A DNA stretch of 50,628 bases from positions 1 through 50,628 of the forward strand of contig MELF01000006.1 in the NCBI GenBank assembly GCA_001767525.1. The letters run 5' to 3'. This DNA is from Acidobacteria bacterium RIFCSPLOWO2_12_FULL_68_19 (GTDB lineage: Bacteria; Acidobacteriota; Vicinamibacteria; Vicinamibacterales; UBA2999). This document shows, in pieces, positions 1 through 50,628 of the stretch (the stretch's first letter is position 1; every line of letters starts with the position of its first letter). Position numbers and translations under genes: made by a program. The notes beneath the pieces are model-generated. The model was given only the letters and a program-made list of their open reading frames with translations, made no database searches and was not told where the DNA came from.

Positions 1-77
1 CCCCGCCTCTCAAAACCCCTGCACCTTCGGTAACACCATTAATGGCGCGACGATGCGCCGCTCGGTAACACTTACTT

Positions 78-1604
78 ATGGCTCGACACGTCCGCCAAGA
101 CGACTTCATCACGGCCGTCGCCGACGCGCTGCAGCACATCTCGTACTTCCATCCACCCGATTACGTCCGCGCCCTGGGCGAGGCCTACCGCCGCGAGCGG
201 TCGCCCGCCGCCCGCGACGCCATCGCGCAGATCATCACCAACTCACGCATGTGCGCCGAAGGGCGGCGCCCCCTCTGCCAGGACACGGGCATCGTCGTGG
301 TGTTCCTCGAGGTCGGGATGGACGTGCGGTGGGACGCCGCGATGAGCGTGGACGAGATGGTGAACGAGGGCGTGCGGCGTGCCTACCGCGATCCCGGCAA
401 CCCGCTCCGGGCGTCGATGGTGGCCGATCCTGCCGGCGCGCGAACCAACACGGGCGACAACACGCCCGCGGTGATTCACACGCGGCTGGTCCAGGGCGAC
501 ATGGTGCGCGTGAGGCTGGCGGCCAAGGGCGGCGGCTCGGAGCACAAGGCGGCGTTTGTGACGCTCAACCCGTCGGACGATCTGGTCGAGTGGGTGGTGC
601 GCGAGCTCTCCGCGATGGGCGCGGGCTGGTGCCCGCCGGGTGTGCTCGGCCTCGGGATCGGCGGCGACGCGGAAAAGGCGATGCTGCTCGCCAAGGAGTC
701 GCTCCTTGCGCCGATCGACATGCACGAGCTGCGGGCGCGCGGCCCGCGGACCCGCATCGAGCAGCTCCGCATCGAGATCCATGACAAGGCCAACGCCCTC
801 GGCATCGGCGCGCAGGGTCTCGGCGGCCTGACCACCGTGCTCGACGTGAAGATCCTCGATTACCCGAGCCACGCGGCGTCGCTGCCGGTGGCGGTGATTC
901 CCGACTGCGCGGCCGCCCGCCGTGCCTGCTTCGTCCTCGACGGCAGCGGCCCCGCCCGCCTGCCCGCTCCCAGTCCCGCCGACTGGCCGGAGGTGCGCTG
1001 GGCGCCGGCGAGCGCCGCGCGGCGTGTCGATCTCGATGCGGTCACTCGGGAGGACGTGGTCACATGGACGTCGGGCGAGACGCTTCTGCTGTCGGGACGC
1101 CTGCTGACCGGCCGCGACGCGGCGCATCGCCGTATCGCCGACCTGCTCGCGGCGGGCGAGGCGCTGCCGCCGGGAGTCGATTTCAGGAACCGATTCATCT
1201 ACTACGTCGGCCCCGTCGATCCCGTCGGAGCCGAGGTGGTCGGCCCCGCCGGGCCGACGACGGCGACGCGCATGGACGCGTTCACCGAGCCGATGCTGGC
1301 GCGCACGGGGCTGCTCGGCATGATCGGCAAGGGCGAGCGCGGGCCCATGGCGATCGACGCGATCCGGCGGCACACGGCCGTCTATCTGATTGCGGTGGGC
1401 GGCGCCGCCTATCTCGTGTCGAAGGCGGTCCGCTCGGCACGCGTCGTGGCGTTCGCCGATCTCGGAATGGAGGCCATTCGCGAGTTCGAGGTGGAGAACA
1501 TGCCGGTGATGGTGGCGGTGGATGCGGACGGGAACTCGATCCACGAGCGCGGGCCGGCCGCCTGGCGGACACTCCTTGCTGTCAAGGAGACGAAGACGCC
1601 GTAG
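78..1604 (+). CDS. fumA: Fumarate hydratase, class I (fused alpha/beta form)
   Basis: Catalyses reversible hydration of fumarate to L-malate in the TCA cycle, in the cytoplasm, using a [4Fe-4S] cluster. The 508-residue length fits the single-chain class I enzymes. The cluster cysteines are visible in their usual settings: C67 in RRPLCQDTG, C185 in GWCPPGVLGLGIGG and C277 in PDCAAARR. The C-terminal beta part (about residues 330-508) has the expected GPTTATRMD and GMIGKGERG motifs. The start at ATG 78 gives the usual N-terminus; no strong Shine-Dalgarno sequence is visible. The next gene on the other side of a small accessory insert is a DASS-family dicarboxylate/anion transporter, which fits C4-acid metabolism. 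The related L(+)-tartrate dehydratase is a less likely alternative because that enzyme is normally two separate chains. Confidence 0.95.
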   Translation: MARHVRQDDFITAVADALQHISYFHPPDYVRALGEAYRRERSPAARDAIAQIITNSRMCAEGRRPLCQDTGIVVVFLEVGMDVRWDAAMSVDEMVNEGVRRAYRDPGNPLRASMVADPAGARTNTGDNTPAVIHTRLVQGDMVRVRLAAKGGGSEHKAAFVTLNPSDDLVEWVVRELSAMGAGWCPPGVLGLGIGGDAEKAMLLAKESLLAPIDMHELRARGPRTRIEQLRIEIHDKANALGIGAQGLGGLTTVLDVKILDYPSHAASLPVAVIPDCAAARRACFVLDGSGPARLPAPSPADWPEVRWAPASAARRVDLDAVTREDVVTWTSGETLLLSGRLLTGRDAAHRRIADLLAAGEALPPGVDFRNRFIYYVGPVDPVGAEVVGPAGPTTATRMDAFTEPMLARTGLLGMIGKGERGPMAIDAIRRHTAVYLIAVGGAAYLVSKAVRSARVVAFADLGMEAIREFEVENMPVMVAVDADGNSIHERGPAAWRTLLAVKETKTP

Positions 1605-1709
1605 CGATCGTCCTGTCACTGGTCGGGAACTCGACTCGCCGCCTCGCGCGTTACCATCCGCGCGTCATCGAGCTCGGGGCGGATGCTCACCGTGTCGTCC
1701 AGCGGTACT

Positions 1710-1762
1710 CGCCGCCTGAACCGAGTTCGCTCGGTGCGCTCCAATCAAGACGAGTTAGGCGG
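1710..1762 (+). other. Degenerate attC-like cassette boundary (GTTAGGC)
   Basis: A perfect integron R' core, GTTAGGC, lies at 1754-1760. About 45 nt upstream is CCGCCTGAAC (about 1712-1721), the reverse complement of GTTAGGCGG apart from one extra G. A small ACCGAG-TTCG-CTCGGT hairpin lies between them. The first codon of the nuclease fragment at 1799 follows 38 nt after the core, the usual geometry of a gene cassette. L' and L'' boxes are not clear, so this may be a decayed attC or a chance match. Confidence 0.35.
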
Positions 1763-1798
1763 ATTTGACGCTCATGCCGGGTGCCGCGCTCGTAGGGG

Positions 1799-1987
1799 AT
1801 GGAGATCAACTTGGGCACCGAAGTTAGGACGTGGCAAATCGTCGACGGGAAGCTGATGCCAGTCCAGACGGCACTGAAGAATGAAGCGCGGACTGAACCG
1901 TACGATCTTGAGCCATGGATCGCGTCGCAGCCAGACATTGTGAGCACGGATTTGCTGATTGTGGGGCGTCAAGTTCAGACGCGGAGA
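1799..1987 (+). pseudogene. 5' fragment of a NucS/DUF91-like endonuclease gene
   Basis: The first ~62 residues resemble the N-terminal part of DUF91/NucS-like PD-(D/E)XK nucleases and related proteins: a pattern of the form LE.WI..QPDI...DLLIVGRQV, here LEPWIASQPDI and TDLLIVGRQVQT. In full-length relatives this is followed by a nuclease core beginning ...IDLLAID. Here the match stops at about 1985, where the sequence runs into the 3' end of the oppositely oriented PIN toxin gene, and the downstream codons only read its antisense. I infer truncation by arrival of the TA module. It sits just after a GTTAGGC core and could be a broken integron cassette gene. Family recognition is from motif memory only. 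Confidence 0.5.
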
Positions 1988-2007
1988 GCCCCAGCACCCG
2001 GAACCGA

Positions 2008-2412
2008 TCACGAACCCGAGCGGAGCTGTTCCCAGAAGCCGCGGGGGCTGAGGATCGGCACCGGCGACTGCTTCGCGACGGCAAGCAGATCCTGATCTCC
2101 TGCGATCAGCACGTCGGCGTGTCCCGCGACTGCCGATGCGACAATCCACTGGTCGTCCGAGTCTCGGATGGGGATCGACGACGGCGCTGCCGGTTTCGGG
2201 ACCACGACTTGGGCTCGCAGGAGCGCGACGATTTCGGTCACGGTACTCGCCGGCAGCTTCATGCGTCCTTCGAGCACCGCGCGGAGCTCGGTCAGGACTA
2301 CGTCTCCCGTGATCAACTCGTGGTCGGCGAGCACGGTCCGGACCAGGTCCGCGCACAAGCCGCGGGTCGCAAACGCCGCCACCAGAACATTGGTGTCCAG
2401 GAAGACCCTCAC
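2008..2412 (-). CDS. PIN-domain ribonuclease toxin (VapC-like)
   Basis: Toxin half of a type II TA pair, probably a Mg2+-dependent RNase neutralised by the preceding RHH protein. The 134 residues have the PIN fold signature: D6 in FLDTNVLVAAF, the central acidic residue in LTELRAVL, and the acidic cluster in RDSDDQWIVASA with a C-terminal ADVLIAGDQDLL. All catalytic acidic positions appear intact. The start ATG overlaps the stop of the antitoxin by 4 nt (2409-2412), implying translational coupling. Its 3' end abuts the truncated nuclease fragment on the other strand. Confidence 0.85.
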   Translation of the reverse strand: MRVFLDTNVLVAAFATRGLCADLVRTVLADHELITGDVVLTELRAVLEGRMKLPASTVTEIVALLRAQVVVPKPAAPSSIPIRDSDDQWIVASAVAGHADVLIAGDQDLLAVAKQSPVPILSPRGFWEQLRSGS

Positions 2413-2627
2413 GAGATCTCGCGGAACACGTCTTCATCGGTCAAGAACCCACGCGCCTCGGCAAAGGGCAAGGCCCGTCGCCGCAGGTCCTCGAATCGCC
2501 GCAGCGACACTTCGCGGCGCACCGCCTGGCGCACGATGTCGCTGCGGCTCTGGCCGGTGCGCTTGCAGAGCCGGTCGAGCATGCGCTCCAGGTCCTTGTC
2601 CAGCCGGATCGTCAGGGTGCTCTTCAC
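2409..2627 (-). CDS. Ribbon-helix-helix (CopG-type) antitoxin
   Basis: A 72-residue DNA-binding antitoxin. The N-terminus KSTLTIRLDKDLERMLDRLCKR is followed by TGQSRSDIVRQAV, the beta-strand/helix-turn-helix layout of MetJ/Arc/CopG repressors. The acidic C-terminus (LTDEDVFREIS) is the likely toxin-binding tail. Translation starts at GTG 2627, which lies inside a 21-bp perfect palindrome (2626-2646). No Shine-Dalgarno sequence is visible, and a -10-like TACACT lies about 8 nt upstream of the GTG on the coding strand, so the mRNA may be leaderless. Autorepression through the palindrome is inferred. Confidence 0.8.
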   Translation of the reverse strand: MKSTLTIRLDKDLERMLDRLCKRTGQSRSDIVRQAVRREVSLRRFEDLRRRALPFAEARGFLTDEDVFREIS

Positions 2628-2646
2628 GTGTTACAGTGTAACACGT
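2626..2646. promoter_or_regulatory. Palindromic operator of the PIN/RHH TA pair
   Basis: Perfect inverted repeat with 10-bp arms ACGTGTTACA and TGTAACACGT around a central G. It overlaps the GTG start codon and contains the -10-like TACACT read on the minus strand. RHH antitoxins typically bind such sites, so this is probably the autoregulatory operator. Confidence 0.7.
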
Positions 2647-2672
2647 CTGCGTGTGTCCCACGCCAGGCCGGC

Positions 2673-2740
2673 GGCGCGCTGGAGCCGTCGCGCCCGCGGT
2701 CGGCAGCACTCGTCACCCCGGCGCGCGGCTCATTCGGCAC
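2673..2740 (+). other. Degenerate integron attC site
   Basis: Contains GAGCCG-T-CGCGCC on the left arm and GGCGCG-CGGCTC on the right arm, a stem with one extrahelical T, as in attC sites. A 16-nt stretch (2680-2695) and an 18-nt stretch (2720-2737) are identical to the left and right arms of the better preserved attC at 43968-44062. The R'' core is lost and the R' core reads CACGGGGCC instead of something like ACGTTGGGCC, so the site is decayed. It lies between the TA pair and the transporter gene. Confidence 0.6.
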
Positions 2741-2745
2741 GGGGC

Positions 2746-4236
2746 CTACCAGAGCCCCAGCACCCGCCACCACAGCGAACCGATTCCCATCCAGATCGCG
2801 ATATTGACGACGCTGACGATGAGCCCGGTCCGCCACCAGGCGCCGAGCGAGACGTGCCCGCCGCCGAAGAGGATCGGCGCCGCCGCGGTCCCGTAGTGCG
2901 TGAGGCTGGCGAAGAGGCTGCTCGCGAAGGCGAGGACGAGGGCGGCGAAGACGGGAGGCGTCCCGAGCCCGAGCGCGACGGCGAGAAACGGCGCGTACAT
3001 CGCACTGATGTGCGCCGTCATGCTCGCGAAGAAGTAGTGCGTGTAGAAATAGACGAGCACCATCCCGGCAAAGCCCGGCAGCCAGCCGACGCCGCCGGCG
3101 AGCGGCTGCACCTGGGCGGTGAACCACGCGATGAGCCCCAGCTCGCCGAGATGGCTCGCCATCATCACCAGCGTGGCGAACCAGACGAACGTGTTCCACG
3201 CCTCCCGATCCCCGGCCACCGCATCCCACCCGAGCACGCCGGTGACGAGCAGCGCCGCCACCGCCATGAGCGCCGCCGCCGTCGGATCGAGGCCAATCGA
3301 CGAACCGGCGATCCAGGCGGCCAGCAGCAGCACCGACACCGTCGCCATCACCCGCTCGCTCCGCGTCATCGGACCGAGCCGTGCGAGCGCGGCCCGCGCC
3401 GCCTCGGGCGCATCGGCCTGCATCGCCGCGCCGCGCGCCGTCAGCATGTAGATGACCGGCGGCACGACGAGGAGGCTGATGACGCCCGGCACCGCCGCCG
3501 CCGCGGCCCAGCCGGTCCAGGTCAGCGTAATGCCCTGGCTCGAGGCGAGCTGCACGACGAGCGGGTTCGCCACCATCGCGGTGACGAACATGGCGCTCGT
3601 AATGACGGTCGCGTTGTAGGCGGCCAGCGTGAGAAACGCCCGCGTCCGCCGTGCGTCGGCGGACGCTCCGCGCACGACGGTGCCCGCCAGCGACTGCAGA
3701 ATCGGAAAGACGACCCCGCCCGCCCGCGCCGTGTTGGAGGGAATCAACGGCGCCAGCACGAGGTCGGCGGCGGCGAAGCTGTAGCCGAGGCCGAGCGTGC
3801 TGCGGCCGAACAGCGCGACGAGGAGGTAGGCGATGCGCTCGCCCAGCCCGGTGCGGATGAAGCCGGAGGCGATGAAGAACGCGGTCATCACCAGCCAGAC
3901 GGGGCCGCTCGTGAAGCCGCTGAGCGCCTCGTCGAGCCCGAGCGTGCTCGTGGCGAGCGTCGCCGCGATGCCGACAAACGCCACGGCGCCGATGGGGAGC
4001 GGTTTGGCGATGATGCCGACGATCGTGGCGACGAAGATGGCCAGCAGGCGCCACGCCCGCGGATCGACCGCGCCCGGCCGCGGCAGGAGCCAGATCGCCA
4101 CACCGGTGCACGCGACGAGCAACAGGGGGACTGGACGAACGGAGGGCCGAGCGGCCGGGTGGTGGCTGGTGGGCGGTGGCTGATGGTTCAGAACCAAGGA
4201 GCTATGAACCACTCCCGACCACCGGCCACCGGCCAT
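2746..4236 (-). CDS. DASS/SLC13-family anion (dicarboxylate) transporter
   Basis: Inner-membrane transporter of the divalent anion:sodium symporter family (CitT/TtdT/SoDiT1 branch), likely moving C4-dicarboxylates, citrate or 2-oxoglutarate. About 11-13 hydrophobic segments are seen, starting at VPLLLVACTGVAIWLL. The inverted-repeat substrate motifs are present as LIPSNTARAGGVVFP (SNT-type, first half) and SLTHYGTAAAPILFGGG (second half). The N-terminal ~33 residues before the first membrane segment (HQPPPTSHHP region) look like translated intergenic DNA, so the true start may be an internal GTG or TTG. The neighbouring fumarase supports a dicarboxylate substrate, but specificity cannot be read from the sequence. 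Confidence 0.85.
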   Translation of the reverse strand: MAGGRWSGVVHSSLVLNHQPPPTSHHPAARPSVRPVPLLLVACTGVAIWLLPRPGAVDPRAWRLLAIFVATIVGIIAKPLPIGAVAFVGIAATLATSTLGLDEALSGFTSGPVWLVMTAFFIASGFIRTGLGERIAYLLVALFGRSTLGLGYSFAAADLVLAPLIPSNTARAGGVVFPILQSLAGTVVRGASADARRTRAFLTLAAYNATVITSAMFVTAMVANPLVVQLASSQGITLTWTGWAAAAAVPGVISLLVVPPVIYMLTARGAAMQADAPEAARAALARLGPMTRSERVMATVSVLLLAAWIAGSSIGLDPTAAALMAVAALLVTGVLGWDAVAGDREAWNTFVWFATLVMMASHLGELGLIAWFTAQVQPLAGGVGWLPGFAGMVLVYFYTHYFFASMTAHISAMYAPFLAVALGLGTPPVFAALVLAFASSLFASLTHYGTAAAPILFGGGHVSLGAWWRTGLIVSVVNIAIWMGIGSLWWRVLGLW

Positions 4237-4248
4237 CCACCAGCGGGG

Positions 4249-5589
4249 CTACTTCCACGCCGAATAGATCGGCTTGCTGATCAGATACTCCGGCTTCGCG
4301 CCAGCGCGCGGGCGGAACTTCTGGAAGCGCCCGGCATCGACTTCGGCCACGTACAGGTTGCCTTCCTGATCCGTGCTGATGCCGTGCACGCCCCAGAGCG
4401 TCCCCGGAAAGTCGCCGACGGTGCCCCACGAGTAGATGAGGCGGCCGTCCAGCTCGTACTTCAGCATCTTGTGCGTGTTGCGGTCGAACGCCACGAGCTT
4501 CCGGTCGGCGCCGATCTGAATCAGGTGCAGGCTCGACGGCCGCACGGCGATCTTCCACTCCGAGAGGTACTTCCCGTTCTCGTCGAAGATCTGGATGCGG
4601 TGGTTGGCGCGGTCGTTGACGAACACGCGCCGCGTCTCCACGTCGACGGCGACGCCGTGCACATTGTTCATGTAGCCGGGCCGCGTCTCGTCGCCCTCGT
4701 CGCCGGAGCCGCTGCCGGCCATGCCGAAGTCGAGCAGGAACTTCCCCTCGGCGTCGAACTTGGCCACGCGCGTGCCGTTGTAGCCGTCGGCCACGTAGAA
4801 GCTGCCGTCGGGCATCCACGCCATGAACGTCGGCCGGTTGAAATGCGTCGCGTCGGCGCCGGGCACGCCCGGGGTGCCGATCGTCTGGACCAGCTCCTTG
4901 CCGTCGTTGGTGAACTTGTAGACGGCGTGCATGTGGTCGTCGACGATCCAGACGAACTTCTGCGCGTCGTACGGGCTCACGTAGACGGAATGCGGACGCT
5001 TGAAGATCTTGTCCCACTCGGTCCACTGTTCGAGGATGTTCCCCTCCGCGTCGACGACCAGGAAGCAGTGCTCCCAGCGCGCGTCGACGCCCACCTGCCG
5101 GTACGGCGGCGACGAGCCGCGCCAGATCTCCATCCCCTTGGCCGGATCCTGTCCGGTGCCGCCGGCGCCGGGCAGCGCCGTCGCGGTCGCGCTGCGCCAC
5201 GGCTGGCCGCCGATCGGGAACTGCACGCTGGGGCCGACCTCGGGGAACCGCTTCACCGCCGGCCGCTTCAGGTTCGGCAGCTCGCCGCGCGCGAGCAGGT
5301 ACACCCGGTTCGGGCTCTCGGCGAAGATGCCCTGGGCCGCACCGAACGTCCACTTCTCATGGCCGGGCAGCGTGCTGATGTCCTTCGGCCACCCCTCCTG
5401 CACCTCGTAGGGACCCGAATGGTCCTCTGCGCCGATCGCGTCAGGCACGGCCGCGGCGACGGCCGGTGCCACCGGGGCTGCAGTCTCTCTCTCCACCCCC
5501 GCGCCCGGCCCCATCAGGCGGCCTCCGAGCGGAATACCGGCCACGAGGCCAACCACGAGCGCCACGAGCATCGTCACTGTCTTGTTCAT
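4249..5589 (-). CDS. Membrane-anchored NHL-repeat beta-propeller protein
   Basis: A 446-residue protein starting at ATG 5589 (MNKTVTMLVALVVGLVAGIP, a signal peptide or N-terminal anchor). The open frame extends further upstream, but that part has no plausible start context. The body is a six-bladed-type propeller of NHL repeats, e.g. GSFYVADGYNGTRVAKFDAEG, RRVFVNDRANHRIQIFDENG and GNLYVAEVDAGRFQKF. Similar extracytoplasmic proteins are often annotated as 6-bladed propellers or peptidyl-alpha-hydroxyglycine alpha-amidating-lyase-like; the metal-binding residues of the true lyase cannot be confirmed here. The substrate is unknown. It lies on the same strand as the DASS transporter, separated by a few nucleotides from that gene's extended N-terminus. 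Confidence 0.8.
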   Translation of the reverse strand: MNKTVTMLVALVVGLVAGIPLGGRLMGPGAGVERETAAPVAPAVAAAVPDAIGAEDHSGPYEVQEGWPKDISTLPGHEKWTFGAAQGIFAESPNRVYLLARGELPNLKRPAVKRFPEVGPSVQFPIGGQPWRSATATALPGAGGTGQDPAKGMEIWRGSSPPYRQVGVDARWEHCFLVVDAEGNILEQWTEWDKIFKRPHSVYVSPYDAQKFVWIVDDHMHAVYKFTNDGKELVQTIGTPGVPGADATHFNRPTFMAWMPDGSFYVADGYNGTRVAKFDAEGKFLLDFGMAGSGSGDEGDETRPGYMNNVHGVAVDVETRRVFVNDRANHRIQIFDENGKYLSEWKIAVRPSSLHLIQIGADRKLVAFDRNTHKMLKYELDGRLIYSWGTVGDFPGTLWGVHGISTDQEGNLYVAEVDAGRFQKFRPRAGAKPEYLISKPIYSAWK

Positions 5590-5707
5590 ACGTATGACTC
5601 CCTGAACCCTGAACCGCCCAAAGCCCGAAGCCAAGAACCCCACGCCTCGAGCCCTGCCCCATCCCTGCCCCCTGACTCGTCCGCTCCCTCCACGCGCGTC
5701 AACCTTC

Positions 5708-6481
5708 CTACCGCGTTGTCGGCCCCGCGACGTCCACACCCACGAGCTTCGCCCGGCCGAGCGACGCCTTCACGAACCCCGACGCGCGCACCTCGGCGAG
5801 GAAACGATTGAGATATGCCAGGTGCGACGCCTGTCCCTTGGCCACCACGATCGCTTGCGTCGTCTGCATGAAGTCGTCCGGGAGCACGCGCAGCGTCGGG
5901 AACTCGCGCACGAGTTCCTCCATCCGCGTGCGGTTCGCCCCGACCGCGTGGACCTGCCCACCGAGCAGCATCTTCGCCAGCTCGGCGTTCGGGGGCGCCG
6001 CCGGCAGCGAATCGAGCCGCGCCGCCTTCAGGGTCTCGCGCAGGTACACCTCCTGGCTCTGCCCCCGGATGGCGGCGACCGTGACACCGGCGCGGTCGAC
6101 ATCCGCCGAGCGCTTCAGGAGAGAATCGCCGCGCACGGCGTAGACGCTGCCCGTCACCGAGTAGTCGTCGGAGAAGTCCACCTGCGCGGCGCGCGCCTTC
6201 TCGTACGCGAGAAATCCGATGTCGACCTTTCCGTCCCGCACGCTGTCGAGCACCGCGCCAGCCGACGGCAGCGGCGAGATCTCGAACTTCACGTCCAGGC
6301 GCCGTGCCAGCTCGCGTACCAGGTCGGCCGCCGGTCCGGTGACGGTCCCTGCCGGATCGACGCGCCCCTGGTTGGGATTGTTCCCGATGAAGGAGGCCCG
6401 CAGCACACCGGTGGGCGCGAGCTCTGCGGTCTGGAGCGGCAAGGCAAGGGCAAGCACGAGCAGGACGAATATCGACGGCAT
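5708..6481 (-). CDS. Periplasmic solute-binding protein, family 3
   Basis: A 257-residue exported protein from ATG 6481 (MPSIFVLLVLALALPLQTAEL signal peptide). The mature part is a type II periplasmic-binding fold: GVLRASFIGNNPNQG at the start, GPAADLVRELARRL as the ligand-domain helix, VDIGFLAYEKARAAQVDFSDDY as the family-3 signature, and a hinge near IRGQSQEVYLRETL. Family members bind amino acids or related small molecules for ABC uptake, or act as sensors. No ABC permease or ATPase is adjacent, so it is an orphan here. It is divergently oriented to the kinase gene that follows, and a functional link is possible but unproven. Confidence 0.8.
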   Translation of the reverse strand: MPSIFVLLVLALALPLQTAELAPTGVLRASFIGNNPNQGRVDPAGTVTGPAADLVRELARRLDVKFEISPLPSAGAVLDSVRDGKVDIGFLAYEKARAAQVDFSDDYSVTGSVYAVRGDSLLKRSADVDRAGVTVAAIRGQSQEVYLRETLKAARLDSLPAAPPNAELAKMLLGGQVHAVGANRTRMEELVREFPTLRVLPDDFMQTTQAIVVAKGQASHLAYLNRFLAEVRASGFVKASLGRAKLVGVDVAGPTTR

Positions 6482-6569
6482 GGGCGTGAGTCTACTATCG
6501 ATTCGGTGCGACTGGTGGCCCTGAAACGCCGTGTGCGGCGCTGCCGTATTGATGCAGGTGAAGGGTGAC

Positions 6570-9356
6570 ATGACGCGCTGGCTGGTTTCGTGCGTCCTGG
6601 TCCTGGCTGCGGGCGGCGCGGCCGACGCGCATCACTCCATTGCGGGCTATTACAACACCTCGCTCGAGGCGACGGTCGACGGCGTCGTGACGGAGTTCCG
6701 GTTCGTCAACCCTCACCCGTTCCTCGTCGTCGAAATCCGGCGAGACGGCGCCGCCGAGCGGTGGCAGCTCGACATGGACAATCGTTTCGAGCTGGCGCAG
6801 ATCGGGTTCACCGAGACCACTCTGAGGCCCGGCGACCGGGTCGTGGTCGCCGGCAACCCGGCCCACCGCGAGCCGCGTCGCCTGTACATCCGGCGTCTCG
6901 ACCGGCCGGCCCGACGGTTTCAGCTACCACCAGGCCGGCAACCGCCCCCAGTTGCGGCCTCGGACGCGCTGAGTGCAGATCCGATAGAATCCGTTTCTTC
7001 CGCTCTACCACCGACCATGCCGCCACAATCGACCAACGGAAGGGAGCGTCCGCCAGCCCGTCCCGCCTCGCCCCAGGCTTCCGCCGACCAGGCGCTGGCG
7101 CACCTGGATCTGGCCGATCGAGAGCGACTGCTCAAGGCGATCGTCGATGCCGAGCCCGAGTGCGTCAAGCTGCTCGACGCCGACGGTTCGCTCCTCATGA
7201 TGAATCCGGCGGGCCTGCAGATGATCGAAGCCGAGGGGTTCGAGCAGATCCGAGGCGCCTGTGTCTCTTCGCTCGTGGAGGAGGAGCACCGGGAGGCGTT
7301 CCGCGCGCTCACCGCGCGCGTCTTCCGGGGCGAGAGCGGCACGCTCGAGTTCCGCATCACTGGCCTCAAGGGCACACCGCGCTGGCTGGAAATGCACGCC
7401 GTCCCGCTGCGCGACGAACGCGGGACGATTGCCGCCGCGCTCGGCATTACCCGCGATATCACCGATCGCAAGCTGGCCGACGCGGCGCTCCGCGAGAGCG
7501 AGAAGAACTTCCGAACGCTGTTCGAGCAGGCGACCGACGGCATCTTCGTCTGCGACGACGAGCGGCGGTTCCTCGACGTCAATCCTGCCGGTTGCCAAAT
7601 GATCGGCTACGGGCGCGACGAGTTGATCGGCCTGCCAGTCGAAACGTTCGTGATGCCGGAGGATCAGCCTCGCGTGGGGCAGGAAGCGACGCGGCTGGCC
7701 GGCGTGCAGGCGAGCACGAGCGAATGGCGCGCCCGGCGCAAGGACGGCTCGGTCTTCATCGCCGAGGCGGTGGCCACACGCCTCTCGGACGGCCGCTTCC
7801 AGACCTTCGCCCGCGATGTCACCGAGCGCAGGCGCGTGGAGTCGGCGCTGCGCGAGAGCGAAGACCGCCTCCGCCGCGCCGCGCGAGCCGGCCGTGTCGG
7901 CCTGTGGGATTGGGATCTGCCGACGAACAAGGTGTACTACTCACCCGAATGGAAGCGCCAAATCGGCTTCGAGGAGGACGAGGTCGGCGACACGTTGGAG
8001 GAATGGCAGAGCCGCGTCCACCCGGACGACCTCTCCGGGGTGCTCGAGCAAACAAAGGTCTGTGTCGAGGGCAGCCGGCCGGAGCTCGAGACGGAGTTCC
8101 GGTTCCGCCACAAGGACGGGTCGTACCGGCGCATTCTGTCGCACGCCTCGCTCGTCTTCGATGACGCCGGCAGGCCGGTGCGGATGCTGGGCTCTCACGT
8201 CGACGTCACCGAGCGCACCGAGCTCCAGACGCAGTTGCTCCAGGCGCAGAAGATGGAGACCGTCGGACGGCTGGCGGGCGGCGTCGCCCACGACTTCAAC
8301 AACCTCCTGACCATCATCAACGGCACGGCCGACCTCATGATCGCCGGCCTCCACGACGGCAGCCCCCTGCGGGCCGACCTCGAAGAGATCCGCCTGGCGG
8401 GCGAGCGCGCCGCCGGCCTGACGCGGCATCTGCTCGCCGTGAGCCGCCAGCAGATCCTCCAGCCGGACGTGATCGATCTGAACACCATCCTCCTTGGCAT
8501 GCAGCCGATCCTGCAGCGGCTCGTCGGCGAGGACGTCAAGATGGTGCTCGCGATCGCCGGCGACCTCTGGTGCGTCAAGGCGGATCCGACCCAGGTCGAG
8601 CAGGTCATCCTCAACCTCGCCGTCAACGCCCGCGACGCGATGCCCGGCGGCGGCACGCTGACGATCGAGACGCGCAACATCGCGGCCGGAGCGTCGCCGC
8701 ACCAGCAGCAGCGGGAACCGCAGGTGATGCTCGCCGTCGGTGACACCGGCGTCGGCATGGACGAGGCGGCTCTCGAGCACGCGTTCGAGCCGTTCTTCAC
8801 GACCAAGGCGCCGGGCAAGGGGACGGGCCTCGGGCTGTCGACGGTCTACGGCATCGTCAGGCAGAGCGGCGGAACGGTGTGGGTCAACAGCCGCCCCGGC
8901 GCGGGAACGACCTTCACGGTGTATCTGCCGCGGGTCGACGCGGCGCCAACCAGACGGCCGCCCGCCGCGCCGCCGGCGGTCGTCGACGGCCACGAGACCA
9001 TTCTCGTCGTCGAAGACGAGACGGCGCTCCGGACGCTGACGAAACGAATTCTCGCGTCGGCCGGCTACCGCGTGGTCGACGCGGGAAACGGCGCCGAGGC
9101 GCTCCACCTGCTCGAACGCTTTTCCGACTCGATCCACCTGCTGGTCACCGACATGGTCATGCCGGGCATGAACGGGCGGGAGCTGGCCACGCGCGTGGTC
9201 GAACGGCGCTCGGACATCAAGGTCCTGTACATGACGGGCTACACGACGGACGCGCTGCTGCGCCAGGGCGTGCTCGAGGCGACCGATCGGGTTCTCACCA
9301 AGCCGTTCACCGCCCAGGAGCTGCGACGGAGGATCCGGAACACGCTCGATTCCTAG
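6570..9356 (+). CDS. DUF6152-like secreted domain in frame with a PAS hybrid histidine kinase
   Basis: One open frame of 928 codons from ATG 6570 (preceded by GAAGGGTGAC) covers two unlike proteins. Codons 1 to ~125 encode a signal peptide ([19 protein letters not shown]) and a small domain, HHSIAGYYN...[12 protein letters not shown], typical of secreted DUF6152 proteins. From about codon 150 (MPPQSTN, ATG 7017) follow three PAS domains (about 175-300, 305-425, 430-550), HisKA with phospho-acceptor H574 in GGVAHDFNN, an HATPase with [14 protein letters not shown] and GKGTGLGLS, and a receiver domain with D861 in [10 protein letters not shown]. There is no transmembrane segment between the halves. 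The kinase probably starts at or near 7017, with the upstream gene having lost its stop codon, but no Shine-Dalgarno sequence marks 7017. The ligand and partner are unknown. Confidence 0.8.
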
Positions 9357-9364
9357 CGCAGGAC

Positions 9365-10651
9365 CTAGATTTCCAGGCCTGCCACCTCGAGTCTTGCGCC
9401 CCGCGTCTTGAGTTTCGTGAGGTAGATCCCCGCCCCGATGACCGTCATCACCGAGACGCTCAGCACGCCGGACAGCCACACGCCCTGGTACTCGGCGAGC
9501 GGGCCGGTGTCGGCGCCGCGCAGCGCGATCCCCAGGTAGCCGCTCGAGGCGAGCGAGGTGGCGCCGACGAGCTGCCCGCACATGTTCACGAAGCCCGTGA
9601 TGGACGCGGTCTTGTCGGGGCCGTAGGTCTCCGAGACCGACGCGGTGATGAGCGTGAAGCAGTTGACCGCCGTCCCGGCGAGCACCGCCACCACGGCGAG
9701 CAGCCAGAGCCCGGTCACGCGCATCGACAGCAGTTGGAACAGCACCACGGTCAGAACGAGCCAGCCGATGACGACGGCAACTCGGGAAATACCGCGCCGG
9801 ACCAGGACGTCGGACACCTTGCCGGCCAGTGGGACACCGAGACCGCGGCCGATCATCGAATACGCGACGGTCGCGAACAGGCCGCCCGTCACCACGGCGG
9901 CGTTCGTCTCGTAGCCGTGGGCGGCGGCATAGACGTCGGCCATGTAGATGGAGATCCACGCCTGCGCCGTGCGCGTGCCCACCATGAACCCGGCAAAGAG
10001 CGCCGTATAGCACCAGAGGTACGGGTCGGCGAGCAGCCGCCACGTGAACGGCTTCTTCGTCGTCGCGGGCTGGCCGGGCGGCGCCGACCGCAGGAAGAGG
10101 AAGCACAGCAGGCCCATCAAGACGATGGCGATCGCCATCGTATTGGTCGCCTGCCGCCATCCCGAGGCAAACGAGAGGGCGACGACCGGCAGCAGGAAGT
10201 AGGCGCACCCCTCGCCGATCGCGCCGCCCATCCCGCCGAAGGCCGATTGACTGAAGCCGCGCTCGTTGGGCGGAAACCAGCGCGCGACCCCGCCCGACAC
10301 CGAGACGTACGCGGCGGCGGCGGCCACGCCCGCGGCGGCGCGCCAGACGAGGAGCGCCGCCTGAGACTGACTGGAGGCGAACCCGACCATCGTCGCCGCC
10401 GTGAGCAGGATGCCGAGCGTGGCGGCGATCCGGCTCCCGAGCTTGTCCGCGGCAAGGCCCCACGGCATCTGGCACAGGGCGTACGCGTAGAAGAACGCCG
10501 CGCCGAGCAGCCCCAGCGTGCCCCGGTCGAGATCGAAATCGGCCTGCATGAACCGCTGGATGCCCGTGTAGTTCTGACGGGCGAAATGGCTGGTGGCATA
10601 GGCGAGGATGCCGAAGACGAGGATGACCCAGCGGTACGCGGCCGGCGGCAT
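9365..10651 (-). CDS. Major facilitator superfamily transporter
   Basis: A 428-residue inner-membrane transporter with about 12 hydrophobic segments, e.g. WVILVFGILAYATSHFARQNY at the N-terminus and the loop 2-3 A-motif region WGLAADKLGSRIAATLG. The layout is close to the anion:cation symporter/organophosphate branch, but the substrate cannot be assigned. ATG 10651 overlaps the stop codon of the preceding RidA-like gene as TGATG; a GTG one codon upstream is possible. It is the last gene of the leftward operon that begins at 15708, so it may import the substrate of that pathway. Confidence 0.88.
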   Translation of the reverse strand: MPPAAYRWVILVFGILAYATSHFARQNYTGIQRFMQADFDLDRGTLGLLGAAFFYAYALCQMPWGLAADKLGSRIAATLGILLTAATMVGFASSQSQAALLVWRAAAGVAAAAAYVSVSGGVARWFPPNERGFSQSAFGGMGGAIGEGCAYFLLPVVALSFASGWRQATNTMAIAIVLMGLLCFLFLRSAPPGQPATTKKPFTWRLLADPYLWCYTALFAGFMVGTRTAQAWISIYMADVYAAAHGYETNAAVVTGGLFATVAYSMIGRGLGVPLAGKVSDVLVRRGISRVAVVIGWLVLTVVLFQLLSMRVTGLWLLAVVAVLAGTAVNCFTLITASVSETYGPDKTASITGFVNMCGQLVGATSLASSGYLGIALRGADTGPLAEYQGVWLSGVLSVSVMTVIGAGIYLTKLKTRGARLEVAGLEI

Positions 10652-12021
10652 CACGACCCTGCGTAGATCCAGAAGTCACCGACAAGGCAGGCGCCCGACG
10701 GCGGCAACGGGCCGGGTACTTGCACGGCGGCGAACGGGTGGGGCTGCTTCCCGTAGCGATCGGACCAGGCCGCCGAGACGCCGGCGAAGTCCCTGATGTC
10801 GGTCAGGAAATACTGCGTCCGGAGAACGTTGCGCATGGACACTCCGGCGGCCTTGCAGACCGCCTCGGCGTAGGAGAGCACCATCGCGCCCTGCGCCTGG
10901 CCCCTCAAGCTCAGGCCGTCGAGCGCGGCCGCGTGCTCGACCGACGGCACCAGCCCGTCGCGCCCAACCGCCATCAGACCGGAGGGGAAGACCAGATCGC
11001 CGGCGCGCACGCACGGTCCCCAGGCCGCCAGGGGCGGGACGGCGACCTCGACCACTTGCTTGCGGCGTGCGGCGTTGTTCTTGAGCGCGATCACGTTGAT
11101 CTCGAGCATGCTCTCGGAGCTGGAATAGTCCTTGGCCGGTACCACCGTCAGCGCGCATGGGATGTCACGGAAGTACTGCGCCCACACGTCCAGGAACTCC
11201 GGAATGTTCTCCACGCCGCGGACGTACGCCTGCGCCTTGAGGCTCTGCTCGAGTGACGATCCGGCCGCCTGCAGCGAGGGCGCCAGCCGCTGCCTGATCA
11301 CGTAGTGCACCTGCCGGCGGAAACTCGTCTCCCCTTGCCAGCGGCTCGTCGCTGGAACCTCCACGCCCGGAGCGAGCCTGCCGTCCTGAAGGGCCTGATT
11401 GCCGGCGACGAAGACGAAGTCGTTGACCGCCACCGCCGGCGTATAGCCGGAGGGCGAGAGCGGCTCGCCGGGAAAGGCAACCTTTTCGAGCGTCCAGCCC
11501 GGGCCCGGAACGATCGCGATCAGGGAGGTATGGATGTTCGCGCGCGCGCTGAAGCAGCGCTCCATGATGATCGAGGTGCTCGGCGGGATGTAGGCGCCGA
11601 ACTCGGCAAACCGCGCCAGGTGGTAGGCCGACACGGCCGAACCCGTCGTGTAGTACTGGTCGAGGCGGACGGCGTTGGCGAGGTCGGAACCGAATTCCCT
11701 GAGGATCGTCCGCATCCGCCCGAGGATGTAATCGGCCTCACGGCGCAGCGGCGGCCGGCCGCTCAGGCGATTGCCCGCCGGCCCCTCGACGTCCGGCGCG
11801 AGCCCTCTTTCGAAATCATAGGCCTCGTGGCCGTTGAGAAAGAGCCATGGCCCCGCCTTGACGGCGTAGGCGTAGCTCGTGGCGCTCCCGGCGAGACGTT
11901 CGACCGACTTGACGGCGAGGGCGGACCCCCCTTGCGCTCGAGCGCCCCTCGAGGACGCCAGGGCGGCCGCGAGCGTGACGCCGCCCAGGAGAAAGCCGCG
12001 CCGGTCGATGCTGCCCTGCAT
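10651..12021 (-). CDS. Tat-exported protein with tandem RidA (YjgF)-like domains
   Basis: A 456-residue protein beginning MQGSIDRRGFLLGGVTLAAALASS, a twin-arginine signal. The remainder reads as two or three RidA/YjgF-YER057c domains. One has KAGPWLFLNGHEAYDFE and LREFGSDLANAVRLDQYYT, a second has AVNDFVFVAGNQALQDGRLAPG and SLEQSLKAQAYVRGVENIPEFLDVW, and a third has VRAGDLVFPSGLMAVGRDG and RNVLRTQYFLTDIRDF. Single-domain RidA proteins hydrolyse reactive enamine/imine intermediates; exported multi-domain forms are uncharacterised. It overlaps the MmgE/PrpD gene upstream and the MFS gene downstream by TGATG, so it belongs to this operon. Confidence 0.75.
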   Translation of the reverse strand: MQGSIDRRGFLLGGVTLAAALASSRGARAQGGSALAVKSVERLAGSATSYAYAVKAGPWLFLNGHEAYDFERGLAPDVEGPAGNRLSGRPPLRREADYILGRMRTILREFGSDLANAVRLDQYYTTGSAVSAYHLARFAEFGAYIPPSTSIIMERCFSARANIHTSLIAIVPGPGWTLEKVAFPGEPLSPSGYTPAVAVNDFVFVAGNQALQDGRLAPGVEVPATSRWQGETSFRRQVHYVIRQRLAPSLQAAGSSLEQSLKAQAYVRGVENIPEFLDVWAQYFRDIPCALTVVPAKDYSSSESMLEINVIALKNNAARRKQVVEVAVPPLAAWGPCVRAGDLVFPSGLMAVGRDGLVPSVEHAAALDGLSLRGQAQGAMVLSYAEAVCKAAGVSMRNVLRTQYFLTDIRDFAGVSAAWSDRYGKQPHPFAAVQVPGPLPPSGACLVGDFWIYAGS

Positions 12022-13418
12022 CACGACACGCCCGCCGCAACCGTCGGCATCAGGAGATCCGCGAGCGCCGACACCTCCTCGACCCGCTCCACATCGGCCA
12101 GCGCCGCCCAGGCGCGGGAGGCGGCGTCGCCGGCCAGCGTCCGCCGCGCGCACGCTTTGAACTTCGCGGCGAGCTCGTCCTCGCTCGCGGGCCGGGCCGG
12201 GTAGCCCCGGGCGCCGTCGGCGGCCGCGGTGAGCACGCGCCCGCCGCGCAGCCGCAGCGTCACGCGCGCGTGCGAGAGCGGCGCGGTAGCATCGAACGCT
12301 GGGTCTACGCGCATCGTCACCTTCGGCATCACCGCCCGGATCGCCGAGGCGTGGATCCGGTCTGGAGCAAACGTGCCGATCCCGACTTCGCCGTCGACGA
12401 CGGCCGCCGCCGCGCAGAACGGCATGCTGAACTTTCCCTCCAGATCCGTGGAGGGCCAATCATAGATCAGCAGGCGCGGCGTCATGGAGTCGACCTCGAT
12501 CTCGATCGCCTCCACGTCGTCCGCAGTGAAGCGTTCGCGCCGGCGAAGATCGAGCAGCAGGTCGAGCGTCGGGTGCGTGGCGGCGCACGACGGGTACAGC
12601 TTGACGGTGATGCCGGTCGCCAGAATCTCCCACTGTAGGGCGGGTCCTGTGGACCCGCCTGGGCCCTCGAGATCGACGACCGCACCCGCGAGCGTCTCCT
12701 GCTGGGCGTCCATCGCGGAGAGCAGCCCCTGCGGTCCGTCGAGCGATCGCTCGCTGGCCGTGTACCCGCGCCTGGCCAGGAGCGCCGCCGTCACTCCGTT
12801 ACGGGCCGCCATGCCCGCGTGCAGCGGCTTGACCATGCTCCCGAGGTTTTCCTTCAGCCCGCAGGCCGACGAGGCGGCGATGCCGAGCGCATGGCCCGCC
12901 TCGAGGGGCGCGAGGCCAAGCACGCGAGCGGCGGCAGCCGCGGCGCCAATCGTGCCGATCGTCGACGTGCAGTGCCAGCCGCGTTCGTGGTAGTGCCTCG
13001 GGTTCATCACTTTGCCCAGGCGGCACTCGATTTCGAAGCCGACGCCGTAGGCGTCGACGAGCGCGCGGCCGGACGCCCGCGCCATCTCGCCGGCGGCGAG
13101 CGCCGCGGGAAGCAGCGCGCAGCTCGGATGCGCGAGCGACACGAAGCACATGTCGTCGTAGTCGAGCGCGTGGGCGGCGACGCCGTTGGCGAGCGCCGCC
13201 CAGCTCGCGCCCGTCCGGAGCGGTGTGCCGACGACCGCGCATCGCCCGCGGCCCTCGTCGGACGCCATCGCCTGCACGAGCCGCGCGGCCGGTTCAACCG
13301 CGCCGGCCAGCGTCACGCCAACGGTGTCGCGGACGGCGGCGGCCGCCCGGTCGCGCGCCTGCGGCGGCGGCGCGGCGCGCGCGACGAACTCCGCCAGGAG
13401 CGCCACCTCGCGCGTCAT
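12021..13418 (-). CDS. MmgE/PrpD family protein
   Basis: A 465-residue member of the MmgE/PrpD family, which includes 2-methylcitrate dehydratase, cis-aconitate decarboxylase and iminodisuccinate epimerase. The family hallmark NGVAAHALDYDDMCFVSLAHPS (with the DYDD turn) is present, followed by HYHERGWHCTSTIGTIGAAAAAARVLGL and SMVKPLHAGMAARNG. The C-terminal domain carries KLYPSCAATHPTLDLLLDL. The start at ATG 13418 overlaps the acyl-CoA dehydrogenase stop as TGATG. The reaction cannot be assigned from sequence. Residues GGSTGPAL in the middle are encoded by a short palindromic repeat (12634-12659) that is in frame. Confidence 0.85.
   Translation of the reverse strand: MTREVALLAEFVARAAPPPQARDRAAAAVRDTVGVTLAGAVEPAARLVQAMASDEGRGRCAVVGTPLRTGASWAALANGVAAHALDYDDMCFVSLAHPSCALLPAALAAGEMARASGRALVDAYGVGFEIECRLGKVMNPRHYHERGWHCTSTIGTIGAAAAAARVLGLAPLEAGHALGIAASSACGLKENLGSMVKPLHAGMAARNGVTAALLARRGYTASERSLDGPQGLLSAMDAQQETLAGAVVDLEGPGGSTGPALQWEILATGITVKLYPSCAATHPTLDLLLDLRRRERFTADDVEAIEIEVDSMTPRLLIYDWPSTDLEGKFSMPFCAAAAVVDGEVGIGTFAPDRIHASAIRAVMPKVTMRVDPAFDATAPLSHARVTLRLRGGRVLTAAADGARGYPARPASEDELAAKFKACARRTLAGDAASRAWAALADVERVEEVSALADLLMPTVAAGVS
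12634..12659. repeat. Short palindromic GGCGGGTCC repeat, copy 1 (inside MmgE/PrpD gene)
   Basis: TGTAGGGCGGGTCC followed by TGT and GGACCCGCC. The arms GGCGGGTCC (12639-12647) and GGACCCGCC (12651-12659) are perfectly complementary around a 3-nt loop. Related copies with the same GTAGGGCGGG lead lie at 16861-16893 and 35614-35646. Here the element adds codons in frame. Confidence 0.7.
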
Positions 13419-14590
13419 CAGTAGGACCTCGGCAGCCCGAGCACGTGCTCGGCCACGTAGCTCAGAATCAGGTTGGTCGAGACGGGCGCCACCTGATAGA
13501 GGCGCGTCTCCCGGAACTTCCGCTCGACGTCGTACTCCTCGGCGAAGCCGAAGCCGCCGTAGGTCTGCACGGCGACGTTGGCGGCCTCCCACGAAGCATC
13601 GGCCGCCAGCAGCTTCGCCATGTTCGCCTCCGCGCCGCACGGCTCGCCGCGGTCGAACAGCTCGGCGGCGCGGACGCGCATCAGGTCGGCCGCCTCCACG
13701 TTGACGTGGGCGCGGGCGATCGGAAACTGCACGCCCTGGTTCTGCCCGATCGGCCGCCCGAAGACGACGCGCTCCTTCGCGTAGCGGGTGGCGCGCTCGA
13801 CGAACCAGCGGCCGTCGCCGACGCACTCGGCCGCAATCAGGATCCGCTCCGCGTTCAATCCGTCCAGCAGATACCGGAAGCCCTTCCCCTCCTCCCCGAC
13901 GAGGTGTCCCACCGGCACCTTCAAACCATCGAAAAAGATCTCTGTCGTGGAGTGATTCATCATCGTCCGGATGGGCCGGATCGTGAGGCCGTGCCCGACC
14001 GCCTCGCGCATGTCGACCAGGAGCATCGACAACCCGTCGGTGCGCTTCTTCACCTGCTCCACCGGCGTCGTCCGGGCCATGAGCAGCATCAGGTCGGAGT
14101 ACTCCGCGCGCGAGATCCAGACCTTCTGTCCGGTGACGACGTAGTGGTCGCCCTGGCGCACGGCCACGGTCTTGAGCTGCGTGGTGTCGGAGCCGGTGGT
14201 CGGTTCCGAGACGCCGAACGCCTGCAGGCGCAGCGTGCCGCCGGCGATCGCAGGGAGGTACGTCCGCTTCTGCGCCTCGCTGCCGTGCCGCAGCAGCGAG
14301 CCCATGATGTACATCTGCGCGTGGCACGCGGCGGCGTTGCCGCCGCAGCGGTTGACCTCCTCCAGGATGATGGCGGCCTCGGCGATGCCCAGCCCCGACC
14401 CGCCGTATTCGGCGGGGATGAGCGCCGCGAGAAAGCCCGCCTCGGTCAGCGCGCGCACGAACTCCTCGGGATACCCCCGCTCGGCGTCGAGGCGCCGCCA
14501 GTAGGCATCAGGGAAGCGCGCGGAGATCTCGCGGATGCTCTGCCGCAGGCTCCGGTGCAACTCCGCCCGCTCGTCCACGACCATGCTCAT
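13418..14590 (-). CDS. Acyl-CoA dehydrogenase family protein
   Basis: A 390-residue FAD flavoprotein of the acyl-CoA dehydrogenase fold, expected to oxidise an acyl-CoA alpha-beta bond and pass electrons to ETF. Seen in order: N-terminal helical domain (FLAALIPAEYGGSGLG), the flavin/substrate motif LQAFGVSEPTTGSDTTQLKT, HYVVTGQKVWISRAEYSDLML, and the C-terminal helical bundle VQTYGGFGFAEEYDVERKFRETRLYQVAPVSTN. At the usual YEGTSE site this protein has QVAPVSTN, so the catalytic base may differ from the classical glutamate. It starts 9 bp after the upstream TPP beta-subunit gene and overlaps the next gene by TGATG. Confidence 0.9.
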   Translation of the reverse strand: MSMVVDERAELHRSLRQSIREISARFPDAYWRRLDAERGYPEEFVRALTEAGFLAALIPAEYGGSGLGIAEAAIILEEVNRCGGNAAACHAQMYIMGSLLRHGSEAQKRTYLPAIAGGTLRLQAFGVSEPTTGSDTTQLKTVAVRQGDHYVVTGQKVWISRAEYSDLMLLMARTTPVEQVKKRTDGLSMLLVDMREAVGHGLTIRPIRTMMNHSTTEIFFDGLKVPVGHLVGEEGKGFRYLLDGLNAERILIAAECVGDGRWFVERATRYAKERVVFGRPIGQNQGVQFPIARAHVNVEAADLMRVRAAELFDRGEPCGAEANMAKLLAADASWEAANVAVQTYGGFGFAEEYDVERKFRETRLYQVAPVSTNLILSYVAEHVLGLPRSY

Positions 14591-14599
14591 CGGTTGGGT

Positions 14600-15178
14600 C
14601 TACCCGAAGGCCTTCGGCCCGAGCAGCGCCTCCCGGAACCGGTTCTTGATGTGCGTGCCGTCGCGCAGCGGGACCCGCAGCGGCGGCTGGTTCGCGAGCA
14701 CCTTCACGACGAGCAGCACCGGCCCGGCGCCGCCGTACAGCGCCGGCAGCGCCCGGTCCAGCTCCTCGGCGGTCGTCACCGTGCTGGCCGCCGGAAAACC
14801 CGCCGCGCGCGCCATCGCGGCCAGATCCACGCCGCGGGCGGTGTGCGACGCCTGCATGCCGGTTTCGCCGTACCGCTCGTTGTCGAGCACGACCACCGAC
14901 AGGTTGGACGGGCGCGCGGCGCCGATGGTCGCAAGGCCGCCGAGGCCCATCAGCAGCTCGCCGTCGCCGGTCAGCACCAGCACGCGGCGAGATGGCTGCG
15001 CCAGCGCCAGCCCGAGGCCGAGCACGGCCGCGCCGCCCATGGCGCCCCACAGATAGAAGTTGCACGGGGAATCGGCGGTCGCGGCGACGTCCCATGTGGG
15101 CGAGCCGAGGCCGGTCACGAGGAGCGCGCTGCCCCGCGCCCGCAGGATGGCAGAGACGGCGTCTCGACGGTCGAGCAT
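14600..15178 (-). CDS. TPP-dependent decarboxylase, C-terminal (PP) subunit, ComE-like
   Basis: A 192-residue thiamine-pyrophosphate binding subunit resembling sulfopyruvate/phosphonopyruvate decarboxylase beta chains. The TPP motif is GDGELLMGLGGLATIG followed ~25 residues after GDG by LDNERYGETG. The upstream neighbour supplies the other half-domain, so the two probably form one enzyme decarboxylating a 2-oxo acid. Its ATG overlaps the alpha-subunit stop as TGATG (15176-15180). No sulfolactate or phosphoenolpyruvate mutase genes are nearby, so sulfopyruvate or phosphonopyruvate is not established as the substrate. Confidence 0.8.
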   Translation of the reverse strand: MLDRRDAVSAILRARGSALLVTGLGSPTWDVAATADSPCNFYLWGAMGGAAVLGLGLALAQPSRRVLVLTGDGELLMGLGGLATIGAARPSNLSVVVLDNERYGETGMQASHTARGVDLAAMARAAGFPAASTVTTAEELDRALPALYGGAGPVLLVVKVLANQPPLRVPLRDGTHIKNRFREALLGPKAFG

Positions 15179-15708
15179 CAGTCGAACTTCTTCGCGCCGA
15201 TAAAGCGCTGGCCCACGAGCAGCGCCACGGCCCGGTTCGAGACAAACGCCATCTGCGCCGCCGCGGCGACCCCTGGCGCCAGATCACCTGCGGCCTCCAG
15301 GTGTTGCACGATCACGCCGCAGGTGGCGAGGACGACGGGGGCCGCCTGCCCCATCGGCACCTGCCACGGGTTCGTTTCTCCCCACTGCCCGCGCATCGTG
15401 ACGATCATCAACAGCGGAAAGCGGCACTCCTCGACGAGCGACAGCATGTTGACGCAGTTGCCGACGCCGCTCGACTGCATCAGCAGCACGCCGCGCACGC
15501 CGCCGAGCCAGGCGCCGGCCAGCAGCGCCACCCCCTCCTCCTCGGTGGTCAGCGACACGGTCCGCATGCCCGCGTCGGCGTGACAGCGCTCGATCAGATC
15601 CTTGTGCCCGGCGTCGGGCACGTAGGCGACCTGACCGATCTGCGCCTCCTTGAGCGCCTGGTAGATGTCCTGCGACCAGACGGATTGGTCGAGCGAGTCG
15701 TCCGGCAC
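15178..15708 (-). CDS. TPP-dependent decarboxylase, N-terminal (Pyr) subunit, ComD-like
   Basis: A 176-residue pyrimidine-binding subunit. Key features: SQDIYQALKEAQIGQVAYVPDAGH at the N-terminus, the activating glutamate in LTTEEEGVALLAGAWLGG, and LLMQSSGVGNCVNMLSL. Length and order match ComD-type sulfopyruvate decarboxylase alpha chains. The start is taken as GTG 15708 because it gives the family-length N-terminus; a TTG four codons upstream is possible. It is the first gene of a leftward operon of six and is divergent from the gamma-glutamyltransferase gene, with a 75-bp shared promoter region. Confidence 0.78.
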   Translation of the reverse strand: MPDDSLDQSVWSQDIYQALKEAQIGQVAYVPDAGHKDLIERCHADAGMRTVSLTTEEEGVALLAGAWLGGVRGVLLMQSSGVGNCVNMLSLVEECRFPLLMIVTMRGQWGETNPWQVPMGQAAPVVLATCGVIVQHLEAAGDLAPGVAAAAQMAFVSNRAVALLVGQRFIGAKKFD

Positions 15709-15783
15709 GTGGCAGCCCAAATCATACCGGGAAGCGGCGCCCTTGACCCCGCTTCGCTCGACCGGGGACGATAGGACTCGCTG

Positions 15784-17448
15784 ATGACCCACCGAGCGGC
15801 GCCTTCCGGCGATCGGCCCACCGGAAGGATCACCGGCACACGGTCGCCCGTCTGCGCGCGCAGCGGGATGATTGCCACGAGCCAGCCGCTCGCCTCCGCG
15901 GCCGGCCTGCAGGCGCTCCAGGAAGGCGGCAACGCGATTGACGCCGCCGTCACCGCCGCCGCCGTCCTCGCCGTAGTCGAGCCGACGATGACGGGAGTCG
16001 GCGGCGACCTGTTCGCCATCGTCCACGACGGCAGGTCCGGCACGCTCAAAGGTCTCAATTCGAGCGGTCGCGCGGGATCGCGGGCCGACCCTGACGCGCT
16101 CACCGCGCGGGGGCTCGCGGCGATGCCGCTGCACGGACCGCTCACCGTTACCGTGCCCGGCTCGGTTGCCGGCTGGGCCGGGCTGCTCCAGGAGTACGGA
16201 TCGATTCGGCTGGCCCGGGCGCTTGCTCCGGCGATCCACTACGCCCGCGAAGGATTTCCCGTGTCGGAAATCGTGGCGGCCCAGTGGGACGCGGTCGCGC
16301 CGCGCCTCGCCACCGACGCGGAAGCAAGCCGGGTCCTGCTGCCCGGCGGCCGTGCGCCCGCGGCCGGGACGATCTTCCGCAATCCCGATCTGGCGGCCAC
16401 GCTGGAGCAGATCGCGAGCGGCGGCCCCGAGGCCGTGTACGGAGGACCCATTGGGGCGGCCATTGCCGCACATGTCGCGGGGCGCGGAGGCTTTCTGACG
16501 GTTGCCGACCTCGCGGCGCATCGGGCCGACTGGGTGGAGCCGGTCTCGACGACGTACCGCGGCCACAGGGTGCATGAGTTGCCCCCGAACACGCAGGGGT
16601 TCGTGGCGCTCGAGATGCTCAATATTCTCGAGGGATACGACGTGCGGTCGATGGGACACAACAGCGCCGACTACCTGCACGTCTACGCCGAGGCGAAGCG
16701 GATCGCGTTTGCCGACCGGGCGGCGCATCTGGCCGATCCGGCCCGCGTGCCCTCGGCACTGCTCCAACTTCTGGTCTCGAAGGAGTACGCGGCGGAGCGC
16801 CGGAAGCAGATCGATGGACGCCGGGCCGCCCCCCGGTACGAGCCCGCCCCACCCCAGCCCTACGTAGGGCGGGGTCCGCGTAGCGGACCCGCCGTCGAAC
16901 GCCGGGGGGACACCGTGTACCTGGCGGCGGCGGATCGTTTCGGCAACGTCATCTCGCTCATCAACTCGCTGTTCGACAGCTTCGGCTCCGGCCTCGTCGT
17001 CCCCGGCACGGGCATCGCGCTCCATTCCCGCGGCGCCGGCTTCACGCTGCGGGCTGGCCATCCGAACCGGCTCGCGCCGGGCAAGCGGCCGGCCCATACG
17101 CTCGTGCCGGCGTTCCTCGCGGGCGAGCACACGGTCATGGCCTTCGGCGTCATGGGCGCCGACAACCAGGCGCAGGCGCACGCGCAGATCGTCGCCAACA
17201 TGGTCGACTTCGGGATGAACGTGCAGGAGACGGGCGAGGTCGCGCGGGTGCGGCATCTCGAAGAGGGGCTCGCCCTGGAATCGGGCGTGAGCGAGCCGGT
17301 GCGCGCCGAGCTGCGCGCCCGCGGACACGCGGTGCACGACGGCCGCGGCCTGATGGGCGGCTATCAGGCGGTGCGGCTCGACAGGCGGACCGGGGTTCTC
17401 GAAGGCGGGTCCGATCCGCGCAAGGACGGACTCGCCATCGGCTGGTAG
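15784..17448 (+). CDS. ggt: Gamma-glutamyltransferase family protein
   Basis: A 554-residue Ntn-hydrolase of the gamma-glutamyltranspeptidase family, expected to self-cleave before a catalytic threonine. The N-terminus has GMIATSQPLASAAGLQALQEGGNAIDAAVTAA and VEPTMTGVGGDLFA; the large-subunit pocket has ELPPNTQGFVALEMLNILEG. The candidate nucleophile is T377 in RRGDTVYLAAADRFGNVISLINS. No signal peptide is obvious, so it may act in the cytoplasm or be a ywrD-like relative. A short palindromic repeat is inserted in frame in the linker just before T377, encoding PYVGRGPRSGPA. The gene is divergent from the decarboxylase operon. Confidence 0.88.
   Translation: MTHRAAPSGDRPTGRITGTRSPVCARSGMIATSQPLASAAGLQALQEGGNAIDAAVTAAAVLAVVEPTMTGVGGDLFAIVHDGRSGTLKGLNSSGRAGSRADPDALTARGLAAMPLHGPLTVTVPGSVAGWAGLLQEYGSIRLARALAPAIHYAREGFPVSEIVAAQWDAVAPRLATDAEASRVLLPGGRAPAAGTIFRNPDLAATLEQIASGGPEAVYGGPIGAAIAAHVAGRGGFLTVADLAAHRADWVEPVSTTYRGHRVHELPPNTQGFVALEMLNILEGYDVRSMGHNSADYLHVYAEAKRIAFADRAAHLADPARVPSALLQLLVSKEYAAERRKQIDGRRAAPRYEPAPPQPYVGRGPRSGPAVERRGDTVYLAAADRFGNVISLINSLFDSFGSGLVVPGTGIALHSRGAGFTLRAGHPNRLAPGKRPAHTLVPAFLAGEHTVMAFGVMGADNQAQAHAQIVANMVDFGMNVQETGEVARVRHLEEGLALESGVSEPVRAELRARGHAVHDGRGLMGGYQAVRLDRRTGVLEGGSDPRKDGLAIGW
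16861..16893. repeat. Short palindromic repeat, copy 2 (inside ggt)
   Basis: TACGTAGGGCGGGG then TCCGC-GTA-GCGGACCCGCC. Arms GGGTCCGC (16872-16879) and GCGGACCC (16883-16890) pair around a 3-nt loop. It is in frame and falls in the linker upstream of the autoprocessing threonine. Confidence 0.75.
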
Positions 17449-17759
17449 ACCATCCGAGCGGCGACATGGTCTGTCACGGATTCACACGGCCACCAGCGAG
17501 TTGCCCGCCAGCAGGCGACTCGGGAGTATTCCCATTGTGGGGAGCGCATGGGCCTCGCCGTCGGTTCGATCTTCTGCGGCTCACCGCCCTGGACGATTTC
17601 CGCAACTGCTCGTCCATACGGCGTGACCCCGGTCATCGAGTGCGGCCCGGCGCTGTTCCGGCGATCGACGTGCGATTCAACGGAGAGATCGGACTTGCAG
17701 CTCGCAAGCAGCAGACAGGACAAGACAGCGCTGAAGACCATCACAAGCGCACTCGTCAC
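17364..17759 (-). CDS. Possible small lipoprotein (doubtful)
   Basis: The interval 17449-17944 holds no convincing gene on the plus strand. On the minus strand a frame from GTG 17759 (or ATG 17741) encodes [21 protein letters not shown], a convincing lipoprotein signal with lipobox LLASC, then a short unrecognised region ([36 protein letters not shown]). The frame then runs ~85 bp into the 3' end of ggt. The lipobox is the only positive evidence; the low-complexity tail suggests a degenerate gene or chance. Confidence 0.25.
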
Positions 17760-17944
17760 CGAATATCGCCACCAGAATCCACCAACGCACGATTGAAGCG
17801 CGGGCACGAGAGCCGAGTTCGAGCACATGGCACGCCCGCGGCCGAAATCTTCAGCGACGCGGAGGGAAGGGTGGGGCGAGCGCGTGGCTCACGATCGGCG
17901 AAGCTACCTCGACGCTGCAGCGTGGGTTCGGCCGGCTGGCGCTG

Positions 17945-20900
17945 ATGTACGATGCCTTAGTGAGGTCATCGCGGGCCAGAGAGGAGCTGCTCAGCATCGA
18001 ATCGCTCGAAGAGCACGCGCGCCGCCTCGCCGCGCTGCTCTCGATCGCGCCGCGCCAGTCTGGCGGCGGACGCGGCCACCTGCGCCAACTCAAGCAGCAC
18101 ATGCGCGCCCTGCGCAGCGTCTACACCGCGCTGGCGGAGGACGCCCGGCAGGAATCGATGACGCCGGCTGCCGAGTGGCTCCTCGACAACTTCCATATCA
18201 TCTCGTCCGCCGCGCGAGACATCCATCACGATCTTCCGCCGTCGTTCTTCCGCCGGTTGCCGCGCGTCGCCGCCGACGAGTTCGCCGGACTCCCCCGCAT
18301 CTACGCGCTGGCGCTGGAGCTGATCGGGTCGAGCGCCGGACGGCTCGACGCGCCGCGCCTGCAACGGTTCATCAGCGCGTTCCAATCGGTCACGCCGCTA
18401 ACAATGGGCGAGCTGTGGGCGTGGCCGAGCGCGCTGAAGCTCGCGCTGCTGGACCACCTGCGCGAGCGCGGCGACGTGCTCGCGGTCAACCGTCTGCACC
18501 GGCTCGCCGCCGACCGGCTCGCGACCTTCATCGAGGCCGGACCGGCCGACGGCGGCGCGTGGCCGGCGCATCCCCACCATGCCTTCGTCACGCGCCTGCT
18601 GCAGCGATCACGCGCCCTCGGCGCCATCGCGTCCGGTCTGCATGTCCAGCTGGAGACGATGCTCGCCGCGCGGGGCCAGACGATCGAGGACGCGATTCGA
18701 GCCGAGGGGCAGCATCAGGCCACTGAACAGGCTGGCATGGCCAATCTTATTGGCAGCCTCCGGCTGATCTCGACCTTCGACTGGAGCGAGTTCTTCGAGA
18801 GCGTCAGCCTCGTCGAGCAGGTACTCCAGCGCGACCCGGCCGGCGTCTACGGTCAGATGGACTTCCGCAGCCGCGACCGGTATCGGCACGCCGTCGAGGA
18901 GCTGGCGCCGCCGACCGGCGAAGGCCAGCTGCTGCTCGCGCTCAAGAGCGTGGAGCGCACACGCCAGATCCATGTGCGGACGCCCGAGGCGCGGGCGGCG
19001 CACGTCGGCTATCACCTGATCGGCCCCGGACGGCGGCTGTTCGAGCGCAGCGTCGCGTGGCAGCCGAATCTTCAGCAACGTGTGCGGCGCGTCTTCTTCG
19101 CGTGGGCCACGCCCGGGTACCTCGGCACAATCGCCCTCGGCACGGCGCTTCTCGTCGGCATCGCTGTCGTCTACGCCTGGCTGCATAGCTGGCGCGGTGC
19201 AGCGCTGGTCGCCGTCGCGCTGCTGGCCGCGATTCCGGCGAGCGAGATCGTCATCCAGCTGCTACAGCGGATGATCAGCTACCTGATTCCGCCGCGGCGA
19301 CTCCCGCGGATCGAGTTCGACGCCGTCCCTGCGTCGGCGCGGACGATGGTGATCGTCCCGACGCTGCTCGACAGCGTGGCGCGGGTCGAGGGCCTGATCG
19401 CGCACCTCGAGGTGCAGGCGCTCGGCAACATCGATCCCCACATCCACTTCGCCCTGCTCAGCGATTTCCCGGACGCGGCCAGCGAGACGTTGCCGGGCGA
19501 CGCGGCGATCCTGGCGGCCGCACGCTCGGGAATCGCCGCGCTCAACGCCAAGTACGCGGACGGCGCCGCCGATCGGTTCTTCCTGTTCCACCGGTTGCGT
19601 CAGTGGAACGATCGCGAAGGGCTCTGGATGGGATGGGAGCGCAAGCGCGGGAAGATCGAGGAGTTCAACCGCCTGCTGCGCAGCGCCACCGACACGAGCT
19701 TCGCCGTCTGCGTCGGCGACCTGTCGATCCTGCCGCAGGTCAGGTACTGCATCACCCTCGACAGTGATACGCGGCTGCCGAGAGGTGTGGGGCGCGAGCT
19801 GATCGGGATCATCTGCCACCCCCTGAATCGCCCGACGTTCGACCCCCAGGTCGGCCGCATCACTGAAGGCTACGGGATCCTGCAGCCTCGCATCAGCGTC
19901 ACTTTCATGAGCGCCGCCGGATCGCTGTTCGCGCGCCTCTACTCGGGGCACACCGGCGTCGATCCGTACACGACGGCGGTCTCCGACATCTATCAGGACC
20001 TCTTCAACGAGGGCATCTTCACCGGCAAGGGGGTGTACGACGTCGAGGCGTTCACCGCGGCGCTCGAGGGCTCGGTGCCGGAGAACGCCCTGCTCTCGCA
20101 CGACCTCTTTGAAGGCCTGCACGCGCGAGTCGCGCTTGTGTCCGACGTCGAGCTAGTTGACGAGTATCCGTCAAGCGTGCTGTCGCACGCGCGCCGGCAG
20201 CACCGCTGGATCCGGGGCGACTGGCAGATCCTCTTCTGGCTGTTCCCGTTCGTGCCCGGACCGCGCGGCCTCAGGCGGAACCGGCTGCCGATCATCGGGC
20301 GCTGGAAGATCCTGGACAACCTGCGGCGCAGCCTCGTGGCACCCACGCTGCTGGCGCTGCTCGTCGCGGGGTGGACGGTGCTGCCCGGTCCGCGGTGGTT
20401 TTGGACGCTCGCGGTGCTCGGCGTGGCCGCGTCGCAGCTCCTGCCCGTGCTGGCGCGCCTCGTCGTTGGCCCGCGGCGGGCGCAGTCGATTCCTGTGTTC
20501 CTGGCGAACGTGAGGCGGGATGCGGGGACGGCGCTGGCGCAGGTGACGCTCACTCTCACTTTCCTCGCGTTTCACGCCTTCGACACGGTGCATGCGATCG
20601 GCGTGACGCTCGTGCGCCTCACGGTCACTAGGCGCCGCCTGCTGGAATGGGAGACGGCGGCGACCACGGCAGCCCGGGCTGCCGGGCTGGTCGGTCAGCG
20701 GCGCCTGCGGCGCTTCGTGGCCGAGATGGTCTCCAGCCCTATCATCGCCGCCGTTGTCTTTGCGGCGATCGTCTTGAGAACGCCCGAGGCCTTGCCGGCC
20801 GCGGCGCCGTTCCTGCTCCTCTGGGCGTTCGCGCCCGCGGTCGCCTACTGGCTCAGCCTGCCGGTCGGCGCCCGCGTGCGGCCGCTGAGCGATCGGGAGC

Positions 20901-23900
20901 GCACGGTGCTGCGGCGGACGGCCCGCAGGACCTGGCGCTACTTCGAGACGTTCGTGACCGAGGCGGACGCGTGGCTGGTGCCCGACAACTACCAGGAGGA
21001 TGGCGACGCGCCGAAGCTCGCGCGCCGCACCTCACCGACCAACATCGGGATGGGCCTGCTGTCTACGCTGGCCGCCCACGACCTCGGTTACATCTCCACC
21101 GAGGCGCTCTGCCGCCGCCTCGATGCGACGCTGCGAACGCTCGAGAGCCTGGAGCGGTACAAGGGGCACTTCCTGAACTGGTACGACACGGCGACGCTGG
21201 CCCCGCTGCACCCGCGGTACGTCTCGACGGTGGACAGCGGCAACCTCGCCGGCGCGTTAATGGCCCTCGCGCAGGGAGTGCTCGAGCTCGAACGCCGTCC
21301 GCAGACGGTCGCGCAGCGGCTTGCTGGCGTCGCCGACGCCGCGGACCTGCTCGCCGAAGCCTCCGCGACGGTCACGGCCGGCGGCCTCGATCGGCAGACG
21401 CTCGTTGACGTCAATCGCCTGGCGCGCGCCATCGTCCGGGCAACGCGCAGCGAACGGCCCGAGCCGGAGATCCGTGCGTCGGTCGAGACGCTCGGCCTCG
21501 AGCTCGCCGCAGTTGGCGTGAGACTCGGCGATCCCGACGGCCCCGCGTCCGGCGAGGACCTCGCCCACTGGTATCGCGCGGTCCTTGACGCGATCCCGCG
21601 GGCGACGGCCGACGCGCCGCCACCGGCGGTGCCACTGGCGGCTTTCGCGGCCCGGATGTCGGCGCTTGCGGACGCGATGCGGTTCGACTTCCTGTACGAC
21701 CGCCGGCGCCGGATCTTCTCCATCGGCTACCGCCTCGCCGACGCCGAGGGGCCGGGGCGGCCGGACGCGTCGTTCTACGACCTGCTCGCCTCCGAAGCGC
21801 GCCTCGCCAGCTTTGTCGCGATCGCCAAGGGCGACGTCCCGCAGCACCACTGGTTCCACCTCGGGCGCCTCGTTACCAACATGGACGGCCGCGCCACGCT
21901 GATGTCGTGGGGCGGCACGATGTTCGAGTACCTGATGCCGCAGCTGCTGATGCGGACCTTCCCCGGCACGCTGCTGGATCAGAGCTGTCGCGCGAGCGTG
22001 CGGCGCCAGATCGAGTACGGCCGGCAGCGCCACGTGCCGTGGGGCATCTCGGAGTCGGCGTATGCCTTCACCGATCGCGAGGGCAACTATCAGTACCGTG
22101 CGTTCGGCGTGCCCGGCCTGGGCCTCAAGCGCGGGTTGTCCACCGACCTGGTGATCGCCCCCTACGCCACCGCGCTGGCGAGCCTCGTGACGCCGTCGGC
22201 CGCGGCGGACAATCTGGAACGGCTGGCGGAGGTGGGCCTGGAGGGGAGATTCGGCTTCTACGAGGCGCTCGATTACAGTCCGCGCCGGCGCGACGTGGAC
22301 GCAGATGCCGCGGCGGTGCCGGCCGTGGTGCGCGCCTACTTCGCGCACCACCAGGGGATGTCGCTCGTCGCGCTGGCCAACGTGGTCTTTCACGACGTGT
22401 TCGTCTTCCGCTTCCATGCGGATCCGCGCGTGCAGGCGACGGAGCTGCTACTGCAGGAGCGCGTCCCCCGCGAGGCGATCCTGTCGGAGCCGCGTCCGGC
22501 GGAGAGCGAGATGGCGCCCCCCACGCTGCCGGTCTACGCGACGCGCCGCTTCCGCACGCCGCACTCGACGAGCGTGCACACGCACTTTCTCTCGAACGGA
22601 CGGTACACGGCCGCGGTCACCAATGCCGGTGGCGGCTTCAGCGTGTGGCGCGACACGGCGGTGACGCGGCGCCGCGACGATCGCACCTCCGACGGCGGCG
22701 CCCACTATGTCTACCTGCGCGATCCTTGGTCGGGCCGCGTGTGGGCGGCTACTTACCAGCCGGTCTGCGCGGAGCCGGACCGGTTCGACGTGACGTTCGA
22801 CCTCGACAAGATCACGTTCCGTCGCCGCGACGCCGACATCGAGACGCAGCTCGAGATCACGGTCTCGTCGGAGGACGATGTCGAGGTGCGCCGGCTGACG
22901 ATCGTCAACCGCGGCGCGCAGACCCGCGAGATCGAGGTGACCAGCTACGCGGAGATCGTGCTGGGACGCCCCGAGGACGACCTGGCGCACCCGGCGTTCG
23001 GCAAGCTGTTCATCGAGACGGAGTTCGATCCGCAGAGCGCGGGTCTGCTCTTCCATCGCCGCCCGCGCGGCACCGACGAGTCGCCGATCGTGGGCTTCCA
23101 TGTGCTCGGCGTGGACGGCCCGCGGCTGGGCGGCGCCGTGGAATGGGAAACCGACCGCGCCCGCTTCGTCGGTCGCAGCCGGTCGCCGGCGAATGCGATC
23201 GCTCTCGACGGCCGCGCGCTGTCGGGCACGACCGGCGCGGTGCTCGACCCGATCGGCGCGCTGCGCGAGCGCGTCCGCCTAGCGGCCGGCGCGGTCGTGC
23301 GCGTGAGCTTCGCCACCGGCGTGGCGCCGGATCGCGCGGCCGCGCTCGCGCTCGCGCGCAAGTACCGGGACGGTAGCGCCGCCACGCGCGCGTTCTCGAT
23401 GGCGTTCACGCACGTCCACATCACGCTGCAGAACCTAGGACTCAGCGATGAACACGCGATCCTCTTCGATCGGCTGGCGTCGCGTGTCTTCGGCACCGAT
23501 CCCTCGTGCCTCAGCCCGGCAGCGCTGGCCGGCAACACGCTCGCGCAGCAGAATCTCTGGGGTCAGGGCATTTCCGGCGACCTGCCGATCGTGCTGCTGC
23601 GCGTCGCCGATGTGTCGTCGCTCCCGTTGGTGCGGCAGGTGCTCAACGCGCAGGAGTACTGGCGCGTCAAGGGCCTGCGCGCCGACGTCGTCATCCTGAA
23701 CGAGCATCCAGTGGACTACCTCGACGAGATGCAGGCGCTGCTGTCGCGGCTGGTGCAGGAGTCGCCGTGGGGCGGCTGGTTCGGGAAGACCGGCGGCGTC
23801 TTCCTGGTGCGCACCGACGGCATGTCCGAGGCCGAGCGCCTGCTGCTCTCGGCAGTGGCGCAGGCGGTGCTGGTGGGCGATCTCGGCGACCTCGTATCAC

Positions 23901-26461
23901 AGCTGGAACGGCCGGCATCGTGGATATACGACGAGCACGACGTCCCGCGGACCGCCGCGCTGAGCCCGCCACAGCCGGGCGCCGCGCCCGTTGCTGTTCC
24001 GGCCCTCGTGATGGAGAACGGCCTCGGTGGGTTCACGCGCGACGGCCGCGAGTACGTCGTCGTGCTGGAGGGCGAGCGCGAAACGCCGCTCCCGTGGTCC
24101 AACGTCCTGGCGAATCCGGCCTTCGGCACGATCGTCAGCAGCTCCGGGTCCGCATTTTCCTGGGCCGGCAACAGTCGCGAGAACCGGCTGACACCGTTTG
24201 CCAACGACCCGCTCGTCGATCCCACCGCGGAAGCGCTGTATCTCCGGGACGACCACTCCGGCGCGGTGTGGGGCGCAACACCGGGGCCGCTCCCGCGGAG
24301 GCCTGACGGCGGCCGCTGGGTGATCCGTCATGCCGCCGGCGTCACGCGCTACGAGCACGCGATCGACGGGATGCATCACGAGTTCGCCGTATTCGTGGCC
24401 CCGGAGGATCCCGTCAAGCTGGCGGTCGTGACGCTGACCAACACGGGGACGAGGCCGCGGCACATCAGCGTCTTCGGCTACGTCGAGTGGTGCCTCGGTC
24501 CGCCGCGCGCCGGCGAACGGCGCTTCGTCGTCACCGAGCTCGACGACGCGACGGGAGCGCTGCTGGCGCGCAACGCATACAACGCGGAGTGGAGCGAGAG
24601 CGTCGCGTTCTGGCGCGCCACCGAGGCGCCGCGCTCGTACACGGCCGATCGCACCGAGTTCGTGGGCCGCAACCGCAGCCTGAGCGCGCCGGCCGCACTC
24701 TTCCGCGAGCGCCTCGCGAAACGGACCGGCGCCGGCCTCGATTCGTGCGGAGCGCTGCACGTGGCCGTGGCGCTGGCACCCGGCGAATCACATCGTGTCG
24801 CGTTCGTTCTCGGCCACGGGCCCAATCGCGCCAGTGCCGTGGCACTCGCGGCCCGCTATTCGTCGCTGGCGCAGGCAGAGGCGACGCTTGCCGCGGTCGA
24901 GCGGAGGTGGGACGAGACGCTGGGAGCTGTCCAGGTCCGCACGCCGGACGACTCCTTCGATCTGATCGTCAACCGGTGGCTGCTCTATCAGACGTTGTGC
25001 TGCCGCATCTGGGCTCGCAGCGGACCGTATCAGCCGAGCGGTGCGTTCGGCTTCCGCGATCAGCTCCAGGACGTGCTGGCACTGATGTACTCGCGCCCGG
25101 AGCTGTGCCGCGCGCACCTGGTGCACGCGGCGTCGCGGCAGTTCGTCGAGGGCGACGTGCAGCACTGGTGGCATCCGCGGAGCGGACGCGGCACGCGGAC
25201 GCGCTGCTCCGACGATCTGCTCTGGCTGCCCTACGTCCTCGCCAGCTACATCTCGCAGACCGGCGACGAATCAGTGCTGGACGAAGAGGCCCCCTTCCTC
25301 GACGCGCCCGCGCTCGAACCGGATCAGTCCGAGACCTATCTGCTGCCGCGCGTGACGTCGGAGACGGCATCGCTCTTCGAGCACGCGGTCCGGGCCATCG
25401 CCCGGGCGATGAAATACGGCGCGCACGGCCTGCCGCTGATCGGTTCAGGCGACTGGAACGATGGCATGAATCGCGTGGGGCACGCGGGCCGGGGCGAAAG
25501 CGTGTGGCTCGGCTGGTTCCTGGTCACGGTGCTCAACGACTTCGCTCCCATCTGCGCACGCCGCGGGCGCAGCGATCTCGCCCAGGCCTATCGCGACGAG
25601 GCGCGGTGGCTGGCCGGCATGCTCGAACTGGCATGGGACGGCGACTGGTACCGCCGCGCGTACTTCGACGACGGGACGCCGCTCGGGTCGGTGCAGAACG
25701 AGGAATGCAAGCTCGATTCGCTGACACAGTCGTGGGCGGTGCTGTCGGCGGCGGCACAGGCGCGTCGCGCCGAGCGCGCGATGAACGCCGTGCGCGCGCA
25801 CCTCGTGCGGCGCGACGCTCAGGTCGTGCTGCTGCTCACGCCGCCGTTCGATCGCATGGCGCACGACCCGGGCTACATCAAGGGGTACCTGCCTGGCGTG
25901 CGCGAGAACGGCGGCCAGTACACGCACGCCGCGGTCTGGACGGTGATCGCGCTGGCGCGTCTCGGCATGGGGGACGAAGCGATGGAGCTGTTCCACATGC
26001 TCAACCCGATTAATCACATGCGGACGCTGGAAGATGCGGAGCGCTACAAGGTAGAGCCGTTTGCCATCGCGGCGGACGTCTACGCTCACCCGATGCACGT
26101 CGGGCGCGGCGGCTGGACGTGGTACACCGGGTCGGCGGGCTGGATGTACCAGGCGGCCATCCAGGCGCTGTTGGGGTTGCGTCGCCAGGGCGCGACGATC
26201 AGCGTCGAGCCCTGCATTCCCGCCGTGTGGCCGGGGTACTCGATCGACTGGACGCTGGGCACGACGCGGTATCGCTTCACCGTCACCAATCCCGAGCACC
26301 GGTCGCAGGGGATTGCGTCGGCCCACCTCGATGGCGTCGCCGTCAACCCGCGCGCGATTCCGCTGCGTGAGGATGGCGACGAGCACGAGGTGACGATCGT
26401 GCTCGGCGTCGCACGTGCCACCGCCCTGCCGCTCACAGCGGCCCGTTCCGCCGATGCGTGA
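17945..26461 (+). CDS. ndvB: Cyclic beta-1,2-glucan synthase (NdvB/ChvB-type)
   Basis: A 2838-residue inner-membrane enzyme that builds and cyclises beta-1,2-glucan from UDP-glucose; length matches the family. In order: cytoplasmic N-terminal region (~1-385); membrane pair (~388-440); GT84 glycosyltransferase with [10 protein letters not shown] near residue 606 and the Q/RxxRW motif in [11 protein letters not shown] near 749; further membrane segments (~793-975); glycoamylase-like domain (~1310-1460, [31 protein letters not shown]); two GH94 substrate domains starting near 1550 ([15 protein letters not shown]) and 2022; and the GH94 catalytic [13 protein letters not shown] with D2506. The product is normally exported for osmotic adaptation or host interaction; no ndvA/chvA exporter is visible. 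ATG 17945 gives the expected N-terminus but lacks a clear Shine-Dalgarno sequence. Confidence 0.93.
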
Positions 26462-26539
26462 GAACGAGACACAGCATCGAAACGCCGGCGCGGGAGGACG
26501 CGGCGCTTGCGAGATAGGGCAACCGCTACGCTGTTTGTG

Positions 26540-26584
26540 TGGCTCCTCGGGCTGGACTCGAACCAGCAATCCTCCGGTTAGCAG
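26540..26584 (-). other. tRNA-Asn 3' half, probable integration (att) site
   Basis: Read on the minus strand, this is the 3' half of a tRNA-Asn: anticodon loop region CTGCTAA (GCT where GTT is expected), stem CCGGA, variable GGATT, T-arm GCTGG-TTCGAGT-CCAGC, acceptor CCGAGGA-G-CCA. The matching 5' half (TCCTCGG acceptor strand) is absent upstream. Such 3'-end copies are left by tyrosine recombinases at tRNA genes, and a decayed recombinase lies 100 bp away. The full tRNA gene should lie to the right, outside or beyond this window. Confidence 0.75.
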
Positions 26585-26683
26585 AAGTGACCAGACAGCT
26601 GAATCGACGACGATGGAGGTCGATCAAGATCCGCCAGATCAATGACTTGCCGTAACGGCCTCACGAACCGTCGATCGCCGTCA

Positions 26684-26926
26684 ATGAAGGTGCTCTCGGA
26701 TGTCGTCCGCACGGCGGCAGCTCGCGCCGGCATCGATAAGCTGGCACCGCATGATCTGCGGCGCACCTGTGCCCGTCTCTGCCACCTGGCCGGCGGTTGA
26801 ACTGGACCAGTTCCAGTTCCTGCTCGCCATGTCTCCATCCCGACGACGGAGCGCTACCTCGGATGCCAGCAGAAGCTGCGGGGCGCCGTTAGCGACCGAT
26901 TGGGAATCGAACCTGATGCCGTTTGA
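26684..26926 (+). pseudogene. Tyrosine recombinase (phage-type integrase), C-terminal remnant
   Basis: The frame from 26684 reads KVLSDVVRTAAARAGIDKLAPHDLRRTCARLCHLAGG, containing the HxLRRTxA box of the catalytic domain, and stops at TGA 26798. In the +1 frame it continues ELDQFQFLL; after a further shift near 26830 it continues HVSIPTTERYLG with the nucleophile tyrosine codon at 26855, then QQKLRGAVSDRLGIEPDAV and a stop at 26926. The N-terminal two thirds are missing. This is therefore a dead integrase tail with two frameshifts, next to the tRNA-Asn att remnant. Confidence 0.8.
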
Positions 26927-27159
26927 GCGAGCCGCACCCAGGGCGGTTGATCCACTCCGCCCTGGACGACCACTCAGGACCAATCGTCTCGATTGGCTGT
27001 AGCACGCTTTCCCGCCTCGCAGTTGCCACGTCAGTCGCACCACCTCGGGAGTAAACTGGAACGCCTGACAACTATACTTGGAAGGCGATCAAGGGCGCTA
27101 ATGGACGCTGGCAGCACACGCACCTGACCGGTCACGACGGCTACTGTAGTGAGTTCGCA

Positions 27160-28180
27160 ATGGTGGGCAGTGAAGGGAATCACGCGCGGCGAGATCTCCT
27201 TGAGATTCTCCGTGAGGCGGCGGAAAGCGCCGTGCCAGCGCTCATCGTCCATGAGGCGAGTACTCATGCCAGGATCGCAGCTGCTGTCACCGGTCGCGCA
27301 TTCGCGACGGTGGGCCTCACGCTTCGGTATTTTGGCGATTCGGAGACTACCGGGAGCGTCCGGAAATTCTTGGACAAACACGATCAAGACCCTCTCGACT
27401 CAAGCCGCCGACGTGGTCGTGCTCTGTTGTATCACCTGGCCGGACTGGTACGACGAGGAGCAGGAGCGCGCCCGCCAGGACCTCAGTGCTCTCGCGCAAA
27501 GGCACCGCTGCGTTATCGCTCTCACTGCAAGATGGCCCGACGGCTACTCAAGCGTTCCGGGTATCTACGATCTGCTCGTCCCCCAGGACATAGAGAGCAC
27601 ATTCGCCCCTTACCTTGACAACGATGACCGGCGCCTCCTCGATCTCGTGCTCTGTGATCGCCGCGAAATCGACGAGAGCCGCATGCCGAGAGAGTACAGG
27701 CTTGTTGACGTCCTCGGCGCGCGACTTGCCGGGGCTCTTACGGTCGAAGCACTAGCTGCCAGACCCGGAGACCTCTTGAGGGAGGCAGCTCTGTGCCTCG
27801 ACGAAACGCCGACGGAACGCCTTCTAAAGGCTGTGCAGTCGACGGGTGCCGATCTGGCGGGCGCTTGGGTGAGCGTAGGTTTTTCAACTGACCTCGACCG
27901 CCATGCTACGAAGGTCATGCATAGCTTGTGCTCTCCAAACGTGCTGACACAGCTCGCACCTTCGCGATTGGGCAGTGGCACGACGAACACCGAAACCGTT
28001 TCTATCTCGTTCGGAACTCCCGCGGCGATCTGCCGTCCGTGGGACATCAGGGTGTTCTATGACGTTACGGAAACGACAGTCGAAGTCCTTGCCATCGTCC
28101 CCAAGGCGCAAGCACAGGCCTGGCTTGCGACAAAAGGCACGCCGACTTCAAGCGGTGGCGCTGGCGCAGGTAAAGGATGA
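27160..28180 (+). pseudogene. Uncharacterised island gene, apparently frameshifted, with RelE tail
   Basis: The first ~75 codons read sensibly in the frame from ATG 27160 (RRDLLEILREAAESAVPALIVHEASTHARIAAAVTGRAFATVGL). The coherent frame then switches, between about 27360 and 27400, to one reading AADVVVLCCITWPDWYDEEQERARQDL, PGIYDLLVPQDIESTFAPYLDNDDRRLLDL and RLVDVLGARLAGALTVEALAARPGD. I do not recognise the family; the middle part resembles a small alpha/beta sensor-like domain only loosely. The last ~46 codons are a RelE toxin tail (separate entry). GC is lower than in flanking core genes. Alternatively the whole region is a decayed cassette or prophage gene. Confidence 0.4.
28040..28180 (+). 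pseudogene. RelE/ParE-type toxin C-terminal remnant
   Basis: The codons WDIRVFYDVTETTVEVLAIV followed by PKAQAQAWLATKGTP match the final strand-helix of RelE/ParE toxins, a pattern IRVFYDV..TTVEVLAIV.K.EA..WL. The first half of the toxin is missing and replaced by the unrelated upstream sequence, so the toxin is not functional. It directly precedes, and overlaps, a Phd-type antitoxin. Confidence 0.65.
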
Positions 28181-28388
28181 CCTCTCCAGGTACCTGCGAC
28201 TCGCCGCGCAGGAAGAGATCGTGATTACCAGGCACGGTCGACCGGCTGGTGTACTCATCGGTTTTGCCTCCGACGACGATTGGTTCGAATACCGGCTAGA
28301 ACATCATCCGGAATTCCTCCGGCGGGTAGCGGAGGCCCGGACGGCCATTCGCGAAGGTCGAGGTGTCTTGCTCGAAGAGGTTGAATAG
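28125..28388 (+). CDS. Phd/YefM-type antitoxin, now orphan
   Basis: About 87 codons from TTG 28125, or 77 from GTG 28155. The conserved N-terminal pattern VALAQVKDDLSRYLRLAAQEEIVITRHGRPAGVLIGF is typical of Phd/YefM DNA-binding antitoxins, followed by FASDDDWFEYRLEHHPEFLRRVAEARTAIREGRGVLLEEVE, the toxin-wrapping tail. No ATG is available at the expected position, so the start is uncertain. Its cognate RelE toxin survives only as the 3' fragment immediately upstream, so it is presumably a relic or an orphan antidote. Confidence 0.7.
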   Translation: MRQKARRLQAVALAQVKDDLSRYLRLAAQEEIVITRHGRPAGVLIGFASDDDWFEYRLEHHPEFLRRVAEARTAIREGRGVLLEEVE

Positions 28389-28394
28389 ATTGAG

Positions 28395-28570
28395 CAACCG
28401 GGAACATAGGTAAGACCCAGTTGCCCTTTCATCAGCGCTTTGCGTTCGGCAATCCTGCCCAGGAGCACGTTGCAGAAGTAGCGCGACCAGATTCCGTCAT
28501 CCACCTCTTCGAGGCCGACCCGATGTAGCCGGAGGGCCGTCGAGAGGTAGAGCAGTCGGGTCTTGAAGCG
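28395..28570 (-). mobile_element. IS481-like transposase 3' remnant with IS end
   Basis: The minus strand encodes FKTRLLYLSTALRLHRVGLEEVDDGIWSRYFCNVLLGRIAE, which resembles the C-terminus of IS481-group transposases (pattern LSTAL..E.VGLEEVDDGIW...F....LG..DE). The adjacent plus-strand sequence CCGGGAACATAGGTAAGAC (28397-28415) is close to CCGGGGACATGGGTAACAC at 50582-50600, taken here as the element's terminus. The 5' part is gone. The remaining bases up to 28747 contain no gene that I can support. Confidence 0.55.
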
Positions 28571-28747
28571 GATGGTGCCGGTCCACACGAGGCCCGGAGG
28601 GCGGCAGGTGCGCCGGCCAGGCAACTGGAAGTTACGGCATGGCTCTTCAATCCGGGCCTGTCGATCGGCGAAGAAGCAACTTTCCGCGATCTGCAACAGA
28701 CGGCCTCTTGGGGAGTATTCTTTGCCCCTGTGGCAAGGAGGACGGGT

Positions 28748-30307
28748 ATGAGATACCAACTCGGGACGACGCTGGTCGTGTTATCGGCCCTGATGGCGGG
28801 GTCAGCGGCCGCTCAGGATGCAAGGAGTCTGCTGCAGGCGGCCGACCGTGCCGTGGGTGCGAGCGCGGTGAATTCCGTCCAGTACGACGCCACCGGATGG
28901 ATCAGGTTCCTCGGGCAGAACTTCACCGCGGACCAGGATTGGAACCGCGTGGACTTGCAGAGCTATACGCACACCATCGATTACGGCAGCAGATCGGCGC
29001 GGGAAGAGTACGTGCGCGTGCAGGGGAACAATCCGCGTATCGGCGGCGGCGCAGGGTTTCCGATCCAGGGCGCACCGCGGACGACCAATTTCGTCAGCGG
29101 CACTTTCGCGTGGACGTTGAACGCCCAGGGTCAGCCCCAGGCACAGGTGGACCAGGCCGAGATTCGCCAGTTCATGCTCTGGGTCAGCCCGCACGGCTTC
29201 ATCAAGGCCGCCCTGCAGGATCCGAATGTGAGCGTCTCCGACCGGCATTTCGTTCTCACCGGCCGGACACTGAAGGTCATCGGCTTCACCACCATGGGCA
29301 AGTACCGCGCGACCGGCGAGTTCAACGACCAGAATCTGCTCGAACGCGTGGTCACCTGGATTCCCAGCTCCGTGATGGGCGATATGCAGGTCGAGATCCG
29401 CTACAGCGAGTACCGGGACGTGGGGAGTGGAGTGAAATTTCCCTTCCACGTTCACATGCACCAGGGCGACCATCCGTTCCTCGGTGGCCGGAACCTCCTG
29501 GATCTGACCATCGGCAAGGCGACGGTGAATGTCGCGAATGCCGCTCAGACGGTCCCCGACAGTGTCCGCACGGCGAAGGCGCCGGCCGTGAACGTGACGA
29601 CGACCGAGCTCGCCCCAGGGGTCTGGCTGTTGGCCGGCGGGTCGCACAACAGCGTCGCGATTGCATTCCGCGACTTCATCACCGTCATCGAAGGCCCGTT
29701 GGACGACGCCCGTTCAAATGCGGTGATCGCGGCGGCCAAAAAGGTGATTCCCAACAAGCCGATCCGCTATCTCGTCAATACGCATCATCACTGGGATCAT
29801 TCGGGCGGCATCCGGGCCTTTGCGGCCGAAGGCGCCACCATCGTGACGCACGAAAGCAACAAGGATTTCTACGAGCGGGTCGTGCTGGCCCCGCAGCCGC
29901 GCAGCTTGAGCCCCGACCGGCTGGCGAACTTCCCGTTCGGGACGACCGGTCCGGGACCTCAACGGCTCGAGACCTACGCCGAGCGGCATGCGATCAGCGA
30001 CGGTACGCAGACGCTCATCAGCTACCACGTGGACGGTCTCAATCACGCCGGCGACATGGCGATCGTCTACCTGCCGGGGCCGAAGTTGCTCGTCAGCGCG
30101 GATATGGGGCCGCCCGCGCCCGGGACGCCACCCGCCAATGTCAATGCGAACGCGGTCGCGCTGTACACCAACATCAGGCGCCTGACGCTCGACGTGATGC
30201 AGCACGTGCCAATTCACGGCAATCCCAGTTCGCACGCCGATTTCGAGCGGACCGTCGGCCCCGCGGCGGCTCAGCAGCAGACCGGCGGCGCGGCGGGCGG
30301 CGGCTAA
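28748..30307 (+). CDS. Secreted MBL-fold metallo-hydrolase
   Basis: A 519-residue protein from ATG 28748 with signal peptide (RYQLGTTLVVLSALMAGSAAAQ). The first ~290 residues form an N-terminal region typical of acidobacterial and proteobacterial MBL proteins (IRFLGQNFTADQDWNRVDLQSY). The C-terminal metallo-beta-lactamase fold begins at TTTELAPGVWLLAGGSHNSVAIAF. The metal motif HxHxDH is seen as NTHHHWDHSGG, with later ligands in GLNHAGDMAIVYLPGPKLLVSADMG and the final histidine in HVPIHGNP. The likely activity is a hydrolase of unknown substrate. It is convergent with the alpha/beta-hydrolase gene, whose stop lies 2 bp away. Confidence 0.85.
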   Translation: MRYQLGTTLVVLSALMAGSAAAQDARSLLQAADRAVGASAVNSVQYDATGWIRFLGQNFTADQDWNRVDLQSYTHTIDYGSRSAREEYVRVQGNNPRIGGGAGFPIQGAPRTTNFVSGTFAWTLNAQGQPQAQVDQAEIRQFMLWVSPHGFIKAALQDPNVSVSDRHFVLTGRTLKVIGFTTMGKYRATGEFNDQNLLERVVTWIPSSVMGDMQVEIRYSEYRDVGSGVKFPFHVHMHQGDHPFLGGRNLLDLTIGKATVNVANAAQTVPDSVRTAKAPAVNVTTTELAPGVWLLAGGSHNSVAIAFRDFITVIEGPLDDARSNAVIAAAKKVIPNKPIRYLVNTHHHWDHSGGIRAFAAEGATIVTHESNKDFYERVVLAPQPRSLSPDRLANFPFGTTGPGPQRLETYAERHAISDGTQTLISYHVDGLNHAGDMAIVYLPGPKLLVSADMGPPAPGTPPANVNANAVALYTNIRRLTLDVMQHVPIHGNPSSHADFERTVGPAAAQQQTGGAAGGG

Positions 30308-30308
30308 C

Positions 30309-31169
30309 TCAAGCCGACCTAGGCCGATGGGCCCGGAGGAAGGAGCGGATCTGGCGCACCGCCAGGGGAATCCGCTCCTTCGGCTCCTTCCACGGGAACA
30401 GGCTCACTTCGGCCTTCGGCGCGAGCATCGCGGCCTCCATGGCGACGGCGTACGGATGCGCCGGGATGTCATCCGGCAGGATCAGCACGGGCGTCTGGCA
30501 GTTGCGCACGAAATCGCGCGTCACGGTGAAAACGAAGTCGGGGTTGGTCCGGTACATCCTGGTCAGGAATCGGTCGACCATCTCCATCGTGATGTCGGGC
30601 CGGCGGGCGACGAGCGAGGGACCCCAGCCCTTCATGTTGATGTCGTAGAAGAGGTCGCGCATCTCTGGACGCGATCCGCTGGGCTGCGCGAGCACCGCCG
30701 CGACGATACGGCCGGGCGCCCGCTTCAGGAGGTTCCAGATGAACGGACCGCCGATGCAGAAGCCCATCACCATGAATCTGTCGATGCCCAGGTGATCCAT
30801 CAGACCGAGGTGGTCGTCGGTGTACCCATCCCACGGCCGATCGATCTCGAGCGGGCCGGAGGACTCGCCGCCGTTGGCGTTGCGCAGGTCCGACGCGATG
30901 CAGCGGTACTCTCCCTTGAACTCCTCGATCGGATTGAAGGGATCGCCCCGGAGCAGGCCGGAGATCGTCGAGTTCAATCCCCCGCCGGCGATGAGCAGCA
31001 ACGGGAAGCCGGCGCCGGCTTCTTCGTAGTGGATGCGAACCGGGCCTCTCTCGTAGAAGGACATGGCGGCTCCTCCTTGCCCAGCCTGCTGAGCAAACAC
31101 GCGCGGGGCTGCGGCCATCGCCGTCGCGGCGGCCCCCGCTGCCAGTATCTTCCGTCTGATCGGATCCAC
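30309..31169 (-). CDS. Exported alpha/beta-hydrolase with Cys in the nucleophile elbow
   Basis: A 286-residue alpha/beta-hydrolase. The N-terminus DPIRRKILAAGAAATAMAAAPRVFA is a Tat-like signal. The oxyanion-loop region is FPLLLIAGGGLNSTI; the nucleophile elbow is VMGFCIGGPF, placing cysteine where most members have serine (G-x-C-x-G as in dienelactone hydrolases). The acid and histidine are probably in PVLILPDDIPAHPYA. The substrate is unknown. The gene is convergent with the MBL hydrolase. Confidence 0.8.
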   Translation of the reverse strand: MDPIRRKILAAGAAATAMAAAPRVFAQQAGQGGAAMSFYERGPVRIHYEEAGAGFPLLLIAGGGLNSTISGLLRGDPFNPIEEFKGEYRCIASDLRNANGGESSGPLEIDRPWDGYTDDHLGLMDHLGIDRFMVMGFCIGGPFIWNLLKRAPGRIVAAVLAQPSGSRPEMRDLFYDINMKGWGPSLVARRPDITMEMVDRFLTRMYRTNPDFVFTVTRDFVRNCQTPVLILPDDIPAHPYAVAMEAAMLAPKAEVSLFPWKEPKERIPLAVRQIRSFLRAHRPRSA

Positions 31170-31302
31170 GATCGGCGTCCTCCTCGATCAGGTTTCTTCT
31201 CGGACCCGCGCTCGCTCACTGCGACGGCGCCACTGGGCCGCTGACAGCACACGGACTATACCGCAGCCCACAGACAGCGGCCACCATCCGAGTGGCGCGC
31301 GG

Positions 31303-32172
31303 TCACGGCTTCAGGCGTTCGACGATCTCGATGAGCGCGGCGAGGTCGTGGCCGGATCTGCCCTCAGCCACGAGCCGATCCAGGTGCGCCCGGACGACCG
31401 CCGCCGCCGGCAAGGCTTGCCCCGCCTCGCGAGCGAGATCGAGGACGATGGTGAGGTCCTTGTCGTAGAGGCGGGTGGCCATGCCCGGCTCGAAGCGTCG
31501 CTCGGCCATCCGCGCGCCGAAGACGTCGAGCACGCGGCTCGACGCGATGCCGCCGAGCAGCGCCTCGCGGAGCCGCCGCGGGTCCAGGCCGCAGCGCGCG
31601 CCGAGCGCCAGCGCCTCCGCCACCCCTTCGGCGTTCACCAGCAGGGCAAGCTGGTTGCACGCCTTCGCAATCTGGCCCGCGCCGTGGCCACCCAGGTGCA
31701 CGATCTGGCGGCCGAGCCGCTCGAGAATTGGCCGCGCCTGGTCGAGCACGGCGGCCTCGCCGCCCACCATGATCGTGAGCGTCGCCGCCTCGGCGCCGGC
31801 GGGACCGCCCGTGACCGGCGCATCCAGCATCCGCACCTGCCGCTCGGCCAGCCGCTGGGCGATGCGGCGTGTCACCTGCGGCGCAATCGTGCTCATGTCG
31901 ATCGCGATCGTTCCAGGTCTTGCGCCGGTCGCTACACCGCTCGGCCCGAGCAGCACCTCCTCCACGTCCGTCGTGGCCGTCACCATCGTGATGACGACCC
32001 CCGACTGCGAGGCGAGCTCGGCCGGAGTGGCCGCGCGCTCGGCCCCCGCCTCGACGAGCGGCGCCGCCGTCTCGGGCCGCCGTGCGTACACGCATACTCG
32101 ATGGCCGGCCCTCACAAGATGCAGCGCCATCGGCCGCCCCATGACGCCGAGGCCGATGAACCCAATGTTCAC
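31303..32172 (-). CDS. NAD(P)-dependent beta-hydroxyacid dehydrogenase
   Basis: A 289-residue oxidoreductase of the 3-hydroxyisobutyrate dehydrogenase/tartronate-semialdehyde reductase family. The Rossmann motif is MNIGFIGLGVMGRPMALHL. The substrate signature DAPVTGGPAGAEAATLTIMVGG and the catalytic-lysine motif GGHGAGQIAKACNQ are intact, and the C-terminal helical domain ends ALIEIVERL. It catalyses reversible oxidation of a beta-hydroxy acid; the exact substrate is unclear. It ends 15 bp from the ATG of the next leftward reading unit on the same strand (SMP-30 protein), which suggests co-transcription with it. Confidence 0.9.
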   Translation of the reverse strand: MNIGFIGLGVMGRPMALHLVRAGHRVCVYARRPETAAPLVEAGAERAATPAELASQSGVVITMVTATTDVEEVLLGPSGVATGARPGTIAIDMSTIAPQVTRRIAQRLAERQVRMLDAPVTGGPAGAEAATLTIMVGGEAAVLDQARPILERLGRQIVHLGGHGAGQIAKACNQLALLVNAEGVAEALALGARCGLDPRRLREALLGGIASSRVLDVFGARMAERRFEPGMATRLYDKDLTIVLDLAREAGQALPAAAVVRAHLDRLVAEGRSGHDLAALIEIVERLKP

Positions 32173-32187
32173 TTGATTCTCCGGTTC

Positions 32188-33369
32188 CTAGCCCGGAGCC
32201 GCGCCCTGCGTGTTGACGAAGACGGCGTAGAGCGACTGGCTCGCCACCATGAAGAGCCGGTTCCGCTTCGGCCCGCCGAAGCAGACGTTCGCGCACACCT
32301 CGGGCAGGCGGATGCGTCCGATGAGCCGGCCGTCGGGATTCCAGACCGTGACGCCGCTATAACCGACGGCGCGCCCGGCGTTGCTCGAGCACCAGATGTT
32401 GCCGTCCACATCCGAGCGCGCGCCGTCGGGGCCGCACTTGACGCCGTCGACCATGAAGTTGGTGAAGAGGCGCCGGTTCGTCACACGCGCGCTCGCCACG
32501 TCGAAGACGAACATCTCGCCGGTGCCGCCGGACCCCTTGTCGCCCGGTCCGCGGCCGGTGCTGATCACATACAGCCGCGTGTAGTCGGGCGAGAAGACGA
32601 GGCCGTTCGGGTCCGCGAGCTGATCCTCGCCGATCACCATGTCCACCCTGCCGCTCGAATCGACGCGGTAGACCGCCGTCGGGAGCTCGCGCCGGAACCG
32701 GCCGAGCTCCGGCGGCTGCCCGAGCCGGGGATTGAGGCGCCCGGCGGGATTGGTCGGCCCGCCCGCCTCGTCTGGCTGTCCCTCGAACAGCCCACCGCCG
32801 TACGGCGGATCGGTGAACCAGTAGCTTCCATCCGGATGCGGCACCACGTCGTTCGGCGAGTTGAGCCGCTTGCCGCCGACACTATCCGCAATGACGGTCA
32901 CCGACCCGTCGTGCTCGTACCGGACCACGCGCCGCATCAGGTGCTCGCAGGAGAGCTGGCGTCCCTGGAAGTCGAACGTGTTGCCGTTGCTGTTGTTCGC
33001 CGGGGACCGGAACACGCTGACGCGTCCTTCGTCTTCGGTCCAGCGCATCTGGCGGTTGTTCGGGATGTCGCTGAAGACGAGGTACTTCCCCTGCCCGCTC
33101 CACGCGGCGCCTTCGAGCCATTGCCCTCCCGTCCAGAGGCGGCGGATCGCGTTCTGCGGCTGGACGTAGCCGCTGAACTGCGGGTCGACCGTCAGCACGT
33201 CTGGATCGTTGAAATACGTCGTCGGCTCGTCGAAGTCGCGCGGAGGAGTCGTGACGGTGGAGCGAGGCTCGACGCGCTGCGCCAGGAGATCGCCGGCGGC
33301 GAGCGCGGCGCCCGCGGCCGCGCCAAGAGCCTTCACGGCGCCGCGGCGCGACAGCAGATGAGGCTTCAT
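32188..33369 (-). CDS. Tat-exported SMP-30/gluconolactonase family protein
   Basis: A 393-residue protein with twin-arginine signal (KPHLLSRRGAVKALGAAAGAALAAG). The body is a six-bladed propeller of the SMP-30/gluconolaconase/LRE type: LEGAAWSGQGKYLVFSDIPNNRQMRW, the metal/lactone signature GGKRLNSPNDVVPHPDGSYWFTDPPYG, and LADPNGLVFSPDYTRLYV followed by DGVKCGPDGARSDVDGNIWCSSN. Members hydrolyse aldonolactones in the periplasm. It is probably co-transcribed with the downstream beta-hydroxyacid dehydrogenase, consistent with sugar-acid catabolism, and is divergent from the haem lipoprotein gene, with about 78 bp between them. Confidence 0.88.
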   Translation of the reverse strand: MKPHLLSRRGAVKALGAAAGAALAAGDLLAQRVEPRSTVTTPPRDFDEPTTYFNDPDVLTVDPQFSGYVQPQNAIRRLWTGGQWLEGAAWSGQGKYLVFSDIPNNRQMRWTEDEGRVSVFRSPANNSNGNTFDFQGRQLSCEHLMRRVVRYEHDGSVTVIADSVGGKRLNSPNDVVPHPDGSYWFTDPPYGGGLFEGQPDEAGGPTNPAGRLNPRLGQPPELGRFRRELPTAVYRVDSSGRVDMVIGEDQLADPNGLVFSPDYTRLYVISTGRGPGDKGSGGTGEMFVFDVASARVTNRRLFTNFMVDGVKCGPDGARSDVDGNIWCSSNAGRAVGYSGVTVWNPDGRLIGRIRLPEVCANVCFGGPKRNRLFMVASQSLYAVFVNTQGAAPG

Positions 33370-33447
33370 GAGCCCGGTATCTTACTGGATTCCTGGCGGC
33401 GCCACCGCGGACGGACGTATCATCGACAGACCGAACGGGAGACCACC

Positions 33448-35559
33448 ATGCGAAGAAGATGCGTCATGCTGCTCGGCGCGGCATCGCTGCTGGCGAGCTG
33501 CGCGCGACAACCCGAGACGCCCGCGGCCGCCGTCGATGCCGACGACATCGGCGGCGTCGTCACCGGCGCGAAGGGACCAGAGGCGGGCGTGTGGGTGATT
33601 GCGGAGACCCGGGATCTGCCGACGCCGTTCGCGAAGATCGTCGTCACCAACGACGAGGGGCGCTTTCTCGTGCCGGACCTCCCGAAGGCGTCCTATCGCG
33701 TGTGGGTACGTGGGTACGGACTCGTCGATTCGCCGAAAGCGGAGGCAGCGCCGGGCCGGACGCTGGCGCTCGACGCCGTGCCGGCGCCGGATCCGCGAGC
33801 CGCCGCCCAGTACTACCCGGCGGGCTACTGGGCGTCGATGCTGCGGATTCCCGACAAGGGCGAATTCCCCGGCACCGGCCCGCAGGGCAACGGCATCGCG
33901 CCGGCGATGAAGGACCAGGCGCAGTGGCTCGCGTGGCTGAAGAACGGCAGTTGCTACACCTGCCACCAGCTCGGCAACAAGGCCACCCGCGAGACTCCGC
34001 CGGAACTCGGCGTGCTCCTCCCCTCGAAGGAGGCCTGGCTCCGGCGCATCCAGTCGGGGCAGGCCGGAGCCGACATGGTGCGCGAAATCGGCACGTTCGG
34101 AGCGCCGCGGGCGATCGCGATGTTCGCCGACTGGACCGATCGGATCGCCAAGGGCGAGGTGCCGCCGGCGCCGCCGCGCCCGCAGGGCCTCGAGCGGAAC
34201 GTCGTGATCACCCAGTGGCGCTGGGCCGACGAGAAGACGTACCTCCACGACCAGGTGTCCACCGATCGCCGTCGTCCCACGGTGAATGCCAACGGCCCGA
34301 TCTACGGCGCCCCCGAACTGAGCGCGGACTACATTCCGGTGCTCGATCCGGTTCAGCACACGACGAGCCGGATCCCGGTGGCCCCTCGCGATCCGCGCAC
34401 GCCGATTGCGCCGGGAAAGGTGCTGCAGCCGTCGCGCTACTGGGACGGCGAGGCCATCTGGACGAGCCGGATGGACATTCACAACCCGATGATCGACGGC
34501 CAGGGGCGCGTCTGGATGACGGCGCGCGTCCGTCCGCCCGAGAACCCGGACTACTGCCGCAAGGGGTCGGCCCATCCCTCGGCGCGCCGCTTTCCCATCG
34601 ACGGCGCCGTGCGGCACGCGGCGATGTACGACCCGAAGACGAAGCAGCTCACGCAGATCAGCACCTGCTTCGATACCCATCACCTGATGTTCGCCGAGGA
34701 CGCGAACAACACGCTCTGGTTCAACGGGTACGGCAGCCCCTACTTCGGCTGGATCGACACGAAGGCGTTCGACGAGACCAAAGACGAAGCGAAGTCGCAG
34801 GGATGGACCGCGCTCGTCCTCGACACGAGCGGCAACGGCCGCCGGGACGACCAGGACACGCGGATCACCGACGCGCTCTATACGGTGAACCCGGCGCCGG
34901 ACGGCTCCGTGTGGGGATCGGTCCTCGGCTTCCCCGGGGCGATCGTCCGGCTCGTCCCCGGCTCGAACCCGACGGAGACGGCGCTGGCCGAGCGGTACGA
35001 AGTGCCGTGGCAGACCGCGGACGCGCCGGTTCAGGGTTACTCGCCGCGCGGCATGGACGTCGATCGCAACGGCGTGGCATGGGTGGCGCTCGGCAGCGGG
35101 CACCTGGCGAGCTTCGATCGCCGTACGTGCCGCAACCCCCTCAACGGCCCGAAGGCGACCGGCCGGCACTGCCCCGAAGGATGGACGCTCCACCCGCAGC
35201 CGCTGCCGCAGTTCGGCAACGTGCAGGAGAACGGGAGCGCCGAGGGGAGCTACTTCGCCTGGGTCGATCAGTTCGACACGCTCGGCCTCGGCGCGAACAC
35301 GCCAGTCGCCACCGGGAACCAGTCGGACGCGTTCCTGGCGCTGGACGAGGGCCGGTGGGTGGTGCTGCGCGTGCCGTATCCGATGGGTTTCTACACCAAG
35401 TGGCTCGACGGCCGCATCGACGATCCAAACGCCGGCTGGAAGGGGCGCGGGCTCTGGTCGACGGTCAGCAGCCGCACGCCCTTTCACATGGAGACCGGAA
35501 AAGGGACGCCGCCCATCGCGATGCGGTTCCAACTCAGGCCCGACCCGCTGGCGAAATGA
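33448..35559 (+). CDS. Haem-binding lipoprotein with regulatory-like and propeller domains
   Basis: A 703-residue lipoprotein from ATG 33448 (RRRCVMLLGAASLLASC, lipobox LLASC). After the anchor comes a carboxypeptidase regulatory-like beta-sandwich (~30-110, DIGGVVTGAKGPEAGVWVIAETRDL, GRFLVPDLPKASYRVWVRGY), then one c-type haem site CYTCH (around residues 170-174). The last ~450 residues resemble a Vgb/streptogramin-lyase-like propeller (GSVWGSVLGFPGAIVRLVPGSNP, YSPRGMDVDRNGVAWVALGSGHLASF). Such cytochrome-propeller proteins in Acidobacteriota are uncharacterised; an electron-transfer-coupled dehydrogenase role is a guess. Confidence 0.75.
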   Translation: MRRRCVMLLGAASLLASCARQPETPAAAVDADDIGGVVTGAKGPEAGVWVIAETRDLPTPFAKIVVTNDEGRFLVPDLPKASYRVWVRGYGLVDSPKAEAAPGRTLALDAVPAPDPRAAAQYYPAGYWASMLRIPDKGEFPGTGPQGNGIAPAMKDQAQWLAWLKNGSCYTCHQLGNKATRETPPELGVLLPSKEAWLRRIQSGQAGADMVREIGTFGAPRAIAMFADWTDRIAKGEVPPAPPRPQGLERNVVITQWRWADEKTYLHDQVSTDRRRPTVNANGPIYGAPELSADYIPVLDPVQHTTSRIPVAPRDPRTPIAPGKVLQPSRYWDGEAIWTSRMDIHNPMIDGQGRVWMTARVRPPENPDYCRKGSAHPSARRFPIDGAVRHAAMYDPKTKQLTQISTCFDTHHLMFAEDANNTLWFNGYGSPYFGWIDTKAFDETKDEAKSQGWTALVLDTSGNGRRDDQDTRITDALYTVNPAPDGSVWGSVLGFPGAIVRLVPGSNPTETALAERYEVPWQTADAPVQGYSPRGMDVDRNGVAWVALGSGHLASFDRRTCRNPLNGPKATGRHCPEGWTLHPQPLPQFGNVQENGSAEGSYFAWVDQFDTLGLGANTPVATGNQSDAFLALDEGRWVVLRVPYPMGFYTKWLDGRIDDPNAGWKGRGLWSTVSSRTPFHMETGKGTPPIAMRFQLRPDPLAK

Positions 35560-35613
35560 TCGCGCCGGGTCCGCGACGGCCCGGTCGCGCCCGTCGCGGC
35601 ACCCGGCCTACGT

Positions 35614-35646
35614 TACGTAGGGCGGGTTCCGCGAAGCGGACCCGCC
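35614..35646. repeat. Short palindromic repeat, copy 3 (intergenic)
   Basis: TACGTAGGGCGGGT then TCCGC-GAA-GCGGACCCGCC. It shares the TACGTAGGGCGGG lead and GCGGACCCGCC end with the copy inside ggt, and here lies between the convergent lipoprotein and GYD genes, where it could act as a bidirectional transcript-end hairpin. Confidence 0.75.
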
Positions 35647-35660
35647 AGACCGATCGCCCA

Positions 35661-35981
35661 TCAGCGGCCGGGCGGCTGGTAGCTGACGGTCTTCTTCGCC
35701 GCCTGGTCCATCTCTTCGGGCGTGAGCAGCACCACCGTCTTCGCCTGCACGGCGCCGCTCCCGTTGATCGCCAGCGACGCCGCCGCGATCGACGCATTGT
35801 CGGGGGCGTCGACGATCACGTAGGCATCGCGCTCGCCAAACGCGAAGTAGAACCCTTCGAGCCTTCCTCCGGCGCTCTTGATGGCCGCCTCCGCCGCCTG
35901 CCGGCGCTTGGTCCCGCCATCCCTCGCCAGACCCTTGACGCCCTCGGCGGTGTACGACGCCGCGATCAGATACTTCGGCAT
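35661..35981 (-). CDS. GYD-domain protein
   Basis: A 106-residue ferredoxin-like small protein: PKYLIAASYTAEGVKGLARDGGTKRRQA, AAIKSAGGRLEGFYFAFGERDAYVIVDAPDN, TVVLLTPEEMDQAAKK. The family name derives from the GxxD segment, here GERDAYVI. It is widespread in soil bacteria and its function is unknown. No signal peptide is present. Confidence 0.88.
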   Translation of the reverse strand: MPKYLIAASYTAEGVKGLARDGGTKRRQAAEAAIKSAGGRLEGFYFAFGERDAYVIVDAPDNASIAAASLAINGSGAVQAKTVVLLTPEEMDQAAKKTVSYQPPGR

Positions 35982-36102
35982 GGTGTCCTCCTCGCTGGGA
36001 GGGCAACTATACCCCGGTGTCAGAACCTGGCGTCAGCGCACCGCCGCCAGGCACGTTCTGTCCGGCGCGGGTGCCGGCGCGAGTGCCGGCGCCGGTGCGC
36101 GT

Positions 36103-37416
36103 CTACAGCACGGGAGGAGAGAACAGCACGCCTCCGAAGATCAGCCACGCCAGCAGCAGCGTCCACGCGACATTGAACGCCTGCGCGAGCAGGAAGGCGC
36201 CGAGCGGCCGTCCGCCGTCGAGGCCCACGAGGTTCCCCAGCCGCGTCTCCAGGCCGATGGAGACGAAGGCGAGGGCGAACCAGATCGTCCGCACCGATCC
36301 GACGGCGTCCTTGGTGCGCGCCACCAGCTCCGGCCCGAGGAGGAACGAGAACACGAGCGACGCCGCCAGGAAGCCGAGGACGAACTTCGGGAAGCGCTGC
36401 CAGATGACGGAGGCGCCGGGTGCGCGGTCGCGGCCGTCGCCGTGGCGCATCGCCCACCAGATCGACAGCACCAGCGCGGCGACGCCGATCAGCACGTTCT
36501 GGGAGAACTTCACGATCGTGCCGATCTTCATGGTGGCGTCGCTGACGAGCGCACTCGCCGCGACGACCGAGGGGGTGGTGTCGAGCGTCCCGCCCATCCA
36601 CGCGCCCGCTACCGCGTCGGGAACGCCGAGGAGGCGCACGATCCAGGGCATCAGGACGATCATCGGCACCGCCACGACCAGCACGAGCGCCGAGACGTAG
36701 CTCAGCTTGCGGCGGTCGCCCTGAATGGCGCCGCAGGCCGCGATCGCCGCCGAGACGCCGCAGATCGAGACGGCGGTCGAGAGCATCACCGCCAGTTCCT
36801 CGTCGACGCGGAAGCGCGTCGCCAGCCAGAACGCCACGTACCAGACGACGACGACCACCCCGAGCGCCTGCACGATGCCGAGCGCACCCGCCTGGAGCAC
36901 GTCGGCGAACAGGACCGTCGCGCCCATGATCACCAGTCCCGTCTTGATGAAGAGCTCCGACCGGGCCGCCGCCCGTATCGACGGACTGGCGCCGCCCGCG
37001 TGGCTCACGAGCAGCCCCAGCGCGAGCGCGAAGACGACGTACTCGATGCCCCACGCCGCCGGCGCGGCATGGCCGGCGAGCACGAGCGACAGCCATGCGA
37101 GCGCGAAGACGGCCGGGTAGCCTCGGGTGAAGCGGCCGAGGTCTCCCCCCTCGAGCACGAGCCCGACGGCGGCGAGCAGCCCGACGCCGACGCCTGTCGC
37201 CACCCAGCCGCCGAGCACTTCCGGCGTCAGGAGCCTGGCCGCCGACGCGCCGTCGCTCCACCGGAGCCCGGGCAGCGCCGGCACCGCGCCAAGCAGGACG
37301 AGCGCCAGCACAACGGCGCCGAGGACGACGGCCAGCCAGTCCTCCGGGACGCGGACGAGCGGCGTCGCCCGTTGCTGGGCCGTCACGCGATCGGTGGTCG
37401 TGACCGTATCGAGCAT
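36103..37416 (-). CDS. YeiH-family putative sulfate/sulfonate exporter
   Basis: A 437-residue inner-membrane protein of the UPF0324/YeiH family with about 11-12 hydrophobic segments. Family blocks seen: ARSELFIKTGLVIMGATVLF, STAVSICGVSAAIAACGAIQ, AGAWMGGTLDTTPSVVAASALVSDATMKIGTIVKFSQNVLIG. Relatives (CuyZ, PSE) are linked to sulfite/sulfonate traffic. Start ATG 37416 follows GAGGCGAAC; a longer frame begins at 37437. Upstream are a 28-codon Cys-rich leader peptide and an intrinsic terminator, so expression is probably attenuated according to charged tRNA-Cys. It is divergent from the B3-type metallo-beta-lactamase-like gene. Confidence 0.85.
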   Translation of the reverse strand: MLDTVTTTDRVTAQQRATPLVRVPEDWLAVVLGAVVLALVLLGAVPALPGLRWSDGASAARLLTPEVLGGWVATGVGVGLLAAVGLVLEGGDLGRFTRGYPAVFALAWLSLVLAGHAAPAAWGIEYVVFALALGLLVSHAGGASPSIRAAARSELFIKTGLVIMGATVLFADVLQAGALGIVQALGVVVVVWYVAFWLATRFRVDEELAVMLSTAVSICGVSAAIAACGAIQGDRRKLSYVSALVLVVAVPMIVLMPWIVRLLGVPDAVAGAWMGGTLDTTPSVVAASALVSDATMKIGTIVKFSQNVLIGVAALVLSIWWAMRHGDGRDRAPGASVIWQRFPKFVLGFLAASLVFSFLLGPELVARTKDAVGSVRTIWFALAFVSIGLETRLGNLVGLDGGRPLGAFLLAQAFNVAWTLLLAWLIFGGVLFSPPVL

Positions 37417-37428
37417 GTTCGCCTCGCA

Positions 37429-37470
37429 CAAAAGCAAAAGGCCCGGAAAGCCTGATCAGCCTTCCGGGCC
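37429..37470 (-). terminator. Attenuator (intrinsic terminator) upstream of the YeiH gene
   Basis: On the minus strand the arms GGCCCGGAA (37470-37462) and TTCCGGGCC (37448-37440) form a perfect 9-bp stem around a short loop containing CTGATCAG, followed by TTTTGCTTTT. It lies 13 bp before the YeiH start codon. The first four bases of the stem (GGCC, 37470-37467) can instead pair within an antiterminator: GGCCGCGCTGCG (37531-37520) with CGCAGCAGGCC (37477-37467). Confidence 0.8.
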
Positions 37471-37501
37471 TGCTGCGGGAAACTGGTTCGTGTAACGGGT
37501 A

Positions 37502-37588
37502 TCAGAGGTGCGAAACCGACGCAGCGCGGCCAGCGGAGGCTGAAGCCCCCTGACAACAACAACACGCGCAGGTCGGGTGCACGAACAC
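37502..37588 (-). CDS. Cysteine-rich leader peptide of the YeiH attenuator
   Basis: A 28-codon frame, GTG 37588 to TGA 37502, beginning (V/M)FVHPTCACCCCQG. Five of six consecutive codons are Cys: TGC-GCG-TGT-TGT-TGT-TGT at 37570-37553. A purine-rich AAGGATAAGG lies just upstream of the GTG. Immediately after the Cys run is a GGGGGC-TTCA-GCCTCC hairpin (37550-37535), then the left arm of the antiterminator and finally the terminator before the transporter. This is the layout of a classical attenuation leader, in which ribosome stalling at Cys codons would free the antiterminator. It has no other recognisable product function. Confidence 0.75.
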   Translation of the reverse strand: MFVHPTCACCCCQGASASAGRAASVSHL

Positions 37589-37668
37589 GAGGGCCTTATC
37601 CTTCCACACGGCCGCGGCGCATGTCAATTATCATGGGACGATTTCATCCGCAGGACAGGAGCCTTGAC

Positions 37669-38529
37669 ATGACCGTATTCACGACCACGCGCGCGCTGGC
37701 GCTCGCCGGCCTGATCGCCGCGCCCACGCTGACCTACGCCCAGACGGTCGAGGATCGCACGCAGGACCGCGTGGCGTTTCCCGCCCACCGGATCATCGGC
37801 AACATTCATTACGTCGGCACCGGGACGCTCAACTCGTTCCTCGTCACGACGCCGGAAGGCCACATCCTGATCAACGTGAATTTCGAGGAGACGGTGCCGC
37901 TGCTGCGCCAGTCGATCGAGAAGCTCGGCTTCACGCTGACCGACGTCAAGATCATCCTGGGCAGCCACGCCCACGGCGACCACATGCAGGCCGATGCCGT
38001 CGTCAAGGAGCTGACCGGCGGGGCGCAGGTGATGGCGATGGAGCAGGACGTGCCGGCGCTGAAGGCGATGAAGGCGCCGAGCGGGAAGCCCCATCCGATC
38101 GATCGCGTGCTGAAGGACGGCGAGCAGGTACGACTGGGCGGGGCCACGCTGACGGCCCACCTGACGCCCGGGCACACGCGCGGCTGCACCACCTGGGAAA
38201 CAACCGTGCAGGAAGGCGGCCGGTCCTACAACGTCGTCATCGCGTGCGGCGGGCTGCAGGAGGACGCGCGGCTCGTCAACAACAAGAACTATCCCGAGAT
38301 TGCCGATCACTTCCTCCAGAGCATCCAGAAGTACAAGACGATGAAGCCCGACGTGTTCCTCGCATCGCACAGCTGGTTCTTCGACCTGGCGGGCAAGTAC
38401 AAGCGGCTGGGGACGGGCGCGACGAACCCTTACATCGATCCCGCCGGTTTCCGCGCGTGGGTCGACAACATGGAGAAGAACTGGAACACGCTCGTGGCGG
38501 AGCAGAAGAAGAATCCGCCGTCGAACTGA
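37669..38529 (+). CDS. Subclass B3-like metallo-beta-lactamase fold protein
   Basis: A 286-residue exported enzyme from ATG 37669 (AGGAG upstream; signal TVFTTTRALALAGLIAAPTLTYA). The zinc ligands of subclass B3 are all present in order: H100, H102, D104 and H105 in GSHAHGDHMQAD, H169 in TPGHTRGCTTW, and H234 in ASHSWFFD. PGHTRGCTTW is characteristic of B3 enzymes such as THIN-B and BJP-1. It would act in the periplasm and may hydrolyse beta-lactams, but chromosomal soil homologues are not always active on antibiotics. A GTG or ATG further upstream (37621) lacks a signal peptide context. It is divergent from the YeiH leader. Confidence 0.88.
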   Translation: MTVFTTTRALALAGLIAAPTLTYAQTVEDRTQDRVAFPAHRIIGNIHYVGTGTLNSFLVTTPEGHILINVNFEETVPLLRQSIEKLGFTLTDVKIILGSHAHGDHMQADAVVKELTGGAQVMAMEQDVPALKAMKAPSGKPHPIDRVLKDGEQVRLGGATLTAHLTPGHTRGCTTWETTVQEGGRSYNVVIACGGLQEDARLVNNKNYPEIADHFLQSIQKYKTMKPDVFLASHSWFFDLAGKYKRLGTGATNPYIDPAGFRAWVDNMEKNWNTLVAEQKKNPPSN

Positions 38530-38566
38530 GCCTCAGGCCATCGACAGCAGACTTGGACCATGCGTA

Positions 38567-38845
38567 ATGGCGACAATCTCCATCGCGCACGCCGGCGGGG
38601 CTCGGTACATCGTGACGGTCGAGGAAGGCGGCGGCTCGACGACGCACGAGGTGAACGTGTGGCCGTCGGACGTCGAGCGCTATGCGCCCGACGCGAGTCC
38701 CGAAGCGCTGCTGCGCGCCTCCTTCGAGTTCCTGCTCGCACGGGAGTCGAAGGACTCGATTCTCCCCCGATTCGAGCTGCCGGTCATCGAGCGGTACTTT
38801 CCGGAGTACCCGCGGGTGATCCCGTCGATGGTCGCTGACGAGTGA
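38567..38845 (+). CDS. Small conserved hypothetical protein
   Basis: A 92-residue protein (ATISIAHAGGARYIVTVEEGGGSTTHEVNVWP, RASFEFLLARESKDSILPRFELPVIERYFPEYP). Composition is acidic with no membrane segment or signal. Strand-rich N-terminus and helical C-terminus can be inferred. It resembles small unnamed proteins of soil bacteria. It follows the metallo-beta-lactamase-like gene by 37 bp on the same strand. Confidence 0.7.
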   Translation: MATISIAHAGGARYIVTVEEGGGSTTHEVNVWPSDVERYAPDASPEALLRASFEFLLARESKDSILPRFELPVIERYFPEYPRVIPSMVADE

Positions 38846-38864
38846 CGCCAGGGGACCGCGGCGA

Positions 38865-39818
38865 TCATCGCGCCGCCGCCGGCCAGCGGCCATCGAGAAA
38901 CGTCTGCACCGCGGGAAAGAAGAGATCGGGCTGCTCGACGTACGGCATGTGGCCGGCGTCAGCCACGACGAGCAGACGCGAGGAAGGGACCCTCGCCCGC
39001 CATTCGCGGGCCGCATCGAGCGGCATCGGGTCGCGGTCGCCGTGGACGAGGAGCATGGGCGCGCGCACCGAGGCCAGGCGAGGGCGCCAGTCGAAGTCGC
39101 CCAGCGAGGCCCAGACGGCGACGTTGACGCGCCGGCCGCTGGCGAGCGCCGCGCCCGGCGGCGCGCAGAGGTTTCCTCGCGACCGCGGCGACCTCGCCTC
39201 GGGGTGCGCGTAGTACGCCTTGCCCAGAACGGCCCAGTAGGCCCGGCAGCGCTCGATCTGCTCGACATCGCCGCTCGCCTTCTGCCAGTCGGCGTCGGCT
39301 TCACCCAGCCTCGCCTGATCGGAGGCGCTCAACCGGTCGCGAAGATTGGCATCGAACACGTTCAGCCACCTGGCCTGCGCCGGCATGGCGCCGACCAGCA
39401 CCAGGCGCTCCACCCGAGCGGGGTACGTCATCGCGTACAGCGCCGCCAGACCGGCGCCCCACGAATGTCCGAGGAGCGTGAGCCGGTCGAAGCGGAGCTG
39501 CCGGCGCAGCGCCTCGAGATCCTCCACGAGCGTTTCCGCCGTCACCCCGCCGGCCAGCGACGACCGGCCCGCACCGCGCTGATCGAAGAAGACGACGCGG
39601 CGCCGGCTGGCGAGCGGCAGGAGATCGTCCGCCAGGTAGTTGCTGTCGAGTCCCGGGCCGCCGTGCAGCACGACGATCGGGGCGCCGCGCCCCTCGTCGC
39701 GCACGAAGAGCCGGACGGACGGGGCGACGGTGACGAAGCGCTCCGCGCCGGCGATGAGCGTCGAGAGCAGGGCGATCGCGCAGGAAACCGCCGCGACTTG
39801 CCGCATCTGTGTCCGCAC
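38865..39818 (-). CDS. Alpha/beta-hydrolase, proline-iminopeptidase-like
   Basis: A 317-residue hydrolase with an N-terminal signal (RQVAAVSCAIALLSTLIAGA). Oxyanion motif VVLHGGPGLDSNY and FFDQRGAGRSS are the hallmark of the S33 peptidase/epoxide hydrolase group; the nucleophile serine is in LLGHSWGAGLAALYA; the acid is in LLVHGDRDPM and the histidine in VADAGHMPYVE. It probably cleaves a small ester or N-terminal proline in the periplasm. It is convergent with the upstream small protein gene. Confidence 0.87.
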   Translation of the reverse strand: MRTQMRQVAAVSCAIALLSTLIAGAERFVTVAPSVRLFVRDEGRGAPIVVLHGGPGLDSNYLADDLLPLASRRRVVFFDQRGAGRSSLAGGVTAETLVEDLEALRRQLRFDRLTLLGHSWGAGLAALYAMTYPARVERLVLVGAMPAQARWLNVFDANLRDRLSASDQARLGEADADWQKASGDVEQIERCRAYWAVLGKAYYAHPEARSPRSRGNLCAPPGAALASGRRVNVAVWASLGDFDWRPRLASVRAPMLLVHGDRDPMPLDAAREWRARVPSSRLLVVADAGHMPYVEQPDLFFPAVQTFLDGRWPAAAR

Positions 39819-39832
39819 GCGTCAAGCCATGC

Positions 39833-40261
39833 TCAAGATCGAGCAGCCAGCAGGTCGAAAAATGCCCGAGGAGTGACAATCCGCACGCCTCGGTGCTCGC
39901 CGATCGCGAGGAGGTCGGGATCTCCGGAGACGACCAGGACAGCACGTCCTTCGATCGCCGCAGCGATGTACTTGTCATCGTCGGGGTCGGCGCTCACGCC
40001 GGTCACCGTGTACTCTCCGGCGACCATCTGTGAGAGGACGAGGATGTCCTCGAACCATAACTCCGCTTCCACGTTGGTTCGGGCGGCCTTGCGCACCTTC
40101 GAATAGGCAAGCGCCTGCAAGACTTCCTCGGCGATTTCGGCCGACACCACGATCTCGAACGCCGCGTCCCTGAGGAACCGCTCGATAATCTGCCCTGGCG
40201 GACCTTCAGGACGCACGTAGGCACTGACGAATACGTTTGCGTCGAGAACGGCGCGAAGCAC
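39833..40261 (-). CDS. PIN-domain toxin (second TA pair)
   Basis: A 142-residue PIN-domain RNase-like toxin: D7 in RAVLDANVFVSAYV, E in SAEIAEEVLQAL, and the acidic run SADPDDDKYIAAAIEG, with GDPDLLAIGEHRGVRIVTPRAFF at the end. Catalytic acidic residues look intact. It lies 4 bp downstream of its Phd-like antitoxin gene and faces away from the VapBC pair. It is the first of three TA loci in a row. Confidence 0.85.
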   Translation of the reverse strand: MLRAVLDANVFVSAYVRPEGPPGQIIERFLRDAAFEIVVSAEIAEEVLQALAYSKVRKAARTNVEAELWFEDILVLSQMVAGEYTVTGVSADPDDDKYIAAAIEGRAVLVVSGDPDLLAIGEHRGVRIVTPRAFFDLLAARS

Positions 40262-40264
40262 CGC

Positions 40265-40558
40265 CTACGTCGCCTTCGCACGCGACTTGCGCCTCTGGCG
40301 ACGAGCCCATCGCTGCGCCTCCAGTGCAAGCATGCTCGCCTCGTCTTCGGTGAGCGCTCCGCCCTTTTGCTGCTCGATGACATCCAGCGCGTGCCGGCGC
40401 GCAAAGCGTCGCATCTGCTCGAGCCGCTCGACGGGTACCAATGCGGCCAGCGGCTTGCCCTTCCGTTCGATGATGAACTCGTCGTGTCGAAGGGCGACGC
40501 GATTCAGCATGTCGCCGATTCGTTGTCGGACGTCCATGGTCGACACCTTCTCTGGCAT
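40265..40558 (-). CDS. Phd/YefM-type antitoxin (second TA pair)
   Basis: A 97-residue antitoxin starting MPEKVSTMDVRQRIGDMLNRVALRHDEFIIERKGKPLAALVPVERLEQMRRF, the Phd/YefM N-terminal DNA-binding fold with the typical FxxxRxGKPxAxLVPxE motif, followed by a long charged C-terminus rich in Lys and Arg. A perfect inverted repeat lies 11 bp upstream of the start (40569-40585) and is the likely autoregulatory operator. Confidence 0.82.
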   Translation of the reverse strand: MPEKVSTMDVRQRIGDMLNRVALRHDEFIIERKGKPLAALVPVERLEQMRRFARRHALDVIEQQKGGALTEDEASMLALEAQRWARRQRRKSRAKAT

Positions 40559-40568
40559 GGCAACCCTC

Positions 40569-40585
40569 GCAACTATTATAGTTGC
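40569..40585. promoter_or_regulatory. Operator of the Phd/PIN pair
   Basis: GCAACTA-TTA-TAGTTGC, a perfect inverted repeat with 7-bp arms immediately upstream of the antitoxin start. AT-rich within GC-rich DNA, so it probably also contains the promoter -10 region. Confidence 0.7.
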
Positions 40586-40792
40586 TATACCTGGCCGGGC
40601 AGCACCCGCTGACGAGGCCCCGAATCAGCCCCCAGCCCAGCAGTCACAGCCTCGCCGAGAATCTCCAGGGTTACGAACCACGGCATCCTCGGAGTTCGCG
40701 AGGAACTCCGCGAAGGCCATTGTGCCGACGTAGCGCTGAATCCGGCCTGCAGCTTCGAGAATGTCTCCGGTCTGACGGCATCAGGGGTGGCA

Positions 40793-40806
40793 TATACTAA
40801 TGTATA
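40793..40806. promoter_or_regulatory. Operator of the VapBC pair
   Basis: TATAC-TAAT-GTATA, an inverted repeat 28 bp upstream of the VapB start, suitable for an AbrB-fold antitoxin binding site. It overlaps a -10-like sequence (TATACT). Confidence 0.65.
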
Positions 40807-40834
40807 CGGCACAGACTCCCAGGAGGAATCCGAC

Positions 40835-41062
40835 ATGCAGCGACGAGCCAAGGTGTTCATGAACAACCGCAGCCAGGCCGTACGGTTGCCGAAGGAGTTC
40901 CAGTTCAGCACCGACGAAGTGTTCATTCGCAAAGAAGGGGAGGATGTGATCCTGTCGCCACGCCCAACGGATTGGGCGCCTTATCTCCACAGCGGCCCGG
41001 TGGCGTCCGACGCGTTCATGGAGGATGTCGAGGATCTGCCCGTGCAGGAGCGCGAGCCCTGA
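40835..41062 (+). CDS. vapB: VapB-type antitoxin (AbrB/SpoVT fold)
   Basis: A 75-residue antitoxin starting at ATG 40835 behind AGGAGG. MQRRAKVFMNNRSQAVRLPKEF is the swapped-hairpin AbrB DNA-binding start typical of VapB (N-x-R-S-Q-A-V-R-L-P), followed by VFIRKEGEDVILSPRP and an acidic tail. The stop overlaps the VapC start as TGATG, so the toxin is coupled. The product should bind VapC and the upstream TATAC repeat. Confidence 0.85.
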   Translation: MQRRAKVFMNNRSQAVRLPKEFQFSTDEVFIRKEGEDVILSPRPTDWAPYLHSGPVASDAFMEDVEDLPVQEREP

Positions 41063-41493
41063 TGGCCCGCTACATGCTCGACACGGACACGTGCTCGTAC
41101 ATCATGAAGCGTTCGAGCGAAACCGTGTTGAACCGATTGCAGGCGGTTCCCGTCGTCGACGTCTGCATCTCCGTCATCACCAAGTCCGAGCTGCTCTACG
41201 GCGTTGAAGTTTCACCCCGGCGCACGCAGGATGCCATGGCGCTGCAGGCCTTCCTGCCCTACGTCGAGGTGCTGGAGCTCCCGGACGCCGCCGCTACCCA
41301 CTACGCCCAGGTACGTGCCGACCTGAAGACACGCGGCCAGATGATCGGAGCGAACGGCCTTTTCATTGCCGCTCACGCACGGAGCCTTGGGCTCGTCCTC
41401 GTCACGAACAACACCACCGAGTTCGGCCGCGTGAAAGGATTGACGTTCGAGAACTGGACGCTCCCGATTCGTCGTCGGAAGAAGGACGAGTAG
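41062..41493 (+). CDS. vapC: VapC-type PIN toxin with a lost catalytic Asp
   Basis: A 143-residue PIN-domain toxin. D7 and D9 in MLDTDTCSYI and E43 in TKSELLYG are present, and the C-terminus VTNNTTEFGRVKGLTFENW is standard. At the third metal-binding position, where VapC proteins have NDLLIAAHA, this protein has NGLFIAAHA: G99 (codon GGC at 41356) replaces the expected Asp (GAC), a single-base change. The toxin is therefore probably inactive, although the pair still has an intact antitoxin and start overlap. Confidence 0.82.
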   Translation: MARYMLDTDTCSYIMKRSSETVLNRLQAVPVVDVCISVITKSELLYGVEVSPRRTQDAMALQAFLPYVEVLELPDAAATHYAQVRADLKTRGQMIGANGLFIAAHARSLGLVLVTNNTTEFGRVKGLTFENWTLPIRRRKKDE

Positions 41494-41730
41494 TCCGGCG
41501 CCAGACACTCCACTGTGGCCAAGTACCCGTCAGCGACGGGATCCCCGCGTCATGTGGAGAGGCAACGACTTACATGGCGGAGCGGGTAGGTTCGCGCCAA
41601 CTCACGACGCGCCCAGCGCGTCGGGCGATGCCAGTATCTCCTGCCGCGCTTCGCGCGGCCAGGAATGCCCTGGCCGCCGCGGCGCCTTGCACGCTGTCGC
41701 GCTCGCCGCGGCGCGCTTCTCCGCAGTCGC

Positions 41731-42066
41731 CTACGCCCTATTGGCCAGCTTCATGGTGCGTCGTCGAACCATCGCCGCCTTGAGGTCGAAGTTGGCCTGC
41801 ATATGCATCCAGAACTGCGGCGTCGTCTTGAAGAGCTGCGCGAGTCGGAGCGCTGTGTCGGCGGTCACGCCGCGTTTGCCGCGCACGAGCTCGTTCAGGC
41901 GTACGGTGGACATCCCCAGCGTCTTGGCTGCGGCGGCCTGTGTCATCTCGAGCGGCTTCAGAAACTCCTCGAGGAGGATCTCGCCAGGGTGCACCGCCGG
42001 CCCCACGCTTGCGGCATCACGTGGGATGCTCTCAGTGGTAGTCCTCGCAACAGACGTCGTGCGCAT
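41731..42066 (-). CDS. higA: HigA-type antitoxin (XRE helix-turn-helix)
   Basis: A 111-residue DNA-binding antitoxin. The HigA/VapI signature VHPGEILLEEFLKPLEMTQAAAAKTLGMSTVRLNELVRGKRGVTADTALRLAQLFKTTPQFWMHMQ is complete. The N-terminus (TTSVARTTTESIPRDAASVGP) is read in the same DNA as the end of the upstream higB in another frame, so the genes overlap by 35 bp. Region 41494-41730 between it and vapC has no recognisable gene. Confidence 0.85.
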   Translation of the reverse strand: MRTTSVARTTTESIPRDAASVGPAVHPGEILLEEFLKPLEMTQAAAAKTLGMSTVRLNELVRGKRGVTADTALRLAQLFKTTPQFWMHMQANFDLKAAMVRRRTMKLANRA

Positions 42067-42322
42067 CGTGTCTCTCCCACCGGAAAGTGATCCGTTACTG
42101 CTGGTTCACGCGAATGCTGTGCTGCCCCTTCCGGTCCCCAGCCAACGCCTCCAGTCGATTGCCGGGAACAGCCGCCAGGTCGTCCAGCCGCTGCGCGCCG
42201 TCAAGCATCGTCAACCTCCGATGCACAATCGGCCAGATGTCGCGGGGCACACGCCGCGCGGCCTTACTGTTTCGCTCTTCCCATAGGTCCGCGGTCGTGG
42301 CGTCCGCGAACGACTGGATCAT
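42032..42322 (-). pseudogene. higB: HigB/RelE-type toxin with premature stop
   Basis: From ATG 42322 the frame encodes MIQSFADATTADLWEERNS and LEALAGDRKGQHSIRVNQQ, typical of HigB, then TAA at codon 76 (42097-42095). After that stop the same frame continues RITFRWERHDAHDVCCEDYH to a proper TGA at 42032, the exact family ending (NxxYRIxFRW...DYH). A TAC-to-TAA change would explain it, so the toxin lacks its last 20 residues, including the catalytic strand. The higA antitoxin remains intact. Confidence 0.85.
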
Positions 42323-42335
42323 GGCATCACGATAT

Positions 42336-42354
42336 ACGGATACCGTGTATCCGT
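42336..42354. promoter_or_regulatory. Operator of the HigBA pair
   Basis: ACGGATAC-CGT-GTATCCGT, an inverted repeat with perfect 8-bp arms, 14 bp upstream of the higB start. HigA-type regulators bind such repeats for autoregulation. Confidence 0.7.
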
Positions 42355-42530
42355 CAAGGCATCGCATGTCGGAAGGAGCCGCCCATGCCGCGAACGCCAC
42401 GTCCCGAGCAGGAAGAACAGAATCGAACCTGGGACCGACCTAGCGCTCGTCTATCAGGCGCCCGGCGTTGCATAGATTCTTACGCCCATGTCCGGAGGCC
42501 TGAAGTTATTGAAAACAAAGAATCGATGGT

Positions 42531-42551
42531 TGGCGGAGAGGGTGGGATTCG
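42531..42551 (-). other. tRNA-Ser 3' end fragment, possible att site
   Basis: On the minus strand these 21 nt read CGAATCCCACCCTCTCCGCCA, the T-loop, acceptor strand and CCA end of many bacterial tRNA-Ser genes. The T-stem 5' side expected before it (GGTT) is not present, so identity ends at this point. A recombinase-generated tRNA 3' end is the simplest reading, but 21 nt could be coincidental. Confidence 0.45.
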
Positions 42552-42799
42552 GTCTTGACAGGGTTTTTGGAAACCGGCCTGTTTTCGAAAGTCTTCGGGA
42601 AAACCAGCCCTCTCGTCCCGCGCGATCCGCCGTTTCCGCTGGGGATGCCCCCAAATCAGCCCCACGTCATCCGGCCGCGGATTGGCACTTCCTCCACCTG
42701 GGAGGCCGCCGGACAATCCTTGACGCCCATGAGCTCTGTTGCCGCCGGCACAGACTTGGCCTGTCCTGCATGACGTCGCACCGTTATCGATCGCCACAA

Positions 42800-43054
42800 G
42801 GCGACCAGGCAGGAGTAATCCTCCGGGGCCACCCCAACCGTGTGCGAACCGGCATTGAATCCGCGCTCTATGACGCCAGCGCCAATTCACGGGTCGAGCA
42901 CGCCGCCGTCCGTCCAACCCCCTGCACCAACTGCGGTTGACCGGGCGGACGATGCCAGTAGAATGGCTCCACGTGAGGGCATCATAGGGTGGGCGCGGAA
43001 GCCTGAGTGCAGGCGGTAGCCGGGAAATGGCGCCGTCCACTCATACGACGTTAG
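42800..43054 (+). repeat. ~255 bp direct repeat, copy 1, ending in an attC-like GTTAGGC
   Basis: Starts GGCGACCAGGCAGGAGTA and runs to CGACGTTAG. Apart from scattered substitutions and an internal length change it matches copy 2 (49639-49916). The identity ends exactly inside GTTAG, after which the two sites differ (GGCTGCC here, CCGGACG there), as expected at an attC recombination point. GTCCAAC (42912-42918) fits the R'' consensus and GTTAGGC (43050-43056) the R' consensus, 145 bp apart, but a standard two-box stem is not obvious. No ORF in it looks real. Upstream DNA (42437-42799) holds no gene I can support. Confidence 0.7.
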
Positions 43055-43099
43055 GCTGCCACCCTATCGAGCAAATTCGTACCTGAGACAAGCGTCTTC

Positions 43100-43939
43100 A
43101 TGTTGATCTACACGCCAAAGCGGCTGACAACCGTTCTTGCCATCCTTGGGATCCTCACGCTCGCGTACGTTCTCCCGAATGTGATCAGTTGGCAGCCAGG
43201 CGGCCGGGCGAACTTTTGGGTTCTCGTTCTTACGGCGGGTGCGGCGCTGCTATACGCGTGGCTCACGTACCTTCTTCTTCGGAGTGACCAAAGACCGGTG
43301 GTTGTCGTTGCCTACGAGGATGCTCGAACCGTAGTTCGTAATTTTGGGCGCGGGGCAGCCCTCAATGTGTCCGTGACGAACGATAAGGGTCGGACAATAG
43401 ACCGGGTGGGCAATCTTGCGCCCAGTGTGGAGCGGAGAATGCGGGTTCAGCTCGACTGGACTATCGACGAAGCGCGATACATTTTTTGCCAAGACGTATT
43501 CGGTCGATGGTACGGAACAAAAAGCTTAGGCCAAAGTTTGAGTGCTTCAGCCGAGTTACCCATAGCGAACCTTTTCCTGGGCCGAGTTTTCAATCCGCCG
43601 CCAGAGGCTCGGCAGGCTGCGATGGTTCGGTCAGCCGTTGAGTACTGGGTTCAGCTAAACCGTTCGTGGGATCCCCGGAATTGGCTTCGTCGACTGCTTT
43701 GGTTTGTTAAGAAGATACGGGCAGAGCGACGAATTGTTCGACTGATCAAGTCGGCCATAGTCGATGGTCGTCTCAAGACATCCTTCACTGCCGAAGAACT
43801 GTCAAAGGCGACAGAGCTCGAGAGAATTGTCGCCGATCGGTTCTTGCCAAATCATGCAGTAGGCAATTTAGACAACGAGCGGCCTTATTTTGTCGCGGAA
43901 TCGGGAGGACGGTTTAGGTTGAAGCGTCGTGGAGAATAG
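43100..43939 (+). CDS. Cassette-borne membrane protein of unknown function
   Basis: A 279-residue protein. Two membrane helices are visible at about residues 10-28 (TVLAILGILTLAYVLPNVI) and 40-62 (FWVLVLTAGAALLYAWLTYLLL). The rest is soluble: RPVVVVAYEDARTVVRNFGRGAALNVSV with an immunoglobulin-like feel, RYIFCQDVFGRWYGTKSL, and a charged C-terminus. No family recognised. GC content and codon use are clearly lower than in core genes. It follows a GTTAGGC core by 44 nt and is followed 28 bp later by a full attC, the layout of an integron cassette. Confidence 0.8.
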   Translation: MLIYTPKRLTTVLAILGILTLAYVLPNVISWQPGGRANFWVLVLTAGAALLYAWLTYLLLRSDQRPVVVVAYEDARTVVRNFGRGAALNVSVTNDKGRTIDRVGNLAPSVERRMRVQLDWTIDEARYIFCQDVFGRWYGTKSLGQSLSASAELPIANLFLGRVFNPPPEARQAAMVRSAVEYWVQLNRSWDPRNWLRRLLWFVKKIRAERRIVRLIKSAIVDGRLKTSFTAEELSKATELERIVADRFLPNHAVGNLDNERPYFVAESGGRFRLKRRGE

Positions 43940-43967
43940 ACCCACCTTCCCGACTGACGTTTCGGCA

Positions 43968-44062
43968 GCCTAACAACAGCCGAATGGAGCCGTCGCGCCC
44001 CGTGATCTGTGCAATCATTTGCACATTTGCAGCGGGCGCGCGGCTCATTCGGAACGTTGGCG
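43968..44062 (+). other. Integron attC site A
   Basis: R'' core GCCTAAC at 43968-43974 and R' core GTTGGCG at 44056-44062. Between them the arms CCGAAT-G-GAGCCG-T-CGCGCCC (43980-44000) and GGGCGCG-CGGCTC-ATTCGG (44034-44052) pair completely, with G43986 and T43993 unpaired: the extrahelical bases that IntI uses on the folded bottom strand. A central TGTGCAA-TTGCACA hairpin closes the structure. Length 95 bp, within the range known for attC. The R' core deviates from GTTRRRY by two bases. Confidence 0.85.
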
Positions 44063-44135
44063 CACCTGACGCGCGATGAGGGCGACAGACAAGTGCGATG
44101 GTACGAAAGCCCCGGCCAATGACATGGGAAGCCTC

Positions 44136-47100
44136 ATGAGCGTAGAAAGAAATCGGCTTCTCTCCCTTATCGAATTCTCTCAGCAGTCCGCGCGGCTGCG
44201 GGGCAAGCCAGCCGCTACCGTTGCCGCACACGGTGGCTTCGCTCTCTACGAGCACGAGATCCAAGGACTGCCGGGCATCCGCATTAACGTCAACGGCCCC
44301 GAGAGCGAGGACGAGATTTGGCTTGCCCTTGAGCGGCTGCACGAGATGAGGCCGCCGGATATTGCCAGCGCGGTACTGCGGCCCTGGGTGCAGATGACGC
44401 AGGGGCCAACGGAAGAGCCGCGGCTGCGCGAGGCCATGGACGGCGCAAGCCTGATTGCTGAGGGGACGCATTCTTCATCGGCAAGTCCACCGGAGCAAGG
44501 CAAACCCGTAATCGCCCCCGAGACGACGGTCATGCTCTCCGACTACGACAGGTGTGCCCTGGTCAAGGCGCAGTTCGCCACCTACCTCGACACGAAGTGG
44601 CGCCCCTGGGCCGAGGAAGAGAAACTCCGCCGCAAGACCATACGCCTTTACTCCCAGCTCTTCACGCTCAAGCAGCAGCTCGAGGGCGGCATTGTCGAAG
44701 CGCAACTCGAGCTCGTCTGGGGCGTGGGCCTCGGCATCTGGAACTCCAATGACACCACCGTGAGCTATCCGCTGGTAGGACGGCTGGCCGAAATGTCGCT
44801 CAACCCTGTGACGGCCGAAGTGGAAATCCGCCCTCGGGATGTCGATGCTCGCATCGAGGTCGACTGGTACGCATCCGTCGATAACCCTGGCGTTGCCGAC
44901 CTGGAGAAAGCGGCGAAGGAGTTCTTCGGGAAGGCTACGACGACCTTTTCTCCGTTCGACCGAGGCACCTTCGAGCCTTTGCTTCGCACGGCGGCTACCA
45001 ACCTCGACGCGAACGGCATCTACTGGCCAAACGAAGTGTCGGCTGACGACCGGACGCTGCCCAAGTCCGACGACAAGCTAAAAGTCACCGACACGTGGGT
45101 GCTCCTTGCGCGCCCGCGCACCAACAGTCTGTTTCTGCAGGACCTGGAAAAGCTGAAGAAACGAGCCGAAGAGGCCGAGTCCTACCCGCCCGCAGTGGCT
45201 GCGGTCGTGACCGACCCAGACACGTCCAACCCGGTCGTCGAACTGCCAACTTTCCGTGGTGTCTCCGCCTCATACCATTCGCAGGGCAGCACAAGCGGCA
45301 AGAAGGCGCGCGACATCTACTTCCCGAAGCCTTTCAACGACGAGCAGTTCCGCATCGTGCAGCTCTTGGATATTTCCGATGGCGTCGTCGTGCAGGGTCC
45401 GCCTGGTACGGGCAAGACGCACACCATCGCCAACGTCATCTGCCACTACCTTGCCGAAGGTAAACGGGTGCTCGTGACTTCGATGAAGGACCCAGCCCTC
45501 AGGGAGGTGCAAGAGAAGCTGCCGGATGAAATCCGTCCGCTCGCTATCTCGCTGCTGACGAGCGAACAGGAGGGAATGAAGCAGTTCGAACACGCCATCC
45601 ACAAGATTGCCTCCGAGGTACAGGGCCTCGACCGCGGCAGTACGGCAAGAGCCATCAACCATCTTGAGGAATCCATTGATGCCCTCCACGGCAAGCTTGC
45701 CAGCATTGACCGCAAGATTGGCGAATGGGCGAAACGGAACCTCGCCAAGGTCACGTTGGAAACCGAGGAGATCGACCCTCAAGACGCGGCGCGCGAGGTG
45801 GTCGGGAACGTCGACCAGTTCGAGTGGATTCCCGACACGCTTGGAATCACTCCCGAATTCGCCCCGCAGTTCTTGGACGCGGATGTTGTGCGGCTACGGG
45901 AGGCAAGGCGTGCGCTAAGCCAAGACGTCGACTACCTCGATGCGTCGCTGCCGCAACTCGTGGAGTTTCCTGACTCCAAGGCACTGCTCGAAGTCCACCA
46001 GGACCTGTCCCAGTTCGAAAAGCTGAAACAGGGCGTGGAAAACGGCGACGTTCCGGCGCTCGCCGATTCGACACAGGAGACGCTCGCTCGCGCTCAGCAA
46101 GTCCTCACGGACATCGAGGCGCTCCAGCGATTGCGCGACGAGGTAGTGCAGGCGCATCGTTACTGGACGATCGCCATGCGCGAACGTCTGCGGCGCGGCG
46201 GCAACGACAACCTGGTGCCGATTCTGGAAGCCCTCGGCGCCGAGCTTGAGCAGGCTGTCGACCGGCGCAAGGCGTTTCTTGAGCGGCCGGTTACCACTCC
46301 CGCAGGCATCGAGCTTGATACCGAGCTCGCGGAGGCTGTGAGCAATCTTGCCGAGGGCAAGAGCCCCTTTGGTCTGAAAGGACTGTTCGGCAGGTCCGCG
46401 CAGAAGAAGCAGCTGGACAGCATTCGCGTTCTCGGCAATCCCCCTGCCAACGCCGAGAGTTGGAAGCATGTCGCCGAGCATCTGGCGTTGTTGAAATGCC
46501 TGCGCGAACTGGCCTTGCGCTGGAACGCTCTTGCCCCCGAGCTTCAACTCGAAGCCGTACCGGGGGACAAGCCGGAAGGCGGCCTGGACGCCGCCCAGGG
46601 CTACGCCCTTTACCTCAAGGTGAAGAGCGTAGTGAAGGCGGAAGGCGAACTCTGCGCCGCAGCTTCTCTCGTTTTCCCCAACTCGGCTCATGTCCGCGAG
46701 CTGGCGGATAACACGCAGCGACTCGCAGAGATGGAGAAGGCGCTGCGGCACCACCTCACCAAGAACCGACTCGCCAACGTTTGGGCTCACAAGGAGCGCT
46801 TTCAGAAGGTACTGGAAGGCCGCACGGGCCGCGTCATAGAGGACATTCGCCGGTTTCTCGCCGAGATGCTGGGCAACCCTGAGATTGAAGACGCCCGGAT
46901 GCAGGCTGAGTGGACGGCGCTGATGGCGGAGCTATCTCGCGTGCTGGGCCTGGGCACGCATCTCGCCGCCCTGCGCGAGGGTTGCGGCAAAGCTGAGGCC
47001 TCCGGGGCGCCTAAGTACGCGGCGTCGCTCAAACGACCGCTTGAGGGCACGGTGGATGGTCTTCTACCGGACAACTGGCGCAGCGCTTGGCGCCTGAGAC

Positions 47101-49445
47101 GCCTGGCCACCTACCTCGAATCGATTGATGCACAAGAAGTGCTGAAGAGGTTGGCGAAGGATCGCCACGAAGTGGAGAGCGATTTGTCGCGCGCGTATCG
47201 CGACATCGTAGTGAAGCGGACGTGGCTGAAACTCGCGGAGAACGCTTCGCCCAGCATTCGGGCCGCTCTGCAGGCCTATCTCAACGCCATTCAGAAAATC
47301 GGCAAGGGCACTGGCAAGCGCGCGGTGCGCTATCGGCAGGATGCGCGTATGGCAGCATCGCAGGCGAACCCTGCAGTGCCGTGCTGGATCATGCCGCACT
47401 ACCGCGTGTCCGAATCGCTGCCTGCAGAACTGGGCTGCTTCCACCTCGTCGTCATTGACGAAGCGTCGCAATCGGACCTAACGGCATTGCCTTCCTTGTT
47501 ACGGGCGATGAAAGTGCTCATCGTTGGCGACGACAAGCAAGTCTCCCCCGAAGGCGTCGGTCTCGAGGAGGAGAAGATTCGAAGCCTCATGAGTCGCTTC
47601 CTCGGCAATCAGGTGGAAACCTATCGCCCGCAGATGTCGCCGGAGCGCTCCATCTATGACCTGTTCAAAGTAGTCTTTGCCAAGAGCGCGGTGATGCTGA
47701 AGGAGCATTTCCGCTGTGTCGGTCCGATCATCGAGTACTCCAAGCGCGAGTTCTACAATCACGAGCTCCGGCCACTGCGCATGCCCAAAGCCTCCGAGCG
47801 GCTCGACCCGCCCCTCATCGACGTGGTGGTGGAAGACGGCTACCGCAGGGGCGACGTCAATTTGCCCGAGGCGCGATTCATCGTCGATGAAATCAAGGCC
47901 ATTGTGTCTGACCCAAACATGGGCGGGCGCTCCATCGGGGTCGTCTCGCTGCTTGCCGACAAGCAGGCTCTGTTGATATGGGAGCGGCTGACCGACGAAC
48001 TCGGGCCGGAAGTAATGCAGCGCCATCGCATCGCTTGTGGCGATGCACGCACGTTCCAGGGCAAAGAGCGGGACATCATGTTTCTCTCGATGGTGTCGGC
48101 GCCCAACGAGGTCGGCGCGCCGCTCTCCCGCGATACTTTCGCCCAGCGTTTCAACGTGGCGGCTTCGCGCGCGAGGGACCGGATGTACTTGGTGCGCTCG
48201 GTGGCACTGGAGCATCTGAGCGAGGCGGACCGGTTGCGGCGCAGTCTCATCGCACACTTCGCGACACCCTTCGCCCAGGATGAGCTGCGCGTGGAGGATC
48301 TGCGCACACTTTGCGAGTCCCCTTTCGAACGCGACATGTACGACGAACTCACGCAGCGTGGCTACTGGATCACCCCACAAGTGCGGGTCGGCCAATACCG
48401 CATTGATATGGTGGTTGAGGGACACAACGACGCGCGGCTGGCGGTCGAATGCGACGGCGACAAGTACCACGGCGCGGACAAGTGGGCCGACGACATGCAG
48501 CGCCAGCGCGTCCTGGAGCGCGCCGGTTGGGTGTTCTGGCGGTGTTTCGCCTCCGCTTTCATCCGTCGGCGCAAGGACATGCTGGACGACCTCGTGAGGA
48601 CGTTGGCCGAGCGCGGTATCGAACCGATTGGGGCTGAAGGCGCGCCTAGAAGTGTGCATACCGAGCACCGCATCGTGCCCTTTGTCACAGAGCCGGCGGT
48701 TGGGCAGGGCACCGTGATGCCTGTTGAAATTGTCGAGAGCGCTCAGGCATCGATTCCTGAGGCACCGCCGGCACGAACCAGTTCAGCAAGAGGAGACGCG
48801 CTTCCAGTAGAAGCTCGGCTGCATCCGTCGACTGGCGACGGGAATCTCTTTGGCCGTGCCCAATTGATCGTTTCTTCGGTCAACTCGCGAGACGCCAATT
48901 TGCCATTCAGCGATTATGTGGAGTATGCGGGCCTTCCTGGGAATGACCCTCGCAGCGTCAACGCGCATAGAGTTTCGGAAGGCATTGTCCAGATAGTCGA
49001 GGTCGAAGGCCCAGTGGTTGCGAAGCGAGCCTACGACATTTACCTGAGGGGCTGCGGCATCAAGCGAATGGGCCATGAGCTCAAGAGCACTATGAACAAG
49101 GCGCTTGCGGACGCCATTCGAGAACAGCGTCTTGTTTCTGAGAATGAGGTGACTGAAAGGGGCCTGCTATTCTCCATTGTCAGAGTGAACGGAAGCCCAC
49201 CGATCAAGTTGCGAACCAGGGGGCCGCGATCATTCGAGGAGATTCCACCGAGCGAGCTGCAAGTTGTCGCCAGGTATCTGTTGGAGCGGCACAGGTTTCC
49301 ATCTGGTAGTGACGAGCATCTGCGTGCGGTCTTGGAGTGCTTTGATCTCAAACGGCTGACCACGCAGGTCGGCACGACGTTGCTGGAAGTCCTGGAGAGG
49401 AGTTTCCCGTACGTGGACGAGTTCCTGAGTGGTATGCGCAAATAG
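44136..49445 (+). CDS. SF1 helicase fused to a PD-(D/E)XK nuclease (candidate defence protein)
   Basis: A protein of about 1769 residues from ATG 44136 (GGAAG 5 nt upstream); ATG 44076 in the same frame would add 20. N-terminal ~390 residues are unrecognised. Helicase core: Walker A GPPGTGKT at 421-428, then RVLVTSMKDPALREVQEKLP; a long coiled insertion follows (~520-1060); Walker B VVIDEASQSDL with D1108/E1109; LIVGDDKQVSPEG; motif VI FNVAASRARDRMYLVRSV. This is the UPF1-like AAA_11/AAA_12 branch. The C-terminal nuclease (~1390-1480) has SPFERDMYDEL, YRIDMVV and VECDGDKYHG, a Vsr/DUF559-like PD-(D/E)XK fold. The last ~170 residues resemble DUF3320 (EGPVVAKRAYDIYLRGCG). It sits between two attC sites. 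Similar helicase-nucleases act in anti-phage systems; that role here is inferred. Confidence 0.85.
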   Translation: MSVERNRLLSLIEFSQQSARLRGKPAATVAAHGGFALYEHEIQGLPGIRINVNGPESEDEIWLALERLHEMRPPDIASAVLRPWVQMTQGPTEEPRLREAMDGASLIAEGTHSSSASPPEQGKPVIAPETTVMLSDYDRCALVKAQFATYLDTKWRPWAEEEKLRRKTIRLYSQLFTLKQQLEGGIVEAQLELVWGVGLGIWNSNDTTVSYPLVGRLAEMSLNPVTAEVEIRPRDVDARIEVDWYASVDNPGVADLEKAAKEFFGKATTTFSPFDRGTFEPLLRTAATNLDANGIYWPNEVSADDRTLPKSDDKLKVTDTWVLLARPRTNSLFLQDLEKLKKRAEEAESYPPAVAAVVTDPDTSNPVVELPTFRGVSASYHSQGSTSGKKARDIYFPKPFNDEQFRIVQLLDISDGVVVQGPPGTGKTHTIANVICHYLAEGKRVLVTSMKDPALREVQEKLPDEIRPLAISLLTSEQEGMKQFEHAIHKIASEVQGLDRGSTARAINHLEESIDALHGKLASIDRKIGEWAKRNLAKVTLETEEIDPQDAAREVVGNVDQFEWIPDTLGITPEFAPQFLDADVVRLREARRALSQDVDYLDASLPQLVEFPDSKALLEVHQDLSQFEKLKQGVENGDVPALADSTQETLARAQQVLTDIEALQRLRDEVVQAHRYWTIAMRERLRRGGNDNLVPILEALGAELEQAVDRRKAFLERPVTTPAGIELDTELAEAVSNLAEGKSPFGLKGLFGRSAQKKQLDSIRVLGNPPANAESWKHVAEHLALLKCLRELALRWNALAPELQLEAVPGDKPEGGLDAAQGYALYLKVKSVVKAEGELCAAASLVFPNSAHVRELADNTQRLAEMEKALRHHLTKNRLANVWAHKERFQKVLEGRTGRVIEDIRRFLAEMLGNPEIEDARMQAEWTALMAELSRVLGLGTHLAALREGCGKAEASGAPKYAASLKRPLEGTVDGLLPDNWRSAWRLRRLATYLESIDAQEVLKRLAKDRHEVESDLSRAYRDIVVKRTWLKLAENASPSIRAALQAYLNAIQKIGKGTGKRAVRYRQDARMAASQANPAVPCWIMPHYRVSESLPAELGCFHLVVIDEASQSDLTALPSLLRAMKVLIVGDDKQVSPEGVGLEEEKIRSLMSRFLGNQVETYRPQMSPERSIYDLFKVVFAKSAVMLKEHFRCVGPIIEYSKREFYNHELRPLRMPKASERLDPPLIDVVVEDGYRRGDVNLPEARFIVDEIKAIVSDPNMGGRSIGVVSLLADKQALLIWERLTDELGPEVMQRHRIACGDARTFQGKERDIMFLSMVSAPNEVGAPLSRDTFAQRFNVAASRARDRMYLVRSVALEHLSEADRLRRSLIAHFATPFAQDELRVEDLRTLCESPFERDMYDELTQRGYWITPQVRVGQYRIDMVVEGHNDARLAVECDGDKYHGADKWADDMQRQRVLERAGWVFWRCFASAFIRRRKDMLDDLVRTLAERGIEPIGAEGAPRSVHTEHRIVPFVTEPAVGQGTVMPVEIVESAQASIPEAPPARTSSARGDALPVEARLHPSTGDGNLFGRAQLIVSSVNSRDANLPFSDYVEYAGLPGNDPRSVNAHRVSEGIVQIVEVEGPVVAKRAYDIYLRGCGIKRMGHELKSTMNKALADAIREQRLVSENEVTERGLLFSIVRVNGSPPIKLRTRGPRSFEEIPPSELQVVARYLLERHRFPSGSDEHLRAVLECFDLKRLTTQVGTTLLEVLERSFPYVDEFLSGMRK

Positions 49446-49524
49446 GGTGTCGCGTGACTCCGCATGGTGCTGGAGCAGGCTGCGGTGCCCTCGCAGGAAT
49501 GGGCGGCCACATCAAGTGCGCGCC

Positions 49525-49582
49525 TCCCAACAGCATGCAGCTGACGGCGCTGCGCGCCGCAGCTGATGCTGGACGTCTAAGC
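49525..49582 (+). other. Integron attC site B (short form, core slightly decayed)
   Basis: R''-like TCCCAAC (49525-49531) overlaps the left arm CAGCAT-G-CAGCTG-A-CGGCGC (49531-49550). A TGC loop follows, then the right arm GCGCCG-CAGCTG-ATGCTG (49554-49571). All 18 arm positions pair, with G49537 and A49544 extrahelical. The 3' end reads GACGTCTAAGCC where GACGTTAAGCC or GACGTTAGGC is expected. Total length 58 bp, the classical 59-base-element size. It lies 80 bp after the helicase-nuclease stop. Confidence 0.75.
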
Positions 49583-49638
49583 CGCGATAAACGCCAAAGG
49601 GACTTCTGGCCGGATCGGACCCGATTGGAAAGTCCCTT

Positions 49639-49916
49639 GGCGACCAGGCAGGAGTAGTCCTCCGGGGCCCACCCCAACCGTGTGCGAACCGGTATTGGCG
49701 CCAGCGGCCTATCCAGGGAAATCCCCGCTCTATGACGCCAGCGCCAATTCACGGGTCGAGCACGCCGCCGTCCGTCCAACCCCCTGCACCAACTGGGGTT
49801 GACCGGGTGGACGATGCCAGTAGAATGGCCCCACGTGAGGGCATCGTAGGGTGGGCGCGGAAGCCTGAGTGCAGGCGGTAGCCGGGAAATGGCGCCGTCC
49901 ACTCATACGACGTTAG
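49639..49916 (+). repeat. ~278 bp direct repeat, copy 2, ending in an attC-like GTTAGCC
   Basis: Second copy of the 42800-43054 repeat, with an extra ~22-nt segment near 49697-49718. Ends at GTTAG, continuing into CCGGACGAAC and the ATG of the GIY-YIG gene 22 nt later. GTCCAAC (49774-49780) and GTTAGCC (49912-49918) are the candidate core boxes. Just before it, CGCCAAAGGGACTT (about 49590) and AAGTCCCTTGGCG (about 49630) form another hairpin with one unpaired A. I read this as an ORF-less duplicated cassette. Confidence 0.7.
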
Positions 49917-49937
49917 CCGGACGAACACTTAATTAAG

Positions 49938-50552
49938 ATGGGCGAAACGCGATTGCGGTTGTCGCTGGGAACTCAGACGTTCGAGTTCATGGACACGCCG
50001 CTGGCGTTTGGCGCGTGTCACGTTACGGATCTGTTCGCCCGCAAGAACAACAAGACCGTCGGCGAAACCATCTGTCATCCGAAATACGTCCAGCTCGTGG
50101 GTCGCATTACGGCGGAGTATCAAGAGTCGATTCACGCGAAGCTGGGCCGGTTCCTCTACGAACTGAAGCAGCGGGGAGACCCGTTCTATCGTGAGTTTCT
50201 CAATGCTCATGGAGATGGCGAGTATTGTGAGTTCAAGCTCAAGGACCCAGGGGTCAAACGACTGAAGGGCCTGTACTGCTTCACTGTTGACGCCCGGCTC
50301 AAGTACATCGGCAAGAGCACCGACAGCTTTGCGAAAAGAATCGACCACGGGTACGGCACGATTCATCCGAAGAACTGCTACAGGGATGGCCAGAGCACAA
50401 ACTGCCATCTCAACGGGCTGATCGCGACCGCCTCCGGTGAAGTGCGATTACACGTACATCCGATGGTCGTCGACGATACCATCGAGCTCAGCGAAAGGGC
50501 GTTGATCTTCCAATATGATCCCGACTGGAACGTCCAGTTGCGGAGATACTGA
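49938..50552 (+). CDS. GIY-YIG-like nuclease, cassette-borne
   Basis: A 204-residue protein following GTTAGCC by 19 nt (CACTTAATTAAG-ATG). The N-terminal ~105 residues are unrecognised (TRLRLSLGTQTFEFMDTPLAFGACHVTDLF). From about residue 111 it has the GIY-YIG pattern: GLYCFTVDARLKYIGKS, then AKRIDHGYGTIH (Arg position), NCYRDGQSTNCHLNGLI, and a glutamate in SERALIFQYDP. Family members cut DNA; a role in defence or cassette mobility is possible but not shown. It ends 5 bp before an IS481-like terminus. Confidence 0.7.
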   Translation: MGETRLRLSLGTQTFEFMDTPLAFGACHVTDLFARKNNKTVGETICHPKYVQLVGRITAEYQESIHAKLGRFLYELKQRGDPFYREFLNAHGDGEYCEFKLKDPGVKRLKGLYCFTVDARLKYIGKSTDSFAKRIDHGYGTIHPKNCYRDGQSTNCHLNGLIATASGEVRLHVHPMVVDDTIELSERALIFQYDPDWNVQLRRY

Positions 50553-50556
50553 GCGG

Positions 50557-50628
50557 CCGGGGACATGAGTAACAGATTAGTCCGGGGACATGGGTAACAC
50601 TTGGTTGACTTACCACGCCGTGTGAGAG
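50557..50628 (+). mobile_element. IS481-like element terminus running off the window
   Basis: CCGGGGACATGAGTAACA (50557-50574) and CCGGGGACATGGGTAACA (50582-50599) are tandem, 25 bp apart, differing at one position. The same motif in weaker form borders the transposase remnant at 28395, where the element lies to its right. By analogy an IS481-like element starts here and continues beyond 50628. Confidence 0.5.

Follow-up and report, generated by a model that had tools for sequence, protein, structure and literature searches.

Anti-phage integron cassettes have been described (Darracq et al., 2025; Kieffer et al., 2025, both via PMC12409362), and the excerpts of PMC12409362 consulted describe integron defence genes as small and streamlined and larger multi-gene systems as missing. 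The excerpts consulted of a second source give median coding sequences of 575 bp for mobile and 362 bp for chromosomal integrons, and report excision assays with fragments of 60 to 3,060 bp, in which a consistent drop in excision occurred only at 1,500 bp or more when the site folds poorly (PMC5371416). In the part consulted of a survey, clusters of attC sites were defined by a distance of less than 4 kb between attC (PMC9668308). No cassette comparable in size to the one described below was named in the open-access literature searched. On the protein side, the excerpts consulted of PMC3710099 list fusions of the MTES_1575 nuclease to a HEPN domain and to a wHTH domain overlapping DUF3320.

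The window, meaning the whole stretch of DNA that was analysed, is one entire contig (C6, 50,628 bases); the genome totals 4.2 Mb over 52 contigs. The right end of the contig holds, from 5' to 3', a leader repeat, a first cassette, an attC site (attC A), a large helicase-nuclease reading frame, a second attC site (attC B), a second leader repeat, a 204-aa reading frame and the contig end:

42796-43054, + strand: first copy of the attI-like leader repeat; its GTTAG end marks where cassette 1 begins
42937-42964, + strand: promoter-like TTGACC-N16-TAGAAT within leader copy 1, directed toward the cassettes
43051-44056, + strand: cassette 1, 1,006 bp; its ORF at 43100-43939 encodes 279 aa
43968-44062, + strand: attC A, R'' GCCTAAC and R' GTTGGCG
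44057-49575, + strand: helicase-nuclease cassette, 5,519 bp from crossover to crossover, with an attC on either side
44136-49445, + strand: helicase-nuclease ORF from its likely start, 1769 aa; the longest reading begins at 44076
45333-45701, + strand: AAA_11 match, first SF1 motor part, Walker A GPPGTGKT at residues 441-448
45513-47450, + strand: helical insert between the motor motifs, region 480-1125, from AlphaFold2
47679-48194, + strand: AAA_12 match, second motor part, motifs IV to VI conserved
48324-48605, + strand: MTES_1575 Vsr-like nuclease domain, with D1444, E1458 and D1460
48957-49085, + strand: DUF3320-like stretch, under the Pfam cut-off
49522-49581, + strand: attC B, R'' GCCTCCC and R' GTCTAAG
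49639-49916, + strand: attI-like leader repeat copy 2, immediately 5' of the contig's last ORF
49938-50552, + strand: 204-aa ORF after leader copy 2, with a weak phage endonuclease family match

Cassette 1 opens with ten bases, TTAGGCTGCC, that are the reverse complement of GGCAGCCTAA, with which its own attC starts, and this by sequence is textbook cassette behavior; its 279-aa product has no significant family match. The 204-aa ORF matches phrog_1111, a phage endonuclease family, weakly (E=3.3e-7), and no attC was found between this frame and the contig end when the window was searched with the wider of the two models described below. At 50560-50600, at the contig end, a short stretch (GTCCGGGGACATG or similar) occurs twice and is perhaps the end of an insertion sequence. 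Elsewhere, the window holds a 2838-aa ORF on the + strand at 17945-26461. Searches of the window returned neither Rfam matches nor tRNA genes.

We searched for attC sites with two covariance models, both free of window sequence. The first (R1) was built from six attC that the genome carries on contigs other than this one, which were located by a hairpin scan near integrase genes and then aligned; the wider model (R2) comprises 22 attC, four of them from the related locus L021 introduced below. In the window, attC A (R1 E=1.2e-11, R2 E=7.5e-12) and attC B (R1 E=1e-5 at 30.7 bits, R2 E=1.2e-7) are the two top-scoring matches. They flank the helicase-nuclease unit, as the sequence-only reading had proposed, and lie in the same orientation. 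A partial match at 2680-2732 (R1 E=0.0029, R2 E=0.0015) comes next after them in the R2 list, and a match at 25167-25221 (R1 E=0.018) does not appear in the R2 list to E=5; apart from these four, the window gave no attC match at E<0.1. The predicted bottom-strand folds of attC A and attC B are more stable than those of 200 shuffled sequences (z=-5.6 and -5.0, respectively). The independent-model E values together with the fold score show that attC B is no chance palindrome, which the earlier reading had named as a danger to its proposal; the site is real, and its R boxes are not canonical.

The genome harbors three integron integrase genes above the TIGR02249 cut-off, on C46, C35 and C34, and none lies on the helicase-nuclease contig. 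Separate attC clusters occur on C23, C33, C34, C42 and C46, and partial integrases are present beyond C34, C35 and C46. Searched across the genome, R1 gave at least 33 matches to E=1; attC B is absent among those listed despite its 30.7 bits in the window, which marks the listing as incomplete.

The distance from attC A to attC B is 5.46 kb. The earlier reading had put the cassette at 5.3 kb, a figure that holds for the gene alone and that becomes 5,519 bp for the unit measured between crossovers. Within the clusters of the same genome, attC are spaced 323-1354 bp apart (median 773, 17 intervals), a figure that represents the usual spacing and no maximum, being taken from matches to E=0.5 plus one more in the clusters on C23, C33, C34, C42 and C46, and leaving aside the gaps between clusters at about 68.0-87.5 kb on C46 and about 24.8-33.6 kb on C42, lone matches on other contigs and two weak matches. 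The helicase-nuclease unit resembles the described anti-phage integron cassettes in placing a probable defence gene amid attC; in the excerpts of PMC12409362 consulted, those cassettes are small and streamlined, whereas this unit spans 5.5 kb and has a decayed-looking 3' attC. Defence-gene cassettes are already known; the size is what is unusual, and the protein family is unnamed in the libraries searched.

To place the unit in its family, we compared it with 82 related loci, namely the best 80 of 110 from genome contigs and two from viral contigs. Seven of the 82 lack an ORF of 1,200 aa and were left out of the alignment; they include L034 and L058, the closest relatives by nucleotide identity. 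In the nearest, L058 (93% nucleotide identity), 1.6 kb of other sequence breaks up the gene at about 2317-3920, and the locus diverges again in the C-terminal part after 4773. A quick tree built from 75 of these 76 rows groups the window with L021, L023, L025 and L033 in one clade (SH-aLRT 99); the alignment comprised 76 rows.

Within this clade, nucleotide homology between the window and both L021 (88% identity over 4.6 kb) and L033 (84% over 4.6 kb) starts at 44059, the third base of the cassette and three bases past G 44056, the final base of the upstream site. The stretch from this border to the start codon measures 79 nt in the window, 80 in L021, 85 in L033 and 82 in L025; in L025 the BLAST alignment begins only at 44105, and the length is still similar. 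Downstream of the gene, L021 has an attC (R1 E=6.3e-9) that begins 26 bases past the stop codon and is followed by four further attC. L033 likely has an attC upstream of the gene, which is a weak match (R2 E=0.31), the sole one in 275 kb, with a fold z of -4.8. At the upstream border of L021, a likeness to attC is visible only by eye (no R1 match, fold z=-0.1), and L023, in which the 5' flank is absent, has no attC 3' of the gene.

Across the 82 relatives, R1 placed an attC at the gene in L021 only, and R2 over the other 81 added L033, weakly; with R2, none was found at the gene outside the clade of the window. Of the 75 loci with a long ORF, 65 offer at least 300 bp of flank on either side. 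A simple hairpin scan of the 82 loci yielded candidates in five (L021, L029, L036, L040 and L052), of which the models support only L021; the scan missed L033, where R' is ATT. An R1 match in L054 (E=0.82) is at chance level and was discarded. The hosts of close relatives carry attC in six of the nine genomes searched.

The shared border at 44059, the 3' attC of L021 and the likely 5' attC of L033 lead us to regard the helicase-nuclease unit, as far as sequence can tell, as a cassette by descent whose border recurs across genomes. The claim of an extreme single-gene cassette holds in this respect, since the 5' border is found again in other genomes. Insertion of the gene between two attC by transposition or recombination, without its ever having been a cassette, would fit the many relatives without attC at the gene, the missing core triplets of attC B, the integrase-free contig and the occurrence of the 255-nt leader on both sides of the region. 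We consider it very improbable, because homology begins at the crossover in two other genomes, because in L021 the R'' GCGCCTAAC of an intact attC is complementary to that locus's own 5' end (TAGGCGC with GCGCCTA), and because L025 retains, after the stop codon, the same stretch up to a decayed R'', matching L021. The earlier reading had named homologues outside cassettes with the same flanks as evidence against it: most homologues do show no attC at the gene, but the close relatives whose flanks were read have flanks other than those of the window, so that the objection stands by half.

The four relatives in the clade, all metagenome bins, carry four different phylum labels as given in their records; the bin of L021 is labelled Actinobacteria and that of L033 Methylomirabilis. 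The remaining family also crosses phylum labels, and does so without attC, which suggests that transfer of the gene is independent of the cassette form.

Descent from a cassette is to be distinguished from present mobility, which the sequence-only reading had raised. Aligned to the attC of L021, attC B reads GCCTCCC in place of GCCTAAC in R'', and its R' is GTCTAAG; it thus has neither of the canonical core triplets, AAC in R'' and GTT in R'. The 5' GGCGC of the cassette pairs with GCGCC of its own R'', leaving the core unpaired. The GTT triplet is generally required for recombination. At the upstream border, L021 has GCT as its triplet; L033 and L025 both have ATT there, and neither retains an intact 3' site. 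As a result, none of the four copies compared (window, L021, L033, L025) has two intact borders, each having at least one border without GTT. With both core triplets of attC B gone and two intact borders in none of these copies, the unit is probably immobile now, and the earlier suggestion of mobility is not borne out. Could the unit still move, with the hairpin of attC B sufficing and GTC being tolerated? The hairpin is well preserved, and GTC recurs in one of the 22 attC in R2, which lies on C46 of this genome. In that set, however, R' starts with GTT in 21 of 22 and R'' ends with AAC in 18 of 22, and attC B has neither; we regard continued mobility as quite unlikely. The missing triplets are why we call the unit a cassette by descent and not a working cassette, a designation that is predicted from the borders. 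The 3' site may also have been replaced, given that attC B is similar to a different L021 attC at 33 of 36 bases.

The leader repeats (197-260 nt) occur twice in the window in tandem arrangement, and the leader ends exactly at the start of the first cassette. Copies 1 and 2 are 97% identical over 197 nt. Homologues were found in three of 161 other genomes of the order, the same three that were found among 58. An attC lies downstream of the GTTAG end (R2) in all three homologous loci with room for one (L017, L018 and L019, two of which come from one genome), whereas L016 ends with its contig. The leader itself contains no R1 or R2 match in the window, so it was rejected as an attC and an attI-like nature is preferred. 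The promoter-like sequence TTGACC-N16-TAGAAT matched once, against 0.5 expected by shuffling, and is no better than chance alone; TGAC and GTAGAATGGC are invariant in six aligned leader copies from four genomes, which would be compatible with a promoter directed at the cassettes. We read the leader repeat as a putative attI plus promoter. Against this reading counts a XerC-like tyrosine recombinase gene in L017 (1814-2833, - strand; 44 of 265 bits, below the integron-integrase cut-off), the only recombinase gene seen adjoining a leader, with an attC array following that leader. An attI-plus-promoter leader may be the platform of this order.

The gene is a single open reading frame, as had been proposed at about 1770 codons. 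Its longest reading (44076-49445, + strand) encodes 1789 aa; relatives align from an internal ATG at 44136 (residue 21), preceded by GGGAAG, which gives 1769 aa (residue numbers here count from the 44076 start). AAA_11 and AAA_12 score above their Pfam cut-offs and the SF1 motor motifs are present. The MTES_1575 nuclease scores 105.4 bits against a cut-off of 38.2, and DUF3320 falls just under its own (21.9 versus 25 bits), in line with the domain set that the earlier reading had listed. In an alignment of 76 proteins, the motor and nuclease motifs, including the acidic residues, are conserved. The protein is thus predicted to be a UPF1-like SF1 helicase that carries a long helical insert and is joined to a nuclease of the Vsr-like MTES_1575 type.

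The N-terminal region and the insert were modelled by AlphaFold2 with mean pLDDT of 85.2 and 86.0, respectively. The N-terminal residues 21-430 gave no Foldseek match at E<=0.001, a best VIA Z of 5.2 with a UPF1 entry at rank 28 (Z 3.2), and, as a profile against PDB sequences, no match up to E=1. The insert (480-1125) is almost wholly helical in the model and also lacked a Foldseek match at E<=0.001; its best VIA hits (Z up to 11.2) are to coiled-coil proteins, among them Lamassu, MukB and Smc, a likeness that for long helices can reflect common arrangement only. Its length stays near 646 residues in most full relatives, which is why we regard it as a fixed part of the protein, probably a coiled arm. 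Past the nuclease, close relatives that retain a C-terminal tail have about 277 residues, and most others fewer than 80.

Among described or cataloged systems, ProA (NF058533) aligns over residues 437-1760 of the protein (3.8e-73), but the score of 246.7 bits is far below the cut-off of 1500 and profile positions 1-666 of 1903 fall outside the best stretch. The best PADLOC match, and the top match for all six relatives tested, is PDC-S37 (3.4e-72, two stretches, the best being 887-1775); at only 242 bits, it concerns a PADLOC candidate without a curated cut-off or a described function. Hhe (NF042953) aligns with the second motor part and the nuclease, yet reaches 141.8 bits against an NCBIfam cut-off of 2000, and the N-terminal two thirds of Hhe lie outside the best stretches. 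The second motor part also aligns with MkoA and MkoC of Mokosh. Membership in ProA or Hhe was rejected on the curated cut-offs. In the open-access literature, we found neither the origin of the ProA name nor a paper under the name PDC-S37.

Because of the homology to ProA, Hhe and PDC-S37, we consider restriction of foreign DNA the most likely function predicted for the protein. Its main rival is an accessory role in DNA repair, or in DNA or RNA processing, which the UPF1/SMUBP-2-like motor would suit. The neighbors of relatives speak for this rival and against defence. Among the 91 nearest ORFs (of 154 listed) beside 26 relatives, 84 Pfam families were represented; among the best 25 inspected, most are metabolic or transport genes, and an amino-acid permease family leads with 5 of 91. 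Of 59 PADLOC families with at least one of the 91 ORFs, none among the best 25 inspected exceeds 4 of 91. Since the listed neighbor families show no defence clustering, we dropped the defence-island argument. Against a repair or processing role stand the patchy distribution of the gene (found at E<=1e-100 in 6 of 396 genomes from the phylum, its own included), the mixed phylum labels of close relatives, distant relatives on plasmids (44 records, all below 60% identity) and top family matches that are anti-phage proteins, even if far under the curated ProA and Hhe cut-offs. We therefore regard that role as rather unlikely and retain restriction of foreign DNA. The further proposal of a defence system spread by integrons survives only in part: the cassette form was seen in one small clade, with attC at the gene limited among the 82 relatives to L021 and, weakly, L033, and the defence role draws on homology to ProA, Hhe and PDC-S37, with genomic context lending no support.

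Taken as a whole, the best explanation, which we hold as reasonably probable, is that a family gene acquired an attC, became a 5.5 kb cassette that is now fixed, and encodes a defence enzyme working alone. The family of UPF1-like helicases with a Vsr-like nuclease is widespread and for the most part free of attC; one of its genes would have gained an attC, probably once, giving rise to the integron cassette; the attC on both sides and the same 5' border elsewhere bear this out. To judge from the order of the parts, the cassette would have entered an array of its own genome at the second place behind the attI-like leader, from which it may be transcribed. Later loss of the core triplets of the 3' attC would have left the unit probably fixed. 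From its domains and distant homology, the protein most likely acts alone, its split SF1 motor traveling on DNA, the long helical insert forming an arm that senses or clamps, and the nuclease at the C-terminus cutting, so that phages or other mobile DNA would be restricted.

A broader possibility, which we put forward more tentatively, is that integrons mobilize cassettes that hold one gene yet exceed 5 kb, large one-protein defence enzymes among them, and that these have been overlooked because surveys join attC only at less than 4 kb and because such cassettes would persist mainly once one border has decayed, which makes them resemble ordinary chromosomal genes. At 5.46 kb, attC A and attC B would stay unjoined under the criterion given in the excerpt of PMC9668308, a blind spot for surveys that use it. 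A cassette of 5.5 kb that encodes an enzyme of 1769 residues argues against a hard size limit and suggests that integrons can carry genes much larger than expected. The damaged borders further suggest that very large cassettes may persist once they can no longer be excised.
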